Shown one piece after another: positions 1 to 64,000 of a DNA stretch of 64,000 nt. How positions within the stretch are numbered: position 1 is the first letter of the stretch; the number at the start of each line of letters is the position of its first letter. This stretch comes from Bacteroidales bacterium. GTDB lineage: Bacteria > Bacteroidota > Bacteroidia > Bacteroidales > ML635J-15. Under the pieces are notes generated by a model. It was not told the origin of the DNA, ran no database searches, and saw only the letters and a list, made by a program, of their open reading frames with translations. Where the stretch lies: NCBI GenBank assembly GCA_003249955.1, contig QKHS01000014.1, positions 62,001-126,000 on the forward strand. Reading direction: 5' to 3'. A program made the position numbers and the translations under genes.

Positions 1-1308
1 GACAGGGCAAAAACAGAAATTGAGAAAAAACTTGATGTCCTTGCAAAATACGGGAGTAGTCATTCTATTCTTAAAGAACAAATGTTTGAAGAAGTGAAAC
101 AACTTGCCGTTATTGAAGCAAAATACAGAGAAGCAAAAATAGATCTTGAGCAGGATTTACCTAATACATATATTGTCAGTGCTGCTGAAGTTGCGGATCG
201 GAAATTTTATCCGATATACTGGCTAACAATAAGTTTAAGCGTTTTTTCAACATTATTGTTTTCAATCATTTTACTGATATTATTTGATAAATATATAAAA
301 AAAAAAAATCCGTTTGAAGTTGTAACGGATTTGAAAAAATTGTTAAGTAAATTTGAAATACCTAAATACGAAGTTATGGAAAGCTATTTTAAAACCAAGA
401 GCATTTTTTCGCTTATTATGAAATGGAAATGGCATTTAGCTGTGCTAGCAATAGTTGCCGGAGGCCTTGGAGCATTATTTTCATCGTCATGGTTCATTAA
501 GCCAAAGTATAAATCAAGTGCTGTTGTTTATCCTGCAAATATTACCCCTCTGTCTGAAGAATCAGAAAGTGAACAAATGCTGGAACTTTTGCAGTCAGAT
601 GATATAAAATTCAGGATAATCGATGTATTTAATTTGTATGAACATTACAATGTAAGTAAAGACGACAGTAACCCGGTATGGAAAATTATCAAATATTATG
701 ACGGGAATGTAAATATTCAGAAAACTCCGAATGAAGCTATTGTTATTACTGTTACCGACGAAGATCCTCAAATGGCTTCGGACATTGTGGATTCAATTAT
801 AGCTTTTTATGATACCAAGGTGCTTCAGTTGAATGTTGAAAAATCGAAAGAGATTGTCGCCATTTACAAAAAAGAATACGAAAAGAAGTTAAACGAAATA
901 GACAGTTTAGGCGAAATATTAAAAAACTACAGAACTGAATATAATATGCTCGATATGTCTGCACAGGTCGAAAAATATACAGAGGCGATATATATGGGCA
1001 GAAGTCTTGATGAGGCCAGAACTGTTCTTGGGAATTGGGAAGAATTAGGAGCAGAATATAATAAAAATGATTCTCTGTTTTACTACGCTCTTTCTGACAT
1101 GCATACAACCAAGGTTGTTTATGACAATGCATTGCGTGATTCTGAAAAAGTACAAACATATGCTAATGTAGTTTCAAAACCTTATCCGGCAGATAAAAAA
1201 TCTTATCCGGTTAGATGGCTGATTGTATTGTTTTCGGTTCTCGGAGCATTATTGGCAGGGACAATTTTTGTCTCTTTGATTGAAGGTTCTGCAAAAAACA
1301 ATAAATGA
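1..1308 (+). CDS. Wzz-type polysaccharide chain-length determinant, 5' partial, apparently with two tandem Wzz modules
   Basis: The frame is open from the first base, so the gene begins before the window; 435 codons are visible. The protein is inner-membrane and periplasmic and should set surface polysaccharide chain length with the polymerase encoded next. Visible residues 1-95 look like the C-terminal end of one Wzz unit: a charged helical stretch, a Tyr-Pro motif and a membrane segment at about 73-95. A complete second unit follows, with a membrane segment at about 143-165, a periplasmic coiled-coil part, a Pro-Tyr-Pro-Ala motif and a final membrane segment at about 405-426. Such tails usually occur once per protein, so this looks like a fusion or duplication. 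No tyrosine-kinase domain follows. Its stop overlaps the next start (ATGA). Family assignment is confident; the double architecture is inferred from a partial protein. Confidence 0.8.
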   Translation, partial: DRAKTEIEKKLDVLAKYGSSHSILKEQMFEEVKQLAVIEAKYREAKIDLEQDLPNTYIVSAAEVADRKFYPIYWLTISLSVFSTLLFSIILLILFDKYIKKKNPFEVVTDLKKLLSKFEIPKYEVMESYFKTKSIFSLIMKWKWHLAVLAIVAGGLGALFSSSWFIKPKYKSSAVVYPANITPLSEESESEQMLELLQSDDIKFRIIDVFNLYEHYNVSKDDSNPVWKIIKYYDGNVNIQKTPNEAIVITVTDEDPQMASDIVDSIIAFYDTKVLQLNVEKSKEIVAIYKKEYEKKLNEIDSLGEILKNYRTEYNMLDMSAQVEKYTEAIYMGRSLDEARTVLGNWEELGAEYNKNDSLFYYALSDMHTTKVVYDNALRDSEKVQTYANVVSKPYPADKKSYPVRWLIVLFSVLGALLAGTIFVSLIEGSAKNNK

Positions 1309-2795
1309 CAATTCCTGAGTCTAAATATAAAATAATAGCTTTTTATGCATTGGCTTTTCTTTTTATTGTCACAAATTCTTATGTGATTATTAAAGAAGAA
1401 AGTTTTCTTTTTAATCTTGTCCCGTTGGCAATAATTATATTTTTTGCAATGTTTTTTGCTTTGGACAAGATATTATTGCTTTCTGTTTTTCTGGTACCAT
1501 TTTCAGTTCCGTTAAAAACATTTTATTCCGGTTTGGATTTTAATGTGGATTTGCCTACAGAACCTATTTTTGTGGGAATGTTACTGATTTTTCTGTTAAA
1601 ACAATTAAAAGACAGAGATTTTGACAAGTCAATAGCGAAACATCCGATTTCAATTTCGATATATTTTTATCTGGGATGGAAATTGATAACTGTTTTTACA
1701 AGTACAATGCCTTTGGTTTCGGCTAAATATCTTTTGGCATCTCTTTGGTTTATTATTCCTTTTTACTTTCTGATGTCTCAGATTTTTAAAAAAGAGAGCA
1801 ATATTAACAGATTTTTCTGGATGTATATTATCCCTTTCTGCGTAGTAATAACATATACACTTATAAAGCATGCTGCTCGCGGGTTTAGCCAGAATTCTGC
1901 CAATTATGTAATGAATCCTTTTTACAATGATCATACATCATACGGAGCTTTATTGGCAATGTTTATTCCTGTAATAATAGGATTTGTATTTAACAAAGAG
2001 TTGAAAAAAAGCCTGAGGATAATTGCCGGAATTGTACTTTCTTATTTTTTGGTAGCAATAATCATGTCTTATACACGTGCTGCCTGGGTAAGCCTTGTAG
2101 GTGCTCTCGGAGTATATATGATTTTACGGCTTAAAATTAATTATAAAGTTGTAATTGCCGGAATTGTGATTGTTGCTGGTTTATTTTTTGCCTTTCAGGA
2201 TCAGATTTTTTTCTCACTTGAACGAAATAAGCAAGATTCTTCAACAGATTTTAAAGAGCATTTGCAATCGATAAGTAATGTTGCTACAGATGCCTCAAAT
2301 CTTGAGAGAATAAACAGATGGAATTGCGCTTTCAGAATGTTCAAAGAAAAACCTGTTTTTGGATGGGGTCCAGGGACATATCAGTTTAAGTATGCTCCTT
2401 TTCAGTTTTCTTACGAAAAAACAATTATAAGTACTAATGCCGGAGACATGGGAAATGCACATAGTGAGTACTTGGGGTCTCTTTCCGAATCCGGTCTGCT
2501 TGGAATGTTATCTTTTGTCACTATGTCAATAATAATATTTATTACTGCAGTAAAAAATTACCGGAAGGCAAACTCGTATTCGCTTAAGGTAATAACAGCA
2601 TCAACAATTGCGGGGCTTACAACATATCTTATCCATGGATTTATGAATAATTTTCTGGATACAGATAAAGCGGCTGTTCCGTTCTGGGGTTTTGCAGCTA
2701 TAATTGTTGCAGTTGATGTTTATCTTATTAACCAGAATAAGCAAAAAGAAGCTGATGAAAAGTTAGCTGCCGAATCTGAAAATCAACAGAATTAG
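1305..2795 (+). CDS. O-antigen ligase / polymerase family membrane protein (Wzy/WaaL type)
   Basis: This 496-residue protein is made almost wholly of hydrophobic segments (about 10-12). It has one larger periplasmic loop around residues 310-390 containing Asn-Ala-His-Ser-Glu-Tyr-Leu followed by Ser-Glu-Ser-Gly-Leu-Leu-Gly. That is the conserved signature of the O-antigen ligase/Wzy_C domain, whose His and upstream Arg residues act in glycan transfer. It overlaps the Wzz gene by four bases, so the two are translationally coupled. The pair points to assembly of O-antigen, capsule or exopolysaccharide. Ligase and polymerase activities cannot be told apart from sequence. The C-terminal 20 residues are polar and charged. 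Confidence 0.85.
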   Translation: MTIPESKYKIIAFYALAFLFIVTNSYVIIKEESFLFNLVPLAIIIFFAMFFALDKILLLSVFLVPFSVPLKTFYSGLDFNVDLPTEPIFVGMLLIFLLKQLKDRDFDKSIAKHPISISIYFYLGWKLITVFTSTMPLVSAKYLLASLWFIIPFYFLMSQIFKKESNINRFFWMYIIPFCVVITYTLIKHAARGFSQNSANYVMNPFYNDHTSYGALLAMFIPVIIGFVFNKELKKSLRIIAGIVLSYFLVAIIMSYTRAAWVSLVGALGVYMILRLKINYKVVIAGIVIVAGLFFAFQDQIFFSLERNKQDSSTDFKEHLQSISNVATDASNLERINRWNCAFRMFKEKPVFGWGPGTYQFKYAPFQFSYEKTIISTNAGDMGNAHSEYLGSLSESGLLGMLSFVTMSIIIFITAVKNYRKANSYSLKVITASTIAGLTTYLIHGFMNNFLDTDKAAVPFWGFAAIIVAVDVYLINQNKQKEADEKLAAESENQQN

Positions 2796-2796
2796 T

Positions 2797-2804
2797 TATC
2801 TTTG
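2797..2804 (+). promoter_or_regulatory. Bacteroidota-type -7 promoter element (TATCTTTG)
   Basis: TATCTTTG matches the TAnnTTTG consensus and lies 24 bp upstream of the ATG at 2829. No TTG is seen at the usual -33 spacing. The box overlaps the end of the O-antigen ligase gene, so the lipoprotein gene probably has its own promoter. Confidence 0.6.
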
Positions 2805-2828
2805 CCTGTAATTTCAAAATTGAATTTT

Positions 2829-3326
2829 ATGAAGAAGAATATAAGGTTTTCCCAGGTTATTATGTACGTTTCAGTTATCATCCTTGTAAGCTCTTGTGTA
2901 ATCAAAAAAAATTCGGGAGACAACATTACAAAAATTGTATATTCTTTCGGGGACTCATCTGTGCCGCCTCAATACCACAGAAGTTATGTAATAACGGCAA
3001 CTCCGGAAAATATTCATATAGTAGTTGATTCTTACGGGAATATTCTTGCTGATACAACATATGAAATGAACACAGAAAACTTTAAACTTTTAACAGATAA
3101 ATTATTAGAAACAGGACTTAAAAACAAAAAGAAACCTACTGATAATAATGGTTGTACCGGAGGAACAACAAAATCTGTTGTAGTATTTGAAGGAGAAAAA
3201 ACAACTATAAGCGGAACTTTATACATTTGCGGAGGAGAAACATACGGAGATCTGGAAGGAGACATTGACAGTTTTTCAAATGAAATAAACAGTTTCATCC
3301 CGGATATCAAAAAACTTTTAGAATAA
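2829..3326 (+). CDS. Hypothetical lipoprotein
   Basis: I do not recognise the family. The 165-residue product starts MKKN, has a hydrophobic signal segment and a lipobox ending Val-Ser-Ser-Cys at about residues 20-23, so it is probably a lipid-anchored envelope protein. An in-frame upstream start exists at 2802, but it lies inside the TATCTTTG promoter box, so the ATG at 2829 is preferred. The mature part is polar, with a Cys-Thr-Gly-Gly motif and a second Cys-Gly-Gly motif that could form a disulfide. It follows the O-antigen ligase closely but has its own likely promoter. A role in polysaccharide export cannot be shown. Confidence 0.65.
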   Translation: MKKNIRFSQVIMYVSVIILVSSCVIKKNSGDNITKIVYSFGDSSVPPQYHRSYVITATPENIHIVVDSYGNILADTTYEMNTENFKLLTDKLLETGLKNKKKPTDNNGCTGGTTKSVVVFEGEKTTISGTLYICGGETYGDLEGDIDSFSNEINSFIPDIKKLLE

Positions 3327-3433
3327 TTTTCTCAGAAACACTTTCAGCCAAGCCACCCATACGCAATTTTTAGCGTCTAAATAATGCTCTGATTAAAATA
3401 ATTGAGTAACTTTATGCATTAATTTATTGCTAT

Positions 3434-6400
3434 ATGAAAAAAAACACCATAATTTTTGCGTTCTTTTTATTTGTAGGAATATTGTCTCAGGCACAAATAA
3501 ATACTTTTCCATGGACAGAGGAATTTGAAACGGCAGAATTACCTTCGGGGTGGACTCAGGAGTACGTAAACGCATCTGTAAACTGGATTACATATAATGG
3601 TGGTTCATACGGAATGCCTTCAGCCGCTTTTTCCGGCACAAAAAACGCTTTTTTTTCTTCTGATAATTATGATGATAACCAAACAATATTAATAAGTCCT
3701 AAACTGGATTTATCGGCTTTGACAAATCCTGTATTAAGTTTTTACCATACTCAGATTCCGTTTGATACTGATCAGGACGAACTTTATGTTTACTACAAAA
3801 CTTCTGCTACCGGCTCATGGATTTTGCTGGAATCATACACTTCTGCAATATTGAACTGGACCCAGCATCAGATTATTATTCCTGAAATTTCAGACGATTT
3901 TTACATCGGGTTCAGTGCAAAATCAGGGTACGGATTAGGAATTTGTCTGGATCAGGTAGTTGTAGCAAATCAGGAACCATGTTTGAATCCTGATAATATT
4001 TCAGTGATTCAAACCTCTGATTCAGGTGCAGTTATTGATTGGACTGCCGGTGGTTCCGAATCACAGTGGCAAATTGAATATGGTTTACAGGGCTATACTC
4101 AGGGAGGGGGAACAATAATTACAACATCATCTCATCCATACACTTTTACATCTTTATCGGCAAACGAAGATTACGATTTTTATATCCGGTCTTTTTGCAA
4201 TCCTCTTTACAGTGATTGGTCAGGTCCGTTCAGTTTCTCTACTATATGCACCATTGCAGATATTTTCCCTTACAATGAAGGATTTGAAAATGTGACAGCT
4301 CCTGTGCCTTGCTGGAAAACAGAATATGCAAACTCAAATCCAAACAGCGGGAATCTTATTTCGCACAGTACCCAATTTGCATATGAAGGAAGCAGATCGG
4401 TAAAATTCAGCAGTTATTATATCGGAGCTCCGTATAATCAATATCTGATAAGCCGGGAATTTGACTTCCCTCAGGAAATGCAACTCAGTTTCAGATACAG
4501 AAAAAATACAAGCGGAACCGAAGTTTTCTGTGTAGGCACATCTTCAACTAACGACAACGTATCATCTTTTACATGGAGCGATAATGTCTCAAACGCTACC
4601 ACATCATGGAAATATTTCAGCTTTAATGTTCCTGCAAATACCAAATTTATTGCAATACAATACAAGTCAAATTTTCAAAACTCTTTATTTGTTGATGACT
4701 TGCAGATAAGAAATGCTGCCGGATGTTACGAACCTGTTGATGTAAATATAAGCGCGATTACTTCGGAAACTGCTTTACTTAGCTGGACTTCCGTAAATGA
4801 AGAAACATCATGGATTATTGAATATGGAACGGCAGGCTTTACCCAGGGATGGGGAAATATCGTAACTACCGGATTAAATCCATACACAATAAGCGGACTT
4901 GATCCTGAAACAGAATATGATGTGTATATTAAAGCAGATTGCGGAGGTAGTGAAAGCATTGTTGCTGAAAAACAGAGCTTTACTACTTTACCGGCATGCC
5001 TTCCTGTTACTGGACTAACTGTCACATCTAACACTAATAATAGTGTAAGCCTTTCATGGGACAACACAGGAGCCGTATTTTACGAGATAGAATACGGGAA
5101 TACAGGATTTGTTCAAGGAAACGGAACTATTGTTTCTTCAATAGTAACGAATTCGAAAACAATTTCCGGTTTGGCAGAAAACACCACTTATGATTTTTAT
5201 GTTCGTGCTTATTGCGGAGCAACAAACGGATACTCAGACTGGAGTTCGCCTGTTAACATAAATACCTACCCCTGTGCTGACGGATGTTTTTATACATTTT
5301 TACTTTCAGACTATTGGGGTGATGGCTGGGGAAATGTAAGTCTGAGTGTTTATCAGAACGGGGATTTGACAAATACACTTAGTCTTGCATCTGGTTACAG
5401 TCAGGAAAATCAGGTATTTATCTGCAACGGAGCTGATGTTGATGTGGTTTTAAACCAAGGTAGTTTTGCCAATGAATGTGCTTTTGAAATTTATACCCCA
5501 TATAATGTTTTTGTGTGTTCCGGAGAATTTGAAACTTTGGGATCTTTGCCTGATCAAACCATCTTGCGCAGTTTCACGGGAGATTGCAGCGAACCTGCAT
5601 GTTATCCACCGGTTAATCCTGAATATTCGCAGCTTTCATACAGTTCCTGTGTTTTGACATGGAATGCCGGAAATGAAGAAACTTCCTGGAACATAGAATA
5701 CGGAGCATCAGGGTTTACTCCGGGCTCAGGAATCTTTATTAACGGGCTAACCGAGCTTAGTTACATGTTAGAAGGGTTGACATCAGAAATGTCTTATGAT
5801 GTTTACATTTATTCAGATTGTAATGCCTCCGGCCTTAGTGATCCTGCAGGTCCGGTATCTTTTACAACCTTATCTGCGCCGTTTGGACTGGATGTTTGCG
5901 GGTTAAATCTCAATATCCCTGATAATTCATTTACAATGGTAAACTTTGAAGTAACAGGTTTGGTGCCGTCAAATTCATATACGCATTTCAATCTGGAGTC
6001 AGTTTCTTTTATCGTTCAGCATCCTTATGACGGAGATATTGAGATGTATCTGGAATCACCTGAAGGAATTCTGGTAACACTTGTTCAGGATAACGGGGCA
6101 GCAGGCGATAATTTTGGAGATGTCAGCGGGACATGTTCCTATAAAACCATCCTGTCTTTAAATCCGGCCAACGGGAGTATTGCATCGGGAACAGCTCCTT
6201 TCAATGGGAACTATTCAGCAATAGGAAATATAGGGGCATACAATACAGGAGCAGATCTTAACGGGCTATGGAAATTGAAACTGGTTGACGATAATAATTT
6301 ATACACCGGAAAGCTTCAATATTTTAATTTGTCTTTTACAGAGAGTAAAGCTTTGGTTGCAACGGGGAATACTTTTTTTGAGGGGGCTTCAAATAACGGA

Positions 6401-7525
6401 TCAATAGACAACAGTGTTATTCTTGATTTATACAATGAAACTTTTGTTTCAACAGGATTGTTGACCCAAGGAACAGACTTTATTGCAGAAAATGTTCCGG
6501 TAGGACTGAATATCGAAATAAATATAACCGGGACAAATACTGCTGAAATATCTCTTACCGGAAATGCTGTTTCTCATGCTACAGACATAGAAAATCTTAT
6601 TCTCCGTTTTGGAAATACAGTATTTGCCGGATCTGATGCTGATGATGTTGATGGTTCCGAACAAATCTTCACTATAGACTTTTTGGTTGAACAGAACATT
6701 ACAAATAACAGTATAGATGACATTGTTATTTGTGCTGATGAATCTGCTCCGGTTTTTGTTCCTTATTCATTTACCAATAACGGAGAAACAATTATTGATG
6801 CCGGAACTCAGATATCTATGATATTGGAATATCCTGCCGGAACTCCTGCTTTAACAGAAGATCTTACACTGGTTTCCGATTTAGAGATCGGGGAATCTGT
6901 TAACGGTAATTTCTCAAATCCTTTGTTTTTTGGTACAGCAAATACATACACGGTAAAAACCATTGCAGAACTTACAGGAGAAAATAATACTTCAGATAAC
7001 GAAACTTTAATAAACTACATTGCGGTGACTCATTATACAGAATTTCCGCAAGCTTCGGGAGACACAATATATGTTACCGGATTCCCATACAGTGTAAACA
7101 CAACTGCAGTTTTTGACCCTGTTGAATATACACAGACGTTATATTATTTCTGGAACGGAGAAACGGGATCTTCATCATTTGATGCATTTACAGAAGGTTG
7201 GATTTACCTTAATACAGAATCATCGTATTGCAATATTTCAGATTCGGTTTATATTGCTCTTATTTCTTCAGATTCAGATATCAGACATGTAGAATTTAAC
7301 ATTTATCCGAATCCGGCAGAAGATGTAATTATTGTTAATTCGACCGAAAATACTTTTAACAGAATTATAATTTGTGGTATAGATGGCAGAATATACAGAG
7401 AAGAGATTTTTACTGATCAGAACAACAGTCACCAGATTTCTGTTTCTGAATTATCTGCAGGGCTGTATTTTGTAATTGCTGAAACATCAGCAGGGACATT
7501 TAAAAAGAACTTTATTAAATTATAA
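3434..7525 (+). CDS. Large secreted multidomain T9SS (type A) protein with MAM-like, fibronectin III and proprotein-convertase P domains
   Basis: A signal peptide (residues 1-21, ending Ala-Gln-Ala-Gln) leads a 1363-residue exported protein. In order: a MAM-like/choice-of-anchor J module (about 24-185), a fibronectin III module, a second anchor-J module (about 277-430), two more Fn3 modules, a Cys-containing module with Trp-Gly-Asp-Gly-Trp, a fourth Fn3, a P/Homo B domain (about 820-970), and Ig-like repeats. It ends with a type A T9SS sorting domain (Tyr-Pro-Asn-Pro near the start, final Lys-Lys-Asn-Phe-Ile-Lys-Leu). The four Fn3 modules share an Ile-Glu-Tyr-Gly..Gly-Phe core and arose by duplication. 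No protease domain is present, so the P domain is probably structural or adhesive. The stop overlaps the next ATG by one base. A cell-surface adhesin role is inferred. Confidence 0.85.
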   Translation: MKKNTIIFAFFLFVGILSQAQINTFPWTEEFETAELPSGWTQEYVNASVNWITYNGGSYGMPSAAFSGTKNAFFSSDNYDDNQTILISPKLDLSALTNPVLSFYHTQIPFDTDQDELYVYYKTSATGSWILLESYTSAILNWTQHQIIIPEISDDFYIGFSAKSGYGLGICLDQVVVANQEPCLNPDNISVIQTSDSGAVIDWTAGGSESQWQIEYGLQGYTQGGGTIITTSSHPYTFTSLSANEDYDFYIRSFCNPLYSDWSGPFSFSTICTIADIFPYNEGFENVTAPVPCWKTEYANSNPNSGNLISHSTQFAYEGSRSVKFSSYYIGAPYNQYLISREFDFPQEMQLSFRYRKNTSGTEVFCVGTSSTNDNVSSFTWSDNVSNATTSWKYFSFNVPANTKFIAIQYKSNFQNSLFVDDLQIRNAAGCYEPVDVNISAITSETALLSWTSVNEETSWIIEYGTAGFTQGWGNIVTTGLNPYTISGLDPETEYDVYIKADCGGSESIVAEKQSFTTLPACLPVTGLTVTSNTNNSVSLSWDNTGAVFYEIEYGNTGFVQGNGTIVSSIVTNSKTISGLAENTTYDFYVRAYCGATNGYSDWSSPVNINTYPCADGCFYTFLLSDYWGDGWGNVSLSVYQNGDLTNTLSLASGYSQENQVFICNGADVDVVLNQGSFANECAFEIYTPYNVFVCSGEFETLGSLPDQTILRSFTGDCSEPACYPPVNPEYSQLSYSSCVLTWNAGNEETSWNIEYGASGFTPGSGIFINGLTELSYMLEGLTSEMSYDVYIYSDCNASGLSDPAGPVSFTTLSAPFGLDVCGLNLNIPDNSFTMVNFEVTGLVPSNSYTHFNLESVSFIVQHPYDGDIEMYLESPEGILVTLVQDNGAAGDNFGDVSGTCSYKTILSLNPANGSIASGTAPFNGNYSAIGNIGAYNTGADLNGLWKLKLVDDNNLYTGKLQYFNLSFTESKALVATGNTFFEGASNNGSIDNSVILDLYNETFVSTGLLTQGTDFIAENVPVGLNIEINITGTNTAEISLTGNAVSHATDIENLILRFGNTVFAGSDADDVDGSEQIFTIDFLVEQNITNNSIDDIVICADESAPVFVPYSFTNNGETIIDAGTQISMILEYPAGTPALTEDLTLVSDLEIGESVNGNFSNPLFFGTANTYTVKTIAELTGENNTSDNETLINYIAVTHYTEFPQASGDTIYVTGFPYSVNTTAVFDPVEYTQTLYYFWNGETGSSSFDAFTEGWIYLNTESSYCNISDSVYIALISSDSDIRHVEFNIYPNPAEDVIIVNSTENTFNRIIICGIDGRIYREEIFTDQNNSHQISVSELSAGLYFVIAETSAGTFKKNFIKL

Positions 7526-10500
7526 TGATACGATCAAAACTATACATTACTTTCTTAATCATATTTTCCGCATTTACTTTTTCGGGATTTGCTCAAAGCT
7601 TTACTCTGAGTAAAGATTTTACAGCTCCCACACCTTTGCAATACAATAATGGCGATAATTATTTTTTCGTAAATATACTGCCGGGAAATAGTCCTGCAAT
7701 AGCTAATCCGGAATGCACGCGTTTGTATAATCCTAATAATAGTTTTTTTGCATTTACAGCAAATCAGGAAGGAGGCTTTTCTGTTGAACTTGAGTTTCGT
7801 GACAGTGTAGCCGGAGGAATAAGTCTTTTTGTTAATAACGAAGGAACATATACAGAAATTTATTGCACAGACTTCAATACAGATTTGCTTGTTCTAAAAC
7901 ACATTGATGAAGTACTTTCAGGTAAAGATATTATTGCACAATTATGGTTTCCTGCTACAGTCGGAGAATTTTCGTCACATCTTAAAATAAAAGAGTTTGC
8001 AGGTTATGGCAATCTGAAAGTCCCTGCTATTGACATAAGCACATACACGCCGGAACAACTTGTACAGGAAATCCTTATTTCAGGATGTGTTGAAGCACAA
8101 AATGTTACATTTCAGGGAAGTCTCGAAAGCATAGGATATTTTGAAAACGGAATTCCGGGGCTGAGTTTTGAAAACGGAATAATAATGAGTTCGGGCAGAG
8201 TAACAGATGCTGCAGGGCCAAATAATTCCGGGTCAACAGGTACCAATCTTCATAACCCCGGAGATAGCGATCTGTCAAGTATAGTTGGTACTCAAACCCA
8301 TGATGCCGCAGTACTTGAATTTGATTTTATCCCGGCCAGTAATACTGTCAGTTTTGAGTATGTCTTCGGCTCCGAAGAATATGAAGAATTTGTCGGGCAG
8401 GGTTTTAATGATGTCTTTGCATTTTTTGTCAGCGGAGGTCCGGAAGCCTATTCAAATGTTAATATTGCCAGAATTCCTGTAGTCGGAGTGCCTGTGAGTA
8501 TTAATAACGTCAATCAGACAGATAATTCTGCATACTACGTTAATAATGACGGAGGACTAGACATTCAGTTCGACGGGATGACGGTCACTTTAACTGCATT
8601 TTTAAATGTAACTCAGTGTGAAACTTACCACATGAAACTTGCTGTTTCTGATGTCGGAGACGGAATATATGACTCCGGCGTTTTCCTGAAAGCCGGAAGT
8701 TTCAACTCAGGAGCGAGTGTTGTGCTGCGTAATTACAATGCCTGGGGTCTTGTTAATACTGTCCACGAAGGTTGTACAAACGAAGTTGTTTTTGCGCGCT
8801 CCGATTTGTCCAACTTAAGTGATCCTATGCCGGTAGTTATTACTGTAGATGGTACCGCAATAAACGGGACAGATTATTCAACGATAAATACAGATTTCAC
8901 TATACCGGGCGGACAGGAGTCGATAAGTATAGATCTCGAAGCTTTTACAGACGGGATTCCTGAAGGAGCAGAAACAATTATTCTGACAGTCTTTAATGGC
9001 TGCCCGTGTAGCGTTCAGACAGCTTCAGATACAATCAGAGTTCTTGATGAAATTATTTTTACTCCAACTTTAATCAATAATGGCCCGGTTTGTCAGGGAG
9101 ATTCCGCACTGTTGAGTTTAAGCAACCTTCCGGTAACAGATACCATACGCATTGAATGGAGTAACGGGGTTACCGGGCCTTCACAGATATGGGTTCATCC
9201 TGTTGCGACAACAACTTATACCGCAAATATTTTTTATCCGTGCAGCAGTAAATCTGTATCAACAACTGTAACAGTAAATCCGGTTCCAAATGCTTCTGCA
9301 TCCAATGACGGCCCTTACTGTGTTGGCGATCCTATACATCTTTTCGGTACAGGAGGTGTTACATATCGCTGGAGAGGTCCAGACTCATTTTTAAGCTTAC
9401 AACAGAATCCGGTAATTAATAATTCTCAACCGGTAAACGGCGGTACATATCAGGTTACCGTTACAGGTGCAAATGGCTGTAAATCAATTACGTCAACATA
9501 TGTTGATGTAAATCCTTTACCGGATCTGGAATTAAATGCAAACACTCCTTTTTGCACAGGAGATCCGATTAGTTTCATTATTGATACTTTTCCCGATTAT
9601 TATTATTGGGGCCCTGATTCATGGAATTCTGTTGACAGTTTTCCGATAATAGGAAATGCTGCAGAAACACACGAAGGATGGTATTATGTAATTGTTACAG
9701 ACACAAATCTTTGCCGTGCAATAGATTCAGTTTTTATTGAAGTAAATCCGTCACCGGTTGCAAATGCATGGTCTAACTCGCCTGTTTGCGAAGGCACAAC
9801 AATATTACTTTATTCAGACGGAGGTCCGTCTTATTCATGGACAGGCCCGGCAGGGTTTACATCAACAGATCAGAATCCTTTTATTGCAGCAGCAACTCCT
9901 GCAAATTCAGGCAATTATACTGTCACGGTAAGGAATATCTATAACTGTACAGATTCCTACACTATAAGCTACACAGTAAACCCCACTCCTGATGCCGGAT
10001 TTACAAATCCCGGGCCTTTGTGTATTAATTCTTCTGATATTACACTCAGTCCTGTGAATTCCGGCGGGACCTGGAGCGGAACGGGAATAACGAATATTTT
10101 AACCGGAGTATTCAGCCCGTCAACTGCCGGAGCCGGGTCACATCTGGTTACATACAATCTGACACAAAACGGTTGTATCGGGTCACATTCCGAAACTATC
10201 ACAGTTGATGCAATGCCCGTTATTAATATTAATTCCGCAGGACCGTTCTGTATTTCAGATCTGGCAACTAATCTTACGACAACAAGTCCCGGAGGATTTT
10301 GGAGCGGAACCGGAATTACGGATGCTGTAAACGGGACATTTGACCCCGCTGTTGCAGGAGTTGGCACTCACATAATTACTTATTCTCTGGTAAACGGAGC
10401 ATGTAATGATTCTGACAACATTTCAGTAACAGTATATCCTCTTGTTGATGCAACAATTACTCCGTCAGGGCCGTTTTGCGAAACAGATGCTGCCGTTACC

Positions 10501-13500
10501 CTTACAGCCGCTACACTTGGCGGTACCTGGAGCGGAACAGGTATTACAAATGTTAGTCTGGGAACATTTGATCCGGCAGTTGCCAATCCCGGCATTCACA
10601 CGATAACATATACAGTTGCTAACGGGGCTTGCAGCGATACTGACACAGAATTGATTACAGTATATCTTTATCCTGATTCGGATTGGTTTATTACAGGTCC
10701 GTTTTGTGAGACAGACGCAGCGGTAAATATTTTATCGGTAACGTCAGGCGGAACCTTCTCAGGGAACGGAATTACAGATGCTGTAAACGGAACTTTTGAT
10801 CCTGCTGTTGCCGGAGCCGGGACCCATAATATTACTTACACCAGAGTTAACGGAACATGTATTTCAACAACAACAAAACCTGTTTTGGTCTATGGGTCAG
10901 TAGATGCAACAATAAGTCCGGCAGGTCCGTTTTGTGAAACAGATCCATCTGTTATTCTCAGTGCTGCTGATGCCGGCGGAACATGGAGCGGAACAGGCAT
11001 AACAAATGCTTCAACCGGAAGTTTTGATCCGGCAGTTGCCGGTCCCGGAGTACACACAGTTACATATACAGTGTCTAACGGCAACTGTGTTGATTCAGAT
11101 AATGAATTGATTCTGGTTTACTTAAATCCAAATGCAGATTTTATTGCATCCGGGCCTTATTGCGAAACAGATGCTGCTGTTAACCTTGTTGCGGTAAATC
11201 CAGGCGGGACATGGAGCGGGCCAGGTATTACAGATGCTGTAAACGGAACTTTTGACCCTGCTGTTGCAGGACCTGGAATTCACGATATAAGTTATACTAT
11301 TGTTAATGTAGCTTGTACAGATATAGTCACCAAACCAATTGCAGTTAACGATGCTGTAGATGCCACAATTACACCGGCCGGACCGTTTTGCCAGAATCAG
11401 GCAGCATTAACCCTTACTGCTGTTGATCCGGGCGGAATATGGAGCGGAACCGGAATTACCGATCCGGCAACAGGAACATTTAATCCGGCAATTGCCGGCC
11501 CGGGAACTCATTTAATAACATATTCCATTGTAAACGGAGCATGCAGCGATACTGATACTGAAAATTTTGTAGTTAATTTATATCCTAACTCAACCATTAC
11601 TCCTGCCGGCCCGTTTTGCCAGAGTGAGGCTCCGGTTAATCTTACATCTGCATCAGCAGGAGGAACATGGAGCGGAACCGGAATCACAAATTCTGCTACG
11701 GGCACTTTTAATCCATCTGTAGCCGGAGCGGGAAATCATACAATAACCTATACAATAATAAACGGGGCATGTACGTCGGTAAGTACAACAATTATACATG
11801 TTGATGCATCTGTAAATGCAACTATAACTCCGGTAGCAACAGTTTGTGTATTTAATGCAGCATTTAATCTTACAGCCGTCAGTCCGGGTGGAACCTGGAG
11901 CGGAACCGGAATCACAAATTCCGCAACAGGTACTTTCGATCCAACAATTGCAGGTCCCGGAATACATACAATAACTTACTCGGTAACAAACGGAACCTGT
12001 TCTGATTTTGACACCGAAAATATTAATGTGTCAGCAAATCCAAATCCTACAATTTTTGCAGCAGGCCCGTTTTGTGAAGATGCTGCCCCTGTAAATCTTA
12101 CGTCTGTAACATCCGGTGGAACATGGTCCGGAACAGGAATAACAGACGCTGCTCTGGGAACATTTGATCCGGGAACAGCAGGTGGCGGAGATCATATTAT
12201 TACTTACGTAATTACAATAGGTGCATGCACAAATTCTGACACAGAAACCATTCATGTAGATGCTGATGTGGATGCCACAATTACACCGGCAGGACCTTTC
12301 TGTCAGTTTGACCCGGCTGTTTATATGAGTGCTGTTTCGGCAGGAGGAGTCTGGGCAGGAATCGGAATAACCAATACTTCTACGGGGAATTTCAACCCAT
12401 CAGTGGCAGGTGCAGGAATTCACAATATTACATACAACATTGTAAACGGTCTTTGTTCCGATTCTGATAATGTAAACATCACGGTTAATGTTGCTCCGGA
12501 CGGAACAATAAACGATCCGGGGGTTTTTTGTCTTACTGATGCTCCTGTTAATTTAACTGCAGCAACTGCCGGTGGAGTTTGGTCCGGACCGGGAATAACA
12601 AATGCGGTAACGGGAACATTTGACCCTGCTGTCGCCAATAGCGGAGAAAATATAATAAGCTACACAATCAGTAATGGCTTTTGTACAACTGTAGCAAACA
12701 TATCCGTATTTGTTTACAATAATGTGGTAGATGCTACTATAACCAGCACAGGCCCATACTGCATAAGCAGCGGACTTGTAACGCTTACGGCAGTTTCTGC
12801 AGGAGGTACATGGAGCGGAACAGGAATTGTAAATCCGGCAACAGGTAGTTTTAATCCGGGAATTGCAGGCCCGGGGAACCATCTTATCACGTATAATGTA
12901 GGAAGCATTGCCTGCTTTGATACAGACACACAACTTATACATGTTGATGACAGTCTGAGTGCAACAATTAATCCTGCAGGACCTGTATGTCAATCTTCTG
13001 CTGCATTTAATTTTACTGCTGCCACAGCCGGCGGAACCTGGTCGGGAACAGGAATAACAAATGCTGCTCTGGGGACATTTAATCCTTTGGTTGCAGGCGC
13101 AGGTAACCATGTAATAACATATACAATTTCTCAGGGGGCATGTACCAATACAGATACTTTTACAATTCATGTTGATGCTTCAGTTAATGCAACAATAACA
13201 CCGGCAGGACCTTTCTGTAATAACCAGCCTATACAGACTCTTACGGCAGTAAGTCCGGGAGGGACATGGAGCGGGACAGGAATTGTAAATACAGCAACCG
13301 GGTTATTCCATCCCGGAGTTGCAGGAGGAGGCGACCATATAATAACTTACAATGTGTCGAACGGAACCTGCTCTGCATCAGATACCGAAACAATTCATGT
13401 TGATGCATTCCCGAATACTGCTATTTCGCCTGCCGGACCATTCTGTGAGAACAGCTCAGCGATTAACCTGAATGCTGCATCTGCAGGTGGCACATGGTCA

Positions 13501-16500
13501 GGTACAGGAATAACAAACCCAGCAGCAGGCACATTTGATCCTTCTGTAGCCGGCGGTGGAAATCATACTATTACATATTTGGTTACAAACGGAGCATGCT
13601 TCAGTTCTTCAGACAGAATTATACAAGTTGATGATTTTTATGATGCAACAATAACCCCGGCAGGCCCGTTCTGCAATACTCAGCCATCTCAGAATCTGGT
13701 TGCAGCCTCGTCTGGAGGAATATGGTCCGGTATTGGAATTACAGATGTAAATGCAGGAATTTTTAATCCCGGAGTTGCCGGACCGGGAGATTTTACAATA
13801 ACATATTCTACAGTTAACGGACTTTGCAGTGATAACGACAATATTTCAATTCATGTGGATCAATATCTTGATGCTACGATAAATCCAGCAGGACCGTTCT
13901 GCCAGAATGCTGTCGCATTGAATCTTACGGCTGCAAACACAGGGGGAATATGGAGTGGAAACGGAATTATTGTTCCCGGAGCAGGAACATTTAACCCGTC
14001 AACTGCAGGATCAGGAAATCACATTATTAGCTATACAATTACAAACGGGGCTTGTGTGTCTTCTGATACAGAAACAATTCATGTTGATACTGTTCTTAAT
14101 GCAACAATTAATCCCGCCGGACCATTTTGCCAAAATGCATCAGCAATAAATATGACTGCTGCCAGCCCCGGAGGAACATGGAGCGGGACAGGCATAACCA
14201 ACATTACAACCGGGATGTTTAATCCGGCTGTTGCAGGTCCGGGAAACCATACAATTACTTATCAGCTTATTAATGGAATGTGCACTTCTTCTGATACGGA
14301 AATTGTTCATGTTGATTTGTTCCCGAATACAACACTGACATCTTATGGCCCGTTTTGTGAGACGAGTGTTTCTGTTAATCTTACAGAGCCAAGTTCAGGA
14401 GGAAACTGGTCAGGTAACGGAATTACCGATCCCGTAACCGGAATATTCGACCCGTCAATTGCAGGAGACGGTACACACACGATAACTTACACCAATATAA
14501 ACGGAGCTTGCACATCAATAGGAACAACCAATATTCAGGTTGATGCTGCTGTTGATGCAACAATAACACCGGCAGGTCCTTTCTGTAACAGTGATGCCTC
14601 TGTTTTTATGACGGCTGTTTCTCCGGGCGGAACATGGAGCGGTAACGGGATTGTGAATTCTGTTACAGGATTATTTAACCCGGTTATTGCAGGAACAGGA
14701 ACTCACAATATTCAATACACTGTTTCTAACGGATTATGTACAGATACAGATAATATTTCTGTAATTGTTGAAGCTGCTCCCGATGCAACAATTATTACAA
14801 ACGGGCCTTTCTGCGAAAACGATGCAAATCAGGTATTTACAGCTGTTACGGCAGGAGGAATATGGAGCGGGGACGGAATTGACATGACCGGTAATTTTAA
14901 TCCGGCAGTAGCAGGTTCGGGATCTCACATAATTACTTACACAATTACAATAGGGTCATGTATGTCAACCGATCAGGCAGACATTATGGTAAATGATCTT
15001 ATAGATGCTTCTATAACTAGTACCGGGCCTTTCTGCATTATGGACAGTCCTGTTCAATTAATGACTGTAAATACGGGAGGAATTTGGTCAGGAACAGGTG
15101 TGAACTCAGACGGCTTATTTAGTCCGGCACTTGCAGGAATTGGGAATCATAATATTACATATACAGTTGTTAATGGCGAATGTACAGATTCTGACACCAT
15201 GATATTAAGTGTTAATAATAATCCCGACGCAACAATTACAGACATACTGCCGGTTTGTATTAATAACCCGGCATTCAATTTTGTTGCCGTAACGGCAGGT
15301 GGAACATGGTCTGGAACAGGAATAACAGACGCTGTTGCGGGAACTTTTGACCCGGCTGTTGCAGGAACAGGAGTTTTTACTATAAACTATTCAATAACAA
15401 TATCAGGATGTTCATCGTCTGATGATACAGATATAACTGTAAACACACTGCCTGTTGTAACAATATCCGGGCTCAATACCGACTATTGTCTGAATGAAGA
15501 AGCAGTAGCCATTATTGTTTCACCTCCGGGAGGTAGCCTTACCGGTGACGGAATAAGCGGTACCACATTTACGCCTTCAGATGCCGGATCAGGATCACAT
15601 CAGATTGTTTACACATTTACAGATGCAAATTCGTGTATCAATAATGCTGTTGTTGATTTAAATGTTCACGATCTTCCGGTTGTCAGCATTGCAGGAATAG
15701 ATGAATATTATTGTTTTTACGATTCTCCGGTAAATCCGGTATTATTGCCTGTGGGCGGGATATTTGAAGGCAGCGGTGTTTCCGGTATCAGTTTCGATCC
15801 GCAAGCAGCAGGTCCCGGAAATTATGAACTGATATATCATTTTACAGACATAAATTCCTGCACCGACACAGCCATTGTAAATACTACAGTTCTGGACAGT
15901 CCGGAAATTGTATTTGATTTTACTGAACCAAGCTGTTTTGGTTTTTCTGACGGGAGTATTACTACCTCCGTTAACGGAGGTCTGTCTCCATATTCTTATC
16001 TGTGGAGCAACCCGTCAGGATCGACAGAGCCCGGCTTGAATGCAGTAAATGCCGGCATGTATTATCTGACAATTACTGATGACAATTCCTGTATTAAAAC
16101 TGATAGTGTTTTGGTTACACAACCAGAAGAGCTGACAGTTCAGATTACAAATCAGATAAATGCCGGTTGTTTCGGATATAGCGATGGCTCTGCTACGGCA
16201 GAAGTTGCAGGCGGAACGCCGGAATATATTTATTTATGGGATAATTTAGAAGCAAGCACAACAGCTTTGGTTGAAAATCTTGAAGCGGGAGAATATTCCG
16301 TTATTGTTACAGATTTTCATAATTGTACAGCCACGGCATCACTTACAATAACCCAGCCGGATACATTGTCGCTTAGTTTTACAGATATAGAAAATGTTGT
16401 GTGTTATTCTCAGTCAAATGGTTCTGTGAGTGTTGAGCCATCGGGCGGAACACCTTCATATACTGCCGTTTGGAACAATCCCGGTTCTACATCAGGATTC

Positions 16501-18009
16501 TCAATTTCTGATCTTACTGCAGGATACTATACTGTTACGGTAACAGACTCTCATGATTGTCAGATTATTGACAGTACGGAAATTACACAACCAGATTCTG
16601 TTTACATTGAAAGTGTTGTAAATCCTGTTATTTGTGCACAACAACCGGGCTCTGTAATTATTACAACATTTGGCGGAGTTTCGCCTTATGAATATGAATG
16701 GTCGTCCGGAGAAACGGTTCCGGTATTATCAGGAAAAATTGCCGGCACTTACTTACTTACAATTACAGACGCAAATGACTGCGAACTTAATACTTCGGTT
16801 GAAATAGGGACAGAAGGCCATATAAATGCAGAAATAACCCAGACAGCCTTTAATTTGTGCTTTGGAGATGAGATTGCCGTTCTGGTTGCATATTCAGATA
16901 ATGCTGCAGACACAAGTATGTTCATGTGGTCGGATTTTACAACAGATAATACAATTATAAATCTGGGTGCGGACGAGTATTTTGTGACGATTACCGATGC
17001 ATGGGGTTGTTTCGGAGTTGATTCTGTTATTGTTGAAGAACCGGATGATTTACTTCTGACAATAAATTCGGATAATATAAAATGTACAGGAGAATTAACA
17101 GGGCGTACAAGTGTTATTGCCGAAGGCGGAACTGCTCCATACTCTCCAGAGTGGCAAAACGGAGATTTAACTTTCTACAGCAATTCTTTGCCAGCCGGAG
17201 AAATATGGGTTACAATAACAGATTATAACGGATGTAAGGACAGTATTTCTACAATAATAACAGAGCCGTCATCAGAACTTTCAATAAGTATGAATATTGA
17301 GCAAATAAGTTGCTATGGAGCGATGGATGCATCTATAAACTCATATGCCAATGGCGGAACTCCGCCTTATTTTTACAATTGGAATATTAATGGTTTGTAC
17401 CTTACAGATCCTACAATAAGAAATCTTGATAAAGGAGAATTTCATCTGACAATAACAGATAATAACAATTGTAAAGCAGATACAACTGTCAGTATATCAG
17501 AACCTGATCCTCTCGGAGCTCTCTTTATTACCGGTAACCCTACCTGTGATGGTAACTATGACGGTTACATACAAATGGCAGGTTATGGTGGTACAATACC
17601 ATATTCATTCTTTTTCTATGATGAGGTTCCTGTATCTTATTTTATTGACTCTCTTTACGAAGGCGAATATTTTGTAACCGTAAGAGACTCTAATAATTGT
17701 GAGTTTACAGCCGGTCCGATTATGCTTATAGACAATGATGTTGATTGTCTTCACTTCCCGGCTGCCTTTAGTCCTAACGGGGATGGTTATAACGATGAAT
17801 GGTTTATCGAAAACATTCAGCTTTATCCAAAATCTGTAGTTCAGATTTACAACAGATGGGGACAGTTACTTTACGAGAAAAAAGGAATTGACGGCTACTG
17901 GGACGGAACTTATAACGGTAATCCTGTTCCCACCGGCGTTTACATTTATATGATAATCCTGAATAATGACGAAGAAACAAGAACAGGAACAGTAACTCTG
18001 ATTCGTTAG
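7525..18009 (+). CDS. Giant repetitive T9SS (type B) surface protein, adhesin-like, 3494 aa
   Basis: The start is translationally coupled to the upstream T9SS gene (TAATG). After a signal peptide (about 1-23, ending Gly-Phe-Ala-Gln) come a choice-of-anchor L domain (about 172-392), a Calx-beta-like module (about 393-510), four Ig-like modules (about 511-818), 24 tandem 76-residue repeats (819-2639), and two divergent relatives of that repeat (2640-2790). Eight SprB-type repeats (about 2791-3407) and a gliding-motility-associated CHU_C sorting domain follow (3408-3494, containing Phe-Ser-Pro-Asn-Gly-Asp-Gly and Tyr-Asn-Arg-Trp-Gly). CHU_C tails direct type IX secretion by the type B route, as in SprB. 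The 24 repeats each carry two Cys residues, expected to pair outside the cell. A long filamentous surface adhesin is the natural reading; its ligand is unknown. No enzymatic domain is seen. Confidence 0.88.
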   Translation: MIRSKLYITFLIIFSAFTFSGFAQSFTLSKDFTAPTPLQYNNGDNYFFVNILPGNSPAIANPECTRLYNPNNSFFAFTANQEGGFSVELEFRDSVAGGISLFVNNEGTYTEIYCTDFNTDLLVLKHIDEVLSGKDIIAQLWFPATVGEFSSHLKIKEFAGYGNLKVPAIDISTYTPEQLVQEILISGCVEAQNVTFQGSLESIGYFENGIPGLSFENGIIMSSGRVTDAAGPNNSGSTGTNLHNPGDSDLSSIVGTQTHDAAVLEFDFIPASNTVSFEYVFGSEEYEEFVGQGFNDVFAFFVSGGPEAYSNVNIARIPVVGVPVSINNVNQTDNSAYYVNNDGGLDIQFDGMTVTLTAFLNVTQCETYHMKLAVSDVGDGIYDSGVFLKAGSFNSGASVVLRNYNAWGLVNTVHEGCTNEVVFARSDLSNLSDPMPVVITVDGTAINGTDYSTINTDFTIPGGQESISIDLEAFTDGIPEGAETIILTVFNGCPCSVQTASDTIRVLDEIIFTPTLINNGPVCQGDSALLSLSNLPVTDTIRIEWSNGVTGPSQIWVHPVATTTYTANIFYPCSSKSVSTTVTVNPVPNASASNDGPYCVGDPIHLFGTGGVTYRWRGPDSFLSLQQNPVINNSQPVNGGTYQVTVTGANGCKSITSTYVDVNPLPDLELNANTPFCTGDPISFIIDTFPDYYYWGPDSWNSVDSFPIIGNAAETHEGWYYVIVTDTNLCRAIDSVFIEVNPSPVANAWSNSPVCEGTTILLYSDGGPSYSWTGPAGFTSTDQNPFIAAATPANSGNYTVTVRNIYNCTDSYTISYTVNPTPDAGFTNPGPLCINSSDITLSPVNSGGTWSGTGITNILTGVFSPSTAGAGSHLVTYNLTQNGCIGSHSETITVDAMPVININSAGPFCISDLATNLTTTSPGGFWSGTGITDAVNGTFDPAVAGVGTHIITYSLVNGACNDSDNISVTVYPLVDATITPSGPFCETDAAVTLTAATLGGTWSGTGITNVSLGTFDPAVANPGIHTITYTVANGACSDTDTELITVYLYPDSDWFITGPFCETDAAVNILSVTSGGTFSGNGITDAVNGTFDPAVAGAGTHNITYTRVNGTCISTTTKPVLVYGSVDATISPAGPFCETDPSVILSAADAGGTWSGTGITNASTGSFDPAVAGPGVHTVTYTVSNGNCVDSDNELILVYLNPNADFIASGPYCETDAAVNLVAVNPGGTWSGPGITDAVNGTFDPAVAGPGIHDISYTIVNVACTDIVTKPIAVNDAVDATITPAGPFCQNQAALTLTAVDPGGIWSGTGITDPATGTFNPAIAGPGTHLITYSIVNGACSDTDTENFVVNLYPNSTITPAGPFCQSEAPVNLTSASAGGTWSGTGITNSATGTFNPSVAGAGNHTITYTIINGACTSVSTTIIHVDASVNATITPVATVCVFNAAFNLTAVSPGGTWSGTGITNSATGTFDPTIAGPGIHTITYSVTNGTCSDFDTENINVSANPNPTIFAAGPFCEDAAPVNLTSVTSGGTWSGTGITDAALGTFDPGTAGGGDHIITYVITIGACTNSDTETIHVDADVDATITPAGPFCQFDPAVYMSAVSAGGVWAGIGITNTSTGNFNPSVAGAGIHNITYNIVNGLCSDSDNVNITVNVAPDGTINDPGVFCLTDAPVNLTAATAGGVWSGPGITNAVTGTFDPAVANSGENIISYTISNGFCTTVANISVFVYNNVVDATITSTGPYCISSGLVTLTAVSAGGTWSGTGIVNPATGSFNPGIAGPGNHLITYNVGSIACFDTDTQLIHVDDSLSATINPAGPVCQSSAAFNFTAATAGGTWSGTGITNAALGTFNPLVAGAGNHVITYTISQGACTNTDTFTIHVDASVNATITPAGPFCNNQPIQTLTAVSPGGTWSGTGIVNTATGLFHPGVAGGGDHIITYNVSNGTCSASDTETIHVDAFPNTAISPAGPFCENSSAINLNAASAGGTWSGTGITNPAAGTFDPSVAGGGNHTITYLVTNGACFSSSDRIIQVDDFYDATITPAGPFCNTQPSQNLVAASSGGIWSGIGITDVNAGIFNPGVAGPGDFTITYSTVNGLCSDNDNISIHVDQYLDATINPAGPFCQNAVALNLTAANTGGIWSGNGIIVPGAGTFNPSTAGSGNHIISYTITNGACVSSDTETIHVDTVLNATINPAGPFCQNASAINMTAASPGGTWSGTGITNITTGMFNPAVAGPGNHTITYQLINGMCTSSDTEIVHVDLFPNTTLTSYGPFCETSVSVNLTEPSSGGNWSGNGITDPVTGIFDPSIAGDGTHTITYTNINGACTSIGTTNIQVDAAVDATITPAGPFCNSDASVFMTAVSPGGTWSGNGIVNSVTGLFNPVIAGTGTHNIQYTVSNGLCTDTDNISVIVEAAPDATIITNGPFCENDANQVFTAVTAGGIWSGDGIDMTGNFNPAVAGSGSHIITYTITIGSCMSTDQADIMVNDLIDASITSTGPFCIMDSPVQLMTVNTGGIWSGTGVNSDGLFSPALAGIGNHNITYTVVNGECTDSDTMILSVNNNPDATITDILPVCINNPAFNFVAVTAGGTWSGTGITDAVAGTFDPAVAGTGVFTINYSITISGCSSSDDTDITVNTLPVVTISGLNTDYCLNEEAVAIIVSPPGGSLTGDGISGTTFTPSDAGSGSHQIVYTFTDANSCINNAVVDLNVHDLPVVSIAGIDEYYCFYDSPVNPVLLPVGGIFEGSGVSGISFDPQAAGPGNYELIYHFTDINSCTDTAIVNTTVLDSPEIVFDFTEPSCFGFSDGSITTSVNGGLSPYSYLWSNPSGSTEPGLNAVNAGMYYLTITDDNSCIKTDSVLVTQPEELTVQITNQINAGCFGYSDGSATAEVAGGTPEYIYLWDNLEASTTALVENLEAGEYSVIVTDFHNCTATASLTITQPDTLSLSFTDIENVVCYSQSNGSVSVEPSGGTPSYTAVWNNPGSTSGFSISDLTAGYYTVTVTDSHDCQIIDSTEITQPDSVYIESVVNPVICAQQPGSVIITTFGGVSPYEYEWSSGETVPVLSGKIAGTYLLTITDANDCELNTSVEIGTEGHINAEITQTAFNLCFGDEIAVLVAYSDNAADTSMFMWSDFTTDNTIINLGADEYFVTITDAWGCFGVDSVIVEEPDDLLLTINSDNIKCTGELTGRTSVIAEGGTAPYSPEWQNGDLTFYSNSLPAGEIWVTITDYNGCKDSISTIITEPSSELSISMNIEQISCYGAMDASINSYANGGTPPYFYNWNINGLYLTDPTIRNLDKGEFHLTITDNNNCKADTTVSISEPDPLGALFITGNPTCDGNYDGYIQMAGYGGTIPYSFFFYDEVPVSYFIDSLYEGEYFVTVRDSNNCEFTAGPIMLIDNDVDCLHFPAAFSPNGDGYNDEWFIENIQLYPKSVVQIYNRWGQLLYEKKGIDGYWDGTYNGNPVPTGVYIYMIILNNDEETRTGTVTLIR
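9979..15441 (+). repeat. 24 head-to-tail repeats of 76 residues (228 bp) inside the giant surface protein
   Basis: Aligning the translated units by eye gives 24 consecutive copies: 21 of exactly 76 residues, one of 77 (unit 13) and two of 74 (units 22 and 23), summing to the 1821 codons present. The core is Gly-Pro-Phe-Cys near position 12-15, Gly-Gly-Thr-Trp-Ser-Gly-Thr-Gly-Ile near 29-37, Phe-(Asp/Asn)-Pro near 45-47, Ile-Thr-Tyr near 57-59 and Cys at 66. Units differ at many synonymous and nonsynonymous sites, so this is not a recent or assembly-made expansion. Residue 4 and the residues after Cys66 alternate between neighbouring units. Confidence 0.92.
15895..17745 (+). repeat. Eight SprB-type repeats of about 75-80 residues
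   Basis: Eight tandem modules share a Cys-(Phe/Tyr)-Gly...Asp-Gly-Ser start, a central Gly-Gly-Thr-Pro-Pro-Tyr...Trp, and a Gly-x-Tyr-x-Val-Thr-(Ile/Val)-Thr-Asp-x-x-x-Cys end, joined by Gln-Pro-Asp or Glu-Pro-Asp linkers. This is the SprB repeat found in gliding adhesins. The modules are strongly diverged from one another. Module five lacks the Gly-Gly motif. Confidence 0.8.
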
Positions 18010-18062
18010 TTTAAATTCTTATTGCTATTTTTACGTAAATATTTAGTCAGATTATTACAAAT

Positions 18063-19115
18063 ATGAGCTATTATCAGGCAAAAAAAGGACTTGCTCCCGG
18101 AACTGTGTTATATACAGGCAGGAAAAAAGTTGAAAAAGTATTGATTGAAAATATAATATACAGTCAGAATGATGTAGCTGAGAACAAAATTCTGAATATT
18201 TCGGAACTGGAATACAATAAGGATTCTGATGCAATTCAATGGGTTATAATTACAGGATTGCATGATGTCGGAATTATTGAACGTACAGGAGCTGTTTTCA
18301 ATATTCACAATCTGGTACTTGAAGACATACTAAATACAGGACAAAGACCAAAAGTTGATTTTTTTGATGAGAATATTTTTATCGTTCTTAAAAATCTGCA
18401 TTTTAATGCTTCAAAATCTGAGATAGTACATGAACAGGTAAGCATAATATTAGGAAAGAATTTCGTTCTTTGTTTTGTAGAAAAAGATGATAATTTATTT
18501 TTCCCGATTAAAGAAAGGCTCAGGAGTTCCGGCTCAAAAATGAGAAATTCCGGATCTGATTATCTGGCTTATGCCTTAATGGATATTGTAATTGACCATT
18601 ATTTTATTCTGCTTGAGAAAATGGAGGAGCATCTTGATTTTTATGAGAATAAAATTATTAATGGAGAACAATCAAACGTGCTTAACAATGTTTATAAGCT
18701 GAAGCGTGAAAATTTATCCCTCAATAATGCCATCTGGCCATTGCGTGAATTAGTGGCACAACTGGAACGTGCCGAATCGGGTCTGATAAAAAAGAAAAAT
18801 TCTATTTACTTTCGCGATTTGTACGATCACACAATTCAGGTAATTGAAAGGACGGGTGTTTACAGAGACCTTCTTACTGCTTTGCTGGAATTACATTTGT
18901 CAGGATCAGGAAACCGAACCAACGAAGTAATGAAAGTTCTTACGGTAATCTCTACCATTTTTATGCCTCTTACATTTATAGCCGGAATTTATGGCATGAA
19001 CTTCAGAAATATGCCTGAACTTTTTGTCCCGTGGGCATATTTTGCTGTTCTGGGTATTATGGTTGTGATAGCAATATTGATGTTGATTTACTTTAAGAGG
19101 AAGAAGTGGTTATAA
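18063..19115 (+). CDS. corA: CorA-family magnesium/cobalt transport protein
   Basis: The 350-residue protein has a soluble N-terminal alpha/beta region, long helices around residues 200-290, and two C-terminal membrane helices. The first is followed by Gly-Ile-Tyr-Gly-Met-Asn-Phe, the GMN selectivity signature of CorA channels. Family members form homopentamers in the inner membrane and carry Mg2+ (or Co2+/Ni2+) inward. The length is normal. The C-terminus is basic (Lys-Arg-Lys-Lys-Trp-Leu), as in bacterial CorA. It stands alone downstream of the giant adhesin and converges on the next gene with a 7 bp gap and no terminator hairpin. No Mg2+ riboswitch-like leader is visible in the 53 bp upstream. 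Confidence 0.92.
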   Translation: MSYYQAKKGLAPGTVLYTGRKKVEKVLIENIIYSQNDVAENKILNISELEYNKDSDAIQWVIITGLHDVGIIERTGAVFNIHNLVLEDILNTGQRPKVDFFDENIFIVLKNLHFNASKSEIVHEQVSIILGKNFVLCFVEKDDNLFFPIKERLRSSGSKMRNSGSDYLAYALMDIVIDHYFILLEKMEEHLDFYENKIINGEQSNVLNNVYKLKRENLSLNNAIWPLRELVAQLERAESGLIKKKNSIYFRDLYDHTIQVIERTGVYRDLLTALLELHLSGSGNRTNEVMKVLTVISTIFMPLTFIAGIYGMNFRNMPELFVPWAYFAVLGIMVVIAILMLIYFKRKKWL

Positions 19116-19122
19116 ACAAAAT

Positions 19123-22113
19123 CTATTTCTCAGGATTTTTATAAACCACTCCACGTCCCATTTTTCCGTCAACCTCTATTCTCAGATCTTCGTCAAAACG
19201 TACATGTCTGATAAAATCATCTTCATAAATACATCTGGCTTTTGATAAATAATCAACATCGTAGTGCCCGTCTTTAATAAATGCATTTACAGTAAAATAT
19301 GCTACCCGGAACGATGTAAGATTGTGAAAGAAATGTGTCCCCTGACTTGGGTCAATTCTGTAATTTGATAATCCTGATTCAACAATTACCCTTGCTGCCG
19401 AAATATTCGACCACTTTACAGGAATTCCCAGAGCGTGGTCTGATGATCCCCAACGTCCCGGACCAATCAGAACGTAGTTTTTGTCTTCCAGAACAAAATC
19501 TTTATTCAGATTGTCAATCTTTTCAACGGTTTTAAGATTATTTTGCGAATTAAAATTTTCCGGTTTTACATAAATAATATCCCGGATATTTTTGTACAAC
19601 CCATTTCCCAAAACCGATTCGCTGTATAAAATTGTTTCTTCGGTATTTACGGTTTTTATGTCAATTGACACTTCCTGATCTGTTTCAATAATCGGACGAA
19701 TCTGTAAAAGGCTGAAAATAATTTCTTCCTGTCCGTTTTTGGGGAAATTTACGGCAAATTCCACTTCAATGTGATTGTTCATTTCCTTTCGGCCTATTTC
19801 CATAAAGTCAATCAGGATTTCGCTCAGCGGAAATGTTTTATGTTTCAGAATTCCGGCAAATGTGACAAGCTTTTTACCATCATACATTGTGCTGTCTTTG
19901 ATAATATTATTCTGAAAATCATAAGTTGAGCCTATGGGTTTTAAAGCACCGTCAAAATGCGCTTCATCAATTTTAAGTTTAATAATATTCACATCTTCGC
20001 TTATTGACGGAATAAATTGTTTTGCATCAAGATTAAGCGCATAAAATTCTTTTTGTGTGTCTCTCAGAGTCATTTCCGGAGATGAAAGTTGCAGGACTTT
20101 TGCCGGATATTTTGGCGAGAACCTTATTGACTTTCCCCCGTCAACAATATGTTTTCCAAGTCCCAGGGCCACATTTACAATTCCGTCTTCTGATTTTTCC
20201 GGTTCAATAGGATAAAAATTTATTGACCGTGCTACTCCCGAAAAAGTAGGATAGAATCTGCCGTCGTAGGTATTACCACACACATCCTGCAGTACAATTC
20301 CCATTTTTTCTTCATCAATAACATTTGCAGTAGCTGCCATATACGCTTTTGAGTCACGGAAAAAAACAGACGCATATACACTTTTTATGGCTTCGGTTAA
20401 TAATTTAATGGTAAGATGTTTATCATTAATAATATTGGGAATCATATATGTTGAATAAACTCCTGCAAATGGCTGATAATGAGAGTCCTCCAAACGACTC
20501 GAAGATCTTATTGCAATTGGATTGTCAGTGTATGAAATAAAAGAGTATAAACTTGTGAAGATTCTGTTAGGCAATTTTGCTTCTACAAATTTCTGTAAAA
20601 TTTCATCATCACTCAGATTTGAAATCCCAACTTCGTAGAGATTATTCGATTCCATGAATTCATCGAAAATATCTGTACATAAAATCGCTGTACGGGGAAT
20701 TGTAATAGTTACATTATCATATTTTTTCCTTAGCTTGTATTTCTTAATCAGAAGGTCTGTAAAAGCCAGACCTCTTGCCTTTCCGCCGATATACCCGTCA
20801 CCTATACGGGAAAATATTGAGTAGGAATCAAACGTGTTTTGCTCGAACTTGGTTATTACTCCGCGGCCTGAATTCAAACGATAGTTTGAAATTGCCATGT
20901 AAATAAATTCACGGATATCTTCAATATTATTAAAGTGCTCAATCGTGAGATGTTTGAATTTACGTGCAAGCAAAAACAAAGACCGTGAGTTAAGCCATTT
21001 TGTGATATGATTTCTCTTAACGTGATATTCAAGACATTCAGGCGAAATTTTAAGAATCAGTTCCTGAAATGATTTTAGACTTGTTGCTGTGCAAATAATC
21101 TTATCCTTAACCGGACAATAAAAATGGAAACTGCCCAAATGAAGATTTTTAATAATAAAGTTTCTTAACTCAAAAGAGAAATTTTTCGAGTATTTACCCA
21201 GAAAATCCACGCCTATTTCATCGGCAAGTGCTTTATTATGGCTTTCTGACGAGAGCAAAAGCAACGGAATATTCTGGTCGAGATTCTGTATTTGTTTACA
21301 AAGTTTTACGCCGGCCATTTTATCGGTATGACTGTCAATTTTATAGCGCACATCTGAAAAAACGCCAAGAATATTTTCACGATACTTGTTAAAAAGAAAC
21401 ATTGCCTGATTATAATTTGTGGCAAGCATGATTTTAGGACGTCCCCTCATACGAAGGTTTTGCTGATGCTCGTTTGCCCCTTCAATGGAAGCCCGCTGCG
21501 ACTGAATAAAGAATATCTTATAAAGAATAGGTAAAATACTGGAATAGTATCTTATGCTGTCTTCGACAAGAATCACCGCCTGAACGCCCATTTCTGTAAC
21601 ATCCTTGGGAGCGTTCATTTTATCTTCGATAAGTTTTATGATAGCAAGCATTAAGTCGGGATTTCCGAGCCAGCAAAAAACATAATCAATGGCACTTAGA
21701 TCTTCCCGTGCAATTTTTTGTGAGATCTCACGGGAAAAAGGAGTTAAAACAACAATAGGTGTTTTTTTATATTTACTCTTTATTTTTTTTGAAAGATCAA
21801 AGGCATTTGCATTTTGAATATTCAACATGGTAATAACCAGGTCAATATCTTTGTTGCGGAGTTGTTCAAAAGCTTTTTCCGAAGAATCAACACGAACAAA
21901 CATAGGTGGATAACGCAAACCAAGAGTCATATACTCGTTAAAAATCTGCTCGTCAATACGGCCATCTTCTTCGAGCATAAAATTATCGTAGTTATTACAA
22001 ATAAGCAGAACTTTTAAGATTCTTTTCGTCATTAACTGATCGAACTCTGTATCCTGAAAATCAACTTCTCCAAATTCAAAAAGATCGTTCTGTGCTACTG
22101 GTTTTATTTCCAT
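19123..22113 (-). CDS. Receiver-like / PEP-synthase-type ATP-binding (PPDK_N) fusion protein
   Basis: This is a 996-residue protein. The N-terminal half has two regions resembling response-regulator receiver folds (about 33-165 and 180-330), but the acidic-pocket and phospho-Asp pattern is degenerate. From about residue 440 there is a pyruvate-phosphate dikinase/PEP synthase N-terminal ATP-grasp domain, with Gly-Gly-Lys-Ala-Arg-Gly-Leu and Ile-Arg-Ser-Ser-Ser-Arg-Leu-Glu-Asp. The C-terminal third has Pro-Gly-Arg-Trp-Gly-Ser-Ser-Asp. The swivelling phosphohistidine domain (Thr-Ser-His-Ala motif) and the C-terminal TIM barrel of true PEP synthase are absent, so it should not make PEP. It probably acts as an ATP-dependent phosphotransferase or sensor; the substrate is unknown. 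It lies 5 bp after the metallophosphoesterase, in one operon. Confidence 0.75.
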   Translation of the reverse strand: MEIKPVAQNDLFEFGEVDFQDTEFDQLMTKRILKVLLICNNYDNFMLEEDGRIDEQIFNEYMTLGLRYPPMFVRVDSSEKAFEQLRNKDIDLVITMLNIQNANAFDLSKKIKSKYKKTPIVVLTPFSREISQKIAREDLSAIDYVFCWLGNPDLMLAIIKLIEDKMNAPKDVTEMGVQAVILVEDSIRYYSSILPILYKIFFIQSQRASIEGANEHQQNLRMRGRPKIMLATNYNQAMFLFNKYRENILGVFSDVRYKIDSHTDKMAGVKLCKQIQNLDQNIPLLLLSSESHNKALADEIGVDFLGKYSKNFSFELRNFIIKNLHLGSFHFYCPVKDKIICTATSLKSFQELILKISPECLEYHVKRNHITKWLNSRSLFLLARKFKHLTIEHFNNIEDIREFIYMAISNYRLNSGRGVITKFEQNTFDSYSIFSRIGDGYIGGKARGLAFTDLLIKKYKLRKKYDNVTITIPRTAILCTDIFDEFMESNNLYEVGISNLSDDEILQKFVEAKLPNRIFTSLYSFISYTDNPIAIRSSSRLEDSHYQPFAGVYSTYMIPNIINDKHLTIKLLTEAIKSVYASVFFRDSKAYMAATANVIDEEKMGIVLQDVCGNTYDGRFYPTFSGVARSINFYPIEPEKSEDGIVNVALGLGKHIVDGGKSIRFSPKYPAKVLQLSSPEMTLRDTQKEFYALNLDAKQFIPSISEDVNIIKLKIDEAHFDGALKPIGSTYDFQNNIIKDSTMYDGKKLVTFAGILKHKTFPLSEILIDFMEIGRKEMNNHIEVEFAVNFPKNGQEEIIFSLLQIRPIIETDQEVSIDIKTVNTEETILYSESVLGNGLYKNIRDIIYVKPENFNSQNNLKTVEKIDNLNKDFVLEDKNYVLIGPGRWGSSDHALGIPVKWSNISAARVIVESGLSNYRIDPSQGTHFFHNLTSFRVAYFTVNAFIKDGHYDVDYLSKARCIYEDDFIRHVRFDEDLRIEVDGKMGRGVVYKNPEK

Positions 22114-22118
22114 ATTTT

Positions 22119-22967
22119 TTAAATTAATATTCGTTTTGATCCGTCCGGGTTTTCCAATTCAAAAATAACTAAAGAAAGTGTATTTTGTTCTGTTGCGGCA
22201 TTAAAACAATATGTTTTTCCTATTTTCTCTTTCCAGTCACCTGTAATTGTTGTCGATTCATGAACATGTCCGTGCATGCTGATTAAAGGCTGTTTATCCG
22301 CTATAAATTCTTTGATTGCAATACTCCCGATATGCACGTCAAGCGGAACATGATCAAAAAACATATTATCCAGATCAGCCCTGTCAAGATTTGTATTATA
22401 TGGGGGACAGTGAAACAAAAAAATTGCTTTCGACATATCTTCTCCGTTTGTCAATGTTTCAAGGTCTTTTTTTATTGTTGCAAATTCTATATCTCTGCCC
22501 GGGTCAACACTTCTTTTACCTTCAACAGGGTGTATGCAACCCGGATCTGCAAATCTGGAAACATCATAAACTTCCCAGTCTTTATAAATAAACGGAGTTG
22601 GCGGAATGAATGAATATCCGAATACTGAATATTCATCAAACAAAACCTTTTTAAAATTAATATAAGTCCACAACTCAGAATATTCTGTCATTAAAAATCT
22701 TTCTTCTTCCTTCTTAGGATCATCATTTCCCAAAATAATAAAAACTCCGGGATATTTTTCTTTTAAGTCAACCTTAAGCTTTTTAAAACTCACAACAAAA
22801 TAATCTTCAAAAAAGTCAGTCGTGCTGTTTCGCATTTCTTTAAACGAAGGATATAAATCTCCGGTTATAAAAACAACATCCGGCAACTCACAGCCTATTG
22901 TATCAAAGAGCTTTTGGTACTTTTCTCTGTTCCCGTGCAAATCGCTTATATGAATAGCTTTGGTCAT
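22119..22967 (-). CDS. Calcineurin-like metallophosphoesterase
   Basis: The 282-residue cytosolic protein has the metallophosphoesterase signature blocks: Asp-Leu-His-Gly-Asn near the start, Thr-Gly-Asp-Leu-Tyr around residue 35, Gly-Asn-Asp-Asp around residue 80, and a late Met-His-Gly-His-Val-His. These bind two divalent metals and hydrolyse phosphate esters; the substrate cannot be read from sequence. It is the first gene of a two-gene minus-strand operon with the PPDK_N fusion protein 5 bp downstream. The pairing suggests that one protein may add and the other remove a phosphate on a shared target; that is inference only. A matching promoter lies upstream. Confidence 0.85.
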   Translation of the reverse strand: MTKAIHISDLHGNREKYQKLFDTIGCELPDVVFITGDLYPSFKEMRNSTTDFFEDYFVVSFKKLKVDLKEKYPGVFIILGNDDPKKEEERFLMTEYSELWTYINFKKVLFDEYSVFGYSFIPPTPFIYKDWEVYDVSRFADPGCIHPVEGKRSVDPGRDIEFATIKKDLETLTNGEDMSKAIFLFHCPPYNTNLDRADLDNMFFDHVPLDVHIGSIAIKEFIADKQPLISMHGHVHESTTITGDWKEKIGKTYCFNAATEQNTLSLVIFELENPDGSKRILI

Positions 22968-23017
22968 GTTTTTATTGTTTCGTGGCAGGATTATATTGCC
23001 AGATTCTGCATTAGGTT

Positions 23018-23046
23018 CAAATATAGTAAAATAATCCAGGGGTCAA
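23018..23046 (-). promoter_or_regulatory. Promoter, TTG-N18-TATATTTG
   Basis: On the minus strand, TTG (complement of 23044-23046) is followed after 18 bp by TATATTTG (complement of 23018-23025), both parts of the Bacteroidota sigma consensus. The predicted leader to the metallophosphoesterase ATG is about 45 nt. Confidence 0.65.
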
Positions 23047-23344
23047 TGTTTTTGACAAAATGTTCACAAACATATTTTGGAATAAGTTTGTAAGAAATTA
23101 TTACTTGTCTGTTTTGTTTTAGTAGCAATATAATTCAAAACTAACTTAGTTTGCTAATAGGTAAGCAAAAACATTTCATTAAAGCATTGTGTTTAATTTT
23201 ATCCATAATTGTTTCATTTGTAATAATATGCGAAAGACTTATCTGTGTATATGGTTTCAATAAATATAGAGATAAAAGACTGTTTCTTATTTCGATAGAG
23301 CCGTTATCAGTTTCATCAGGATTATGCAACACAAATTTCAGATT
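23047..23344. other. Intergenic stretch without a supported gene
   Basis: With the promoter region before it this leaves about 370 bp between the metallophosphoesterase and the lipoprotein gene. Short ORFs exist on both strands (for example minus 23141-23332 and plus 23151-23447), but neither shows a signal peptide, domain or codon pattern that would support it. The stretch is AT-rich, with no clear hairpin terminator for the lipoprotein gene that ends at 23345. Confidence 0.5.
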
Positions 23345-24796
23345 CTATAACCCATTCCCATCAATCGAAAAAATAACAATATCAGAAGATCCTTTATTCC
23401 CTTCACTCAGGTTAAACAGAATGTGTTCATTGCCAACGACGTTATAAACGTCAGTTGTGGAATAGCCCATACCACAAATCCTGTTAAATTGGGTTACTGC
23501 AGTTATACTGGGAGTAAAGTCACTGAGATTTCCTTCCGGAATATACCAATGACCGGCAATATGATTGTATTCCGGCCAGGATTCTCCGGCCAGGATAATA
23601 TTCCCGTTATAATAGTTTATTGATTCTATTCTTTCTCCACAGTTCTGACCGTCCTCTTCTCCTGTAAAGTAATTATACTGAGCCTGTAAATTTCCGGAAA
23701 GATCAAACCGGAGAAGACATCCGTCGCCAAATTGTGACAAATCATATTTTTCAAAACTGCCACGGCCTCCGACATACAACTGGGAATTTATTATACGCAG
23801 GCATGAAATGTTATTCCTGTCGTTTGATAAACCCTGATATTTTTTCCCCCATATATATTCTGCTTCGGAATTAAGTTTGAGAATTCCCATATAGGTAGAA
23901 ACACCTCTGAAATCGCAGGCAAGATATAAATCACCGCTGTTGTCAACATCAATGTCTGTAATCCTGTTACCTGATCCCAGATATATTCTTTTGCACCAGT
24001 CAAAATTATCTCCGTTTGCTGAAAATCTGAGCAGAAGACCGGAATTATCAGCTCCTTCCCAACCTCCAATATATACAAAACCTTCGTCGGTAGCTTTTAC
24101 TGTGTAACCGCGGTCATTATAAGTTTCCGAAGGGTCAATGCTAAGAGTCGTGTTATCAAGAACATCTCCGCTCCATGCATCCAGCATAAGGAGGAATACC
24201 ATTGCATTTTCGGCTGAAACTCCTGCTCCGGTTGAACCGGTAACATAAACGCGATTGTTGTTTACATCCATTGCATAAGATCTGGCGCTTCCGTGAGCTG
24301 CTCCCGAATCATCTGCTTCCCAGTTTTGCTGCCACATAACATTACCATACGGGTTTAATTTGATTACAAAGACCTGATTATATCCAAGAGTACAGGTTCC
24401 GGCAATATAAATATTCCCGGAATCGTCAACAGAAATACACCGGCTTCCTCCACCTCCTGCAGCAGTTCCGTTTTCGGAAGGAGATGGGAAAAAATTACTG
24501 AACGAAGTACTTATTGTTTTTGACCAGATCAAACTGTCGTTAGCTAAAGCTATTTTTGTAATATTTATTTTGTTTGTGTAGGTTAATCCGCTTGCAGAAC
24601 TTACAAAATACATATTCCCATCGTTGTCAACCACTCCACCGGCAAAATCATCTGTTTCCGGTGTCCCCCAGGCTATCTCTGATCTAAGGTTAATCTCAGC
24701 CAGTTTTTTCCCTCCTGTTTCGAGAGGATTTTTCTCACAAGATGCTAATATCAGTAATCCTGCAAAAATACTTACTACAAATATTCTGATTCTCAT
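23345..24796 (-). CDS. Lipoprotein with SBBP-type beta-propeller repeats
   Basis: The 483-residue product has a signal peptide and lipobox (Leu-Ala-Ser-Cys, Cys at about residue 20), so it is probably lipid-anchored. The rest is a series of about 45-60-residue repeats of the kind Asp-(Asp/Asn)-(Ser/Asp)-Gly-(Asn/Asp)-(Ile/Leu)-Tyr-(Ile/Leu)-Ala followed by Ile-x-Lys-Leu-(Asn/Ser)-x-x-Gly. This is typical of SBBP/NHL-like beta-propellers in Bacteroidota surface proteins. A Gly-Gly-Gly-Gly-Ser patch is present at about residue 115. No catalytic residues are recognised. It is transcribed away from ileS and has no obvious operon partner. A ligand-binding or scaffold role is inferred. Confidence 0.75.
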   Translation of the reverse strand: MRIRIFVVSIFAGLLILASCEKNPLETGGKKLAEINLRSEIAWGTPETDDFAGGVVDNDGNMYFVSSASGLTYTNKINITKIALANDSLIWSKTISTSFSNFFPSPSENGTAAGGGGSRCISVDDSGNIYIAGTCTLGYNQVFVIKLNPYGNVMWQQNWEADDSGAAHGSARSYAMDVNNNRVYVTGSTGAGVSAENAMVFLLMLDAWSGDVLDNTTLSIDPSETYNDRGYTVKATDEGFVYIGGWEGADNSGLLLRFSANGDNFDWCKRIYLGSGNRITDIDVDNSGDLYLACDFRGVSTYMGILKLNSEAEYIWGKKYQGLSNDRNNISCLRIINSQLYVGGRGSFEKYDLSQFGDGCLLRFDLSGNLQAQYNYFTGEEDGQNCGERIESINYYNGNIILAGESWPEYNHIAGHWYIPEGNLSDFTPSITAVTQFNRICGMGYSTTDVYNVVGNEHILFNLSEGNKGSSDIVIFSIDGNGL

Positions 24797-24871
24797 TTCT
24801 TTTAAAAATTAAAATGCTAAAATACAAAAAATCTACGACACATCTCTTTTTGCCTCAAATCGAATCTAAAT

Positions 24872-24902
24872 TTGGAAAGTTTGCTACATACATATATATT
24901 TG
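24872..24902 (+). promoter_or_regulatory. ileS promoter, TTG-N20-TATATTTG
   Basis: TTG at 24872-24874 and TATATTTG at 24895-24902 are separated by 20 bp, an excellent match to the Bacteroidota vegetative promoter. The final TTG of the -7 box is an in-frame alternative start codon for ileS, but it cannot be the real start because it lies upstream of the transcript. Confidence 0.75.
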
Positions 24903-24923
24903 CGCGTTATTTTAAAAGTATTA

Positions 24924-27900
24924 ATGATGAACAGTAAATTTGCTGAATACAAGCAACTTGATCTTGCGGCTATAAATACCGAAGTGGAAAAATTGTGGGA
25001 GGAAGAACAGACTTTTGCCAAAAGTATTGAAACAAGAAAAGACAACAAACCATTTGTGTTTTTTGAAGGTCCTCCGTCTGCAAACGGAACTCCGGGGATT
25101 CACCACGTAATGGCCCGCACAATAAAAGATGTTGTTTGTCGCTACAAAACACTTTCGGGTTATAAAGTTGACCGTAAGGCAGGGTGGGATACCCACGGGC
25201 TTCCGGTTGAACTTGGTGTTGAAAAATCTTTAGGAATTACAAAAGAAGATATCGGCAAAAAGATTTCCATTAAAGAATACAATAATACCTGTCGTACCGA
25301 AGTAATGAAATATACCGATTTGTGGGAAAAACTTACTGAACAAATGGGGTATTGGGTTGATATGGAAAATCCATACATTACTTACGACAACCGTTATATA
25401 GAAACAGTCTGGCATTTGTTGAAAAGATTGTTCGATAAAGGTTTGATTTACAAAGGATATACAATCCAACCTTATTCCCCTGCAGCAGGGACAGGATTAA
25501 GTACACACGAGCTTAATCAGCCTGGTTGTTACCGCGATGTAAAAGATACTACCGCTGTTTCGCTGTTTAAAGTTGTTCGCAATGAAAAATCAGAAAGATT
25601 TTTTGCAGGAACAGATTCTCCGCTTTATATCATGGCATGGACAACCACACCATGGACATTGCCGTCAAATACAGCTTTGGCAGTAGGACCGGAAATAAAA
25701 TATGTAAAAGTTAAAACGTTTAATCCTTATTCAGGAAATCCGGCAACTGTTATACTTTGTAAAGACAGAATTCCGGCATATTTTAAGGCAGAAAGCGAAA
25801 ATGCTGATTTCAGCACATATAAATCCGGGGATAAAAATATTCCGTGGCAAATTCTCGAAGAGTTTGCAGGAAAGGAACTTGTCGGGACAGATTATGAACA
25901 GTTAATAAACTGGATTCAGCCTAAATCACCTGCGTTTAAAGTAATTCCGGGAGATTATGTTACAACCGAAGACGGAACAGGTATTGTTCATATTGCACCT
26001 ACATTCGGAGCCGATGATGCCAGAGTTGCAAAAGCTGCAGGAATTCCTGCACTTATTCTCGACGATAAGGATGGAAATCTTTGTCCTATGGTTGACAAAC
26101 AGGGGAAATTCTTCCGCATAGAAGATCTTCATCCTGATTTTGTAAAAAATTATGTTAATCAGGAAACCTATTCGGAATTTGCAGGAAAATTTGTTAAAAA
26201 CGAATATGATCCTGAAGCTGAAGGCAAAGACAGCTCAACAGATATAGATATCTCTGTAATGTTAAAACAACAGGATAAAGCTTTCCGTATTGAGAAACAT
26301 GTACATAATTATCCTCATTGCTGGAGAACTGACAAACCTATTCTGTATTATCCGCTCGATTCCTGGTTTATTAAAACAACAGATGTAAAAGACAGACTGA
26401 TTGAACTTAATAAAACAATCAACTGGAAGCCTGCAAGTACAGGTGAAGGGCGATTTGGTAAATGGCTCGAAAATCTTGTTGACTGGAATCTCAGTCGTTC
26501 AAGGTATTGGGGAACACCACTTCCGATATGGAGTACAGAAGACGGAAGCGAAAGAATTTGTATTGGTTCGGTTGCTGATTTAATCAAAGAGATAAACAAA
26601 TCAGTGGAAAAAGGATATATGTCTGCTGATTTCTGGAAAGGATTTGTCCCGGGAGATTACAGTAAAGCAAACTACGAAATTATTGATTTACATCGTCCTG
26701 ATGTAGATGAAATTGTGCTTGTAGCAAGCGATGGTCGTAAAATGTTCCGCGAACCTGATCTTATTGATGTTTGGTTTGATTCCGGAGCTATGCCTTATGC
26801 TCAGTGGCACTGGCCATTCGAAAATGCAGAGGATTTCGATAAGCTTTTCCCTGCCGACTTTATTGCAGAGGGAGTTGACCAAACCAGAGGCTGGTTCTTT
26901 ACGCTCCATGCAATTTCTACAATGATAATGGATTCGGTGGCATTCAAAAATATTATTTCGAACGGACTGGTTCTTGACAAAGACGGCAATAAAATGTCGA
27001 AACGCCTTGGCAATGCTGTTGACCCGTTTAGTGCTATGGATGAATACGGGGCAGACACTTTGCGTTGGTATATGATTACCAATTCTCAGGCATGGGATAA
27101 TCTTAAATTCGATATCTCCGGTGTTGATGAGGTAAAACGTAAATTTTTCGGAACCCTTTACAACACATACAACTTTTTTGCTTTATATGCAAATATTGAC
27201 AATTTCTGTTATGCTGAGAAAGATCTTGATTTAGAGAAACGTCCGGAACTGGATAAGTGGATTTTGAGTTTGTTGAACTCTTTGATTAAAGATGTTCAGA
27301 ACTGTTATGAAACTTATGAAAACACAAAAGCAGGCCGTTTGATTCAGGATTTTGTAAACGATCATTTGAGCAACTGGTATGTCAGGTTAGGCCGTAAACG
27401 TTACTGGGGTGGCGAATATGACGAAGATAAGATTTCTGCTTACCAGACACTTTATACCTGTTTGTTAACTGTCTCCAAACTGGCTTCGCCTATCGCACCA
27501 TTCTACATGGATAAACTATACCGCGATTTAATTGCAGTAACGGGTGCCGAAAAATTTGAATCAGTACATCTTTCATATTTCCCGGTTGCAGACGAAAAGT
27601 TGATTGACAAAGCTTTGGAGGAAAGAATGGAAATGGCTCAGACAATTTCTTCAATGATTTTAAGTCTTCGCCGTAAGGTAAGTCTTAAAGTAAGACAGCC
27701 ATTACAAAAAATAATGATGCCGGTAGTAAATGATAATTTTGTTGCGCAGATAGAAAAGGTGAAACAGATTATTATGACCGAAACAAACATCAAAGAAGTT
27801 GAATTCTTATCTGATAGCTCGGATGTTCTGGTTAAAAGAATAAAAGCCAACTTTAAAGTTCTGGGTCCGAAATACGGTAAAATAATGAAGCAGGTTTCTT

Positions 27901-28364
27901 CCGCTATAATGGCAATGAGCCAGAAAGATATTGCTTTGCTGGAGCGTGAAGGCATCTTTAACTTTACTGTTGAAGGTCAGAATGTGTCAATCGGAACCGA
28001 GGATGTTGAAATTATTTCCGAAGATATTCCCGGATGGCTGGTCGCAAACGAAGGTAAAATTACGGTGGCCTTGGATATAAATATAACTCCCGAATTAGTG
28101 GAAGAAGGGATTGCCCGTGAATTTATAAACCGTATCCAGAATATGCGTAAAGAAAACGGTTTTGATGTGACAGATAAAATCAATATTTTTATTGAGTCAC
28201 ATCCTGAGATGGATGCAGCGATTACCAATTATAAAGATTATATATGTTCACAAACATTAGGCAATACAATAAAAATTGTCGGAAAAACGGAACAAAATAA
28301 TTATGTTACCGTAGAAGTGAATAATTTTGAAACTCGTATGAGTGTAGAAAAGTGTAATAATTAA
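24924..28364 (+). CDS. ileS: Isoleucyl-tRNA synthetase
   Basis: This class Ia synthetase charges tRNA-Ile with isoleucine in the cytosol. The HIGH-type motif appears as Gly-Ile-His-His about 60 residues in. The editing (CP1) domain spans the middle, and the KMSKS loop reads Lys-Met-Ser-Lys-Arg. A C-terminal anticodon-binding domain follows. At about 1146 residues it is longer than the E. coli-type enzyme. The KMSKR loop and length match the eukaryote-like/type 2 IleRS group, whose members are typically insensitive to mupirocin. The start was moved to the ATG pair at 24924/24927 because the upstream TTG at 24900 is inside the promoter. The DksA-like gene lies 11 bp downstream and is probably co-transcribed. 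Confidence 0.95.
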   Translation: MMNSKFAEYKQLDLAAINTEVEKLWEEEQTFAKSIETRKDNKPFVFFEGPPSANGTPGIHHVMARTIKDVVCRYKTLSGYKVDRKAGWDTHGLPVELGVEKSLGITKEDIGKKISIKEYNNTCRTEVMKYTDLWEKLTEQMGYWVDMENPYITYDNRYIETVWHLLKRLFDKGLIYKGYTIQPYSPAAGTGLSTHELNQPGCYRDVKDTTAVSLFKVVRNEKSERFFAGTDSPLYIMAWTTTPWTLPSNTALAVGPEIKYVKVKTFNPYSGNPATVILCKDRIPAYFKAESENADFSTYKSGDKNIPWQILEEFAGKELVGTDYEQLINWIQPKSPAFKVIPGDYVTTEDGTGIVHIAPTFGADDARVAKAAGIPALILDDKDGNLCPMVDKQGKFFRIEDLHPDFVKNYVNQETYSEFAGKFVKNEYDPEAEGKDSSTDIDISVMLKQQDKAFRIEKHVHNYPHCWRTDKPILYYPLDSWFIKTTDVKDRLIELNKTINWKPASTGEGRFGKWLENLVDWNLSRSRYWGTPLPIWSTEDGSERICIGSVADLIKEINKSVEKGYMSADFWKGFVPGDYSKANYEIIDLHRPDVDEIVLVASDGRKMFREPDLIDVWFDSGAMPYAQWHWPFENAEDFDKLFPADFIAEGVDQTRGWFFTLHAISTMIMDSVAFKNIISNGLVLDKDGNKMSKRLGNAVDPFSAMDEYGADTLRWYMITNSQAWDNLKFDISGVDEVKRKFFGTLYNTYNFFALYANIDNFCYAEKDLDLEKRPELDKWILSLLNSLIKDVQNCYETYENTKAGRLIQDFVNDHLSNWYVRLGRKRYWGGEYDEDKISAYQTLYTCLLTVSKLASPIAPFYMDKLYRDLIAVTGAEKFESVHLSYFPVADEKLIDKALEERMEMAQTISSMILSLRRKVSLKVRQPLQKIMMPVVNDNFVAQIEKVKQIIMTETNIKEVEFLSDSSDVLVKRIKANFKVLGPKYGKIMKQVSSAIMAMSQKDIALLEREGIFNFTVEGQNVSIGTEDVEIISEDIPGWLVANEGKITVALDINITPELVEEGIAREFINRIQNMRKENGFDVTDKINIFIESHPEMDAAITNYKDYICSQTLGNTIKIVGKTEQNNYVTVEVNNFETRMSVEKCNN

Positions 28365-28375
28365 AAATTTGGATT

Positions 28376-28762
28376 ATGAGTGCAGAGGAAGAAAAAACCA
28401 GATACAGCTATGAGGAGCTTCAGGAGTTTAAGGAAATTATCCTGAAAAAACTCGAAAAAGCTAATAAGGATTACGAGCTTTATAAAAGTTTGTTAAGCCA
28501 CGAAGACACAAATGACATTATGGACACATCTCCGACTTTTAAAGTATTGGAAGAAGGAGCAAATGTATTGTCTAAAGAGGAAATAGGAAAAATTGCCCAG
28601 CGCCAGCTAAAATTCATTCAGCATTTACAGGCGGCATTAGTAAGGATCGAAACAGGTACTTACGGAATTTGCAGAGAAACAGGCAAACTTATTGCAAAAG
28701 AAAGACTTATGGCCGTTCCGCATGCAACACTAAGCATGGATGCAAAAATGAACAGGAAGTAA
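28376..28762 (+). CDS. TraR/DksA-family protein with degenerate zinc finger
   Basis: The 128-residue protein has an N-terminal charged coiled-coil hairpin (about 10-95) and a C-terminal DksA-like region, Gly-Thr-Tyr-Gly-Ile-Cys then Ile-Ala-Lys-Glu-Arg-Leu then Val-Pro-His-Ala. DksA binds the RNA polymerase secondary channel and tunes transcription with ppGpp. Only one of the four zinc Cys positions is kept (Cys-Arg-Glu-Thr and His-Ala-Thr-Leu replace the two CxxC pairs), so it probably folds without zinc. This form is common in Bacteroidota. It follows ileS by 11 bp and is closed by a strong terminator. The lspA gene often found next is not here. Confidence 0.85.
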   Translation: MSAEEEKTRYSYEELQEFKEIILKKLEKANKDYELYKSLLSHEDTNDIMDTSPTFKVLEEGANVLSKEEIGKIAQRQLKFIQHLQAALVRIETGTYGICRETGKLIAKERLMAVPHATLSMDAKMNRK

Positions 28763-28780
28763 GAGAAAATTCGAGTGAGT

Positions 28781-28814
28781 AAAAATACCGGGAAATCTTC
28801 CGGTATTTTTTTTT
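28781..28814 (+). terminator. Rho-independent terminator after the ileS-dksA-like operon
   Basis: An 11-bp perfect stem (AAAAATACCGG, 28781-28791, with its complement at 28800-28810) has an 8-nt loop and a run of T residues at the end. Confidence 0.85.
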
Positions 28815-28915
28815 ACATTTAAAACTTGTGGTATGTTACAATTTCTTTAACCCGGCTATCTGACAGATTCCGGCTTTATGCTTTTATGTGTTATCCCGGA
28901 TTACCTGAGGATAAA

Positions 28916-31345
28916 TTAAGCTCTTCTTAAACTGCTGTAATCCAGATAATAAATCAGCTTCAGAGAAAAATTATTTGCCTGAGGTTCGAGCCAGATGTTT
29001 TTGAAATTTTCAAAATATCCCGGCATTAAATCAGCTTCAGGAATATTGCCGTTAGAGAAAATCTGATTTTTCCACATAACAGATAAGAAACTGCCTGGCA
29101 TAAAATTCCATGAAACCATTAAATCGACATTAAAAATATTAAAATTGTAATCACCTTCAAAGTTGTAATCAGGATTTATTGCAAGAGTCCCGTCTTCCTT
29201 AAGGTCGTAATATTCATAATAGTTTACAGAAGATACATAATGCCTGGCTTTTAGTGTGGCTGATAATTTATTGTTGAAAACATATGAGAGGTTAAGACTG
29301 TTTGTAAAAGTAATGACATCGCGGCGTCCAAAAATAATTTCCCCGTTATTCTGAGTATAGTATCCGGCTCCTTTTAAATCATAATCCCAGCTAAAAGTGT
29401 ATCTTAAAGACATTTTCTTCCCGAATCGGGTAAGTGGACTTATGTTTCCCCAGATTCCCTTACGGGCTTCATTATCTCCGTATATGCCGATCCGGAAATC
29501 AAAAGCAAGTTTTTTTCTGTAGTCTGTTGATGCAAAAAAATACTCTGTAAAAATTCCGGGTCTGTGGTAGAATCTTCCCGGTGTACGAGGCTCATAATAG
29601 TCATTTGTTGCTGTTGGCTGTATTGTTATTTCGTTCCATAATGAAAGATGTTTACGGGTGGTGGCATAGTTTGACAATGAAATTTCAAGTCTGGTAAAAT
29701 CTGTGTTCTCAAATAAAGTATTGTATGATATATTTAACGAATTACTGGTTTCGTTAAAAAGCCAGAACTGAGAAAATTTGCGAAATCCAACAGAAGCCGT
29801 GTTGGATATTTGGTTAAACTCTGTCATATATCCCAGATCATTTGGATTATAATTTTTTGTAATCAGTTCTGTCCCTATTGAATAAATCCAGTTTCCTGTC
29901 AATTTACCAAGTGAAGAATGAATATACCACCCGTCAGCAAGATATTGAGAATTTTTGCTTTGTGTACTATACGAGGCGAGTGTGGAAATACCAAATCTGT
30001 TGGATTTTTCCATTATCTTGAATGACGTAGCCGAAACATTCGATAAATAAGAGTTTCCGGGTCTGATTACATTTGCATTTGTGAAATTTATGTATGAATT
30101 TTTTCCTATAGTCTGATCCAACACCAGAATATTGTAATTTGCTGCCGGTTCGGTCATAATATTTTGTGAGTTGCCTTCAGCATCAGTGATTTTAGCATAA
30201 GTATTGGCCGTTACTGCATTAAAAATTCCCAAAGCCATGTTTTTTTTCCCGCGGCCGCTGATTTTAAAAGCGTTAACAAGTTTTGATGCCTGTGGATTAT
30301 TATTTATGGTATAGGTTTCGCTACCGCTTCCTTCAACGACAGAGTTATAGCCATCAGGAGTTTTTCCGATTCGCCGGGAGTAAAACAAGCCACATTTGTT
30401 AAACAAATCTGTGCCTTCTGTGAAAAACTGACGGTTTTCCGAATAATATGTCTCCTGTGGAGTAAGGTTTAAAACGACATCGTCCGTTTTTGTCTGTCCG
30501 AAATCGGGAATCAAAGTCATGTCCAGGGTATAAGTTTCGCTCAGGCCCAGTTTAAGATCCAAACCACCGCTGAAAGAATAACCTGTGTTTTTATCATAAG
30601 TGTTTAAATAACCCGATACATATGTCATAAGCGATAAGCGTAAAGGTGCATTTATATCACGTATGCCGTTTATTATTCCCATTTGCGAAGCTGCAGACCC
30701 TTTTGACTGATCTATCGGAACCCAGCTCGATTTTTCCCTGCTGCGACGAACTGTTCTTAAAAAGTTAACCGCCCATGTTTGTTCTGCTGTTCCCGGAAAA
30801 CGAATTGCAGAATAAGGAATTTCAATTTCGGCAATCCATCCGTTTTCTGTTACACTGACACCGCTATACCATACTGCATCCCAGTTGTAATCATCTTCGC
30901 CTTCAGAAGTCCTGATGTCGGTCTGTACATTTGCTGCGGATACTATAAACTGATATGTATTTTGTCCGTCATTATTCGGATTGAGGCTTATGATGAAATA
31001 GTCAACATTTCCGTTATCGTTGTCTCTTACTGTAAATTCGGTGTAAATGCTGTCAGGCGTTTGGTCGTACATTATTGCAGCAAAGTAAACAGAATTATTG
31101 TCATATATTACTTTTACTTCGGTTTTTTGTGCCGGAGTATCCCCGAAAACAGGATAGAATCCTGTAAATCCGGATACGGAAACCGCCGATTCCCATGATG
31201 GCTCCGATAATATTCCGTCTGTTTTTATCCTTTCCGTTATCCTGAAAGCATCAATGTTTCCGCTTTGTGCAAATAATGCAGATATTAATAAAGTAAATAT
31301 GAAAGGGGTAAAGAATATTTTTTTGAAAGTGGTTTTATCAGTCAT
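28916..31345 (-). CDS. DUF5916 outer-membrane protein with N-terminal CBM9-like domain
   Basis: A signal peptide (ending Leu-Phe-Ala-Gln at about residue 27) precedes a carbohydrate-binding family 9-like domain (about 35-220), seen as Ile-Lys-Thr-Asp-Gly...Glu-Pro-Ser-Trp and Val-Lys-Val-Ile-Tyr-Asp-Asn...Val-Tyr-Phe-Ala. The rest is a DUF5916 beta-barrel-like region rich in alternating aromatic strands and ending in a short aromatic/basic tail. The family is abundant in Bacteroidota; its function is unknown, though outer-membrane location and glycan binding are likely. The naive start at 31369 is the TTG of a TATTTTTG promoter box, so the ATG at 31345 is used (809 residues). It faces away from the M23 peptidase gene. 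Confidence 0.85.
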   Translation of the reverse strand: MTDKTTFKKIFFTPFIFTLLISALFAQSGNIDAFRITERIKTDGILSEPSWESAVSVSGFTGFYPVFGDTPAQKTEVKVIYDNNSVYFAAIMYDQTPDSIYTEFTVRDNDNGNVDYFIISLNPNNDGQNTYQFIVSAANVQTDIRTSEGEDDYNWDAVWYSGVSVTENGWIAEIEIPYSAIRFPGTAEQTWAVNFLRTVRRSREKSSWVPIDQSKGSAASQMGIINGIRDINAPLRLSLMTYVSGYLNTYDKNTGYSFSGGLDLKLGLSETYTLDMTLIPDFGQTKTDDVVLNLTPQETYYSENRQFFTEGTDLFNKCGLFYSRRIGKTPDGYNSVVEGSGSETYTINNNPQASKLVNAFKISGRGKKNMALGIFNAVTANTYAKITDAEGNSQNIMTEPAANYNILVLDQTIGKNSYINFTNANVIRPGNSYLSNVSATSFKIMEKSNRFGISTLASYSTQSKNSQYLADGWYIHSSLGKLTGNWIYSIGTELITKNYNPNDLGYMTEFNQISNTASVGFRKFSQFWLFNETSNSLNISYNTLFENTDFTRLEISLSNYATTRKHLSLWNEITIQPTATNDYYEPRTPGRFYHRPGIFTEYFFASTDYRKKLAFDFRIGIYGDNEARKGIWGNISPLTRFGKKMSLRYTFSWDYDLKGAGYYTQNNGEIIFGRRDVITFTNSLNLSYVFNNKLSATLKARHYVSSVNYYEYYDLKEDGTLAINPDYNFEGDYNFNIFNVDLMVSWNFMPGSFLSVMWKNQIFSNGNIPEADLMPGYFENFKNIWLEPQANNFSLKLIYYLDYSSLRRA

Positions 31346-31366
31346 TTTTTTAACAATTGCAAACAA

Positions 31367-31374
31367 CAAAAATA
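31367..31374 (-). promoter_or_regulatory. -7 promoter element TATTTTTG for the DUF5916 gene
   Basis: The complement of 31367-31374 reads TATTTTTG and lies about 21 nt upstream of the ATG at 31345. No TTG at -33 spacing was found. Confidence 0.55.
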
Positions 31375-31557
31375 ATCAGATGTTCTTTAACTCAGGTATA
31401 AGATTAGTATTAAATCTTAATAATATGTTAAAACAAAGTGTCTTAAAGTTGTTTAAGCAGATATCTCAGGTCAGAACTAATTTAGAATTCATTTTTACTG
31501 AAAATCAACTTTGTTTTCTAAAAATAATTTTTACTTTAGCTGACTAAAATATTTTGA

Positions 31558-32814
31558 ATGAAGAAGAAGCATATATTCTATATAGTAATTATTCTGGCAT
31601 TATTGGCTGCCGCAGTTCTCGTCATTATCCTGTCAGAAAAAAAATCCCCTGTTGTTGAAGAAACAATAAAAGAAGAAAAAATTCCTGAAAAATATGGTAT
31701 TCCGCTTGAAGGCTGGACGTTATATTCAGACACAGTTCGCCAGGGAGATTATCTGGGAACAATTCTAAGCAGATACGGAATTACTGCACAACAAATAGAT
31801 AAAATAGGCCGAATGTCAACAGATTCTTTTAATACAACATTAATCAATGTCGGCCGTACCTATACAGTATTTTCAGATACCTTAACCGATGACAATCCTG
31901 TTGCAAAAATATTTGTGTATGAAAATTCGGACGTAAGATTTACTAAATATGATTTCAGGAACCCTGATACTATTATTATTGAGAAATTAAGAAAACCGAT
32001 AGATACTGTTACACTGGAAGCTTCGGGGGTTATTAAGTATTCGTTGTGGCAAACAATGCTGGATAATGATTATAACTGGGAACTTGCTCTTGCTTTATCT
32101 CAGACCTTTGCATGGACGGTTGATTTTTATGCGCTTCAGCCGGGAGATTGGTTTAAAGCAATTTATAACGAATATTATGTTGAAGGGAAACGGATAGGAA
32201 TAGGCGAAATTAAAGCAGGTGTTTTCTTTAACGGAGGAAAAGAACTTTGGGCAATTCCTTTTACTCAGGATTCTGTAACCTGTTTCTTTGACACTGTTGG
32301 TAATAGTATGAGAAAAACATTTTTGAAAGCTCCGCTTGAATATACCGGGATAAGCTCAAGATATTCGAATGCCCGTATGCATCCTATTTTGCATCAGGTT
32401 ACAGAGCATCTTGCCGTTGATTTTTGTGCTCCGGCCGGTACTCCTGTTTATGCTGCTTCTGACGGGGTTATTACTACACGGGCTTTTCAGACTGGTGCAG
32501 GAAATTACGTAGCAATACGGCACAACAGTGTTTATTCTACGGTTTATATGCACTTCTCTTCTTTTGGAAAATACAATGTAGGAGAAAGAGTGAATCAGGG
32601 AGACGTTATTGGTTATGTAGGAAGCACCGGATGGTCAACCGGACCACATCTGCATTATGAAGTTCACGAAAACGGAGTTAAAATAGATCCGCTGTCTTTC
32701 GAACCACCTCCGGCAGAACCGGTTGATTCTGCAAACATGGAGCGTTTTAACAAGGAAAAACGTGGATGGATTGACCGGATTAATAAAATTGAAGTAAAAA
32801 AAGGGAATAAATAA
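31558..32814 (+). CDS. M23-family peptidoglycan endopeptidase, membrane-anchored
   Basis: The 418-residue protein has one N-terminal membrane anchor (about 5-27), an OapA/LysM-like region around residues 55-110 (Val-Arg-Gln-Gly-Asp-Tyr-Leu), and a C-terminal M23 (LytM) domain at about 255-385. The zinc ligands are visible as His-Leu-Ala-Val-Asp and, later, His-Leu-His, with the usual Ser-Arg-Tyr-Ser-Asn-Ala-Arg-Met-His-Pro lead-in. All catalytic positions are present, so it should cleave peptide cross-links in the cell wall (or activate another hydrolase) in the periplasm. It is a single-gene unit closed by a strong terminator. Confidence 0.9.
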   Translation: MKKKHIFYIVIILALLAAAVLVIILSEKKSPVVEETIKEEKIPEKYGIPLEGWTLYSDTVRQGDYLGTILSRYGITAQQIDKIGRMSTDSFNTTLINVGRTYTVFSDTLTDDNPVAKIFVYENSDVRFTKYDFRNPDTIIIEKLRKPIDTVTLEASGVIKYSLWQTMLDNDYNWELALALSQTFAWTVDFYALQPGDWFKAIYNEYYVEGKRIGIGEIKAGVFFNGGKELWAIPFTQDSVTCFFDTVGNSMRKTFLKAPLEYTGISSRYSNARMHPILHQVTEHLAVDFCAPAGTPVYAASDGVITTRAFQTGAGNYVAIRHNSVYSTVYMHFSSFGKYNVGERVNQGDVIGYVGSTGWSTGPHLHYEVHENGVKIDPLSFEPPPAEPVDSANMERFNKEKRGWIDRINKIEVKKGNK

Positions 32815-32843
32815 CAGGATAATAAATAAACAGCAATTTACAA

Positions 32844-32877
32844 CAGAGAGATGTCTAAGACATCTCTCTGTTTTTTT
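32844..32877 (+). terminator. Strong rho-independent terminator after the M23 peptidase gene
   Basis: The inverted repeat CAGAGAGATGTCT (32844-32856) and its exact complement (32858-32870) form a 13-bp palindrome around one central base, followed by seven T residues. It isolates the peptidase gene from the sigma factor gene. Confidence 0.9.
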
Positions 32878-32943
32878 ACCGTGAAAAATATTGGGCTTTT
32901 ATCGTGCAACCATTATGTTTTTTTTTGTTATATTGTTGACATT

Positions 32944-33543
32944 ATGATTGATGACAGCAAAATAATAGAGGGGTGTCGCAGTAACAGACATAAGTACCAG
33001 ATGGCACTTTATGATAAGTATGCCCCTATGTTACGCGGGATTTGTCTGAGATATGTGAAGAATGGAGCAGATGCAGATGATTTGTTGCAGGAAGGTTTTA
33101 TAAAAATACTTAAAAATATCAGTAATTATGTCGAAACAGGTTCTTTTAAAGCATGGTTAAAAAGAATAATGATTAATCAGGCAATTAATTTTTGTAAACA
33201 AAAAAAATTGTTGAAATACACTGATTTGTGCGAAAATTTTGATTTCGATACAGAAGATGCAAATGATGATTACGATAATCGTAAAGTTGAGAACAGAATT
33301 ATAGAAGCTAATTTAAGTCCTCAGCAGATATTGTCTTTGATTAATGAATTACCTGACGGTTACCGTATGGTAATTAATCTTTATGTTATTGACGGGTTTT
33401 CACATAAAGAGATAGCGGAACAACTTAACATTAGTGTCAATACATCAAAATCACAGCTTTCAAGAGCCAGAAAAACATTACTTGACAAAACAAACGAACT
33501 GATTATAAAAAACAAAGTTAGCTATGAGCAGGAATATAAATAA
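32944..33543 (+). CDS. ECF-type RNA polymerase sigma factor
   Basis: The 199-residue protein has the two sigma domains of the extracytoplasmic-function group. Sigma2 (about 20-95) contains Asp-Ala-Asp-Asp-Leu-Leu-Gln-Glu-Gly-Phe. Sigma4 (about 125-190) contains Leu-Pro-Asp-Gly-Tyr-Arg, Ile-Asp-Gly-Phe-Ser-His-Lys-Glu-Ile-Ala and a Ser-Gln-Leu-Ser-Arg-Ala-Arg recognition helix. The ATG at 32944 is used because the upstream in-frame start at 32851 lies within the terminator of the previous gene. It overlaps the next gene by 20 bp, a normal arrangement for a sigma and its regulator. It should direct polymerase to envelope- or surface-related genes, possibly this cluster. Confidence 0.88.
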   Translation: MIDDSKIIEGCRSNRHKYQMALYDKYAPMLRGICLRYVKNGADADDLLQEGFIKILKNISNYVETGSFKAWLKRIMINQAINFCKQKKLLKYTDLCENFDFDTEDANDDYDNRKVENRIIEANLSPQQILSLINELPDGYRMVINLYVIDGFSHKEIAEQLNISVNTSKSQLSRARKTLLDKTNELIIKNKVSYEQEYK

Positions 33544-34135
33544 TATCGATGATTTGCTCAGGAGCAGCTTCGAAGATTTCTCTTCGGCTCCATCTCCGGC
33601 GGTCAGGGCTAAAGTATCAAAGAGCATTAAAAACTTTAATTTTCTGAGGTTTAACCCTGGTAGTTTTAATGTTTTCTATCTGGCTGCAATTGTTTTGGGG
33701 ACATCTGTTGTAGTAAGCATAAGTGCCGGAGTTTTTTCTTCAGAATCTGAGCATCCGGGAACTACAAAAAACGCTGAATCGGGAAGAAATTCCGCTGTAG
33801 AGCAATCTGTAATTGTAACCAATTCCGGAAAAATTGTACATGATTCAGAAATTGCTGATTTTGAAGAAAATACAGAAGAAAATAATAATTTCCCTCTTCA
33901 GCAAACTGTAACTGATAATTACACAGATTTAAATGTTTCTGAAAAATCAGTCAGTCAGTCAGATAATTCTGAAGCTGAAGTGGCAGTAATTACAGAAACG
34001 GATTCAATACCTGAAGAGAAACTGTTTGTTTTTGACACAATTGTTGAAACGGTAAAAATTGTTGTTGCAGATACAATTAAAACAGAAGTTCGTAAAACTG
34101 TTGAAGTGAAAAAAAACAGAAGAAATCAAAAATAG
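33524..34135 (+). CDS. Probable membrane anti-sigma factor or sigma-associated protein
   Basis: The 203-residue protein has a short N-terminal cytoplasmic part (about 1-45) beginning Asn-Ile-Asp-Asp-Leu-Leu-Arg, one membrane segment (about 50-70), and an acidic, Ser/Thr/Glu-rich periplasmic tail ending in a basic stretch. This layout and the 20-bp overlap with the ECF sigma gene fit Bacteroidota anti-sigma partners. The zinc-binding His-x3-Cys-x2-Cys motif of classic ZAS anti-sigma factors is absent, and no catalytic domain is seen. Assignment rests on context and topology rather than clear homology. Confidence 0.6.
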   Translation: MSRNINNIDDLLRSSFEDFSSAPSPAVRAKVSKSIKNFNFLRFNPGSFNVFYLAAIVLGTSVVVSISAGVFSSESEHPGTTKNAESGRNSAVEQSVIVTNSGKIVHDSEIADFEENTEENNNFPLQQTVTDNYTDLNVSEKSVSQSDNSEAEVAVITETDSIPEEKLFVFDTIVETVKIVVADTIKTEVRKTVEVKKNRRNQK

Positions 34136-34205
34136 AATGCAACCTTTAAAAAACGCATTGTTATTAAAGCAGATAAAAGATTATAAACAAATAAATTTTA
34201 CAATT

Positions 34206-35582
34206 ATGAAAACTCTGATTACATTTTTAGCAATCGTGATTATGGCAACGGGATTAAAAGCGCAATCCCAATGTGAAGCTTTTATTACTACAACAATGAG
34301 TGAAACTACTATTGCCTGTCAGGGATCTTATTTTGTTAACGGACAACAGATGACAGATTCTTCAATGGTAAATTATTTGTGGGTTATTGATAATACCTCG
34401 CTTTCCGGTGAAATGATAACATGGACTTTTCAGGAAGAGGGATTTCATATGGTTTGTCTTACCGCATCAGGTTATGGTTGTTCGTCAACAGTTTGCGACA
34501 GTATTTTTATCGGTAACGGACAAACAGGGTGTAATCTTGGCTTAACTTATGACATTACTCACGCAACAGATGCCAACACGGCAGACGGAGCTATTGATAT
34601 TACCGTTTCAGGAGGAGCAGAACCATATTCATATTACTGGGCAGACGGTCAGACCAGTGAAGATATTGAAGGTTTATATCCGGGCGTTTACACCGTTGCA
34701 GTCAGTGACAGTAACAATTGCAGCCTTACATGGAGTTTTAATGTAATGGCATTTAATAATGACTCAACAATTGTCGATACTGTTTTTGATAACTTATATG
34801 CAGGGGCTTATTATTATTTCCAATCTGAAGAAGATTGTACTGCAACTGTTTATGCCGAAGTGTATGGTGGAACAGCTCCTTATTCTTATAACTGGAGTAA
34901 TGCAATAAGCACTTCTTCTTTTGATAATGCCTGTGGGGATGATTTCTATTGTGTTACAGTTACAGATGCTATTGGCGAAACTGCAGAGGCATGTGTTTTT
35001 GTTCAGTATTATGATTACGGACAGGATACAATATGGAACGTAAATGATTCTCTTGAAGTAGTTATAAATGATTGTCTGGGTGAAGTTGTTAATGCTGAAA
35101 TTATTGATTTTACAGTTGAGAACGGATATATTATTGTTAATTGGGAATTTACAGATACTGATAATAATTCTACAATTCTTACAGTTACTTATGCTGTTGA
35201 GGATTCTGTAAGTGAAGGTATTTATCAGATTACTCTTTACGTAAACTGTGGCGATAAAAAGAGTTTGTCAGCATACAATGACAGGATTTTAGTAACAGCA
35301 TATGATATAACAGAAATTAAAAATGTTACTCAGGAAATTACAGGACAGCTTTACCCGAATCCGGTTGTTGACGAATTGAACATTGAGTTGAATGCTGCAA
35401 AAGCTGATAATATTACACTTCAGGTTTACAATTACAGCGGACAGCTTGTATATTCCGTAAACGATAAACTTAACACCGGCAACAACAATCTTAAGCTGGA
35501 TGCTTCGCAGCTATCATCAGGTGTTTACATTATAAGAATATCAGGGAACAGCGTTTACAAAACAATGAGATTTATTAAATAG
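34206..35582 (+). CDS. T9SS (type A) surface protein with SprB-like repeats
   Basis: The product of about 458 residues has a signal peptide ending Leu-Lys-Ala-Gln, a PKD-like N-terminal module, one clear SprB-type repeat (Asp-Gly-Ala-Ile-Asp-Ile-Thr-Val-Ser-Gly-Gly-Ala-Glu-Pro-Tyr), and a second more diverged module with Tyr-Gly-Gly-Thr-Ala-Pro-Tyr-Ser-Tyr-Asn-Trp. A type A sorting domain closes it (Leu-Tyr-Pro-Asn-Pro-Val-Val-Asp-Glu, final Met-Arg-Phe-Ile-Lys). The ATG at 34206 is chosen because the signal peptide starts there; the upstream start at 34137 would add 23 unrelated residues. It lies 70 bp after the anti-sigma gene without a terminator between, so it is probably part of the same operon and may be its output. 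Confidence 0.82.
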   Translation: MKTLITFLAIVIMATGLKAQSQCEAFITTTMSETTIACQGSYFVNGQQMTDSSMVNYLWVIDNTSLSGEMITWTFQEEGFHMVCLTASGYGCSSTVCDSIFIGNGQTGCNLGLTYDITHATDANTADGAIDITVSGGAEPYSYYWADGQTSEDIEGLYPGVYTVAVSDSNNCSLTWSFNVMAFNNDSTIVDTVFDNLYAGAYYYFQSEEDCTATVYAEVYGGTAPYSYNWSNAISTSSFDNACGDDFYCVTVTDAIGETAEACVFVQYYDYGQDTIWNVNDSLEVVINDCLGEVVNAEIIDFTVENGYIIVNWEFTDTDNNSTILTVTYAVEDSVSEGIYQITLYVNCGDKKSLSAYNDRILVTAYDITEIKNVTQEITGQLYPNPVVDELNIELNAAKADNITLQVYNYSGQLVYSVNDKLNTGNNNLKLDASQLSSGVYIIRISGNSVYKTMRFIK

Positions 35583-35624
35583 TGTGTAAATCTCCGAACA
35601 TATCATAAATAATTTTACTCAAAA

Positions 35625-35663
35625 AAAGGGCTGTGCAAATGTGCAGCCCTTTAATTATTTTTT
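35625..35663 (+). terminator. Rho-independent terminator after the sigma/T9SS operon
   Basis: AAAGGGCTG (35625-35633) pairs with CAGCCCTTT (35644-35652) around a 10-nt loop, followed by a T-rich tract. Confidence 0.8.
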
Positions 35664-35676
35664 TGTGTAATATTAT

Positions 35677-35684
35677 TATTTTTG
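35677..35684 (+). promoter_or_regulatory. -7 promoter element TATTTTTG for the barrel protein gene
   Basis: TATTTTTG lies 27 bp upstream of the ATG at 35712, just after the terminator. A TTTG at 35662-35665 is too close to be a standard -33 element. Confidence 0.5.
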
Positions 35685-35711
35685 TTAATTGTAATCTGCT
35701 AAAAACAAAGA

Positions 35712-36695
35712 ATGCAAATTCTTCCGGTTAAAATAAGTCCCGTTCACATTGGTTTTCTGATGATTTTTTTATTTGTAATCCAATTTACATCTGCACAAAA
35801 CGTTGATACAATAAAGATTAACATTACAAATCGCGTTTATGACACCGTAATAATTTACGACACTGTCGTAAATTATGATACTGTTTGGCTGGATTCCGGA
35901 TTTAAGGAAATAAACATAGGGGTATCAGCTTCTTCGTTTATTTGTAAGTGGAGAAAAAATAACGACAAAATATCCACAGTCATCAGGCAGCAAAATTATA
36001 GTGCCGGAATTGATGCCGGAATTGTTTTTAACAAGTTTGTTCTTCGTTCGGGATTGTTTTACACACAGTTTAAAGAAATCAGGCAAATTGGTTATTCATT
36101 AACCGATATAGATTCAGTAGTTAATTTACAGCTTATTCCTCATTCTTATTTTTCAGTTGACACCATTGTAACCTGGCAATATTTTACTTATGATACAACT
36201 TTTAATGATTCTACGACTGTAACTATTATTGATTCTATCCAGCAATATCAGATTGATTCAACAGAAATAAACTATAATGACACTGTTTACAATACTGTTT
36301 ATGACACAATTACAAAAGATACTGCGGCTACCGCAAATTTTAAATACACTTATCTTGAGGTGCCATTAATTTTAAAATACAGGTTAGGCGAATACCGGAA
36401 TTTTATCTTCGATATAGGAGCCGGGTTTATTGCCGGGTTTTTGATAAAGTCTGAATCGTATTTTTTTGATGTTGGTACAAATACTGTAAAGTCTTATGCG
36501 AAAAGCGACACATACAGGTTTATGCCGTCACTTTGGTTTTCGTTGGGAATAAATTACAAGATCGGAGATGTGTTTTTGATAAGTCTGGAACCATATTATA
36601 ATCCGGGATTAAAGTCAATTTACAAAAAAGAATTGTCTGTAATAAAAATCCCCGACAGGTATGGATTAAGGTTTGGAGTAAGGTACTACTTTTGA
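35712..36695 (+). CDS. Predicted outer-membrane beta-barrel protein with YDTV repeats
   Basis: I cannot name the family with certainty. The 327-residue product has a signal peptide (ending Thr-Ser-Ala-Gln, about 29). After it comes a short stretch in which Tyr-Asp-Thr-Val occurs three times within about 20 residues, then alternating hydrophobic/polar strands ending in an aromatic C-terminus (Val-Arg-Tyr-Tyr-Phe), as in eight-stranded PorT-like outer-membrane barrels. A second Asp-Thr-Val/Ile-rich stretch lies mid-protein (about 145-205). It follows the sigma/anti-sigma/T9SS group in the same direction but beyond a terminator and with its own promoter box. A role as an envelope partner of that group is inference. 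Confidence 0.6.
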   Translation: MQILPVKISPVHIGFLMIFLFVIQFTSAQNVDTIKINITNRVYDTVIIYDTVVNYDTVWLDSGFKEINIGVSASSFICKWRKNNDKISTVIRQQNYSAGIDAGIVFNKFVLRSGLFYTQFKEIRQIGYSLTDIDSVVNLQLIPHSYFSVDTIVTWQYFTYDTTFNDSTTVTIIDSIQQYQIDSTEINYNDTVYNTVYDTITKDTAATANFKYTYLEVPLILKYRLGEYRNFIFDIGAGFIAGFLIKSESYFFDVGTNTVKSYAKSDTYRFMPSLWFSLGINYKIGDVFLISLEPYYNPGLKSIYKKELSVIKIPDRYGLRFGVRYYF

Positions 36696-36734
36696 ATGTC
36701 TTTTTGTAATTATTTATGTTCCTGGTATAATTTT

Positions 36735-36865
36735 GTAATCGATAATCAGTAATTCGTAATCGGCAAATTGTACTAATCCTGAGATTCTGCTTTATTTTAC
36801 AAAAGTTAAATTCCAATAAGCGGAAGCGACTATGCAAAACCCTCTGACTACAGATTACAGATTAC
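36735..36865. repeat. Short GTAATC / GATTAC intergenic repeats
   Basis: GTAATC occurs at 36735-36740 and again at 36756-36761, with near-copies between. GATTAC occurs twice at 36853-36865 in the opposite sense, next to a small GC-rich patch (36868-36880). The 236-bp gap between the barrel gene and the minus-strand lipoprotein gene holds no supported gene. A TAATTTTG box at 36728-36735 has no ORF behind it. Confidence 0.45.
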
Positions 36866-36931
36866 ATCCGCCGCCGCGGAACTATAACAGAATTCTGTTT
36901 TTAACATAATCCCTAAATAATTACGTCTTTT

Positions 36932-37732
36932 TTATAATTCATCCAAAGACTGGTTGTACTGATAGTACATTATTTTTTCCGGGTCATCAGCGGTTGAGAA
37001 CTCAAACTTTTCATAAACTACAGTTTTGTCTGTAAATGTAATTTCATAAATAAATATGTAATATTCGATTTCCCCGGAAGCGACTTTTTCGGCACTTATT
37101 TTTTTCTGTCTTTTTATTTTTCCGTAAAGCACAGCTTTTTCAGTCAATAGCTGTTTCCATTTTTCAAGGTCGGAATTCTCTAAAGCCGTTTTCGATATAA
37201 TGTTTTCGAGTCCGGTATAATCATTATTTTTATAAAAAGAATAGAATTTGTCAATAACCTTTTCCTGTTCAGGGAACGATTGAATTTCGTTGTTTATATC
37301 TTCGCTTGCTTCTGCTTCATCAGATAATACATAGTCATCCCTGTCGGTGTAGCAGTAGTAAAGGATTTTCATTTTTCCGTCTTCTTCACGAAGTCTCATA
37401 GTCTCATAAGTCGTTCCTTCCTCATTTTTAACCTCATACCGCAGTTCAACGACTTCACCATGTTTTGTACTTGTCATTTCGGTTAAAGTGTTTTTCCACG
37501 ATTCCGGTTTTCCCCAATACAGATTCCGGTCTTTAAAAATTTGTTTCCACTCTTTTTTTGATTGAACATCAAGAGCCAAATCCGACAAATAATTAACAGG
37601 GCCTTTAAAATCATCATCAGCCAGCATGGAATAAAAATCTTCAGCAACTTTTTTTGATTCGGAGTTTTTGACACAACTTGTGAATGTAAGCAATGCTATG
37701 CCTGTAACCGCTAAAATAATTAAGTTTTTCAT
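36932..37732 (-). CDS. Lipoprotein with two tandem copies of an NTF2-like/DUF4878-type domain
   Basis: A signal peptide and lipobox (Phe-Thr-Ser-Cys, Cys20) mark a lipoprotein of 266 residues. The mature part has two clearly related halves of about 110 residues. Each begins with a Lys-Val-(Ala/Ile)-(Glu/Asp)-(Asp/Lys)-Phe-Tyr-Ser helix, then a Trp-Lys-Gln helix, a Tyr-Gly-Lys turn, and strands ending in Lys-Ile-(Leu/Met)-Tyr-Tyr. This resembles small DUF4878/NTF2-like lipoproteins in which one copy is usual. No catalytic residues are evident, and the ligand and role are unknown. It is a single-gene unit, divergent from rluB, with a TAGTTTTG box upstream. Confidence 0.7.
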   Translation of the reverse strand: MKNLIILAVTGIALLTFTSCVKNSESKKVAEDFYSMLADDDFKGPVNYLSDLALDVQSKKEWKQIFKDRNLYWGKPESWKNTLTEMTSTKHGEVVELRYEVKNEEGTTYETMRLREEDGKMKILYYCYTDRDDYVLSDEAEASEDINNEIQSFPEQEKVIDKFYSFYKNNDYTGLENIISKTALENSDLEKWKQLLTEKAVLYGKIKRQKKISAEKVASGEIEYYIFIYEITFTDKTVVYEKFEFSTADDPEKIMYYQYNQSLDEL

Positions 37733-37765
37733 AATTGTTACTTTTTCAAAAGGTTTTGAATATTA

Positions 37766-37773
37766 CAAAACTA
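37766..37773 (-). promoter_or_regulatory. -7 promoter element TAGTTTTG
   Basis: The complement of 37766-37773 is TAGTTTTG, 33 nt upstream of the lipoprotein ATG at 37732. Confidence 0.5.
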
Positions 37774-37867
37774 GAACTTTTTTAAATACTATTTTAATGC
37801 ATAAATCAGAATCTCTGACTTTAATTATTTTCTGACAAAATACAAGTTTCTACATCACTCTTTTTCC

Positions 37868-37875
37868 TATCTTTG
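37868..37875 (+). promoter_or_regulatory. -7 promoter element TATCTTTG for rluB
   Basis: TATCTTTG matches TAnnTTTG exactly and lies 17 bp before the ATG at 37893. Confidence 0.6.
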
Positions 37876-37892
37876 CAGAAAATTACACAATC

Positions 37893-39005
37893 ATGCGTAC
37901 ATCAAACAACAACGATAAAAAATCATACGGAAAACCTGTCGGTGCAGATAAAAGAAGGCCTGCAGGAAATAACTCTGAAAAATCTTTTTCAAAAAAATCT
38001 CCTGCAAAATCAGGCGAGGGATTCGGGAAACCGGATAAAGACAAACACTTCGGGAAAAAACTTGATAAAGGTTCAAAATATTATGATGCTCCTGATTATA
38101 TCAAGAAGAAAAAAGCAGGAGAAAGAACTGATAAACCGGTTAAAAAGTCCAGAACTTTTAAAGAAGACAGAGATTTTAATGCTGACGAAATTCGTGGAAT
38201 TGAAACAAAATCGCTTAAGCTGAAAAAACTGAGCAAGTCAATAAAAACAAGCACAAAAACTGTTGGGGGTAAATCTTCAGGCAAACAGCAGGAAGGAATA
38301 AGATTGAATAAATATATTGCCAATGCCGGAGTATGTTCCAGGCGTGAGGCTGATACCTTTATTTCTACCGGTCTTGTAACTGTTAACGGAAAAATTGTAA
38401 CAGAACTGGGTGTTAGGGTTATGCCTGGCGATGAGGTTAAGTTTAACGATGAAAAAATAAACCCCGAAAAAAAAGTTTATATTCTTCTGAATAAACCAAA
38501 AGATTATGTAACAACTCTTGATGATCCGGAAGGAAGAAGAACTGTTATGGATCTAATTAAAAATGCTTGCCCTGAGAGAGTTTACCCGGTAGGGAGACTT
38601 GACAGAAATACCACCGGATTACTCTTGCTCACCAACGACGGCGAATTGACCAAGAAACTTACACATCCTTCGTACAATAAGAAAAAACTGTACCATGTAG
38701 AAGTTGATCAACCTATATCAAAGGAGCATATAGAAAGAATTGCAGAAGGAATTGAACTGGAAGACGGACCTATTGTTGTTGACTCGATAAGTTATGTTGA
38801 CAATCTTAAAACAGAAGTGGGAATAGAGTTGCATTCTGGAAGAAACCGTATTGTAAGAAGAATTATGGAACATTTCGGATATAATGTTAAACGTCTAGAC
38901 AGAGTTTATTTTGCAGGACTTACAAAACTTAATCTTCCCCGCGGGAGATGGAGATTCCTTACCGATCAGGAAATTATAAGGCTTAAAACCGGAATGTACG
39001 AATAG
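37893..39005 (+). CDS. rluB: rRNA large-subunit pseudouridine synthase (RsuA/RluB family) with long basic N-terminal extension
   Basis: Residues 135-185 form an S4 RNA-binding domain (Ile-Arg-Leu-Asn-Lys-Tyr-Ile-Ala-Asn-Ala-Gly-Val-Cys-Ser-Arg-Arg). The rest is an RsuA/RluB-type pseudouridine synthase with Gly-Arg-Leu-Asp237-Arg-Asn-Thr-Thr-Gly-Leu, where Asp237 is the catalytic residue. RluB isomerises a uridine in the 23S peptidyl-transferase region; RluE/RluF-type or RsuA activity cannot be excluded. The first 134 residues are rich in Lys, Ser, Gly and Asp, look disordered, and are absent from E. coli RluB. Similar tails occur in Bacteroidota orthologues. The gene stands alone. Confidence 0.9.
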   Translation: MRTSNNNDKKSYGKPVGADKRRPAGNNSEKSFSKKSPAKSGEGFGKPDKDKHFGKKLDKGSKYYDAPDYIKKKKAGERTDKPVKKSRTFKEDRDFNADEIRGIETKSLKLKKLSKSIKTSTKTVGGKSSGKQQEGIRLNKYIANAGVCSRREADTFISTGLVTVNGKIVTELGVRVMPGDEVKFNDEKINPEKKVYILLNKPKDYVTTLDDPEGRRTVMDLIKNACPERVYPVGRLDRNTTGLLLLTNDGELTKKLTHPSYNKKKLYHVEVDQPISKEHIERIAEGIELEDGPIVVDSISYVDNLKTEVGIELHSGRNRIVRRIMEHFGYNVKRLDRVYFAGLTKLNLPRGRWRFLTDQEIIRLKTGMYE

Positions 39006-39013
39006 CTGCAATG

Positions 39014-39056
39014 CCTTTCCGGAAACCTTATGGATTAGTCCGGGAAAGGTTTATTT
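39014..39056 (+). terminator. Likely rluB terminator
   Basis: CCTTTCC...GGA pairs with TCC...GGAAAGG (39014-39023 with 39039-39049, one bulged G), followed by TTTATTT. Confidence 0.6.
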
Positions 39057-39187
39057 AATCAAAGCAACAGGAATATTTCGATAGCTGATTGTTCTTAGCT
39101 AATTTTTAGTTTGTGCTGTCTATCAATAAAACAGACACAACCCAAGCAGGGTCTAATTTATTTTACATATGTCAGAATCAACCATAA

Positions 39188-39225
39188 AAAAAGGTCAACG
39201 TTTTTGTTATAACGTTAACCTTTTT
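39188..39225. terminator. Bidirectional terminator between rluB and the RRM protein gene
   Basis: A 15-bp stem with one mismatch (39188-39202 and 39211-39225) starts with A5 and ends with T5, so it can stop transcription from both sides. Confidence 0.75.
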
Positions 39226-39322
39226 ATAAAATCATAATAGTGCCTGACAGTATCAGGCACCATATAATAAGTTAAAACAAATTCTGAGTTAATTAAGAAT
39301 AAGTCAGAAGGGAAAAGAAATA

Positions 39323-39685
39323 TTAGTAATCTCTTCTGCTGTTGTAGTCTTTTTTGCCATAGCTGCTTCCGCCGCCATTGCTTCTTCTCTGGCCACCTGA
39401 GTTGCCGCCGAAGCCTCTGCCTCCGCCACCCGGTTTTCTCTCAGTTCTTTCCTGAGCTTCGTTAACTACGATTGTGCGACCTTCGAGTTCAGCACCGTTT
39501 AATTCTTCAATTGCTTTTTTAGCAGCTTCTTCATCCGACATTTCAACAAAACCGAAACCTTTGCTTCTGCCTGTCATTTTGTCTGTAATAATTCGTGCTG
39601 AACTAACTTCTCCGTACTCTTCGAAGAATCCTTGTAAATCGCTATCCTTTACTGAGTAAGGCAAGCTTCCGATAAAAATGTTCAT
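39323..39685 (-). CDS. Glycine-rich RNA-binding protein with one RRM domain
   Basis: Residues 1-80 form an RNA recognition motif with RNP2 Ile-Phe-Ile-Gly-Ser-Leu and RNP1 Lys-Gly-Phe-Gly-Phe-Val-Glu-Met. The last 40 residues are Gly/Arg/Ser/Tyr-rich. At 120 residues it is typical of bacterial (cyanobacterial and Bacteroidota) Rbp proteins, which bind single-stranded RNA and are often cold- or stress-induced. It is a single-gene unit with its own promoter box and a shared terminator downstream. The low-complexity tail could favour RNA condensation; that is inference. Confidence 0.92.
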   Translation of the reverse strand: MNIFIGSLPYSVKDSDLQGFFEEYGEVSSARIITDKMTGRSKGFGFVEMSDEEAAKKAIEELNGAELEGRTIVVNEAQERTERKPGGGGRGFGGNSGGQRRSNGGGSSYGKKDYNSRRDY

Positions 39686-39712
39686 TCTAAAATTTAGTTA
39701 ATAATTACATTG

Positions 39713-39720
39713 CAAATGTA
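39713..39720 (-). promoter_or_regulatory. -7 promoter element TACATTTG
   Basis: The complement of 39713-39720 is TACATTTG, 27 nt upstream of the RRM protein ATG at 39685. Confidence 0.55.
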
Positions 39721-39854
39721 AGTTATTTTTTAATCTAAATATGTTTAGCGAAAAATATTGATAATTTTTATGTTACATTTCGCTATGTTGTTTATATATA
39801 AATACTAAATGCGTTTATGGGATGCTTAAACTTTTTTTGATGTGGTTACAAAAG

Positions 39855-40193
39855 CTAATAAATACTCATCGGGTCCCAAAAATGAGCTTTAAAATTAACT
39901 ATTTTATCTTCAATGACCTCAATTCCTTCGGCTTTCAATAATTCCTGCATAGTATCCCTGCCTCCGAAATGGACTTTTCCGGTAAGCATTCCGTTACGGT
40001 TTACTACCCGGTGTGCAGGGACATATGGTTTTATCGTGTGAGATCCGTTCATAGCCCAACCAACCATTCTGGATGCCTGAGGGGAACCTATACAACGGGC
40101 TATTGCTCCGTAAGATGTAACTTTCCCGTATGGAATTTGCCTTACGACATCGTAAACTTTTTCAAAAAAACTTTCGTCTTTACTATTCTTCAT
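39855..40193 (-). CDS. Alkyltransferase-like (ATL) protein, MGMT family without the active cysteine
   Basis: The 112-residue protein matches the C-terminal DNA-binding domain of O6-alkylguanine-DNA alkyltransferase: Gln-Ile-Pro-Tyr-Gly-Lys-Val-Thr-Ser-Tyr-Gly, Arg-Met-Val-Gly-Trp-Ala-Met, then Val-Pro-Ala60-His-Arg-Val-Val. The alkyl-accepting Cys of Pro-Cys-His-Arg is Ala here, so it cannot transfer alkyl groups. Such ATL proteins bind O6-alkylguanine and hand it to nucleotide excision repair. The ATG at 40193 is used; a TTG at 40199 adds two residues. It overlaps trmB by 11 bp and is last in a five-gene operon. Confidence 0.88.
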   Translation of the reverse strand: MKNSKDESFFEKVYDVVRQIPYGKVTSYGAIARCIGSPQASRMVGWAMNGSHTIKPYVPAHRVVNRNGMLTGKVHFGGRDTMQELLKAEGIEVIEDKIVNFKAHFWDPMSIY

Positions 40194-40899
40194 CTTCAAC
40201 GGGAGGCTCTGTAATTGTTACATTCTGTGGTAAAACAAATCTCAGATACTTAATAGTCTTTTTCTCTTTATTCCACATTTTTTCATAATGAGTTTTAATA
40301 GCAAGAACATCAGTAAAATATACAGACTCATATAAATTGTCAGTATCGGACAATACGGTAAGATTGTTAAGTTCAATTACAGACTTTGTGTATCTGTATA
40401 GTGTATCGTCGTCAGTTTTAAGATTTACTATACCGTCGTTGATTAAGAACTTTTGGTAACGGCTTAAAAATGCAGACGATGTAAGTCTTTTTCTTATTCT
40501 TTTACGTGGTCCCAGTTGAGGATCAGGAAATGTTATCCATATTTCGGATATTTCGTTTGCAGCAAAGCAATATGGAGTAAATTCCACAAAAGTTCTTACA
40601 AACCCGATATTACCGAGTTCTGAATCAAGAGCATCGCTGGCTCCTGTCCACATGCGGTTCCCTTTAATATCGATTCCTATATAATTGTTTTCGGGATATT
40701 TTTTTGCAAGTTCAACCGAATACTCTCCTTTGCCGCATCCTAATTCAACAACAATAGGATTGTTATTTTTAAAATATTCCTTGTTCCAGTTTGCTTTTAG
40801 TCTGAAATCTTTAGGATCGGAGTACATGAATACCGGTTCAAAAAGATTTTCAAAAGTCTTGATCTGAGCAAACTTGAGTAATTTTTTTTTCTTCGACAT
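40183..40899 (-). CDS. trmB: tRNA (guanine-N7-)-methyltransferase
   Basis: This SAM-dependent enzyme methylates G46 of tRNA at N7. The SAM site is Val-Val-Glu-Leu-Gly-Cys-Gly-Lys-Gly-Glu-Tyr at about residues 51-61, with Gly-Ile-Asp-Ile-Lys further on. The TrmB signature Phe-Pro-Asp-Pro is followed by Gln-Leu-Gly-Pro-Arg-Lys-Arg-Ile-Arg-Lys-Arg-Leu, where many orthologues have Trp-x-Lys-Lys-Arg-His. The length (238) is normal. It lies 7 bp after gldH and overlaps the ATL gene, in the operon that starts with holB. Confidence 0.93.
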   Translation of the reverse strand: MSKKKKLLKFAQIKTFENLFEPVFMYSDPKDFRLKANWNKEYFKNNNPIVVELGCGKGEYSVELAKKYPENNYIGIDIKGNRMWTGASDALDSELGNIGFVRTFVEFTPYCFAANEISEIWITFPDPQLGPRKRIRKRLTSSAFLSRYQKFLINDGIVNLKTDDDTLYRYTKSVIELNNLTVLSDTDNLYESVYFTDVLAIKTHYEKMWNKEKKTIKYLRFVLPQNVTITEPPVEDEE

Positions 40900-40906
40900 T
40901 TCAATA

Positions 40907-41383
40907 TTATTTTGCTTCTGCTTTTTCCACCCTTAATCCCATATCCATAATTCCTGGCAGAGCATCTACTCTCATTCCCTGCTGATATTCAACAATATAT
41001 TTACCTTTAACAGGGAACCTGATACTTAATTTCCATGGGATCTGTATGTCCCATATATCTCCGAGACCGTCTCCGAGCCATTTGCCCGAATTATCGGCCA
41101 AAACACATTCTACTGTGTCAACATTTGTATGGCCATTTGGAGCAGATGATTTTACAAACAGCCAAAGATTATTGTAAGGGTAAACTGTTGCATGGCGAAC
41201 ATTAATATAAACATTATGTAATGTCGCTGTGTCTTCGACTTCGAATTCAAACTTTACAATATTTTTATTTTGCCACAGATTATCTTCTATCTCCACATAT
41301 TCCTCATAAACTTTATTTCTGTCGCAGGATACCAATACGATTGCAATTGCAATAATTGCAAAAATCAGATTATTCTTTTTCAT
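40907..41383 (-). CDS. gldH: Gliding motility / T9SS lipoprotein GldH
   Basis: The 158-residue protein has a signal peptide and lipobox (Leu-Val-Ser-Cys, Cys20). It also has the GldH pattern: Asn-Leu-Trp, Trp-Leu-Gly-Asp-Gly-Leu-Gly-Asp-Ile-Trp-Asp, Phe-Pro-Val-Lys-Gly-Lys-Tyr, Glu-Gln/Gln-Gln-Gly-Met-Arg, Leu-Pro-Gly-Ile-Met-Asp-Met-Gly-Leu-Arg. GldH is a periplasmic-facing lipoprotein needed for gliding in Flavobacterium and linked to T9SS function; it also occurs in non-gliding Bacteroidota. The ATG at 41383 fits the signal peptide; the upstream start at 41455 would overlap ricT further and add 24 polar residues. It overlaps ricT by 14 bp. Its presence agrees with the T9SS cargo genes in this window. 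Confidence 0.85.
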   Translation of the reverse strand: MKKNNLIFAIIAIAIVLVSCDRNKVYEEYVEIEDNLWQNKNIVKFEFEVEDTATLHNVYINVRHATVYPYNNLWLFVKSSAPNGHTNVDTVECVLADNSGKWLGDGLGDIWDIQIPWKLSIRFPVKGKYIVEYQQGMRVDALPGIMDMGLRVEKAEAK

Positions 41384-42527
41384 TGCTTTGGTTTCTGTTT
41401 TTATTTCTGTGTTTCTTTCTTTTTTTGTTCTTTGACGGGGAAGAGGCCGTGTCAAATCTGGTAAGACTGTCTGAATTTAGTTCTTCTTTAAATGAGATAT
41501 TTGCACGACCACCGGTTTTTTCGCTCTCAAAAACATTATCAGGAAATATGCCTTTTTTGTTCAGGTCCATTATCTCTTTTACTTTGTCAACATGCAGGGC
41601 TCTTATAACCGGGATGTCATTAATCCTTATCTCGTAATACATAAGGCCTTTGAAAATGTCATTTTTAATATGATAAGCATCTCCCTGTTTTGTCTTAAGC
41701 GTAACAATGTTTTCCGGGAACATTCTTCTGGCATCGAGATAAATGCTTAATTCATAGTTGAGACAACATTTAAGCTTACTGCATTGCCCGGCAAGTTTTT
41801 GAGGGTTAAGAGACAGCTCCTGAAGACGGGCCGAGTTTGTTGAAACAGAGACAAAGTCTGCCATCCAGGTTGTACAACATAATTCCCTCCCGCATGGACC
41901 AATCCCTCCGATTCTTCCGGCTTCCTGTCTTGCACCTATTTGCTTCATCTCGATACGGATGCGGAATTCTTCGGCCATTTTTTTGATCAGCTCACGAAAA
42001 TCAACTCTTTCTTCAGCAATATAATAGAAAATAGCCTTGGTTTTATCTCCCTGAAATTCCACATCTCCGATTTTCATCGTTAGCTTGAGCATTCTGGCTA
42101 TTTCACGTGTTCTAAGCATTACCGGGACTTCCATAGAGATAGCCTCCTGCCATTTTTGCAAATCAGTAGGGCGGGCTTTTCGGTACACTTTCTTTACTTC
42201 TGCATCTTTACCGGTTTTGTACCTTTGCATTTGATACATAGCTATTCTTCCGGTTGCCGAAATTATTCCGATATCGTGTCCCGGTGAAGATTCAACGGCA
42301 ACAACATCTCCAACCTGCAATTGCAAATCAGATGCATTTTCATATATTCCTTTTCTGGTATTTTTAAACCGGACTTCAACGTATTTCTTCTGGCCGAGAG
42401 GATCATTAATATCTCCAAGCCAATCATAAACATTAAGCTTATTACAACACTGATGTATATTTATGTTACTGCTGTTTTCATCAACACAGGACGGAACGCA
42501 ACCTCTTTCAAACTCTCTGTCTGTCAT
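41370..42527 (-). CDS. ricT: PSP1-domain protein RicT (YaaT)
   Basis: The 385-residue protein has the PSP1 domain (about 90-290), with Gly-Gly-Ile-Gly-Pro-Cys-Gly-Arg-Glu-Leu-Cys-Cys and later Cys-Ser-Lys-Leu-Lys-Cys-Cys-Leu-Asn-Tyr-Glu. In Bacillus RicT belongs to the RicAFT complex, which carries Fe-S clusters and helps RNase Y mRNA processing. An N-terminal Cys group (Cys-Val-Pro-Ser-Cys, Cys-Cys) could add ligands. The last 30 residues are basic. It starts 8 bp after holB, the same neighbour as in Bacillus (holB-yaaT), so this linkage is ancient. Confidence 0.9.
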   Translation of the reverse strand: MTDREFERGCVPSCVDENSSNINIHQCCNKLNVYDWLGDINDPLGQKKYVEVRFKNTRKGIYENASDLQLQVGDVVAVESSPGHDIGIISATGRIAMYQMQRYKTGKDAEVKKVYRKARPTDLQKWQEAISMEVPVMLRTREIARMLKLTMKIGDVEFQGDKTKAIFYYIAEERVDFRELIKKMAEEFRIRIEMKQIGARQEAGRIGGIGPCGRELCCTTWMADFVSVSTNSARLQELSLNPQKLAGQCSKLKCCLNYELSIYLDARRMFPENIVTLKTKQGDAYHIKNDIFKGLMYYEIRINDIPVIRALHVDKVKEIMDLNKKGIFPDNVFESEKTGGRANISFKEELNSDSLTRFDTASSPSKNKKRKKHRNKNRNQSNEKE

Positions 42528-42535
42528 CTCTTTAA

Positions 42536-43657
42536 TTATTTCCTGATAACTTTCATTATTTTAAATGCAGAATCGGTAAAAATGATTTTTGAATTCCCGT
42601 TTCTCTCAATATGATAATAAGCCTGATTAAATATTTCAGCCAGATCATCAACGTTTGAAGCATTTACAAATCTTGCAAAATTGGAAGCAAACTCCTCTTC
42701 TGCCTTTGTCATATAAGTTATCTTTGTCTGTTTGTAATTATAAACAAAATTCTCTCTGATAAGAACAGAACAATAATTTAAAAAATTCTTCTGTTTCTCT
42801 CTGCCCGTTTTGGACATTTGATCTGCCCATTTTAAAGCTTCGTTAATTTTGCGGGAATATCCAAGTCTCATCAGGCTAACAAACTGAGCAAGATTAAACT
42901 TGTTTTCTTCACTCGCAGATATTTGTTCTTTGGCCTCAAGCATACTTCCGTTGCTGATATTGACAATGTCAATTGCTCTTTGTTCATCAATTCCGTATTT
43001 ATCAATAAGAGCATGCTTAAGGATATCTTCTTCTATTCCCAATATTTTTACCGGTTGGGTTCGTGACTTAATCGTCGGTAAAACATCTTCCCGGTTGTCG
43101 CTTACCAGTATAAAAACAGTATTCTGGGGCGGTTCTTCAAGAATTTTAAGCAATTTGTTGGCACACGAATTATTCATTTTTTCGGGCAGCCATATTATCA
43201 TAACCTTATAGTCCGATTCAAATGTCTTAAGATTAAGTTTCTTTATTATTTCTGCCGATTCGTCCGAGTAAATGCTTCCCTGCTTATTTTCACTTTCCAG
43301 TTTTACCATCCATTCGTTGTACGAAAAATACGGATCTTCCAGAACCATCTCACGCCATTGTGAAATATACGTATCGCTTACAGATTTTTTACCGCTTGTT
43401 GTAATTACCGGGAATACAAAATGAAGATCGGGGTGGATAAGCTTTTCATATTTTTTACAGGATGGGCACTCTCCGCAACTATCGGTTTCTTTTTTGTTTT
43501 CGCAGGATAAGAACTGAGCAAAAGCAAGTGCAAGTGCAAGCTTTCCTGTGCCGGGAATGCCATAAAACAAATAAGAATGGCTAAGACGGTTATTATAATA
43601 ACTCTGTCTCAGTTTTTCTTTTATTTCAATTTGTCCTGTAACTTTTTCAAATTTCAT
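42536..43657 (-). CDS. holB: DNA polymerase III delta' subunit
   Basis: The 373-residue clamp-loader subunit has the AAA+ core with Tyr-Gly-Ile-Pro-Gly-Thr-Gly-Lys at about residues 33-40 (a Walker A-like loop). It also has a zinc-binding Cys group (Cys-Glu-Asn...Cys-Gly-Glu-Cys-Pro-Ser-Cys) and Leu-Lys-Ile-Leu-Glu-Glu-Pro-Pro before sensor 1. The C-terminal region matches delta' collar helices. It loads the sliding clamp at the replication fork. The intact Walker A Lys is unlike E. coli delta' but common elsewhere. First gene of holB-ricT-gldH-trmB-ATL, with a TAAATTTG box upstream. Confidence 0.92.
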   Translation of the reverse strand: MKFEKVTGQIEIKEKLRQSYYNNRLSHSYLFYGIPGTGKLALALAFAQFLSCENKKETDSCGECPSCKKYEKLIHPDLHFVFPVITTSGKKSVSDTYISQWREMVLEDPYFSYNEWMVKLESENKQGSIYSDESAEIIKKLNLKTFESDYKVMIIWLPEKMNNSCANKLLKILEEPPQNTVFILVSDNREDVLPTIKSRTQPVKILGIEEDILKHALIDKYGIDEQRAIDIVNISNGSMLEAKEQISASEENKFNLAQFVSLMRLGYSRKINEALKWADQMSKTGREKQKNFLNYCSVLIRENFVYNYKQTKITYMTKAEEEFASNFARFVNASNVDDLAEIFNQAYYHIERNGNSKIIFTDSAFKIMKVIRK

Positions 43658-43677
43658 AACGCAAATTTCCCCCGTTG

Positions 43678-43685
43678 CAAATTTA
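43678..43685 (-). promoter_or_regulatory. -7 promoter element TAAATTTG for the holB operon
   Basis: The complement of 43678-43685 is TAAATTTG, 20 nt upstream of the holB ATG. No -33 TTG at good spacing. Confidence 0.5.
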
Positions 43686-43789
43686 GTAAAACTCCCCGTA
43701 TTTTATAAGTATTTTTTTATTAACGAAATAAATGGCTATTTTGTGATAAAAAACATTTATCAATTTCTTAGCTTATTGCATATAAATGC

Positions 43790-43797
43790 TATGTTTG
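43790..43797 (+). promoter_or_regulatory. -7 promoter element TATGTTTG for the fused pgk gene
   Basis: TATGTTTG lies 45 bp before the ATG at 43843. A TTG at 43776-43778 is only 11 bp upstream, too close for the consensus. Confidence 0.5.
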
Positions 43798-43842
43798 TTT
43801 AATAAATTATGAATTGATTAAAAATAAAATAAATAACTGGAT

Positions 43843-46230
43843 ATGAATACCTTAGATAATTTCAATTTTGAAGGAAAGAGAGTATTGCTCAGAGTCGATT
43901 TCAATATTCCGATAACAAGCGACACCAATTCTTCGTTTGACGACACCAGGATTAAAATGGCATTGCCTACGATTCATAAGATTTTATCCGAAAAAGGATC
44001 TATTATCCTGATTACACATTGGGGACGCCCGAAAGGAGAGTATGTTGAATCACGGTCCCTTAAGCATATATTGCCTGTAATCGAAAAAATTATCGGAAAG
44101 CAAATTATTTTTTGTGAAAATCCGCTGTCGGACGAAACGGCAAAAACAGCCGCTAATCTTAAACCCGGACAAATTATGTTGCTTGAAAATATAAGATTTT
44201 TTAAAGAAGAAATTGAGGCAGATGAAAAATTTGCACAAAAACTGGCGTCTTTGGGAGATTGTTATGTAAATGATGCCTTCGGAACTGCTCACAGAAATCA
44301 TGCATCAACTGTTACTCTGGCAAAATCTTTTCCTTACGATAAAATGTTTGGTTATGTGGTAGAAGGCGAAATGAAAAAGCTTGACAAACTTGTAAAAAAT
44401 GCCGAAGCTCCTTTTACTCTGATGTTGGGCGGCGACAAAGTGACAACAAAAATCGGTATAGTTGAAGCATTGTTACCCAAAATAGATAACCTTCTTATAG
44501 GTGGAGGAATTGCTTTCACTTTTGCAAAAGCATTGGGCTATCCTGTCGGAAATTCTCTTGTTGAAGAAAGTTGTATAGATGTGGCAAAAAGAATTCTTAA
44601 AAATGCTGAAAGCTTTAATGTGAAAGTCCATTTACCGGTTGACTGTTTAATTGCAGATCATAACGGAAACGATGCAAATATTGAACATTGTGAATTTACT
44701 GAAATTCCTGACGGGTGGAGAGCTCTTGATATAGGAATAAAAACCGTTGACATTTTTGCAGAGATAATTGAAGAATCCAAAACCCTGTTGTGGGATGGTC
44801 CTCTTGGCGTTTATGAGTTACCACATTTCTCTTACGGGACATTAAAACTTGCCTTATCGGTTGCCCGTGCTACTGACAAAGGATTATATTCAGTTGTAGG
44901 TGGCGGAGATACAATAGCAGCCCTTAACAAATACAGCCTTGCGCATAAGATCTCATACATAAGTTCTGCCGGAGGAGCTCTGCTGGAATATATCGAGAAG
45001 AAAACCCTTCCGGCAATCAAAGCAATCAAGCAATCATTCAGCGTTGATGATTATAACTTTTATGGTAAAAGAGTTCTCATCAGAGTTGACTTTAACGTTC
45101 CTCTTGATAAAGATTATAATATTGTTGACCATACGAGAATTATAACAGCAATGCCAACCTGCAGAAAAATAATAGCAGACGGAGGTTCAATTATTCTGAT
45201 GACACATCTTGGAAGACCCAAGGGCGGTTACGAAGAAAAATATTCAATAAAACATATTGTCCCGTATTTGTCAAAAATATTGGAAACAAATGTAAAATTT
45301 GCTCCTGATTGTGTTGGCGAAGAAGCTCAGAAAATGGCAAAGGAACTTAAGCCGCGGGAAGTTATGATTCTTGAGAATCTCAGATTTAATCCGCTGGAAG
45401 AAAAGAATGACGAAGAGTTTGCCCGCAAGCTTGCAAATATGGGAGATGTTTATATAATGAATGCTTTCGGAACAGCACACCGGGCCCATGCATCAACATA
45501 TATGGTTGCAAAATTCTTCCCCGAGGATAAAATGCTTGGATACCTTGTAGAAAGTGAGATAAACAATATCAACAGAGTATTATATAAAGGAGAAAAACCA
45601 TTTACTGCAATAGTCGGAGGATCTAAGGTATCAACTAAAATTGATATTATCCGTGCTTTGATGGAAAGAGTTGATAATCTTATTATCGGAGGAGGGATCG
45701 CCTTTACATTTATTAAAGCAATGGGAGGAAATATCGGAGACTCACTGGTAGAGGAAGATTATATTGAGGTAGCCAGAGAAATTCTGGAGCAGGCCATGAA
45801 AACAGATGTAAAACTTTACTTGCCTGTTGATTGTATTATTGCAGATAAATTTGATAATAATGCAAAAATAAAACACTGCAAAATAAACGAAATTCCTAAA
45901 GGCTGGAGAGGGCTGGATATAGGTGTAAAAACTGCCGAAACATTCTCGAAGGTTATAGAGAAATCAAATACCCTTTTATGGAACGGCCCTATGGGAGTTT
46001 TCGAAATGGATCATTTTTGCAACGGGACAATAAAAATAGCTTTGTCTGTATCCAGATCTACAGATTTCGGAGCTTTTTCACTTGTAGGCGGAGGTGATAG
46101 TATTGCGGCACTAAATAAATATGGGCTTGCACATAAAATAAGCTATGTCTCAACTGCAGGCGGAGCTTTACTTGAATATATTGAGGGTAAAGAATTACCA
46201 AGTTTAAAGGCAATAAGGACTAAAATATAA
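43843..46230 (+). CDS. pgk: Tandem fused phosphoglycerate kinase (two full PGK copies in one chain)
   Basis: The 795-residue chain is two head-to-tail phosphoglycerate kinases, residues 1-397 and 398-795, each about the length of a normal PGK. Both have Arg-Val-Asp-Phe-Asn, Thr-Arg-Ile (Arg36, Arg432), Gly-Arg-Pro-Lys-Gly, Leu-Glu-Asn-(Ile/Leu)-Arg-Phe, Ala-Phe-Gly-Thr-Ala-His-Arg, and Gly-Gly-Gly-Asp near the end. Lys199 and Lys595 correspond to the ATP-phosphate Lys. Copy 2 has canonical motifs (Gly-Gly-Ser-Lys-Val-Ser, Asn-Gly-Pro-Met-Gly-Val-Phe-Glu). Copy 1 is more divergent (His-Trp-Gly-Arg, Gly-Gly-Asp-Lys-Val-Thr, Asp-Gly-Pro-Leu-Gly-Val-Tyr-Glu). PGK interconverts 1,3-bisphosphoglycerate plus ADP with 3-phosphoglycerate plus ATP. 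The gene is monocistronic; no other glycolytic gene is near. Confidence 0.95.
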   Translation: MNTLDNFNFEGKRVLLRVDFNIPITSDTNSSFDDTRIKMALPTIHKILSEKGSIILITHWGRPKGEYVESRSLKHILPVIEKIIGKQIIFCENPLSDETAKTAANLKPGQIMLLENIRFFKEEIEADEKFAQKLASLGDCYVNDAFGTAHRNHASTVTLAKSFPYDKMFGYVVEGEMKKLDKLVKNAEAPFTLMLGGDKVTTKIGIVEALLPKIDNLLIGGGIAFTFAKALGYPVGNSLVEESCIDVAKRILKNAESFNVKVHLPVDCLIADHNGNDANIEHCEFTEIPDGWRALDIGIKTVDIFAEIIEESKTLLWDGPLGVYELPHFSYGTLKLALSVARATDKGLYSVVGGGDTIAALNKYSLAHKISYISSAGGALLEYIEKKTLPAIKAIKQSFSVDDYNFYGKRVLIRVDFNVPLDKDYNIVDHTRIITAMPTCRKIIADGGSIILMTHLGRPKGGYEEKYSIKHIVPYLSKILETNVKFAPDCVGEEAQKMAKELKPREVMILENLRFNPLEEKNDEEFARKLANMGDVYIMNAFGTAHRAHASTYMVAKFFPEDKMLGYLVESEINNINRVLYKGEKPFTAIVGGSKVSTKIDIIRALMERVDNLIIGGGIAFTFIKAMGGNIGDSLVEEDYIEVAREILEQAMKTDVKLYLPVDCIIADKFDNNAKIKHCKINEIPKGWRGLDIGVKTAETFSKVIEKSNTLLWNGPMGVFEMDHFCNGTIKIALSVSRSTDFGAFSLVGGGDSIAALNKYGLAHKISYVSTAGGALLEYIEGKELPSLKAIRTKI

Positions 46231-46356
46231 AGTACTGTTATCAAAATCACAATTGTCTGAAGCTTATTTTTCGCCAAATACTCAATAGTCTTTGTTTGAA
46301 GATTTTAAGTATTTGCATGGTGTGTTTTTGTCGATAATAAATAATTAAAAAATCTG

Positions 46357-46372
46357 TACGTATTTATACGTA
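46357..46372. promoter_or_regulatory. Palindrome TACGTA-TTTA-TACGTA upstream of the TonB receptor
   Basis: Two TACGTA half-sites, each itself palindromic, are separated by TTTA, about 60 bp upstream of the -7 box of the receptor gene. It could be an operator; no known regulator is matched. The surrounding 237-bp gap (46231-46467) holds no gene. Confidence 0.35.
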
Positions 46373-46431
46373 TTTCATAAAAAATCATATTTTATTGCAC
46401 AATAAATTAAACCACGGTTTAACATTATTTC

Positions 46432-46439
46432 TATTTTTG
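46432..46439 (+). promoter_or_regulatory. -7 promoter element TATTTTTG for the TonB receptor operon
   Basis: TATTTTTG lies 28 bp upstream of the ATG at 46468. Confidence 0.55.
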
Positions 46440-46467
46440 CTAACATTAATCATAATTTTTTCATAAT

Positions 46468-48936
46468 ATGAGGAAATTTCTACTTATTGTTATTGCCGCT
46501 TTTTTTTCAGTTTCTGCTATCTTTTCACAAACAGTAATGTTGTCCGGTAAAGTTACGGATGGTGGAAATCAGGAGACTCTTTATGGAGTAAATATTATTA
46601 TTAATAATACAAATCAGTTGTTATCCGATAAATCACAACTGGGAACGACAACAGACTTTGACGGTGTATATAAAACTGCATTGTATCCGGGAACCTACGA
46701 CATTCATTTTGTTTATATAGGTTATGAAGAGGTTGTTAAGACTGTTGAATTGATTGTTGGTAAACCTGTAGTAATTGATGTTGCCCTTGTTCAGAAAGCT
46801 GAGATTATTGAAGAGGTTGTAGTTAGTGCCGGTAAGTTTGAACAAAAACTTTCGGATGTAACAGTGTCAATGGAAGTAATCAAGCCGACCACAATAGAGA
46901 ATAATAATTCGTTTATTATGGATCAGGCTCTTAATCAGGTGCCGGGAGTAGATATAAACGATAAACAACCCAGTATCAGAGCCAGTACCGGTTGGAGTTA
47001 CGGAGCAGGAAGCCGTGTTATCATTCTTATGGATGATTTGCCTATTATGTCGGCAGATGCAGGTGATGTAAAATGGAACTATATCCCGATGGAAAATATT
47101 TCGCAGGTTGAGGTTGTTAAGGGTGCCAGTTCTGCACTTTTCGGGTCTTCTGCTTTAAGCGGGGTAATAAATATCCGTTCTGCATATCCCACAAGTAAGC
47201 CTGTTACCAAGGTTTCATATTTTAACGGGGTCTATGGTAACCCGAGAGATGTGAGACAGAAGTGGTGGGCAAAAGAATTCTTTTCAGGCAGTAACAGCAA
47301 GCTGAATATTCCTTTAAGGGAAGAGGTTTTTTATTGGGTGAGAAGTCCTATGTATGGAGGTCTTAGCTTTTCGCACAGTCAGCAATTTGACAATCTTGAC
47401 CTTTCTATGGGAGGTAATCATTTTATAGATGAAGGTTTTAAAGAAAATCAGTACGAAAGAAGGAGCCGTTTCAATGTAAACTTAAGGTACAGGAGTAAAA
47501 AAATTAATGGACTGGCAGTCGGGTTAAACTCCAATTTTATGGCTATTGATATGTGCGATTTCTTTATGTGGAAGTCTGACACAAATGCATATCTTGCAAG
47601 TACAACGATAGGAGCAAGTGTGCCAACACAGGGATACAGAATGAATGTAGATCCTTTTATTTATTATTATAGTCCCGGAGGATCAAAATTCAGCCTCAGA
47701 ACACGATATTTCAGGACTGAAAATGTTATGCCTTCAGATACACAAAAGAATAGTATCGGTAATACATTTTACGGAGAATTACAATATCAGAAGGTATTTG
47801 CAGAAAAATGGAATTTCACTGCCGGTGCTGTAGAAACTTACTCAAATGTTGATGCAAATTTGTTTGGAGATCATTTTGGAAATAATGTTTCAGTGTATAG
47901 CCAGTTAGATGCAAAATTAGGCAGGCTAAAGCTGTCTTTAGGTTTGCGTGGCGAGTACTTTGTTCTTGATTCTACACAAACAGAGTCTGTAGCTGATATA
48001 AATCTCGGGGCCAGCAGAATTGAAATACCGTTCAAACCGGTTTTCAGAACCGGGGCAAACTATCAGGTTACCGATCATACATTTCTTAGGGCTTCTTTCG
48101 GACAAGGTTACCGGTTCCCGTCAATAGCAGAGAAATATACTGCAACATCTTTGGGAATGGTAAACATTCTTCCGAATCCGAGATTAACCCCAGAAAGCGG
48201 CTGGAGTGCCGAAGTGGGAGTAAAACAAGCATATAAAATAGGAAAGTGGAGAGGTTTTGCCGATCTGGCAATTTACAATCAGGATATTAATGATATGATG
48301 GAATTTACATTCGGAGTTTTTAATCCTGTAACATTCTTACCTTATGTCTCTACCGATACTGTTGCACCTCAAATTGGATTTCAGTCTCAGAATTATGGCG
48401 ACGTAAGAATTACCGGTATGGATTTATCTGCATCTATCGGAGGAAAAATCAGAAATTGTATTGTTACCACTATGATAGGGTACACATATAACAATCCGGT
48501 GTCAAAAACCGGAACAGACTCAACAGCTTCGAGTCTCTCTCCTACATTGAAATACCGGAACAAACACTCCATAAAAGGAGATGTGAATTTTGAAACCAAA
48601 AGAATAACATTTGGGGCCAATGTAATCTGGAGAAGCCCGATGCAAAATATTGACCGATTATTTTGTGATGAAAGAGATCCTGAGACAGTTGATCCGTCTA
48701 CCTATGCTTTTTATCAGTTGTTTAGTCAAATGATACTGCCTGGATATTGGGACTATAGAATTGCTAATGCAAAAAAAACATATCTTAATGTGGATCTCCG
48801 TTTTGGTTTTAAATTCAGCGAAGAACTTAGAGCATCATTTCTTGTGAAAAATGTCTTTAATCAGGAATACGTTGGCAGACCGGGAGATATGCATGCTCCA
48901 AGAAGATATGAAATTATGATTAGTGCGAACTTTTAA
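46468..48936 (+). CDS. TonB-dependent outer-membrane receptor
   Basis: The 822-residue protein has a signal peptide (about 1-21), a carboxypeptidase regulatory-like N-terminal domain (about 25-110, Leu-Ser-Gly-Lys-Val-Thr-Asp...Gly-Val-Asn), a plug domain (about 118-240, with Val-Pro-Gly-Val-Asp-Ile and Val-Lys-Gly-Ala-Ser-Ser-Ala-Leu-Phe-Gly), and a 22-strand barrel ending in an aromatic residue (Ser-Ala-Asn-Phe). It should import a bound ligand with energy from TonB. It is not SusC-like: no SusD partner is adjacent and the SusC signature is missing. A PKD/T9SS protein gene follows 25 bp downstream. Ligand unknown. Confidence 0.9.
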   Translation: MRKFLLIVIAAFFSVSAIFSQTVMLSGKVTDGGNQETLYGVNIIINNTNQLLSDKSQLGTTTDFDGVYKTALYPGTYDIHFVYIGYEEVVKTVELIVGKPVVIDVALVQKAEIIEEVVVSAGKFEQKLSDVTVSMEVIKPTTIENNNSFIMDQALNQVPGVDINDKQPSIRASTGWSYGAGSRVIILMDDLPIMSADAGDVKWNYIPMENISQVEVVKGASSALFGSSALSGVINIRSAYPTSKPVTKVSYFNGVYGNPRDVRQKWWAKEFFSGSNSKLNIPLREEVFYWVRSPMYGGLSFSHSQQFDNLDLSMGGNHFIDEGFKENQYERRSRFNVNLRYRSKKINGLAVGLNSNFMAIDMCDFFMWKSDTNAYLASTTIGASVPTQGYRMNVDPFIYYYSPGGSKFSLRTRYFRTENVMPSDTQKNSIGNTFYGELQYQKVFAEKWNFTAGAVETYSNVDANLFGDHFGNNVSVYSQLDAKLGRLKLSLGLRGEYFVLDSTQTESVADINLGASRIEIPFKPVFRTGANYQVTDHTFLRASFGQGYRFPSIAEKYTATSLGMVNILPNPRLTPESGWSAEVGVKQAYKIGKWRGFADLAIYNQDINDMMEFTFGVFNPVTFLPYVSTDTVAPQIGFQSQNYGDVRITGMDLSASIGGKIRNCIVTTMIGYTYNNPVSKTGTDSTASSLSPTLKYRNKHSIKGDVNFETKRITFGANVIWRSPMQNIDRLFCDERDPETVDPSTYAFYQLFSQMILPGYWDYRIANAKKTYLNVDLRFGFKFSEELRASFLVKNVFNQEYVGRPGDMHAPRRYEIMISANF

Positions 48937-48961
48937 ATTATTAACTAATTATTGAATCAAT

Positions 48962-49936
48962 ATGAAAAAAATTACATTCTTTTTATCCGTTTTTGCTTTG
49001 GCATTTGCCATGCAGCTAAATGCACAGATTTGTGATCCGCCATGTACTCCGGACGTTTCATGTGTTGATGTTGATAATCCTGGTGAAGTTTGCCCGGTGG
49101 ATTTGCCTGCGGCTACTGCAGGAGTGTTTTATGACGAAACAGTAACTGTCATACCTCCGGCAGAATATCAGGGATTACCGGTAATTCACTCTATTAAGAT
49201 AACTAATGTAGAAGGCTTGCCTTCCGGTATGACTTGGTGTAAAAGTCAGGATATATTTTTGGTAACATCTCCTGTAACAAGGTATTGCTGTCAAATATCA
49301 GGAACGAGTAATGAAGTCGGAGAATATCCGTTAACTCTTACAATTGTTCCCTATATTAACGTTTTTGGAACTCCGGTAGCGCAATCGGCTATGACAGATG
49401 ACACTTCTCTTATGGTTGTTGTGTTGCCTCCTGCACCTGTTGCTGCGTTCTCTGCCAGTGAAACAAGTGTTCAGCCTGGGATGAATGTTACTTTCACAGA
49501 TCAAAGTACAAATAATCCTACCGCCTGGAACTGGATATTTGAAGGCGGGAATCCTTCAGTCAGCAATGTGCAAAATCCGGTCGTAAACTATCCGGTTGCC
49601 GGTATTTATGATGTTTCTCTCTCTGTTTCAAATGACGGAGGAGAAAATACTCTTGCAGAGAATGACTATATTACTGTATCTTCAGGTTCGGACATAAACA
49701 ACGCACTTTATAACAATGTAAAAGTTTATCCTAACCCGGCAACTCACCAGATAACAGTTGAAGCAGAAAATCTTAAATCAATAAGTATTGTTGATGTTCT
49801 TGGCAAGGTTGTATATAGCACAAGTTCAGATTCATCAAAAGAAACTATTGATATCAGTAAACTTACTAAAGCAAATTACTTTATTAAAATTGTAACTACT
49901 GACGGAGAAATAACAAAAACAATATCTGTTAAATAA
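48962..49936 (+). CDS. Secreted PKD-domain protein with T9SS type A tail
   Basis: The 324-residue product has a signal peptide (ending Leu-Asn-Ala-Gln, about 21). A Cys-rich start follows (Cys-Asp-Pro-Pro-Cys and three further Cys within about 25 residues), then an Ig-like module, a PKD domain (about 155-240, Val-Thr-Phe-Thr-Asp-Gln-Ser and Trp-Asn-Trp) and a type A sorting domain (Val-Tyr-Pro-Asn-Pro, final Thr-Ile-Ser-Val-Lys). It is 25 bp downstream of the TonB receptor with a terminator after it, so the two form an operon. A surface ligand-capture role for the receptor is plausible but unproven. Confidence 0.8.
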   Translation: MKKITFFLSVFALAFAMQLNAQICDPPCTPDVSCVDVDNPGEVCPVDLPAATAGVFYDETVTVIPPAEYQGLPVIHSIKITNVEGLPSGMTWCKSQDIFLVTSPVTRYCCQISGTSNEVGEYPLTLTIVPYINVFGTPVAQSAMTDDTSLMVVVLPPAPVAAFSASETSVQPGMNVTFTDQSTNNPTAWNWIFEGGNPSVSNVQNPVVNYPVAGIYDVSLSVSNDGGENTLAENDYITVSSGSDINNALYNNVKVYPNPATHQITVEAENLKSISIVDVLGKVVYSTSSDSSKETIDISKLTKANYFIKIVTTDGEITKTISVK

Positions 49937-49955
49937 TTGTTTGATTTAAGTTATA

Positions 49956-49989
49956 AAAGCTTCGTACCATAAGGTGCGGAGCTTTTTTT
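49956..49989 (+). terminator. Rho-independent terminator after the TonB receptor operon
   Basis: A 13-bp stem with two G-U pairs (49956-49968 and 49973-49985) has an ATAA loop and is followed by a T-run. Confidence 0.8.
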
Positions 49990-50119
49990 ATGTTTTTACC
50001 GTAAGCTGCTTTTTTTTACATTATAGTTTTTTATTGATCAGCAAAGTTTAATCAGTAAATACAAATGCAATTTGTTTTTTGCATATTTGTTACTTACTTT
50101 GTATTTGTTTTAAAATTTT

Positions 50120-51169
50120 ATGGAACAGTTTCACATATCGTTTATGCGCAGGTGCATTGAACTTGCCGGTAAAGGATTTGGTTATGTATCTCCGAATCCG
50201 GTGGTAGGTTCGGTAATTGTATATGATGGTAAAATAATAGGAGAGGGGTATCACAGAAAATACGGAGAAGCCCACGCCGAAGTAAACGCAGTAAATTCAG
50301 TTAAGGATAAGTCCCTGTTAAAAAAATCTACGATTTATGTTTCTCTTGAACCATGTGCACATGTAGGGAAAACACCGGCATGTGCTGATATGATTATTCG
50401 TGAAGGTATTCCGGAAGTCGTAATAGGAAGCGTTGATCCGTATTTTCAGGTAGCTGGTAAAGGAATTCAGAAACTTGAAACAGCCGGGCGTAAAGTGATA
50501 ACAGGAGTACTGGAAAAAGAATGTGTTGAATTAAATAAACGATTCTATACCTACCACACAAAGAAAAGACCCTATATAATTTTGAAATGGGCTCAGACCA
50601 GAGACGGATTTGTGGACTACGTAAGAAAACCCGGAACAGACATAAAAGCATTCTGGATTACAAATGAATATTGTAAAACATTGGTTCACAAATGGAGAAC
50701 AGAAGAAGATGCTTTTTTAGTGGGGATGAATACTGTTATTCTTGATAATCCTCAGTTAACCGCCAGAAACTGGTTTGGCCGTAATCCTTTACGTGTGGCT
50801 ATTGATGAGTTGTGCGAACTGGATGTTTCTTTTCAGATATTTGATAATCAGGCAGATACAATTATATTTAACTCGAAAAAAGATTTAGTAAAAGGGAATC
50901 TGAGCTATATTAAAATTGATTTTACAACAGATATTATTCCACAGATTCTTGATGTTTTGTATGACAGACAAATTCAGTCTTTAGTTGTAGAAGGCGGTTC
51001 TCAGACTCTTGAAACATTTATTTCGGCAGGGCTATGGGATGAGGCAAGAATTTTTACAGGAGATCATTTTTTCGGAAAAGGTCTTCGTGCTCCTGTCTTC
51101 AATGCAAATCCATTTAAGTCCGAAGTTTTCGGGAATAGTGAATTGAGATGGTATTATAATAAAATATGA
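50120..51169 (+). CDS. ribD: Bifunctional riboflavin biosynthesis deaminase/reductase
   Basis: The N-terminal deaminase domain (about 1-145) has the zinc motif His-Ala-Glu-Val-Asn-Ala and Pro-Cys-Ala-His-x-Gly-Lys-Thr-Pro-Ala-Cys. The C-terminal reductase domain (about 150-349) has Leu-Lys-Trp-Ala-Gln-Thr-Arg-Asp-Gly, Gly-Met-Asn-Thr-Val and Val-Glu-Gly-Gly. It converts the first GTP-derived pyrimidine of the pathway to the 5-amino-6-ribitylamino form. Its length (349) is normal. Other rib genes are not adjacent and no FMN riboswitch leader was seen in the 130 bp upstream. Confidence 0.95.
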   Translation: MEQFHISFMRRCIELAGKGFGYVSPNPVVGSVIVYDGKIIGEGYHRKYGEAHAEVNAVNSVKDKSLLKKSTIYVSLEPCAHVGKTPACADMIIREGIPEVVIGSVDPYFQVAGKGIQKLETAGRKVITGVLEKECVELNKRFYTYHTKKRPYIILKWAQTRDGFVDYVRKPGTDIKAFWITNEYCKTLVHKWRTEEDAFLVGMNTVILDNPQLTARNWFGRNPLRVAIDELCELDVSFQIFDNQADTIIFNSKKDLVKGNLSYIKIDFTTDIIPQILDVLYDRQIQSLVVEGGSQTLETFISAGLWDEARIFTGDHFFGKGLRAPVFNANPFKSEVFGNSELRWYYNKI

Positions 51170-51276
51170 AAAGGCTAAGTGTGGTTTCTGCAAAACAATA
51201 ATCTGATTATCAACAATTTTAAAAAATGCTTAACGTTATTCTATTTATTTTGCATTTTTGTAAATAATTTATTTTT

Positions 51277-52956
51277 ATGAAAATATCTGCTAAAATAAAA
51301 CCGGGACTATTAATATTTACAGCAATTTTATTTTTTGCCTGTGCAAAGCAAGTTGCTATAACAGGAGGGCCAAGAGATACAAAACCACCTGTGATGGTTA
51401 AGTCTTCACCGGTAAACGGATCGGTTAATTTTAACAACAAAACAATTTACATTCAGTTTGATGAATATATTAAGCTAAACAGCCTTAGTCAGAAGCTTAT
51501 TGTTTCTCCACCTGTTGAAGAAGCCCCGGAAATTGTAATTAAAGGTAAAGGTATAAAAATAAGTCTTAACCCGGAGTTGCTTCAGCCAAACACAACTTAT
51601 AGTTTTAATTTTAATGACGCAATTGCTGACAATAATGAAAACAATGCCCTTAATAGTTTTGTTTATGCTTTTTCAACCGGTGAAACAATAGACTCTTTAT
51701 CTTTTTCGGGAAAAGTTCTGGACGCATTTACCAAAGCTCCTGTAACAGATGCATGGGTGGTATTATATGATAGCCTGTCAGATACTGCGATTAATACTCT
51801 TAGTCCGTCTTATATTACAAAAGTTGACAAAGAAGGTAAATTTATCATTCCTTTTGTGCACGAAAAAGACTATCATGTTTTTGCATTAAAAGACAATAAC
51901 TATAATTATCTTTTTGATATCCCGGACGAAGAAATAGCATTTTCAGATTCCGTTTACCGTCCGGGAGTAACAGAGATTCCGGGTACTGACAGTATAAAAG
52001 CAAAATTCATAAACTATCCTAAAGATCTGGAGTTACTATTATTTAAAGAAAATAAACAGACTCAGTATATTAAGTCTTATAACAGATTAAACCCCAATTG
52101 CCTGGAGGTTTTGTTTAATTCAACACAATATGCCGGTTATGAATTAAAAGTAGAAGGAGATGAAGATGCCGTTTTATTTGCTAAACAAAACCCTGATACT
52201 ATAAAGGTTTGGCTGAAAAATGAAACCCTTATTAATTCCGATTCTGTAGGAGTGCTTTGCAGATATACATATCCTAATTATCCTGATTCTGTAAAAACCG
52301 ATACTCTTGTTTTCAGACGTCCGTTACTTATGCAAAAGGACAGCGTGGCAAAAATTACAGTAAACCCGGTTAAAGAACCGCATAAAAAACTGACAATTGC
52401 AGTTTCTGCTCCGGTTTCTGATTTCGACAAGTCAAAACTAAAACTTGAATTAAAATCAGATTCGGTTTATATTCCTTCTGAATTTAAACTGGTTCGGGAT
52501 AGCCTGAATCCGGTGCTGATATTTTTTGATTCGCAGATACTTGAAAAAACAGATTACAGGATAATAACAGAACCGGGATTTGTTAAAGATATATACGGGA
52601 ACACTAATGTTGCCGATACATTTGATGTAAGTACTGGTTCTTCGTCCGAATACGGGAATCTTAAAATCAGCCTTAGCGGAGACTCTGAAAGTTTTATAAT
52701 ACAGTTGTTATCCGGAGATAAAGTCATTGCAGAATCTGTAGGAGTAGAAGGTGTTGCAGAATTTGTCTATATTAAACCCGGACAATATAAAATAAGGGCG
52801 ATTGATGATTTAAACAGTAACGGCAGGTGGGACACCGGAGATTACAGCATTAAGAAACAACCCGAGCCTGTTTATTATTACCCCTCGGATTATGAAATAA
52901 GAGGCAACTGGAATCACGATATTGAATGGAATCCGGTAACGAATGTTTCGAAATAG
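51277..52956 (+). CDS. Ig-like (SbsA-type) domain lipoprotein
   Basis: A signal peptide and lipobox (Phe-Phe-Ala-Cys, Cys22) start a 559-residue lipoprotein. An SbsA-type Ig-like domain follows (about 35-130, Asp-Thr-Lys-Pro-Pro then Phe-Asp-Glu-Tyr-Ile and Phe-Ser-Thr-Gly-Glu). Further Ig- or Cna-B-like modules end with Asp-Leu-Asn-Ser-Asn-Gly-Arg-Trp-Asp-Thr-Gly-Asp, an EF-hand-like calcium-type loop. It is a widespread single-copy Bacteroidota family without known activity. It is probably anchored in the outer membrane. A single-gene unit between ribD and the glycosyltransferase. Confidence 0.8.
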   Translation: MKISAKIKPGLLIFTAILFFACAKQVAITGGPRDTKPPVMVKSSPVNGSVNFNNKTIYIQFDEYIKLNSLSQKLIVSPPVEEAPEIVIKGKGIKISLNPELLQPNTTYSFNFNDAIADNNENNALNSFVYAFSTGETIDSLSFSGKVLDAFTKAPVTDAWVVLYDSLSDTAINTLSPSYITKVDKEGKFIIPFVHEKDYHVFALKDNNYNYLFDIPDEEIAFSDSVYRPGVTEIPGTDSIKAKFINYPKDLELLLFKENKQTQYIKSYNRLNPNCLEVLFNSTQYAGYELKVEGDEDAVLFAKQNPDTIKVWLKNETLINSDSVGVLCRYTYPNYPDSVKTDTLVFRRPLLMQKDSVAKITVNPVKEPHKKLTIAVSAPVSDFDKSKLKLELKSDSVYIPSEFKLVRDSLNPVLIFFDSQILEKTDYRIITEPGFVKDIYGNTNVADTFDVSTGSSSEYGNLKISLSGDSESFIIQLLSGDKVIAESVGVEGVAEFVYIKPGQYKIRAIDDLNSNGRWDTGDYSIKKQPEPVYYYPSDYEIRGNWNHDIEWNPVTNVSK

Positions 52957-53046
52957 AAGACTGTTAAATTCAAAATGACAAGTGATAAGTCCCTGATAAT
53001 GAAAAGCAAGTTCTAAAAATTCCACCTGTAATTTTTGTTTTTTTAC

Positions 53047-53076
53047 TTGAAACTTGCAATTTGTTATTTAATTTTG
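53047..53076 (+). promoter_or_regulatory. Promoter, TTG-N19-TAATTTTG, very close to the start codon
   Basis: TTG at 53047-53049 and TAATTTTG at 53069-53076 are 19 bp apart, a very good match. The ATG is only 6 bp after the -7 box, so the mRNA may be leaderless or nearly so. Confidence 0.6.
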
Positions 53077-53082
53077 CTGCTT

Positions 53083-54375
53083 ATGAAAAAAGTTCTCATT
53101 ATATCCTATTACTGGCCTCCTTCAGGAGGTATTGGTGTACATCGCTGCCTTAAGTTTGCAAAATATCTTCAGGAATTCGGGTGGGAGCCTGTTGTTTATG
53201 CTCCTCTTGATGCCCAGTATCCATATTTTGATGAAACCAATTTTCAGCATGTGCCTGAAAATATTACAGTTTTAAGAAGGAAGATTTTTGAGCCGTTTGA
53301 TATTTTTAAAAAAATATCAGGCCGTAAAAAAACAGACCAGGCTAATCCCGTTTATGTTCGTGACAGAAAACTAAGCAAGGTGGATAAGCTGTCAATATGG
53401 ATTCGTGGTAACTTTTTTATTCCCGATGCACGTTGCTTTTGGGTTAAGCCGTCAATAAGATTTTTGAAAAAATATCTTAAAGAAAACCCTGTTGATGCCA
53501 TTTTTACTGATGGACCTCCGCATACAAATACGCTTATTGGTTGCAGATTATCTCAAATTACCGGAATCCCATGGTTAATGGATTTTCAGGACCCATGGAC
53601 CCAGGTAGATTATTACGGGATGCTTAAAATAGGAAAAAGAGCGGATAAAATTCATCATCGTTTAGAGCAGGAATCTTTAGCTACTGCAAAAAAGACAACT
53701 ATTGTAAGTCCGACATGGAAAAAAGATCTGGAAAGTATAGGAGCTAAAAACGTTGATGTTATTGTCTGGGGATATGATGAAGATGATTTCAGACACCCGG
53801 CACCCTCCATTGACGACGATTTCAGTATTATTCATGCCGGCCAGTTAGGTTTTGACCGGAGACCCGACACATTTATCAGACTACTTGGAGATCTTAAAAA
53901 AGAAATGCCTGATTTTGGTGAAAAATTAAAATTGAAATTTGCCGGTACCGTTGATTATGCGATTGTAGAAATGATAAAAAATGCCGGTCTGGAAGAAAAT
54001 TACCTGCCTCTTGGGAATATTTCCCGTCCGGCAGCAATTGAACTTACAGAAAAAGCACATGTTTTACTTTTACCTCTTAATATTGCAGATAATGCAAAAG
54101 GGCGTATTCCCGGTAAGCTTTTCGAAAATATGCGTGCAAAACGTCCTATTTTATGTCTCGGCCCGACTGATAGTGATGTTGCCGGGATAATTACCGAAAC
54201 CAATACGGGAAAAGCTTTCGGGTATGACAACTACGAAGGGATTAAAAAATATCTTTTGGAAATTTTTGAGCAATATAAATCAGGAACCAATACTGTTGAT
54301 GCAAAGGAACTGGTAAAATATACAGTAAAGAATCAAACAAGGTTACTGGCAGGATTTCTGGATGGTATTGTTTAG
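53083..54375 (+). CDS. Glycosyltransferase, GT-B fold (GT4-like)
   Basis: The 430-residue protein has an N-terminal GT-B half with Tyr-Tyr-Trp-Pro-Pro-Ser-Gly-Gly-Ile-Gly-Val-His-Arg. The C-terminal half has His-Ala-Gly-Gln-Leu-Gly and Gly-Arg-Ile-Pro-Gly-Lys-Leu-Phe-Glu, typical of GT4-like enzymes that use nucleotide-sugar donors. It probably builds a surface glycan; donor and acceptor are unknown. The ATG at 53083 is used because the upstream start at 53035 lies before the promoter. Its stop overlaps the stop of the convergent membrane protein gene. No other glycan gene is adjacent. Confidence 0.88.
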   Translation: MKKVLIISYYWPPSGGIGVHRCLKFAKYLQEFGWEPVVYAPLDAQYPYFDETNFQHVPENITVLRRKIFEPFDIFKKISGRKKTDQANPVYVRDRKLSKVDKLSIWIRGNFFIPDARCFWVKPSIRFLKKYLKENPVDAIFTDGPPHTNTLIGCRLSQITGIPWLMDFQDPWTQVDYYGMLKIGKRADKIHHRLEQESLATAKKTTIVSPTWKKDLESIGAKNVDVIVWGYDEDDFRHPAPSIDDDFSIIHAGQLGFDRRPDTFIRLLGDLKKEMPDFGEKLKLKFAGTVDYAIVEMIKNAGLEENYLPLGNISRPAAIELTEKAHVLLLPLNIADNAKGRIPGKLFENMRAKRPILCLGPTDSDVAGIITETNTGKAFGYDNYEGIKKYLLEIFEQYKSGTNTVDAKELVKYTVKNQTRLLAGFLDGIV

Positions 54376-55181
54376 CCGCTAACAACCTGACCCGAAGCAT
54401 AATTCAACTCTGACCCGAACATGCTGTGAGGGACAGAATATACCAGTAATAAAACAATTACAGCTACTAAAGCCAGCCACGGACGATCCTTTTTAAGATT
54501 GCCGAGGAATGCAATTGTAAAGAAAATTATGCTTATTAATGTTTTATTGTCAGTAAGGTCAAACCCAAACGGAAAGCCTGTCCAGTAGTGGCCAAAAGCA
54601 TATTTTTGAATTATCGGGCCAAGAACTGCTCCGCCGGCTAAGAGAAAATAAAATGTCAGTTTCAGATATTTTTTAAATCTTTTATCCTTAAAAAGAACCA
54701 GAATTCCTGTCATGTTTGCAAACAGCATTGCTAAAAACATGAATAAAATGTGCGGAATCATAAAGCCGGCAGGAACATCTCCCTTAAACCTTATTATTAC
54801 CGGTTTGTCTTTGGCAATAATTTTTTCTGATACGCCGTCATTAAGAACAAGATAATATTCAAGTTTGCCGGCAGCAGGTTGTACCGGCAACTGAGCTTTT
54901 AAACTATTTCCGTCTTTTACTAACACAACTTCTTTCCATTCTTTATCCGTAGGATAGGGACGATAAACTACTTTCCCTGTAAGTTTTTCCGGGGTATCTT
55001 TAAGTTCTACAAAGAAATCCTGGCCAATGCTGTGACTGCGTTTAAGTCTGAACTTATACTCACTGTTACCGGTTTCTATTTTAAATGTTTTAGGGTAGGT
55101 AGGGCCGGTCATTCTTTGAAAAACTGCAGCAGTTAATGTTATAACTATTGCTATGGTCCAGATAATAATGTTTCGTTTCAT
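54372..55181 (-). CDS. Hypothetical membrane protein with periplasmic Ig-like region
   Basis: I do not recognise the family. The 269 residues hold one N-terminal membrane segment (about 5-23), a polar region of about 110 residues that looks like two beta-sandwich strands sets, then four hydrophobic segments (about 140-160, 175-195, 208-228, 232-252). His residues in the membrane part (Pro-His-Ile, Gly-His-Tyr-Trp, Pro-His-Ser-Met-Phe) could bind a metal or haem. It lies 7 bp after the M28 peptidase gene in the same direction, so they are probably co-transcribed. Its stop overlaps the stop of the convergent glycosyltransferase gene by four bases. Confidence 0.6.
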   Translation of the reverse strand: MKRNIIIWTIAIVITLTAAVFQRMTGPTYPKTFKIETGNSEYKFRLKRSHSIGQDFFVELKDTPEKLTGKVVYRPYPTDKEWKEVVLVKDGNSLKAQLPVQPAAGKLEYYLVLNDGVSEKIIAKDKPVIIRFKGDVPAGFMIPHILFMFLAMLFANMTGILVLFKDKRFKKYLKLTFYFLLAGGAVLGPIIQKYAFGHYWTGFPFGFDLTDNKTLISIIFFTIAFLGNLKKDRPWLALVAVIVLLLVYSVPHSMFGSELNYASGQVVSG

Positions 55182-55188
55182 AGAACAC

Positions 55189-56970
55189 TTATAATTGAAT
55201 AATTAAAACAACTTTTTCACCATCTCTGTTTACATCAACAGTTACCTGATCGCCCGGATTTAACTGTCCCAAACGAAACATGTATTCCTGAATATCGCCG
55301 ACAGGATTTCCGTTTATGGCAGTAATAATATCACCGTTTTTCATTCCTGCTGCATATGCCGGTTTTCCCGGGGTTACAATTTCTGCCCTTAAGCCGTTAA
55401 TATCAGAAGCTGCAAAGTCAGGCATTATTCCGAAACTTACTTTACGGGCTCCCCCGTGCCTTGCTCCGGAAGCCGCTTTTGGCCCGGCTTCTTTATAAGT
55501 GAGAGGCTGCGGCATGTTGTCAAGTTCCTTTACAAGAGAAAAAATAAATCCGGTGATTAATTGCATCCCCTTATAGTTTATCTTTTCCGCCTTGTCTTCC
55601 GGTGTATGATAGTCGGTATGTGCTCCTGTTGAAACAAAGAAAACAGGAATGTCTTTGGCATAAAAAGATGCATGATCAGATGGCCCGTAACCTTCGGGGC
55701 TTAATACCAGCATGAAGTCAAAGTTTTTGTTTATGAGATTAAGAAGACTGTCCGCTTCGGCAGAACTTCCGACTCCGCCAATCTGCAAAGAGTTATCAGG
55801 TTTAAGCCGGCCAATCATATCAAGATTTATCATCTCTTTTATGTTTTGTAAAGGAACCGGTGGATTTTCGATGAAATATTTTGATCCCAGAAGACCTCTT
55901 TCTTCAGCACCAAAAGCAACCAGAATATAAGATCTGGAATTTTTATAATTCCCGTATGATAAAACATCTGCCAGTTCAAGCATTGCGGCAACTCCGGATG
56001 CATTATCATCTGCTCCGTAATGTATTGCTGTAGTGTCCGGCCTCCGGCTGTTGCTGCCTTCGCCACCAAATCCAAGATGATCGTAATGTGCGCCGATTAC
56101 AATATATTCGTTTTTTAAAACCGGATCATTTCCTTCAATAATAGTGTAAATATTTGAAGTCCTCGCTTTGATTATTTCAATATCTGTATTTGCATTAACA
56201 AAACTTCCGGTGTTAAAAGAAAAAGGTTGTTTTTCTGTAATAATTTTATTTTCCAGTTCAGGAATATTATGACCTGAAGGGCTCAGAATCTTATCTGCAA
56301 TATTTCTTGTAATATGAATTACCGGAACTTTTACCGATCCGTCAGGGTTTTTAATTTCAATGAGGTTATCATTTTTATCAAAAGCTGTTGGGGAAACCAA
56401 TAATACTCCTGCGGCTCCTTTATCTATAGCCGTAATTACCTTGTCTCTGTCCTGTAAAATGTTTTTAAAGTCATATCCATCTGTTGCAGGAAGCGGCTCG
56501 TCACGTAATAACAAAACCCATTTATTTTTAACATTTATATTTGCATAATCGTTCCAGGAGATTTCACCTTTATTATAATCGAAGCCGTAGCCGGCAAATA
56601 TAACTTCCGCATTAAGCTGCCCTGATGCAGAAAAAGAAAGCGGAGCAAAGTCTTTATTAAAAACAACCTGAGTATCATTTATTGACAGTGAATTGTTTTT
56701 TCCGGCAGACACTCCTGTTATTATTTCGAAGTTTTGTACATATTGATGATTTTTTCCCGGTGAACTCATTATCTCGCTGATATATTTTACGGATTTTTCA
56801 TCTCCGCTGCTGCCGGGAAATCGTCCCTCAACCGAGTCGGAGGCAAGAACAGAAATATGTTTAAAGATGTCCTTCTCAGAAATTACTCCTGTCTGAGAAG
56901 CAAGTTCAGCAGAAATGAGAATAAAAACAGAGAAAATTAATAAGGGAAGTCCGGTTTTCAGATTTGCCAT
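55189..56970 (-). CDS. Exported M28-family metallopeptidase with PA and PDZ domains
   Basis: The 593-residue protein has a signal peptide (about 1-25), a protease-associated domain (about 110-240), and an M28 zinc aminopeptidase domain. Its ligands are visible: Gly-Ala-His-Tyr-Asp-His, Gly-Ala-Asp-Asp-Asn-Ala-Ser-Gly, Phe-Gly-Ala-Glu-Glu-Arg-Gly, Asn-Leu-Asp-Met-Ile-Gly and His-Thr-Asp-Tyr-His-Thr. A C-terminal PDZ domain follows (about 500-593, Gly-Met-Lys-Asn-Gly-Asp-Ile-Ile). The site looks active, for release of N-terminal amino acids outside the cytoplasm. It has its own -7 box and probably forms an operon with the membrane protein downstream. Confidence 0.92.
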   Translation of the reverse strand: MANLKTGLPLLIFSVFILISAELASQTGVISEKDIFKHISVLASDSVEGRFPGSSGDEKSVKYISEIMSSPGKNHQYVQNFEIITGVSAGKNNSLSINDTQVVFNKDFAPLSFSASGQLNAEVIFAGYGFDYNKGEISWNDYANINVKNKWVLLLRDEPLPATDGYDFKNILQDRDKVITAIDKGAAGVLLVSPTAFDKNDNLIEIKNPDGSVKVPVIHITRNIADKILSPSGHNIPELENKIITEKQPFSFNTGSFVNANTDIEIIKARTSNIYTIIEGNDPVLKNEYIVIGAHYDHLGFGGEGSNSRRPDTTAIHYGADDNASGVAAMLELADVLSYGNYKNSRSYILVAFGAEERGLLGSKYFIENPPVPLQNIKEMINLDMIGRLKPDNSLQIGGVGSSAEADSLLNLINKNFDFMLVLSPEGYGPSDHASFYAKDIPVFFVSTGAHTDYHTPEDKAEKINYKGMQLITGFIFSLVKELDNMPQPLTYKEAGPKAASGARHGGARKVSFGIMPDFAASDINGLRAEIVTPGKPAYAAGMKNGDIITAINGNPVGDIQEYMFRLGQLNPGDQVTVDVNRDGEKVVLIIQL

Positions 56971-57003
56971 TTCAATAATTTAAATATTTAACAGTTTACT
57001 TAA

Positions 57004-57011
57004 CAAATATA
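57004..57011 (-). promoter_or_regulatory. -7 promoter element TATATTTG for the M28 peptidase gene
   Basis: The complement of 57004-57011 is TATATTTG, 33 nt upstream of the ATG at 56970. Confidence 0.55.
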
Positions 57012-57042
57012 GGCAGAATTGGTTTATTTAATTTAAAAAAAC

Positions 57043-57050
57043 TATTTTTG
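57043..57050 (+). promoter_or_regulatory. -7 promoter element TATTTTTG, divergent T9SS gene
   Basis: TATTTTTG lies 38 bp before the ATG at 57089, facing away from the M28 peptidase promoter 32 bp to its left. Confidence 0.5.
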
Positions 57051-57088
57051 AAAACTATTTACAAAATGTAATTGTTAAAACAGAAAAT

Positions 57089-57844
57089 ATGAAGAGACTT
57101 TTTACTTTTTTACTTTTTACAATATTAGTGATTTCTGTGTATTCACAGACTCTTGGAACTCTTAATGTTACAGTTACTACCAGTTCTGCCGGCGGGAATT
57201 ATTCTCCCAGAAATATTGTTGCAATCTGGATTGAAGATGCTAACGGAAATTTTGTGAAAACTTTGCTTGTTTATGCGCAAACACAGAAAACATATCTGAA
57301 CATATGGCAGGCATCAACTACTGCTGCCGGGACACAGTATAATTCTGTTGATGCAATTACAGGTGCAACCAAGACAAGTCACGGAACCAGAACATGCACG
57401 TGGGATGGTACAAATTATAGCGGGACTTTGGTTGCAGACGGAACATATAAGTTAAGAATGGAGCTTACGGATAAAAATGCAACAGGAAATTATTCGTCAT
57501 TTACGTTTACAAAAGGGGCATCGGCACAAACACTAACCCCTGCCAACGAACCGAGCTTCGCATCTATTTCTGTTGTCTGGACTCCGGATGTGTCTGCCGT
57601 TCCTGAAAATAGTGCAGAAGACGGATATTCATTATTCCCGAACCCTACTGAAGGGATTTTCAAACTTACCGGAACCGGAATTCAGGAAATTGAAATTATG
57701 AGCATTACCGGAGCTTTAATCAGAAAAGAAAAAAGCGGGGCGAACGGGGTGCAGTCAGATATATCTGATTTACCTGACGGTATTTATTTTATCAGATTCA
57801 AAACGCCTCAGGGTTATATCACCAAAAAGCTTTTTAAAAAATAG
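57089..57844 (+). CDS. Secreted DUF2271-like protein with T9SS type A tail
   Basis: The 251-residue product has a signal peptide (ending Val-Tyr-Ser-Gln, about 20), then a DUF2271/FlgD-like Ig fold (about 22-170). That fold contains Asn-Ile-Val-Ala-Ile-Trp-Ile-Glu-Asp, a Thr-Trp-Asp-Gly-Thr-Asn-Tyr-Ser-Gly segment and Asp-Gly-Thr-Tyr-Lys-Leu-Arg-Met-Glu. A type A sorting domain closes the protein (Leu-Phe-Pro-Asn-Pro, final Lys-Lys-Leu-Phe-Lys-Lys). DUF2271 proteins often occur with periplasmic flavoprotein or redox genes, but none is adjacent here. It is a single-gene unit. Confidence 0.8.
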   Translation: MKRLFTFLLFTILVISVYSQTLGTLNVTVTTSSAGGNYSPRNIVAIWIEDANGNFVKTLLVYAQTQKTYLNIWQASTTAAGTQYNSVDAITGATKTSHGTRTCTWDGTNYSGTLVADGTYKLRMELTDKNATGNYSSFTFTKGASAQTLTPANEPSFASISVVWTPDVSAVPENSAEDGYSLFPNPTEGIFKLTGTGIQEIEIMSITGALIRKEKSGANGVQSDISDLPDGIYFIRFKTPQGYITKKLFKK

Positions 57845-57875
57845 GCAATATTCCTGCTTTGTTTTAAATTAGTTG

Positions 57876-57883
57876 TACTTTTG
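57876..57883 (+). promoter_or_regulatory. -7 promoter element TACTTTTG, 4 bp before the start codon
   Basis: TACTTTTG lies directly before the ATG at 57888. The naive TTG start at 57873 precedes it, so it is excluded. A TTTG at 57858-57861 has a short 14-bp spacer. A leaderless mRNA is possible. Confidence 0.45.
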
Positions 57884-57887
57884 TGTA

Positions 57888-58583
57888 ATGATTCAATCCG
57901 AAATAAATTTATGGGGGTTGGTTATTCTTGAACCGGGGACAATTATCAGTGATATATTGATGGGGATTGCTTGCCTTTTCTTTTTTTTCAGGTTACTTGC
58001 TTTAGATGAAATAAAGAAAAATAAATTTTTTCCCAGGTTTTTTCTGTTCCTTGGTTTTTCTTCGTTTGTGTCAGCCTTAGCACACGGTCTATTCAATTAT
58101 TTTGGCATTTATCTGCATAGTTTGTCGTGGATTTTATCCGGTCTGGCAATATATTTTCTTCAGCTTGGGACTGCAATACTGTTTGAAAATGAACATTTTA
58201 AACAAAGATTTCTTGTGTTTATAAAAATGCAGTTTATGATTTATACGGTTCTCATTTTTGTAGTATCAGACTTTATTGTTTTAAAGCTGAATTTCGTGAT
58301 TTCGATGATAGGAATGATTACTCCTGTTTATTTTGTAGATTACGTTAAAAAAGGATATCGTAATAATCTTTATATTGTAACCGGAGTATTTCTCGCAATT
58401 TTACCAAGTCTTTATCATCGGTCAGAATTTAATTTCGGCTATATTTTTAACATGAACGACTTAAGCCATTTCTTTTTAATTCTTTGTATTTATTTTGTTT
58501 TTCTGGGAGTTAAAGACCGGTTTTTTGAGCCTCTGGCAAGTGAGGCAGACGAGGATGAAGAAGAAACTGTTTTTGAAAGATAA
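57888..58583 (+). CDS. Hypothetical multi-pass membrane protein
   Basis: I do not recognise the family with certainty. The 231-residue protein is strongly hydrophobic, with about six to seven membrane segments and a short acidic tail (a run of Asp/Glu before the last four residues). Spacing and length recall small seven-helix Bacteroidota membrane proteins of unknown function. The ATG at 57888 is used because the TTG at 57873 lies upstream of the promoter box. It converges on the YidE-type transporter gene 8 bp downstream. Confidence 0.6.
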   Translation: MIQSEINLWGLVILEPGTIISDILMGIACLFFFFRLLALDEIKKNKFFPRFFLFLGFSSFVSALAHGLFNYFGIYLHSLSWILSGLAIYFLQLGTAILFENEHFKQRFLVFIKMQFMIYTVLIFVVSDFIVLKLNFVISMIGMITPVYFVDYVKKGYRNNLYIVTGVFLAILPSLYHRSEFNFGYIFNMNDLSHFFLILCIYFVFLGVKDRFFEPLASEADEDEEETVFER

Positions 58584-58591
58584 GAAACAAT

Positions 58592-60178
58592 TTACAAAAT
58601 CATATAAATAATCTGTACGCAAATTATTACCAGTACCATTGCTATAGGATATATTGTTGCATAAGCAATTCCGGGAGCATTTGTTTTTGTCATTGATGCA
58701 GTTGCAGCTAAACCTGGTGTACTTGTCATACCGCCGGTAATACCTCCTAGTAGTTGCAAAACGTCTATTTTAAGAATGTATTTTGCCAGCAAAACTCCAA
58801 CAATCATCGGAATAAGAGTAATCAGCACTCCGGAAGAGAACATTCTGAGTCCGTCAACTTTTAAGGCTGAAACAATTCCTGAACCAGCTTCGGCTCCTAC
58901 CGAGACAAGAAAAAGAATCAATCCTATTTGTCTCAGAATCTGGTTTGCTGCAGTTGTTAACGAGAAAACAACAGGCCCTACTTTACGAACCCTGCTGAGC
59001 AGAATAGCTACAGCCATTACACCGCCGGTAAGCCCCAGAGATAAATCTATTTTACCTATTTTAAGGTTTAACTGGCCCAACAATACTCCTAAAACAATGC
59101 CTATTGCAACAGGTATGTAATTTGCTTCGTAAATTTTGTTCGCTTCATCTCCTAAGGCAGCAGTAAGAGTTTGAATATCTTCTTTGGTTCCGGCGACTTT
59201 TATTTTATCCCCGAATTGCAGCCTTATATTTGATGTTGCAGAGAAGTCAACGCCGCTACGTCTTATACGTGTTATGATTATGTTATATTTACTCTGAAGA
59301 TGCAATTCGTTTATTGTTTTATTGATAACCTTCTTGTTGGTTACAATAATAAAGCGAACATCATAGTTCTGATTCAATGCAATACCTATTTCTGTAGGTT
59401 TTCCGATAAGTTGTTGAATTTTTGTAAGTGCGGATTCTGTCCCGACAGCCTTAATTATAGATCCGCTGTGTAAAATTGTATGCGGATTTGGGGTAAACGC
59501 CGAACCATTCTGAAACACACGCGAAATATTTGCACCTGTTGCCTGTCTGAGTTGAAGTTCAGAAATAGATTTCCCGATTATCTCAGGATTTTCAACAATA
59601 TAATTTCTATTAATGATTTTGGGAAATTGTTCGCTTATGTGATTATTAAAATCTTCTTCGGCTTTCTTTATATCCAATCTGAAAATACGCGGGAAAAGTT
59701 TAACAAATAGTACAACACCAATAACTCCGAACGGATAAGCAACCCCGTAACCTATTGTTGCATTTCCCGAGTCAGAGAGTTCGGATAATGCAGCGAGTCC
59801 GGGAGTACTGGTAATACCTCCGGCAAATAATCCACCTGTCAGTTCCGGGCCGAAATTAAAAATCAGGGCACATCCTACGGCAACCATAGCACTTGAAATA
59901 ACAATTGCCGCGGCAAGTATTACAAGATTTTTCCCATCACGCCTGAATGTTTCAAAAAATGATGGTCCTGCCTGAAAGCCGATTGTGAAAATAAAAAGTA
60001 TGAGGCCAATGTTTTTTAAATCGGAAGGTATCTTTAGTCCGTAATAACCGAAAATCATTGCTACAAAAAGGATTGCGGATACATCAAGGCCGATACCTTT
60101 AATTTTTATACCGCCAAGTAAATAGCCGGTTATAATAATTAAAAATATTGCGAAATATGGTGTAATCAATAAATCCAT
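58592..60178 (-). CDS. YidE/AspT-type transporter (aspartate:alanine exchanger family) with two RCK_C domains
   Basis: The 528-residue protein has two halves of about five membrane segments, each with the family signature Thr-Ser-Thr-Pro-Gly-Leu-Ala. Two central TrkA-C/RCK_C regulatory domains (about 200-345) separate them, seen as two repeats of Ile-x-Lys-(Val/Ala)-(Ala/Val)-Gly-Thr. AspT relatives exchange amino acids or other small anions across the inner membrane; YidE/YbjL substrates are unknown. It is a single gene, and no decarboxylase partner as in aspartate-alanine antiport systems is adjacent. Confidence 0.88.
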   Translation of the reverse strand: MDLLITPYFAIFLIIITGYLLGGIKIKGIGLDVSAILFVAMIFGYYGLKIPSDLKNIGLILFIFTIGFQAGPSFFETFRRDGKNLVILAAAIVISSAMVAVGCALIFNFGPELTGGLFAGGITSTPGLAALSELSDSGNATIGYGVAYPFGVIGVVLFVKLFPRIFRLDIKKAEEDFNNHISEQFPKIINRNYIVENPEIIGKSISELQLRQATGANISRVFQNGSAFTPNPHTILHSGSIIKAVGTESALTKIQQLIGKPTEIGIALNQNYDVRFIIVTNKKVINKTINELHLQSKYNIIITRIRRSGVDFSATSNIRLQFGDKIKVAGTKEDIQTLTAALGDEANKIYEANYIPVAIGIVLGVLLGQLNLKIGKIDLSLGLTGGVMAVAILLSRVRKVGPVVFSLTTAANQILRQIGLILFLVSVGAEAGSGIVSALKVDGLRMFSSGVLITLIPMIVGVLLAKYILKIDVLQLLGGITGGMTSTPGLAATASMTKTNAPGIAYATIYPIAMVLVIICVQIIYMIL

Positions 60179-60372
60179 AAAGTGAAAACAAAATCTGACT
60201 AAAATAACCTATATTACCGCTATTAAAAATGTTCTTTAATATGGTTTTTTGATGTTAAAGAATATATTTTACCTTAATGCAGTTTTAATTTCTTCTCTGG
60301 CAGGCACTAAACAGACATAAATTGAACCTGACAGAAAAATAAATATTATTTTTACATTGTTATACATAAATA

Positions 60373-61245
60373 ATGGAAGTGAAAATTGTCAGGTTAAAGC
60401 ATAGTGAAATCAATACGGAAAAATACGACGAATGTATTTCAGCATCGCCGTCCGGAACTGTTTATGCTATGACCTGGTATCTCAATGTCGTTTCTCCGGA
60501 TTGGGAGCTTCTTATGGCTGATGATTATTCTTATGTTATGCCATTGCCTCAAAAAACCAGATATGGGATTAAGTATCTTATTCAACCATATTTTTGTCAG
60601 CAGTTGGGAGTTTTCGCCAGACATAGCCTCAGCGAGGAAGTTTTTCAGGAATTTATTAAGGCAATTCCACACCGGTATGCAAATCTTCAGTTAAATACTT
60701 CCAATGTTTTCAGTTTTCCTGAATCAAGATTGAGGCCAGATTATGTTCTGAGTTTAAAAGAATCATTTACTGAGATTGCAAAATCTTTCGGGTCAAATTG
60801 CCGGCGCAATATCAAAAAGGCAAAATCTTTTGATAATACTATTGCTGAAATTGACATTAACGGGTTTATGGATTTTATAATGCAGAATAATGCAGATATT
60901 CTTAATAATGAGATGACCGGACTTTTGCAGAAGCTTATAAGAGTTTCGCTTGATTCGGGCTGCGGCCGTTTAATGGCGGTATTATCAGACGGGAATGTTA
61001 CAGCAGCGTTATTTGTAGTTAATGCCGGGAACAGAATTTATTATCTTTTCCCGGTTTCGTCTGTTGAGGGAAAACAAAAACAGTCAATGTCGCTTTTGGT
61101 AAATGATATTATTGAAAAAAATGCAGAATCCGGTCTTATTCTTGATTTTGAAGGTTCTTCAATCCCCGGGATTGCAAATTTTTATGCCGGATTCGGAGCT
61201 AAACCGGAATTTTATCCTACATGGAAACGGATAAAAATATTTTAA
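60373..61245 (+). CDS. FemAB-like / GNAT-fold acyltransferase
   Basis: The 290-residue cytosolic protein has the two-lobed GNAT layout of FemAB-type enzymes. Central elements are Ser-Asn-Cys-Arg-Arg-Asn-Ile-Lys-Lys-Ala, then Gly-Asn-Val-Thr-Ala-Ala-Leu-Phe, Ile-Tyr-Tyr-Leu-Phe, Gln-Ser-Met-Ser-Leu-Leu-Val-Asn-Asp and a final Leu-Asp-Phe-Glu-Gly-Ser...Ala-Asn-Phe-Tyr-Ala-Gly-Phe-Gly. Relatives transfer amino acids from tRNA to cell-wall or polysaccharide precursors; the exact substrate is unknown. Its stop overlaps the stop of the convergent DUF58 gene by four bases. Upstream gap (60179-60372): no gene seen. Confidence 0.75.
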   Translation: MEVKIVRLKHSEINTEKYDECISASPSGTVYAMTWYLNVVSPDWELLMADDYSYVMPLPQKTRYGIKYLIQPYFCQQLGVFARHSLSEEVFQEFIKAIPHRYANLQLNTSNVFSFPESRLRPDYVLSLKESFTEIAKSFGSNCRRNIKKAKSFDNTIAEIDINGFMDFIMQNNADILNNEMTGLLQKLIRVSLDSGCGRLMAVLSDGNVTAALFVVNAGNRIYYLFPVSSVEGKQKQSMSLLVNDIIEKNAESGLILDFEGSSIPGIANFYAGFGAKPEFYPTWKRIKIF

Positions 61246-62168
61246 AAGTATTTTGATCTTTTTAGCAGGTAAGGCTTTAATACTTCTCCGAAACTTTTAT
61301 TTATGTCTGCCTCTACAATGTCGATTCCAAACTGTCCGCAACGGGTGTTAAGTTCACTTATAAGCTTTTGTGTCCGCTCTGTGTATGTTTCTCTTATTTC
61401 GTTGGGATTTAGTTTTAGTACCTGTCCCGACTCAAGATCAACAAACTTGTAAGGTCTGTTTGTAAAAGCAAATTCCTGCTCCATTTTTTTATCGGTAACA
61501 TGAAAAATTATAACTTCATGTTTGTTGTATTTAAGATGTTGCAATGCCGAGAACAGCTTTTCACTTTCATCATCGTTGGTAGTAAACATATCGCTGAAGA
61601 TAATTACCAAAGACCTTTTGTGAACCATTTCGGACAGATTGTGAAGCAGCTCTGCAGTGTTTGTTTTCTTTTGCAACCCAATGTTTTTCGGATCGAGAAA
61701 TTTACGCAGTTCGTTGTATAAAACCTGAATGTGTACCTGTGAAGATCTTGCATTTGCATGAAAACGTATTTCATCATCAAAGGCAGATAGCCCAACTGCA
61801 TCTCTTTGCCGGCGTAAAAGGTAAATGAGAGCGGCAGCACAATAAACCGAAAATCTTAGTTTATTAAAGCCTTTGTTGTCATATGGGAACAACATCGAAG
61901 AGGAAATATCAATAAAAATCTGTCCGCGCAAATTAGTTTCTTCTTCATATCTTTTTACAAATAGCTTTTCTGTTCTGGCGTATAACTTCCAGTCAATGTG
62001 TTTGGTGCTTTCCCCCTTGTTATATAATCTGTGTTCGGCAAACTCAACCGAGAATCCATGAAAAGGGCTTTTATGCAAACCGGTAATAAACCCCTCAACA
62101 ACCTGAGATGCGATAAACTCCAGATTGTCGTATTCGGGAAAATGTTCTATGTCGTGCAGGTTGTCCAC
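61242..62168 (-). CDS. DUF58 (von Willebrand A-like) protein
   Basis: The protein of about 308 residues has the DUF58 signature, Ser-Thr-Lys-His-Ile-Asp-Trp-Lys-Leu-Tyr-Ala-Arg-Thr...Tyr-Glu-Glu-Glu-Thr-Asn-Leu-Arg, then a vWA fold with Asp-Ile-Ser-Ser-Ser-Met (MIDAS-type). DUF58 proteins usually partner MoxR ATPases in chaperone-like complexes. No moxR gene is adjacent, so its partner is elsewhere. The start is uncertain. A TTG at 62207 is open, but a TATATTTG box (62182-62189) lies inside that extension, so the GTG at 62168, which gives a start like that of relatives, is preferred. Confidence 0.82.
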   Translation of the reverse strand: MDNLHDIEHFPEYDNLEFIASQVVEGFITGLHKSPFHGFSVEFAEHRLYNKGESTKHIDWKLYARTEKLFVKRYEEETNLRGQIFIDISSSMLFPYDNKGFNKLRFSVYCAAALIYLLRRQRDAVGLSAFDDEIRFHANARSSQVHIQVLYNELRKFLDPKNIGLQKKTNTAELLHNLSEMVHKRSLVIIFSDMFTTNDDESEKLFSALQHLKYNKHEVIIFHVTDKKMEQEFAFTNRPYKFVDLESGQVLKLNPNEIRETYTERTQKLISELNTRCGQFGIDIVEADINKSFGEVLKPYLLKRSKYF

Positions 62169-62181
62169 AAATTGTTTTTTG

Positions 62182-62189
62182 CAAATATA
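62182..62189 (-). promoter_or_regulatory. -7 promoter element TATATTTG for the DUF58 gene
   Basis: The complement of 62182-62189 is TATATTTG. A TTG at 62205-62207 precedes it with a short 15-bp spacer. It lies about 14 nt before the GTG at 62168. Confidence 0.5.
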
Positions 62190-62255
62190 GGAAAAGTATT
62201 TTGTCAAAATTGAAATTTGATGCTATTGATTCATGGTTTACCTACAAATCAGATC

Positions 62256-62296
62256 AAAATTACGCCTCGAGGCGTAATGCTCCGAGGCGTAATTTT
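62256..62296. repeat. Large palindromic element with nested hairpins upstream of the ATPase gene
   Basis: AAAATTACGCCTCG (62256-62269) pairs perfectly with its complement at 62283-62296 across a 13-nt loop. The first arm is also part of a perfect 20-bp palindrome (62259-62278), so GAGGCGTAAT occurs twice direct and once inverted. It lies between divergent genes and is not needed as a terminator. Confidence 0.6.
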
Positions 62297-62386
62297 TGAA
62301 AACATTGGCTGTTTTATAGTAATTGCAATGGCTTTAGATGTTGATAAATAATTTTTAATCCACATTTTTCTTATCATTTTATTTCA

Positions 62387-62394
62387 TAATTTTG
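62387..62394 (+). promoter_or_regulatory. -7 promoter element TAATTTTG for the ATPase gene
   Basis: TAATTTTG lies 13 bp upstream of the ATG at 62408. Confidence 0.5.
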
Positions 62395-62407
62395 GAAAAA
62401 AGAGATT

Positions 62408-63529
62408 ATGAATCCATTTAGTTACGGCACTATTGTAAAAGGTGAGTTTTTTTTCGACAGAAATGAAGAGCTGGAAAGAATAGTTTCAACATTACAGGGA
62501 GGTAACAATCTTGTTTTATTTGCCCCCAGAAGATTCGGAAAAACCTCATTGGTTTTCAAAGCAATGGAAGTTCTCGAACAACAAGGATACAAGTGCATTT
62601 ATTTTGATTTTTTCCCGGTTTATTCAATTGAATCGTTTGCAGAACTATTTATAAATGCCGTTCGCAAAAAGGAAGCAAATCTTAATAAATTTGTTCAGGT
62701 TTTGGCTGAATTGGTTAAAACAATCAGACCTAAATTAACTTTTGATGGCTCAGGGAAAGCAGAATTCGGGATAGAATTTGCCGAAAATAAAGTTTCTGCA
62801 TCAACAATAGCTAACCTACTCGACCTGCCGGAAAAGAATGCCGAATCCAGACAAAAAACCATTGTAATATTTGATGAGTTCCAGGAGATTTCAAAATTTG
62901 ATAATATTGGTTTTGAAAACCTTCTGAGAAGCAGGATTCAGCAGCAGGAAAATGTAAATTATATTTTTCTGGGCAGCAAAACTCATTTATTGAGCGACAT
63001 GTTTAACAATAGAAATAGGGCATTTTATAATTCTGCCTTTCAAATTCAGTTGGGGGCTTTACCGGAGGCAGATACAATTACTTACATAAAAGAAAGATTT
63101 GAAAAAGATAGTATTAATATAACTGATGAATCGGCACAATATTTAATTAGCCAGGCAGGAAATATTCCTTATTACATACAACTTCTTGCATCAGAAGTCT
63201 GGCAGTATTCAATTAATACCTATAATCAAATAAGCGACGAGATAATAAAAATCTGTGCCGAAAAAATTATATTCCTTAAAAGAGATTATTATTTTGAATT
63301 GTTCGACCGGCAATCGGTTATGCAAAAGCAGTTGTTAAAAGCCTTAGCTATTGATGGGGAAAATATATTCTCTTCCGCATATCTCAAAAAACACAGACTG
63401 TCGGCTGCCTCAACGGTTCAAAAATCAGCTTCTGTTCTGCTCGAAAACGGTATTATAGAACGATCGGGCAGCAGTTATTTTATCGGCGATCCATTCTTTA
63501 AAAAGTTTATCGTGAATTATGCTTCGTAG
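62408..63529 (+). CDS. AAA-family ATPase (archaeal-type ATPase / MNS-STAND-like) with C-terminal winged helix
   Basis: The 373-residue protein starts Asn-Pro-Phe-Ser-Tyr-Gly and has Walker A as Ala-Pro-Arg-Arg-Phe-Gly-Lys-Thr-Ser (about 40-48) and Walker B as Val-Ile-Phe-Asp-Glu-Phe-Gln-Glu (about 154-161). A Gly-Ser-Lys sensor-like segment follows at about 193-195, and the C-terminal quarter is a winged-helix region. This matches the PF01637-type ATPases, which are often multicopy and patchily distributed. No partner gene is adjacent. Related palindromes flank it (62256-62296 and 63532-63549). Role unknown; defence or mobile-element association is speculative. Confidence 0.85.
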   Translation: MNPFSYGTIVKGEFFFDRNEELERIVSTLQGGNNLVLFAPRRFGKTSLVFKAMEVLEQQGYKCIYFDFFPVYSIESFAELFINAVRKKEANLNKFVQVLAELVKTIRPKLTFDGSGKAEFGIEFAENKVSASTIANLLDLPEKNAESRQKTIVIFDEFQEISKFDNIGFENLLRSRIQQQENVNYIFLGSKTHLLSDMFNNRNRAFYNSAFQIQLGALPEADTITYIKERFEKDSINITDESAQYLISQAGNIPYYIQLLASEVWQYSINTYNQISDEIIKICAEKIIFLKRDYYFELFDRQSVMQKQLLKALAIDGENIFSSAYLKKHRLSAASTVQKSASVLLENGIIERSGSSYFIGDPFFKKFIVNYAS

Positions 63530-63852
63530 GGTTACGCTTTTGAGTGTAATTGAGGCTGTCTAAAAAGTCAGGATTTGTACTTTAGAATCGAATATTTGAC
63601 TTTTGTGTCGTGGGTATCCGCATAAAAAAGTGTCGAAAATACTTTTTAGTTTCCACACTTTTTTGCACAGTATCAAATAATAATTCAGCCCGGGGCATTT
63701 GACCAGACTGAATATTATGTTATTAAGAGAATAAAAGCACTCCTTAAAAATATTTTGTATTCGTAATTGTAGGGTCTCCCCTCAATAAACGAGAATTTTA
63801 AACAACTAAAGCATTAGTTAGTTTTTGCAAAACTCATAAGACTTAATTTGAG
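63530..63852. other. Gene-free 323-bp stretch with IS-end-like sequence and hairpins
   Basis: Directly after the ATPase stop an imperfect hairpin (63532-63549) resembles the palindrome before the gene. Then GAGGCTGTCTAAAAAGT (from about 63552) looks like the end of an insertion sequence, with a short inverted counterpart ACTTTTTAG near 63641. A 10-bp hairpin lies at 63624-63664. No ORF is supported. A small inverted repeat (63804-63819) may end transcription of the Nfu gene. Confidence 0.45.
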
Positions 63853-64000
63853 TTATACAGCAACAACTTCTTTAACTTCAGGAACGTCTCTTTTTAATTT
63901 ATCTTCTACGCCTAATTTAAGTGTCTGAATACTGAAAGGGCAACTTCCGCAAGCACCTAAAAGCTTTACTTTTACAACATAATCCGGAGTAACTTCAATA
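63853..64000 (-). CDS. Nfu/NifU C-terminal domain Fe-S scaffold protein, partial (C-terminal end only)
   Basis: The window edge cuts the gene; the last 49 codons are visible on the minus strand. They read as the NifU_C/Nfu domain with Gly-Ala-Cys-Gly-Ser-Cys-Pro, the CxxC that holds a bridging [4Fe-4S] cluster, then a helix ending [10 protein letters not shown]. Nfu proteins pass Fe-S clusters to target enzymes. The full protein should be about 80-90 residues if it is the single-domain form common in Bacteroidota. The start and neighbours are outside the window. Confidence 0.88.

Follow-up and report, generated by a model that had tools for sequence, protein, structure and literature searches.

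A conserved head-to-tail fusion of two phosphoglycerate kinases in Bacteroidales, located in the window at the native pgk position

The gene described here encodes a real and conserved double phosphoglycerate kinase (PGK), located at the native position of pgk and constituting a variant of a known enzyme. It resides in a window, i.e. the whole stretch of DNA analysed, of 64,000 nucleotides from a Bacteroidales bacterium, and its two complete PGK units are referred to below as half A and half B. The fusion is old and conserved rather than recent. Regarding its origin and function, we consider it rather probable that a single in-place duplication of the native pgk gene, followed by fusion, gave rise to a covalent dimer of PGK, in which half B would be the main catalyst while half A diverges into a partner.

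Architecture and occurrence of the fused gene

Reading of the open frames in the window revealed a single ATG-started frame of 795 codons that comprises two complete PGK domains (Table 1). The Pfam family PF00162 matches the encoded protein twice, each time over its full length (positions 1-379) and with scores of 438 and 503 bits, while the Pfam search detected no other family, and hence no TPI domain, in the fusion protein. One frame with two full-length matches thus bears out the sequence-only reading, which had described two complete PGKs fused head to tail. Around position 45030, where that reading had considered two separate ORFs, the frame is continuous, and the junction K396-QSF-S400 (45028-45042) is devoid of a stop codon. 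The halves share 57% identity in a half-to-half alignment, and both likely fold as PGK. A promoter and terminator scan of the fusion locus yielded nothing informative.

Table 1. Features of the fused gene and its divergent neighbour in the window
Feature	Position	Strand	Remark
PGK-PGK fusion gene (795 aa and stop codon)	43843..46230	+	Single frame with two full-length PF00162 matches
PGK half A, residues 1-396	43843..45030	+	Core substrate residues kept
Junction Gln-Ser-Phe, three residues	45031..45039	+	Length same in 38/39 distinct fusions
PGK half B, residues 400-795	45040..46227	+	The less diverged of the two halves
holB-like gene (DNA polymerase III delta' type), divergent neighbour	42536..43657	-	Marks native pgk position

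The NCBIfam model of the bifunctional PGK/TPI, NF010569, assigns 945 bits to the whole window protein and thereby exceeds its cut-off of 883. This is because the scores of two PGK domains add up: the single halves reach 439 and 512 bits, each of them covering model positions 4-393 of 645. Used alone, the model would therefore misname the window protein as PGK/TPI.

A survey of named genomes, a set which overlaps with the unnamed one, yielded relatives at 135 loci, and the following counts cover the best 80 of these 135. A whole two-PGK fusion frame was present in 27, two more frames leave the contig within the last residues (L119, L122), an in-frame stop interrupts the gene in two others (L101, L103), and four fusions, L124-L127, are truncated where the contig ends, one assembly accounting for two of these four. 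All 35 fusion loci are titled as metagenome-assembled genomes, and 34 of them bear Bacteroidota-type names, namely Bacteroidales, Bacteroidetes, Bacteroidota, Marinilabiliales and one Acetofilamentum, the last of which we take to be a name of this type. L115 is titled Delongbacteria, and its contig appears to be that of G030, a member of the window's family. In this family (31 genomes, G000-G030), the fusion was found in 15 genomes, a shortened form (see below) in 13, and neither in G003, G008 and G010. Among the 15 fusion genomes, one has the fusion on two contigs, and two carry an in-frame stop in the gene, i.e. G011 (L040:7829-10222, TGA) and G025 (L054:4383-6815, TAA), which reflects either an error or an early split.

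At the level of the order, 295 Bacteroidales genomes of at least 90% completeness were surveyed on the basis of the matches listed (about 150 rows), among which the full fusion is present in 11 genomes and the shortened form in four. A genome with a single match at E < 1e-137 was assigned an ordinary PGK by this E value, genomes with two to three or weak matches were searched again, and eight were read separately (G000, G005, G013, G015, G022, G042, G056, G057). The full fusions are spread over families f1, f34, f52, f79 and f91, and a sixth family, f10, holds one cut copy (G039). Counting the cut copies as well, 39 distinct fusion proteins were compared at the junction, which comprises three residues in 38 of them and six in the other; this constant length speaks against an assembly accident. 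In view of the many loci, the 57% identity of the halves and the constant junction, an assembly artefact or a recent duplication is rejected, in accordance with the sequence-only reading.

Genomic position and descent of the fusion

The fused gene of the window is arranged back to back with the holB-like gene, which is followed by PSP1-, GldH- and TrmB-like genes, names which we assigned by eye from the sequences. The same order exists beside a single pgk in L133 (Marinifilum) as well as in L132, L135, L136, L138 and L144. Divergent holB adjoins 23 of the 36 distinct full fusions, while no recognisable holB was seen beside the other 13, although at least 1.3 kb of upstream DNA was examined. 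Since the position next to holB is common to the fusion and to single pgk, duplication and fusion of the native gene in place, with later moves in some lineages, fits best.

None of the 13 loci of the shortened gene (L034-L038, L041, L042, L044-L046, L050-L052) has holB beside it, the gene having moved away from holB, and in 12 of them frames situated about 5 kb upstream encode a single protein of very large size (2400 aa in L052). An unfused parallel to the fusion is found in family f27, where two complete pgk genes stand in tandem about 260 bases apart (L214:7028-8236 and 8493-9767).

A first tree comprised 134 PGK domains, taken from 152 full-length rows and without the PGK-C rows introduced below. 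In it, all complete fusion halves form one clade with an SH-aLRT support of 99, nested among single PGKs, and this grouping was seen again in a second tree of 65 chosen rows. Alignment of the halves and their placement in a tree, which the sequence-only reading had proposed in order to date the duplication, thus point to one old rather than recent fusion. Independent fusions in each family are not needed, as the halves constitute one clade with one junction. The A and B halves are interleaved in the 134-domain tree, which would suggest gene conversion between them; since the test does not reject a topology in which the A halves are all monophyletic (p-AU 0.233, 65 chosen rows), such conversion is not claimed. 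The B halves of the shortened proteins fall outside the other halves in two trees, and placing them with the B halves of the family raised the likelihood by 11 units (65 chosen rows).

Residue states and divergence of the two halves

The halves were compared at 62 sites common to at least 64 of 65 single PGKs, using 1VPE numbering and counting within the two main domains. The residue tables leave aside the distant single PGKs L154-L173, the odd divergent L063_S, and the fragments L026_A, L062_B, L054_B, L054_S, L091_C, L017_B, L199_S and L123_C. The core residues of PGK, which we take to be the RVDFN Asp/Asn, Arg35, His58, Arg61, Arg117, His149-Arg150, Lys196, Lys200, Glu323 and GGGD, are kept in both halves of the window protein; a loss of catalytic residues from both halves, which the sequence-only reading had considered as contrary evidence, is hence not seen. 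Window A departs from the near-invariant sites at seven of 62 (A190L, S198T, M220I, N316D, F322Y, T373S, G374A) and window B at four (N142M, D143N, M220I, G374A). Viewed by motif, window A keeps the ND of VNDAFG and changes the N of WNGP to D and TGGG to SAGG, while window B changes VND to IMN and STGGG to STAGG. Neither window half therefore has both VNDAFG and TGGG intact, motifs which are conserved in single PGKs and stand outside the definition of the family.

Accordingly, the earlier description of the second copy as canonical holds for the core residues and fails at VND, M220I and STGGG, all at sites common to at least 64 of 65 single PGKs. Among the changes next to active motifs that had been noted for the first copy, Tyr indeed occupies an invariant site, while the site of Asp198 is variable in the 65 single PGKs (Ala in 53, Ser in 10, Lys in two), as is that of Leu. 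The changes of WNGP and TGGG in the first copy, both at near-invariant sites, had not been mentioned.

Of 93 fusion halves, 89 carry M220I and 92 carry G374A, irrespective of whether they are A or B, and both substitutions therefore arose before the duplication or together with it. The Asp of VNDAFG is found in all 65 single PGKs and in all 54 PGK-C rows, but 35 of the 36 proteins with two complete halves lack it in one half or in both. In 19 of these 36, both halves carry Asn or Glu at this site, or Asn in both, and loss of the Asp is therefore tolerated. All 13 shortened proteins keep the Asn-Asp of VNDAFG in their B half, which has no intact partner. Replacement of the same Asp in human PGK1 (D164V) is reported to lower kcat to about 5% and to raise the Km for 3-phosphoglycerate about sixfold (excerpt of PMC3279470). 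By analogy, the change in the fusion halves hints at altered kinetics, with Asn being milder than Val, and is no proof thereof.

Divergence was compared in 12 genomes of the window's family and 23 of other families, chosen among those with two complete halves. Half A is more diverged than half B in all 66 genome pairs of the window's family, the mean identity amounting to 0.697 for A and 0.803 for B, and dN/dS, for which three pairs only were usable, is 0.092 for A and 0.028 for B. In the other families, A is the more diverged half in 106 of 253 pairs, so that no such bias exists. Moreover, near-invariant C-domain sites are kept to 0.812 in A and to 0.936 in B within the window's family.

The shortened form of about 650 aa, in which A is reduced to its C-terminal domain ahead of a complete PGK, occurs in 13 of the 31 family genomes, all of the same genus. 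The derivation of its first part from A is supported by a value of 100 on a branch of 2.47 (six of the 13 are in the tree) and by shared residues. Within this domain, GGGD is altered to DGDD (DGND in one), Lys200 is replaced by Gln and STGGG is shortened, and the domain is under purifying selection, with a dN/dS of 0.079 over 78 pairs as compared to 0.011 for B of the same proteins. Low dN/dS as calculated here indicates constraint, the nature of which it leaves unspecified. A dead A domain under such tight constraint probably has a function outside catalysis, and this is the main reason why a structural or regulatory role of A is preferred over pure dosage; half A in the window's family is probably becoming such a structural or regulatory partner.

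Dosage only, by which the fusion would double the PGK sites per transcript and half A of the window's family would drift under relaxed selection without assuming a new role, is rather unlikely. It is in line with the equal divergence of A and B in other families and with the greater loss of near-invariant C-domain sites from A in the window's family, but it predicts neither the constant junction length nor the dN/dS of the shortened A, a domain without key catalytic residues.

Quite improbable is a division of labour, in which A and B would differ in nucleotide (ADP/GDP) or in direction (glycolysis/gluconeogenesis) and thus provide two isozymes per protein. Changes of window A in the nucleotide domain, N316D, F322Y and T373S among them, would suit this alternative, and so would the changes of window B in the substrate-side VND motif, considering the effect of human D164V (excerpt of PMC3279470). 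On the other hand, M220I and G374A are shared by nearly all halves of both types, and D143N also occurs in seven of 15 A halves of the window's family.

Lastly, it is scarcely conceivable that A contributes its C domain and B its N domain to one working unit over the short linker, in the style of a circular permutant: window A keeps the N-side ND motif and B more of the nucleotide side, and 1fw8, which we take to be a circularly permuted yeast PGK, matches with two stretches in the Protein Data Bank, but N(A) should evolve slowly if N(A) and C(B) formed the main enzyme, and with an identity of 0.659 it is the most diverged domain (C(A) 0.731, N(B) 0.752, C(B) 0.829), a pattern that speaks against domain swapping.

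The preferred reading, i.e. a covalent dimer with an increasingly unequal pair of halves, builds on the observed architecture, single clade, genomic position, residue states and divergence. The fusion would catalyse the ordinary reaction, 1,3-bisphosphoglycerate + ADP <-> 3-phosphoglycerate + ATP, and its linker of three residues leads from the C-terminus of A into the N-terminus of B. Both halves are probably active in the other fusion families, where they diverge at an equal rate. In the window's family, B would serve as the main catalyst, whereas A, with its core catalytic residues kept, would drift toward a partner that stabilises or modulates B; the activity of each half, the contact between the halves and the modulation are what we infer. 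A second acceptor or scaffolding, roles that the sequence-only reading had also raised, would be conceivable. In the 13 genomes of one genus, A would already have become a dead C-terminal domain ahead of a complete PGK. Several points stand against this explanation, namely the very long branch of the dead A (2.47), the native position, which is not universal, the stops in G011 and G025, and the three of 31 family genomes devoid of the fusion.

The divergent paralogue PGK-C and comparison with known systems

A search of the window's own genome (99.8% complete, 101 contigs), which has GAPDH and enolase, detected no ordinary pgk elsewhere. The only other PGK-family match is a divergent gene with an altered active site, for which we coined the name PGK-C (C18:140348-141649, 434 aa, 279 bits; L004:10349-11650:-). 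This third PGK-family gene of the genome is located outside the window, about 14 kb past its end and 32 kb from the fusion, and was absent from the sequence-only reading. Because no other genomic PGK match exists besides this paralogue, the window fusion most likely carries glycolysis, as had been surmised for the case that no separate pgk is present, while it is possible that PGK-C shares the PGK load in this organism.

In all 54 PGK-C rows, which include one gene twice, once as a fragment, His149-Arg150 is replaced by Trp-Gln (Cys-Gln in one), and Glu323, the VFE glutamate, is absent from all 53 rows that reach this site. Judged by these residues, PGK-C is not an ordinary PGK; for the most part, it retains Lys196, Lys200 and the two loops GGGD and TGGG. 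A tree with 32 PGK-C rows unites them in one clade (support 100, stem 1.1). In 10 distinct loci (L105, L109-L113, L115, L116, L117, L055; L115 is the same contig as L059), the start of PGK-C is at most 0.4 kb downstream of the fusion. Elsewhere, e.g. in L108 and L123, the distance is greater, and in L216 PGK-C comes directly after a single pgk. The neighbours of PGK-C share no pathway beyond the fusion itself and a gene in nine loci which, read by eye, we take to be phosphomannomutase-like. In G027, a further very divergent PGK of 407 aa and odd composition is encoded on a 4.5-kb contig (L063:1645-2865) and is possibly contamination.

Among the matches listed, PGK-C occurs in 39 of the 295 Bacteroidales genomes; of the 15 genomes that have the fusion in its full or its shortened form, 14 carry PGK-C (Fisher p 7e-13, uncorrected for relatedness). 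An ordinary PGK match is absent, again among the matches listed, from nine of 39 PGK-C carriers versus four of 256 non-carriers (p 2.5e-6, uncorrected for relatedness). GAPDH was found in eight of the nine PGK-C-only genomes, and enolase likewise in eight; in family f69, all four sampled genomes have PGK-C only, with GAPDH in four and enolase in three. Hence, PGK-C may perform the PGK step in some genomes. Of the four PGK-less genomes, the three that were searched for GAPDH and enolase (G103, G190, G275) also possess both, and an absent PGK match may therefore be an assembly gap. In a phylum sample of 296 genomes, the own genome alone was found at E 1e-60 among the matches listed.

A more far-reaching reading is put forward tentatively. 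A central glycolytic enzyme might be seen here at successive stages of turning into a regulated pseudoenzyme pair, from equal fused PGKs via the unequal pair of the window to a dead half-PGK clamp on a complete PGK, and PGK-C, a third PGK with coordinated alterations, might represent a new kind of PGK or a partner subunit; this takes into account that PGK-C is a neighbour gene in several lineages and the sole PGK homologue found in others. Fused PGKs whose join is kept to the residue, and one half of which is seemingly disarmed in one branch, constitute a natural series that bears on the effect of a second PGK unit on the first and on the origin of a pseudoenzyme inside an essential enzyme. 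In addition, the series flags a likely misnaming as PGK/TPI in databases and draws attention to PGK-C as the sole PGK homologue found in some genomes with GAPDH and enolase.

Among known systems, bacterial PGK (PF00162; chains 1vpe and 1php, presumably the PGKs of Thermotoga and of a Geobacillus-type Bacillus, respectively) is matched by both window halves over its full length and in its core substrate and catalytic residues, but it has one domain set per chain, whereas the fusion has two, with M220I and G374A in nearly all halves. A PGK-PGK fusion was not found among the papers listed in searches of the open-licence literature. We know of no PGK-PGK enzyme, and protein databases may hold such an architecture unremarked.

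The PGK-TPI fusion of Thermotoga (excerpt of PMC7729029) is also a covalent PGK fusion, and its model NF010569 fits the window protein above the cut-off; it contains TPI, however, while the window protein is devoid of TPI and owes its score to two PGK stretches. Catalytically dead PGK paralogues with a predicted loss of active-site residues are reported from kinetoplastids and a diplonemid, and in this respect resemble the shortened A, but they are eukaryotic and the excerpted text does not describe them as a PGK-PGK chain (PMC7729029). Usually, PGK is a monomer; dimers and tetramers are reported from some archaea and other organisms (excerpt of PMC7729029), and a homodimer from Corynebacterium glutamicum (excerpt of PMC3996851). 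Such homodimers, as far as these excerpts describe them, likewise hold two PGK units per particle but consist of identical separate chains, whereas the pair of the window, known here from its sequence, is covalent and unequal.
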